From Candidatus Tectimicrobiota bacterium (GTDB lineage: Bacteria > JACPSX01): 5,136 nt of DNA. Each line of letters starts with the position of its first letter. Within the stretch, counting starts at the first letter, position 1. A program made the translations under genes and the position numbers. The stretch lies in assembly GCA_016193065.1 (NCBI GenBank), contig JACPSX010000178.1:4250-9385 (forward strand). The letters are read 5' to 3'. Below the pieces are notes generated by a model, which did no database searches, was not told the origin of the DNA, and saw only the letters and a list, made by a program, of their open reading frames with translations. Below are positions 1 to 5,136 of this stretch, piece by piece.

Positions 1-563
1 TTCCGGGCCTCATGGCGAGCCCCCTGGGAGCGGCCCTGCACTGGATCTACATCGCGACCGGATTCTCCGGTGCCGTCATGGCGATCCTGGGGGCCGTGGC
101 GCTGCTCGTCCGCCGCCTCACCGACCAGGAGATCAGGACCTACACGACGCCCGGCGATCTTTTCAACCTCTGCTTTTTCATCATCTCTCTCGGGTGTCTC
201 TTCGCGGGCTTTCTCCTGAAGGGCCCGGATTCCCCGAGCACCGTAGCCTTTGCCCAGGCCGTCCTGACCTTCGACACCGGCGTAAAGATCCCCGGACTGC
301 TCGCCGTGGGCTTGATCCTTTCGGCCCTCCTGATCGCGTACATCCCCTTCACCCACATGTCCCACTTCATCGGGAAGTATTTCACCTACCACTCAGTCCG
401 TTGGGACGACCGCCCCGTCCTGCCGGGGGGAAAGCTGGAGAGGAAGCTGGCCGAGTACCTGACCTACCGGCCCACCTGGAGTGCAGCACACGTCGGCGCC
501 GACGGCTCGAAAACCTGGGCAGAGGTGGCCACGGTCAACCCCAGGCGGGAGACGAAGCCATGA
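1..563 (+). CDS. NarI/DsrM/TmcC-like membrane cytochrome b subunit, 3' part (5' truncated by window edge)
   Basis: This is the C-terminal part of an integral-membrane cytochrome b of the nitrate reductase gamma (NarI) type, as found in DsrM, TmcC and HmeC. Such subunits bind haem b and exchange electrons with the quinone pool. Numbering from the Met at 12, hydrophobic segments lie near residues 8-33, 50-69 and 93-112. The third runs into a THMSHF motif (His115, His118), typical of haem-ligating histidines in this family; His10 in the first segment may be another ligand. A hydrophilic tail (about 124-183) follows and would face the cytoplasm and the next protein. The frame is open upstream of the Met at 12 to the window edge, no good ribosome binding site precedes that Met, and the family usually has about five helices, so the true start lies outside. 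The stop overlaps the next start (ATGA, 560-563), which implies translational coupling. The family is clear; the exact subgroup is not. Confidence 0.85.
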   Translation, partial: PGLMASPLGAALHWIYIATGFSGAVMAILGAVALLVRRLTDQEIRTYTTPGDLFNLCFFIISLGCLFAGFLLKGPDSPSTVAFAQAVLTFDTGVKIPGLLAVGLILSALLIAYIPFTHMSHFIGKYFTYHSVRWDDRPVLPGGKLERKLAEYLTYRPTWSAAHVGADGSKTWAEVATVNPRRETKP

Positions 564-2167
564 AGGGGAAGATCAGGCTCAAGGATCTGTCCCGGAGGGA
601 TCGCCGTCCCCTGGTCCATCTGGAGAACCGCGACCTGATGCCTCTCCCGCCCCCCTTGGACGACCCCGCCGTGGACCCGCCATGGGCCCCCCTTGCGGAC
701 CGGGCCCGGGAAAAGTACGAGTGCTCCCTGGACGACACCTGCGCCGTGAACGTGCCGCAGCCGAAGAGCCCGGAAGAAGAGTGGGAGCTGGTCCTCAAGT
801 TTCTCTCGGGACTGCAAAAGCTCTTCACCCGGGAAAACAACTGGACCTTTCTCCAACCCCTTCTCCTCACCATGGAGCACTGCGCCAAGTGCCAGACCTG
901 CTCCAAGGCCTGCCATATCTTCGAAGCCAGCGGGAACAACGAACTCTACCGTCCCACCTACCGTTCCGAGGTCATGCGCCGCCTCTACTTCAAGTACGTC
1001 AAGCACGGCGGCCTGCTCTCCGCCTGGCAGCACGGTGACATCCACCTGAACTGGCCTCTGGTAGCCCGCCTCATCGAGCTCTCCTACCGCTGCAACCTCT
1101 GCCGCCGCTGCGCCCAGACCTGCCCCATCGGCGCGGACAACGGCCTCGTGGCCCACGAGCTCCGCAAGCTGTTCAGCATGGAGATGGGAATAGCCCCCCG
1201 GGAGATCCACGACAACGGCTCCATGCTCCAAATCCGGGTCGGTTCCTCCACGGGGATGAACCCCACGGTGGTCAAGGACAACATAGCATTCATCGACGAG
1301 GACATGAGCGAGCGGACCGGCATCCCGGTGGAGACTCCCTGGGACGTGGAGGGCGCCGACGTGCTCCTGATCCACAATGCCGGCGAGATCATGGCCTGGC
1401 CGGAGAACCCCGGCGCCTTCGCCCTGATCCTCAACGCGGCCGGGATCCGCTGGACCCTGTCCTCCGAGCTCGCGGGCTACGACGCCATCAACTATGGGCT
1501 CTGGTATGACGACGCCCAGTTCGCCCGGGTGGCCCTAAGTCACGCCGAGATCGTCAGGAAACTCAAGGTCAAGAAGATCATCCTGGGAGAGTGCGGGCAC
1601 GCCCACAAGGCCCTGTCCGTGGTCGCGGACCGCCTTCTCACAGGCGGCCTGAACATCCCCCGGGAGAGCTCCATGACGCTTCTGCGGGACATCGTCATGA
1701 ACGGCCGTCTCAAGCTGGACCCCGGCCGCAACAACTTCCCCGTGACGCTCCATGACCCCTGCAACATGGTGCGGCTCATGGGGGTCGTGGAGCCCCAGAG
1801 GGAGATCCTCCGCAAGATCTGCCCCCGGTTCCGGGAGATGGAGCCTCACGGAGTGGACAACTACTGCTGCTGCGGGGGGAGCGGATTCGCCATCATAAGC
1901 GGCCACAATGTCCCCGACTGGCGCTTCCACGTCTCCGGGCGCAAGAAGCTCCAGCAGATCCTCAGCGCCTTCGCAGATTGCCTGGAGCCCGAAACGCCCA
2001 AGTACGTGTGCGCCCCGTGCAGCAACTGCAAGGGACAGTTCCGGGACCTGCTGGCCTACTATGACCTGTGGGAAAAGAACCGGATCCTGTACGGAGGCTT
2101 GGCGGAACTCATCGTGAACGCCATGGCGGATGTGAAACCGGGCTATATCGAATGGGAATGGCGGTAG
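560..2167 (+). CDS. DsrK/TmcB/HdrD-like iron-sulfur protein (CCG-domain oxidoreductase subunit)
   Basis: This 535-residue protein has no signal peptide or membrane segment and should sit on the cytoplasmic face, docked to the preceding cytochrome b. Two ferredoxin motifs are visible: C108-x2-C111-x2-C114-x3-C118 and C178-x2-C181-x2-C184-x3-C188-P, each expected to bind a 4Fe-4S cluster. The C-terminal half has the cysteine pattern of the heterodisulfide reductase CCG region: GECGHA (C345), HDPC (C401), the CCCGG core (C436-C438) and CAPCSNCKGQ (C484, C487, C490). In HdrD and DsrK this region holds a special 4Fe-4S cluster that works on disulfides or related sulfur substrates. The start at 560 is chosen because it overlaps the upstream stop and has GGGAG at 547-551, 8 nt upstream. 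The same frame is open back to an ATG at 194, but that stretch only shadows the upstream gene. The order cytochrome b then CCG protein matches dsrMK and hdrED-type pairs, but no dsrJ, O or P follows, so this is probably not a canonical Dsr complex. The substrate is unknown. Confidence 0.9.
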   Translation: MKGKIRLKDLSRRDRRPLVHLENRDLMPLPPPLDDPAVDPPWAPLADRAREKYECSLDDTCAVNVPQPKSPEEEWELVLKFLSGLQKLFTRENNWTFLQPLLLTMEHCAKCQTCSKACHIFEASGNNELYRPTYRSEVMRRLYFKYVKHGGLLSAWQHGDIHLNWPLVARLIELSYRCNLCRRCAQTCPIGADNGLVAHELRKLFSMEMGIAPREIHDNGSMLQIRVGSSTGMNPTVVKDNIAFIDEDMSERTGIPVETPWDVEGADVLLIHNAGEIMAWPENPGAFALILNAAGIRWTLSSELAGYDAINYGLWYDDAQFARVALSHAEIVRKLKVKKIILGECGHAHKALSVVADRLLTGGLNIPRESSMTLLRDIVMNGRLKLDPGRNNFPVTLHDPCNMVRLMGVVEPQREILRKICPRFREMEPHGVDNYCCCGGSGFAIISGHNVPDWRFHVSGRKKLQQILSAFADCLEPETPKYVCAPCSNCKGQFRDLLAYYDLWEKNRILYGGLAELIVNAMADVKPGYIEWEWR

Positions 2168-2182
2168 CAAATTGCTGAAAAA

Positions 2183-2225
2183 CCCTCCGTTCACCCTTCG
2201 ACCAGGCTCAGGGCGAACGGAAGGG
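2183..2225. repeat. REP-like palindromic element, copy A
   Basis: The core at 2187-2220 is an imperfect palindrome. CCGTTC (2187-2192) pairs with GAACGG (2215-2220), and CCC (2194-2196) pairs with GGG (2211-2213) around a loop containing TTCGA and GCTCA. The outer stem extends by CCCT (2183-2186) against AGGG (2222-2225) with one bulged A. Its reverse complement aligns with copy B at 2250-2283. No T-run follows the stem, so it is not a classical intrinsic terminator, though a stable RNA hairpin here could still protect or attenuate the transcript. Similar palindromes are, from memory, widespread in environmental bacterial genomes. Confidence 0.75.
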
Positions 2226-2249
2226 AGTCCCGAAACAGCTCATGATTTT

Positions 2250-2283
2250 CCGTTCGTGGTGAGCTCGTCGAACCACGAAAAGG
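2250..2283. repeat. REP-like palindromic element, copy B (opposite orientation to A)
   Basis: The stem is a perfect 8-bp inverted repeat, TTCGTGGT (2253-2260) with ACCACGAA (2272-2279), around an 11-nt loop. The order CCGTTCG, variable triplet, TGAGC, spacer, TCGAA, variable triplet matches the reverse complement of copy A. The triplets flanking the loop differ in a paired way: CCC/GGG in A, TGG/CCA in B. The elements lie 29 nt apart between the cores and together fill most of the gap before cobA, a doublet arrangement like BIME-type REP pairs. Confidence 0.75.
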
Positions 2284-2323
2284 ACCTTTTCCGCGACCTG
2301 TTAGTCGGATCCGGAGGTGGAAG

Positions 2324-3166
2324 ATGAGTCAAGTTCCCGTCCCAGAAGGATCGAAGGGAAACCACCCTGCGGCAAACGGTACCGGGAAAGTGTTCCTGGT
2401 GGGGGCGGGACCAGGGGATCCAGACCTTCTCACACTCAAGGGGAAACGCTGCCTGGAAGTCGCCGATGTGGTCGTCTACGACGCTCTAGTGGATAAAGGG
2501 CTTCTCGATTTCTGCCGCCCCGGCGCCCGCCGTATCTATGCGGGCAAGCGGGACGGATACCACAGCCGCCCTCAGGAGGAGATCAATGAGATCCTGATCC
2601 GCGAAGCCCGAGCCGGTCGTACCGTGGTCCGGCTCAAGGGCGGCGATCCGTTCATCTTCGGTCGCGGTGGAGAGGAAGCGCAGGCGCTCGCTGAAGCAGG
2701 GATCCCCTTTGAAGTGGTCCCGGGCGTCAGCGCCGGAATTGCAGCGCCGGCCTACGCGGGTATCCCGCTCACCCACCGGGACTTCACCCCCGAGGTGACG
2801 TTTCTTACGGGGCACGAGAGTTCCCAAAGGGAAGTGTCGGCAATCCAGTGGGACAGGCACGCTCGCGGATCCGGCACGCTGGTCATCTTCATGGGGCTCC
2901 ACAACCTCCGGAAGATCACGGACGCATTAATGGAGTATGGCCGCAGTCCGGCCTGCCCCGTGGCCGTAATCCAATGCGGCACCACGGCAAGGCAGATCAC
3001 TGTCGTAGGGACTCTGGCGGAGATTGCCGAGCAGGTGGAGGCCGCCGGCCTGGAACCACCAGCCCTCATCGTGGTTGGAGAGGTGGTCAGGCTGCGGGAA
3101 ATTCTGCAGTGGTTCCCGGAAAAGGAACCTCTCAACGCGGCGCTCCGGACGGACTCGGAGGAATGA
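2324..3166 (+). CDS. cobA: Uroporphyrinogen-III C-methyltransferase (SUMT)
   Basis: SUMT transfers two methyl groups from S-adenosylmethionine to uroporphyrinogen III at C2 and C7, giving precorrin-2, the branch-point to siroheme, cobalamin, haem d1 and siroheme-derived haem. The cytoplasmic 280-residue protein carries the family signatures in order: VGAGPGDPDLLTLK (residues 26-39), RLKGGDPFIFGRGGEEA (103-119), EVVPGVSAG (130-138), PAYAGIPLTHR (142-152), IFMGLHNL (188-195) and PALIVVGEVV (246-255). It is the stand-alone methyltransferase: there is no CysG-type dehydrogenase/chelatase domain and no uroporphyrinogen-III synthase fusion. About 20 residues precede the first conserved strand, which is slightly long. 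The start at 2324 is supported by GGAGG at 2313-2317, 6 nt upstream. It lies between an electron-transfer pair and a cytochrome c gene, 44 nt before the cytochrome, so co-transcription with the downstream genes is likely. Its function is secure; which tetrapyrrole it serves here is inference. Confidence 0.95.
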   Translation: MSQVPVPEGSKGNHPAANGTGKVFLVGAGPGDPDLLTLKGKRCLEVADVVVYDALVDKGLLDFCRPGARRIYAGKRDGYHSRPQEEINEILIREARAGRTVVRLKGGDPFIFGRGGEEAQALAEAGIPFEVVPGVSAGIAAPAYAGIPLTHRDFTPEVTFLTGHESSQREVSAIQWDRHARGSGTLVIFMGLHNLRKITDALMEYGRSPACPVAVIQCGTTARQITVVGTLAEIAEQVEAAGLEPPALIVVGEVVRLREILQWFPEKEPLNAALRTDSEE

Positions 3167-3200
3167 TCCACGGGCACCCGCTGATCCTTGAACATACGAG

Positions 3201-3205
3201 AGGAG
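3201..3205 (+). promoter_or_regulatory. Ribosome binding site of the multihaem cytochrome gene
   Basis: AGGAG lies 5 nt before the ATG at 3211, inside a longer purine run (3198-3206). It fixes the translation start upstream of the signal peptide. The alternative GTG start at 3421, beyond the in-frame TGA, has only a weak GGGA-type match upstream. This supports one long product rather than a separately initiated downstream protein. Confidence 0.8.
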
Positions 3206-3210
3206 ATACC

Positions 3211-4443
3211 ATGCGCCGACTGATTTGGCTCTTTTTCCTACCCGCGTCGTTATTTCTGCTGGCCGCGGTGCCACAAGCCGCGGAGCAGTGCATTACCTGC
3301 CATACGAATCCGGCCAAGCTCCAGGCGCTGATCCGGCCTCCGGCAGAGATTGCCCAGGAAGAAGGCGAGGGCTGAGCGGCGCCCATCCCCCGGTCGGGGG
3401 AGCTCTGGGAACGGGTCCTGGTGAACCCGGAGTTTCTGAAATCCACCCATGCCCAACCCGGCTGCAGCGGCTGCCACGGCGGTGACCCGCGTGCCACCGA
3501 CAAGGACAAAGCTCACGACCAGCGGGTCCGCGCCCCCTCGGACGCCATGGAGAAGCAGTGCGGGATCTGCCACGCCAATGTGGTGAAGACGTACCGCACG
3601 TCCCTGCACTTCACCACCCGGGGCTACGACACGGTCATGCAGGCCAAGAGCGGATCCAGATGGGAACAGGTGGAGCCCATCGTGCAGCAGGCGTGTCACA
3701 GGTGCCATGCCAGTTGTGGGGACTGCCACGTGCGCTGGCCTGCCGCCGCCGAGGGCGGTTTGCTGAAAGGGCACCTGTTCGTGAAAGAGCCACCGGTAGA
3801 GTCCACCTGCAACGGCTGCCACAGCGGCCGGGTCAGCCCGGAGTACTTCGGCTGGAACGCCAGCCAGCCGGCCGACGTCCACTGGAACAAGGCAAAGATG
3901 GGCTGCACGGCCTGCCACGAGGTAAAGGATCTCCACGGAGACGGGACGCCGTATCGGTACCGGTTGGATCGGTCTTCACAGCCCCGCTGCCTGAGCTGCC
4001 ACCCGCAGGCCGCGCCGGGTAAGTCCGTCGTGGAGGCTCACAACGTGCATGGGGAGAAACTGGAATGCCACGTCTGTCACTCGGTCAAGTACGTCAACTG
4101 TTACGGCTGTCACCTGGGCAAGGGGGCCCGCTCCGAACTGGACTTTCGCATCGGGCTGAACCTGCGCAAGGACCGCCCTTACGTTTACAACCTGGTGCGG
4201 CACGCCCCCACGACGCGGGAGATGCTAGAGACCCGAGTAGCCGACGCCCTGCCAAATTACGATGACTTCCCCACCTGGCTGCCGGCCTTCCCGCACAACA
4301 TCCAGCGGGTGACGCCGCAGAACAGGACCTGCAATAGTTGTCATGGAAGCGCGGAATTGTTCCTGCTGCAAGACAAGCTCGATCCGCGGTATCCAAAGGC
4401 AAACGCCAAGGCGGCGATCTCCCGGATACCGCCGAAACGGTGA
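3211..4443 (+). CDS. Exported 11-haem c-type cytochrome, candidate selenoprotein with in-frame UGA at codon 55 (ExtKL-like)
   Basis: One continuous frame of 410 codons, interrupted only by TGA at codon 55, encodes an extracytoplasmic multihaem cytochrome. Residues 1-24 form a Sec-type signal peptide (MRR, hydrophobic core, cleavage near Ala23/Ala24) with no lipobox. Eleven CxxCH haem sites begin at Cys27, 85, 117, 162, 169, 200, 232, 260, 286, 297 and 374. The first precedes the TGA and ten follow it. Two sites (162 and 169) are separated by only two residues. Further histidines, such as His80, 133, 224, 242, 277 and 280, could be distal haem ligands. The C-terminal part after the TGA has no signal peptide of its own, so made alone it would not reach the periplasm where haem is attached. 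A SECIS-like hairpin follows the TGA, so selenocysteine is the favoured reading; a nonsense mutation or sequencing error is the alternative. The partner rhodanese gene starts 35 nt downstream. From memory, Geobacter ExtKL has a comparable context; this is unverified. The role is electron transfer or terminal reduction outside the cytoplasmic membrane; the acceptor is unknown. Confidence 0.85.
3373..3375 (+). other. In-frame UGA codon, probable selenocysteine (residue 55)
   Basis: The TGA sits in the same frame as the ATG at 3211 and as all ten downstream haem motifs. The local protein context is EEGEG-U-AAPIP, a short acidic/glycine stretch followed by an Ala/Pro stretch, 24 residues after His31 of the first haem site. 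No frameshift is needed to join the two parts. A hairpin of bacterial SECIS type follows at 3382-3409. TGA also ends the genes finishing at 563, 3166 and 4443, so the codon is a normal stop elsewhere in this genome. Confidence 0.8.
3382..3409 (+). promoter_or_regulatory. Bacterial SECIS-like hairpin just downstream of the UGA
   Basis: In the mRNA, TCCCCC (3386-3391) pairs with GGGGGA (3396-3401) around a 4-nt loop GGTC (3392-3395). An outer stem CCCA (3382-3385) with TGGG (3406-3409) adds four pairs, leaving GCTC (3402-3405) as a bulge on the 3' side. The GGUC loop is the SelB-binding loop sequence of the E. coli fdhF SECIS. Here it lies 17-20 nt after the UGA, against about 19-22 in fdhF by my own count. 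Bacterial SECIS elements sit inside the coding region immediately 3' of the UGA, as here. The bulged U of the fdhF element has no obvious counterpart. Confidence 0.78.
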
Positions 4444-4464
4444 TCCCGTTGCGCGCAGAGGCGC

Positions 4465-4472
4465 GAGGAGGA
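4465..4472 (+). promoter_or_regulatory. Ribosome binding site of the rhodanese gene
   Basis: GAGGAGGA lies 6 nt before the ATG at 4479 and fixes that start. A small GC hairpin, CGCGC (4452-4456) with GCGCG (4461-4465) around AGAG, ends at the first base of the site. It might modulate access, but it is short enough to be chance. Confidence 0.75.
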
Positions 4473-4478
4473 AAAGCC

Positions 4479-5136
4479 ATGAAGCGAGGCTCGATTCTGA
4501 CTCTGCTGGTGCTGGCGATTCTGGGGCTGGTGGGGTCAGGCTGGGCCGCGGACTATGCGCGGCCCGATCTCATCATCTCCACCGACGAGCTGGCGGGGAT
4601 CCTCACCCATCCCGAGATCAAGATCCTGGATGCGCGAGGCCCGGAGGACTACAAGGCCGGACACATAGCCGGAGCGATCCCCCTGCCGCATGGCAAGACC
4701 CAATACGTGGAGCGAGGAGTTCCGGGTGTCGTGGCGCCTGTGGAGAGGCTGGAGGGGCTTTTCGGTGAGCTGGGTATCCGGCCAACCGACACCCTAGTCC
4801 TCTACGACGATATTGTAGGTGAGCCGGTCACCCGGCTGTTTTGGACCTTTGACGTCCTGGGCCACAACAAGGTTCGGGTCTTGAACGGCGGCATGAGCAA
4901 ATGGGCGAAAGAGGGACGCCCGGTCAGCAAGGAGGAGACGGCCATCGCGCCGGCCAAATACACGGCCAAGCCGGACTGGACCAAGTTCGCGGACGCCGCC
5001 TATGTCCTGGTAAACCTGAAGAACTCTCAAGTGGCTCTGGTGGACTGCCGGGGACCGAAGGAGTGGTCAGGGGAGGTAGCCAGCCGGCAGGTAAAGCGGG
5101 CGGGCCGGATTCCCGGGGCCAAAAACGTAGACTGGG
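4479..5136 (+). CDS. Exported tandem-domain rhodanese (thiosulfate sulfurtransferase-like), 3' truncated by window edge
   Basis: This frame is open to the right edge (219 codons visible). Residues 1-23 form a signal peptide with an apparent type I site (GWA before AD) and no lipobox cysteine, so the product should be periplasmic or secreted. The first rhodanese domain (about 32-148) shows ILDARGPEDYKAGHIAGAIP (49-68), VLYDD (107-111) and VRVLNGGMSKW (132-142). The position of the catalytic cysteine holds Asp (110/111), as in the inactive N-terminal domains of two-domain sulfurtransferases of the SseA/TST type. The second domain has begun, with LVDCRGPKEWSGE (187-199) and GRIPGAKNVDW (209-219), but its active-site loop lies beyond the window, so activity cannot be judged. 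Such enzymes move sulfane sulfur from thiosulfate or other donors to a thiophilic acceptor, and some relatives act on selenium species. The gene follows the multihaem cytochrome by 35 nt with a strong ribosome binding site and is very likely co-transcribed. ExtH-like is one possible name, from memory. Confidence 0.9.
   Translation, partial: MKRGSILTLLVLAILGLVGSGWAADYARPDLIISTDELAGILTHPEIKILDARGPEDYKAGHIAGAIPLPHGKTQYVERGVPGVVAPVERLEGLFGELGIRPTDTLVLYDDIVGEPVTRLFWTFDVLGHNKVRVLNGGMSKWAKEGRPVSKEETAIAPAKYTAKPDWTKFADAAYVLVNLKNSQVALVDCRGPKEWSGEVASRQVKRAGRIPGAKNVDW

Follow-up and report, generated by a model that had tools for sequence, protein, structure and literature searches.

A widespread family of probable selenocysteine-containing eleven-haem cytochromes c, accompanied by an exported rhodanese and without cysteine counterparts

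The window analysed here, a stretch of 5,136 nt from a contig of a Candidatus Tectimicrobiota bacterium (assembly GCA_016193065.1), very probably contains a single gene encoding a secreted 11-haem c-type cytochrome in which the UGA at codon 55 specifies selenocysteine (Sec). Judging from the aligned relatives, the family extends across Chloroflexota and the lineage of the window, and predicted Sec is the rule at this position, never Cys. The UGA would be decoded by the SelA/B/C/D pathway, guided by a hairpin located about 10 nt downstream. The earlier note, made from the letters of the window, had proposed a selenoprotein in place of two genes, and this proposal was supported by the conservation of the UGA (73 of 79 members), by a covarying SECIS-type hairpin and by the presence of Sec machinery genes.

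The cytochrome gene (Table 1) comprised 54 codons, the TGA at 3373-3375 and 15 sense codons up to GTG 3421, in a single frame throughout, and ended with the TGA at 4441-4443 after ten further CxxCH motifs 3' of the internal UGA. The two pieces had been described as lying in the same frame and being split by a single TGA, which was exact, with 410 residues in one frame. The ORF starting at GTG 3421 begins MNPEFLKSTHAQPGCSGCH and possessed no export signal, as had also been stated for the downstream part, while the 15 codons from TGA to GTG, previously considered plausible protein, encoded residues that are conserved in the relatives. Within the window, TGA terminated the DsrM-like gene as well as cobA, confirming its description as a normal stop there, and is therefore not a general sense codon in this DNA.

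Table 1. Features of the window (positions in nt from its first base).
Feature	Position	Strand	Remarks and basis
NarI/DsrM-like membrane cytochrome b	1..563	+	Starts before the window; PF02665, E 3.5e-10
DsrK-like iron-sulfur protein, second copy	560..2167	+	NF045796, 311 bits, under the cut-off of 400
cobA-type uroporphyrinogen-III C-methyltransferase (sirohaem branch)	2324..3166	+	NCBIfam TIGR01469, 322 bits, cut-off 185
Shine-Dalgarno-like AGGAG	3201..3205	+	5 nt 5' of ATG 3211; read from the sequence
Selenocytochrome gene (predicted)	3211..4443	+	410-residue exported 11-haem c-type cytochrome with one internal UGA; 78 relatives aligned
N-terminal signal peptide MRRLIWLFFLPASLFLLAAVPQAA	3211..3282	+	Predicted by eye from the sequence; cleavage expected near residue 24
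Haem-binding motif 1, CITCH, residues 27-31	3289..3303	+	Sole CxxCH before the UGA
In-frame UGA, predicted selenocysteine 55, motif G-E-G-U-A-A	3373..3375	+	UGA column in 73/79 members
SECIS-type hairpin UCCCCC-GGUC-GGGGGA	3386..3401	+	Loop start 16 nt 3' of the UGA; consistent with the bacterial SECIS model (PMC13188914)
Haem-binding motifs 2-11	3463..4344	+	CxxCH starts at residues 85, 117, 162, 169, 200, 232, 260, 286, 297 and 374
Exported two-domain rhodanese	4479..5136	+	Runs off the contig end; Pfam PF00581, E 6e-21

Overall, 78 relatives of the window protein were recovered, mostly from Chloroflexota, with identities between 36% and 85% (mostly 36-45% for the UGA-bearing proteins). A scan of genome contigs yielded a protein from a groundwater Chloroflexi MAG (L021) that was 82% identical and had TGA at the same codon. 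Twelve further full-length relatives, all with TGA, were obtained when 400 genomes of the L021 phylum were searched with a profile. Another 65 distinct proteins came from one class sampled with 396 genomes, about 67 of which possessed full-length UGA-bearing copies. The search for relatives around the assembly of the window at the genus, order, class and phylum levels returned only this assembly itself, and none were found among viral contigs and plasmids.

The 79 distinct proteins (window protein and relatives) were aligned and examined codon by codon. At the column of window residue 55, TGA was present in 73 of them, that is, in 72 of the 78 relatives, and Cys in none (0/79); the earlier note had asked for this residue to be compared in close homologues. 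The surrounding motif across the family was G-x-G-U-[GA]-[GA]. All eleven CxxCH motifs were conserved, each in at least 78 of the 79 members, and the reading frame across the UGA was maintained in every member. The six remaining members (L087 to L092) had W, L, H, V, F and V, respectively, at the Sec column. Synonymous conservation between L021 and the window was below average 3' of the UGA, yet this was not the minimum of the gene, and it was not counted as evidence. Three remoter multihaem cytochromes (L035, L132 and L133) lacked the Sec-bearing linker after haem 1.

Concerning the RNA level, the bacterial SECIS model describes a stem of 4-16 bp, a loop of 3-9 nt with a G in its first two bases, and a spacing of 16-37 nt from the UGA (PMC13188914). 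The window hairpin agreed with this model (6 bp, GGUC loop, 16 nt), with its stem starting about 10 nt 3' of the UGA in a register shifted relative to the family stem. By itself it was not unusual for GC-rich DNA (z = 0.52), half of the synonymous recodings reaching a 6-bp stem, and the SECIS evidence is therefore taken at the family level. The 42 nt from the UGA on could be aligned without gaps across the family, the 6-bp stem corresponding to columns 15-20 with 24-29. In this stem, 94% of the cells were paired and 20 cells were changed on both sides, compared to 5.1 in shuffles; its covariation was 0.296 compared to 0.093 in shuffles, a value reached by none of 500 shuffles, and sliding the stem partner by 1-3 columns destroyed the signal. 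Two-sided changes occurred at four stem pairs, for example from C-G to G-C in 12 sequences. The encoded peptide also covaries with the stem (A-PLE-P versus P-PLE-A, P-PLE-G and P-PLE-V), and RNA and protein constraints were separated by synonymous recoding of the same peptides: all six pairs were formed in 68 of 74 real sequences but in only 2.5% of the synonymous recodings. G was the first loop base in 65 of 66 cases. The hairpin decays where the UGA is lost, the five scored non-Sec members (L092 left out) having 6, 5, 4, 3 and 2 of the 6 pairs.

The exported rhodanese encoded beside the window cytochrome has counterparts next to nearly all UGA-bearing members that could be assessed. Using a rhodanese profile built from the neighbours of the family, and counting same-strand hits up to 2.5 kb away at loci with enough flank, rhodanese domains adjoined 66 of 67 testable UGA-bearing loci (38 upstream and 28 downstream) and none of the five testable non-Sec copies (Fisher p = 4e-7, shared ancestry ignored). 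One genome (G627) possessed both kinds, a Sec copy with rhodanese domains about 1.4 kb downstream and a non-Sec copy without any nearby. The catalytic Cys was kept in 158 of 170 rhodanese domains, and at one locus (L039) rhodanese repeats and cytochrome were found in one open frame. A functional coupling of the two proteins is suggested mainly by the fact that Sec and the rhodanese were lost together.

The earlier note had stated that an unrelated sense residue in homologues would refute Sec. Such residues do occur in the six non-UGA members (W, L, H, V, V and F) and count weakly in that direction, but these members are read as Sec losses, since the neighbouring rhodanese was also lost and the hairpin progressively so. 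In L087 (genome G448), TGG (Trp) occupies the position at which the close sisters L083 and L084 carry TGA; its hairpin is intact and no rhodanese was found nearby. This is apparently a very recent Sec loss.

The Sec machinery, for which selA, selB, selC and selD had been suggested as a check, was found in part in the assembly of the window (2.9 Mb, 294 contigs, 86% complete). It contained selB (371 bits), located 269 nt away from the end of its contig, and two selD genes (L016 and L017, on contigs C120 and C175), each with an in-frame UGA, whereas selA and tRNA-Sec (selC) were not found in this 86% complete assembly. The Rfam matches examined there corresponded to Ser, Leu, Trp, Gly or Tyr tRNAs, and the Rfam scan of the sel loci gave no tRNA-Sec. 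The active-site motifs carrying the in-frame UGA differed between the two selD genes (HGAGUGCK and RCAGUAGK). The missing selA and tRNA-Sec are treated as assembly incompleteness, as selA was present in the genome of the nearest relative (L021) and in all 40 UGA-bearing genomes tested, one of them as a contig-edge fragment. This co-occurrence is weak evidence, since selA occurs widely in the genomes sampled, being matched as well in 30 of 34 without the cytochrome.

These two absences and the lack of any Cys relative were counted against the selenoprotein identity; to our knowledge, Cys relatives occur in nearly all selenoprotein families, although their presence is not a requirement. The other explanations of the UGA fare far worse. 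If the UGA were a true stop, giving two genes or a short product by programme, a secreted mini-cytochrome of 54 residues would be followed by a second gene from GTG 3421. This is very unlikely: an ORF could begin at this GTG and UGA acts as a stop elsewhere in the window, but the downstream part has neither an export signal nor a convincing ribosome site, the relatives conserve the amino acids encoded from the UGA to this GTG, and the frame is intact in all members. Insertion of Trp, Cys or Gly instead of Sec, through a code change or a suppressor tRNA, could be argued from the TGG that L087 has in place of the TGA of its sisters. This is extremely unlikely, given that UGA terminates window genes, including the cytochrome gene itself, that the hairpin is specific to UGA members, that L, H, V and F occupy the position in other non-UGA members, and that SelB and UGA-bearing selD are present. 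A nonsense mutation, sequencing error or pseudogene has nothing in its favour beyond the stop and is refuted, with a negligible probability, by the same UGA in 73 distinct members; the window gene is moreover separated from L021, at 82% identity, by many synonymous changes. Selenocysteine is the preferred reading of codon 55.

In the lineage of the window, the predicted selenocytochrome gene follows a DsrMKJOP operon. DsrK, DsrJ, DsrO and DsrP were encoded upstream of the window on contig C115 (724, 160, 308 and 459 bits, respectively, all over the NCBIfam cut-offs), and the order on the contig was DsrK/J/O/P, then the DsrM-like and DsrK-like genes, CobA, the selenocytochrome and the rhodanese. 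Two DsrK-type genes are thus present in this cluster, one at 3-1493 of the upstream locus L056 (724 bits) and one at 560-2167 of the window (311 bits, with the NarI/DsrM-like partner). A short run of N at about 4240 of L056, just before window base 1, marks a scaffold gap inside the DsrM-like gene, and the gap before cobA (window 2190-2300) contained an inverted repeat, ccgttcacccttcgaccaggctcagggcgaacgg, resembling a dispersed genomic repeat. Directly upstream of another family member, genes for a DmsA- and DmsB-like molybdoenzyme were found (L045, 2340-6180).

The AlphaFold2 model obtained with 79 alignment rows had a pLDDT of 89 and a pTM of 0.86, compared to a poor model with 14 rows (pLDDT 52), and the Sec loop was its least confident region (pLDDT 63-67). 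The best fold match by VIA was the octahaem tetrathionate reductase 1sp3 (Z 9.4, rmsd 4.1, 245 aligned), the next match having a Z of 4.4. This match spans model residues 54-387, starting at window residue 77 and thus past the Sec loop, and Foldseek gave no significant match with the predicted model. A search of solved structures using one family member found nothing.

Ten His outside the CxxCH motifs were conserved family-wide (80, 102, 133, 188, 224, 242, 277, 280, 331 and 362), against 11 haems. This difference of one in the window protein would allow Sec55 to be an axial ligand of one haem, as a ligated and not a free selenolate, and the non-Sec member L089 carries a His at the Sec column. 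Such a ligand is possible but improbable, and it is not favoured because most other members (72 of 79) have an additional His at column 161, absent from the window protein, which brings their ligands to 11 without Sec. Furthermore, the Trp, Leu, Val and Phe replacements are not ligands, and no Cys replacement was found although Cys ligates haem well.

Among known systems, the closest precedent is ExtKL, a published selenium-cytochrome of Geobacter with five haems, whose cluster includes the rhodanese ExtH and has a proposed role on selenium or tellurium oxyanions (PMC5877670). ExtKL (NF040886; GSU2937-2936) is likewise a c-type cytochrome with several haems whose coding sequence is interrupted by an in-frame UGA, with a rhodanese in its cluster, but it has five haems and belongs to another lineage, whereas the window family has 11 and other Ext genes were not recognised nearby. 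The comparison was made through the NCBI model NF040886 and not through an ExtKL sequence; this model had no match to the whole window protein at E 0.01 or to its N-terminal 106 residues at E 10, and was absent among the 25 families listed for the 79 members at E 0.1. The suggestion in the earlier note that ExtKL may be a known relative stands as a precedent for a selenium-cytochrome, but not as a match among the results listed, and ExtKL would be at best a distant cousin of the family.

Octahaem tetrathionate reductase (TIGR04315) has eight haems compared to 11 here, and besides the fold match it showed a weak profile similarity (E 5e-6): weak matches below the cut-off were obtained for 5 of the 79 members (best E 8e-6), and none for the window protein itself. 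A 2026 catalogue contains one GenBank-annotated selenoprotein under TIGR04315 (WP_331457571.1), which might be a relative of the family. The DmsE-type (TIGR03508) and GSU2203 (NF041028) decahaem cytochromes are also periplasmic multihaem proteins with weak profile similarity, at 20-40 bits against cut-offs of 190-325. The rhodanese-related (seleno)protein (NF041203) and SelD selenoproteins have standard bacterial Sec decoding as the common feature; one partner rhodanese (L047) scored over the NF041203 cut-off, but, unlike in NF041203, Sec would here be in the cytochrome, Cys being retained by the rhodanese domains. Among the results listed, the family was above none of the curated cut-offs of the NCBI models. 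Multihaem selenoproteins are already known, the 2026 catalogue including ExtKL, a GSU2204-type CXXCH protein and the single TIGR04315 entry, and the cytochrome described here appears to add a selenoprotein family.

The function may tentatively be proposed, with a little less than even confidence, to be the reduction of rhodanese-bound sulfane sulfur or of a similar chalcogen. The exported rhodanese would carry a persulfide, with sulfane sulfur bound to its catalytic Cys, and would hand this sulfur over to the cytochrome selenolate. An Se-S bond would thereby form in the loop that follows haem 1, and its cleavage by electrons from the haem chain would release sulfide. In the reverse direction, sulfide would be oxidised. 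The haem wire would be fed by the quinone pool, in the lineage of the window plausibly through the adjacent DsrMKJOP-type complex. What the comparisons themselves show is the export signal, the 11 haem sites, the conserved UGA with its selected hairpin and the rhodanese partner.

The main rival concerns the substrate, which may instead be selenite or another chalcogen oxyanion. A selenite or tellurite reductase, that is, a selenoprotein pair acting on Se or Te oxyanions with the rhodanese handling selenium, is rather unlikely. The Ext cluster likewise joins the selenocytochrome ExtKL to the rhodanese ExtH, a selenium-substituted rhodanese is cited in the same work (PMC5877670), and members were weakly similar to the ExtM and ExtN models; on the other hand, no other Ext genes were recognised in the neighbourhoods examined, no ExtKL match was obtained among the results listed, and the context in the lineage of the window is one of sulfur (DsrMKJOP, CobA). 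With sulfane sulfur retained as the proposed substrate, the broader picture, put forward with considerable doubt, would be that of a Cys-less, widespread selenoprotein family in which Sec on an 11-haem wire takes sulfane sulfur from a dedicated exported rhodanese. Outside the cytoplasm, selenolate and haems would form a relay for the reduction or oxidation of protein-bound sulfur, possibly with a haem-bound selenolate.

An ordinary gene caller would halt at the UGA, yielding a short fragment plus a cytochrome that lacks an export signal. Standard selenoprotein discovery pairs UGA with Cys in relatives (PMC13188914), and the family would escape such Cys/Sec-pair searches because it has no Cys relatives. 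This suggests that Cys-less selenoprotein families of this kind exist and can be revealed by hairpin covariation and genomic neighbourhood. The near-perfect pairing of the Sec cytochrome with a rhodanese offers a concrete partner for redox chemistry in which selenium, and not sulfur, seems to be required.
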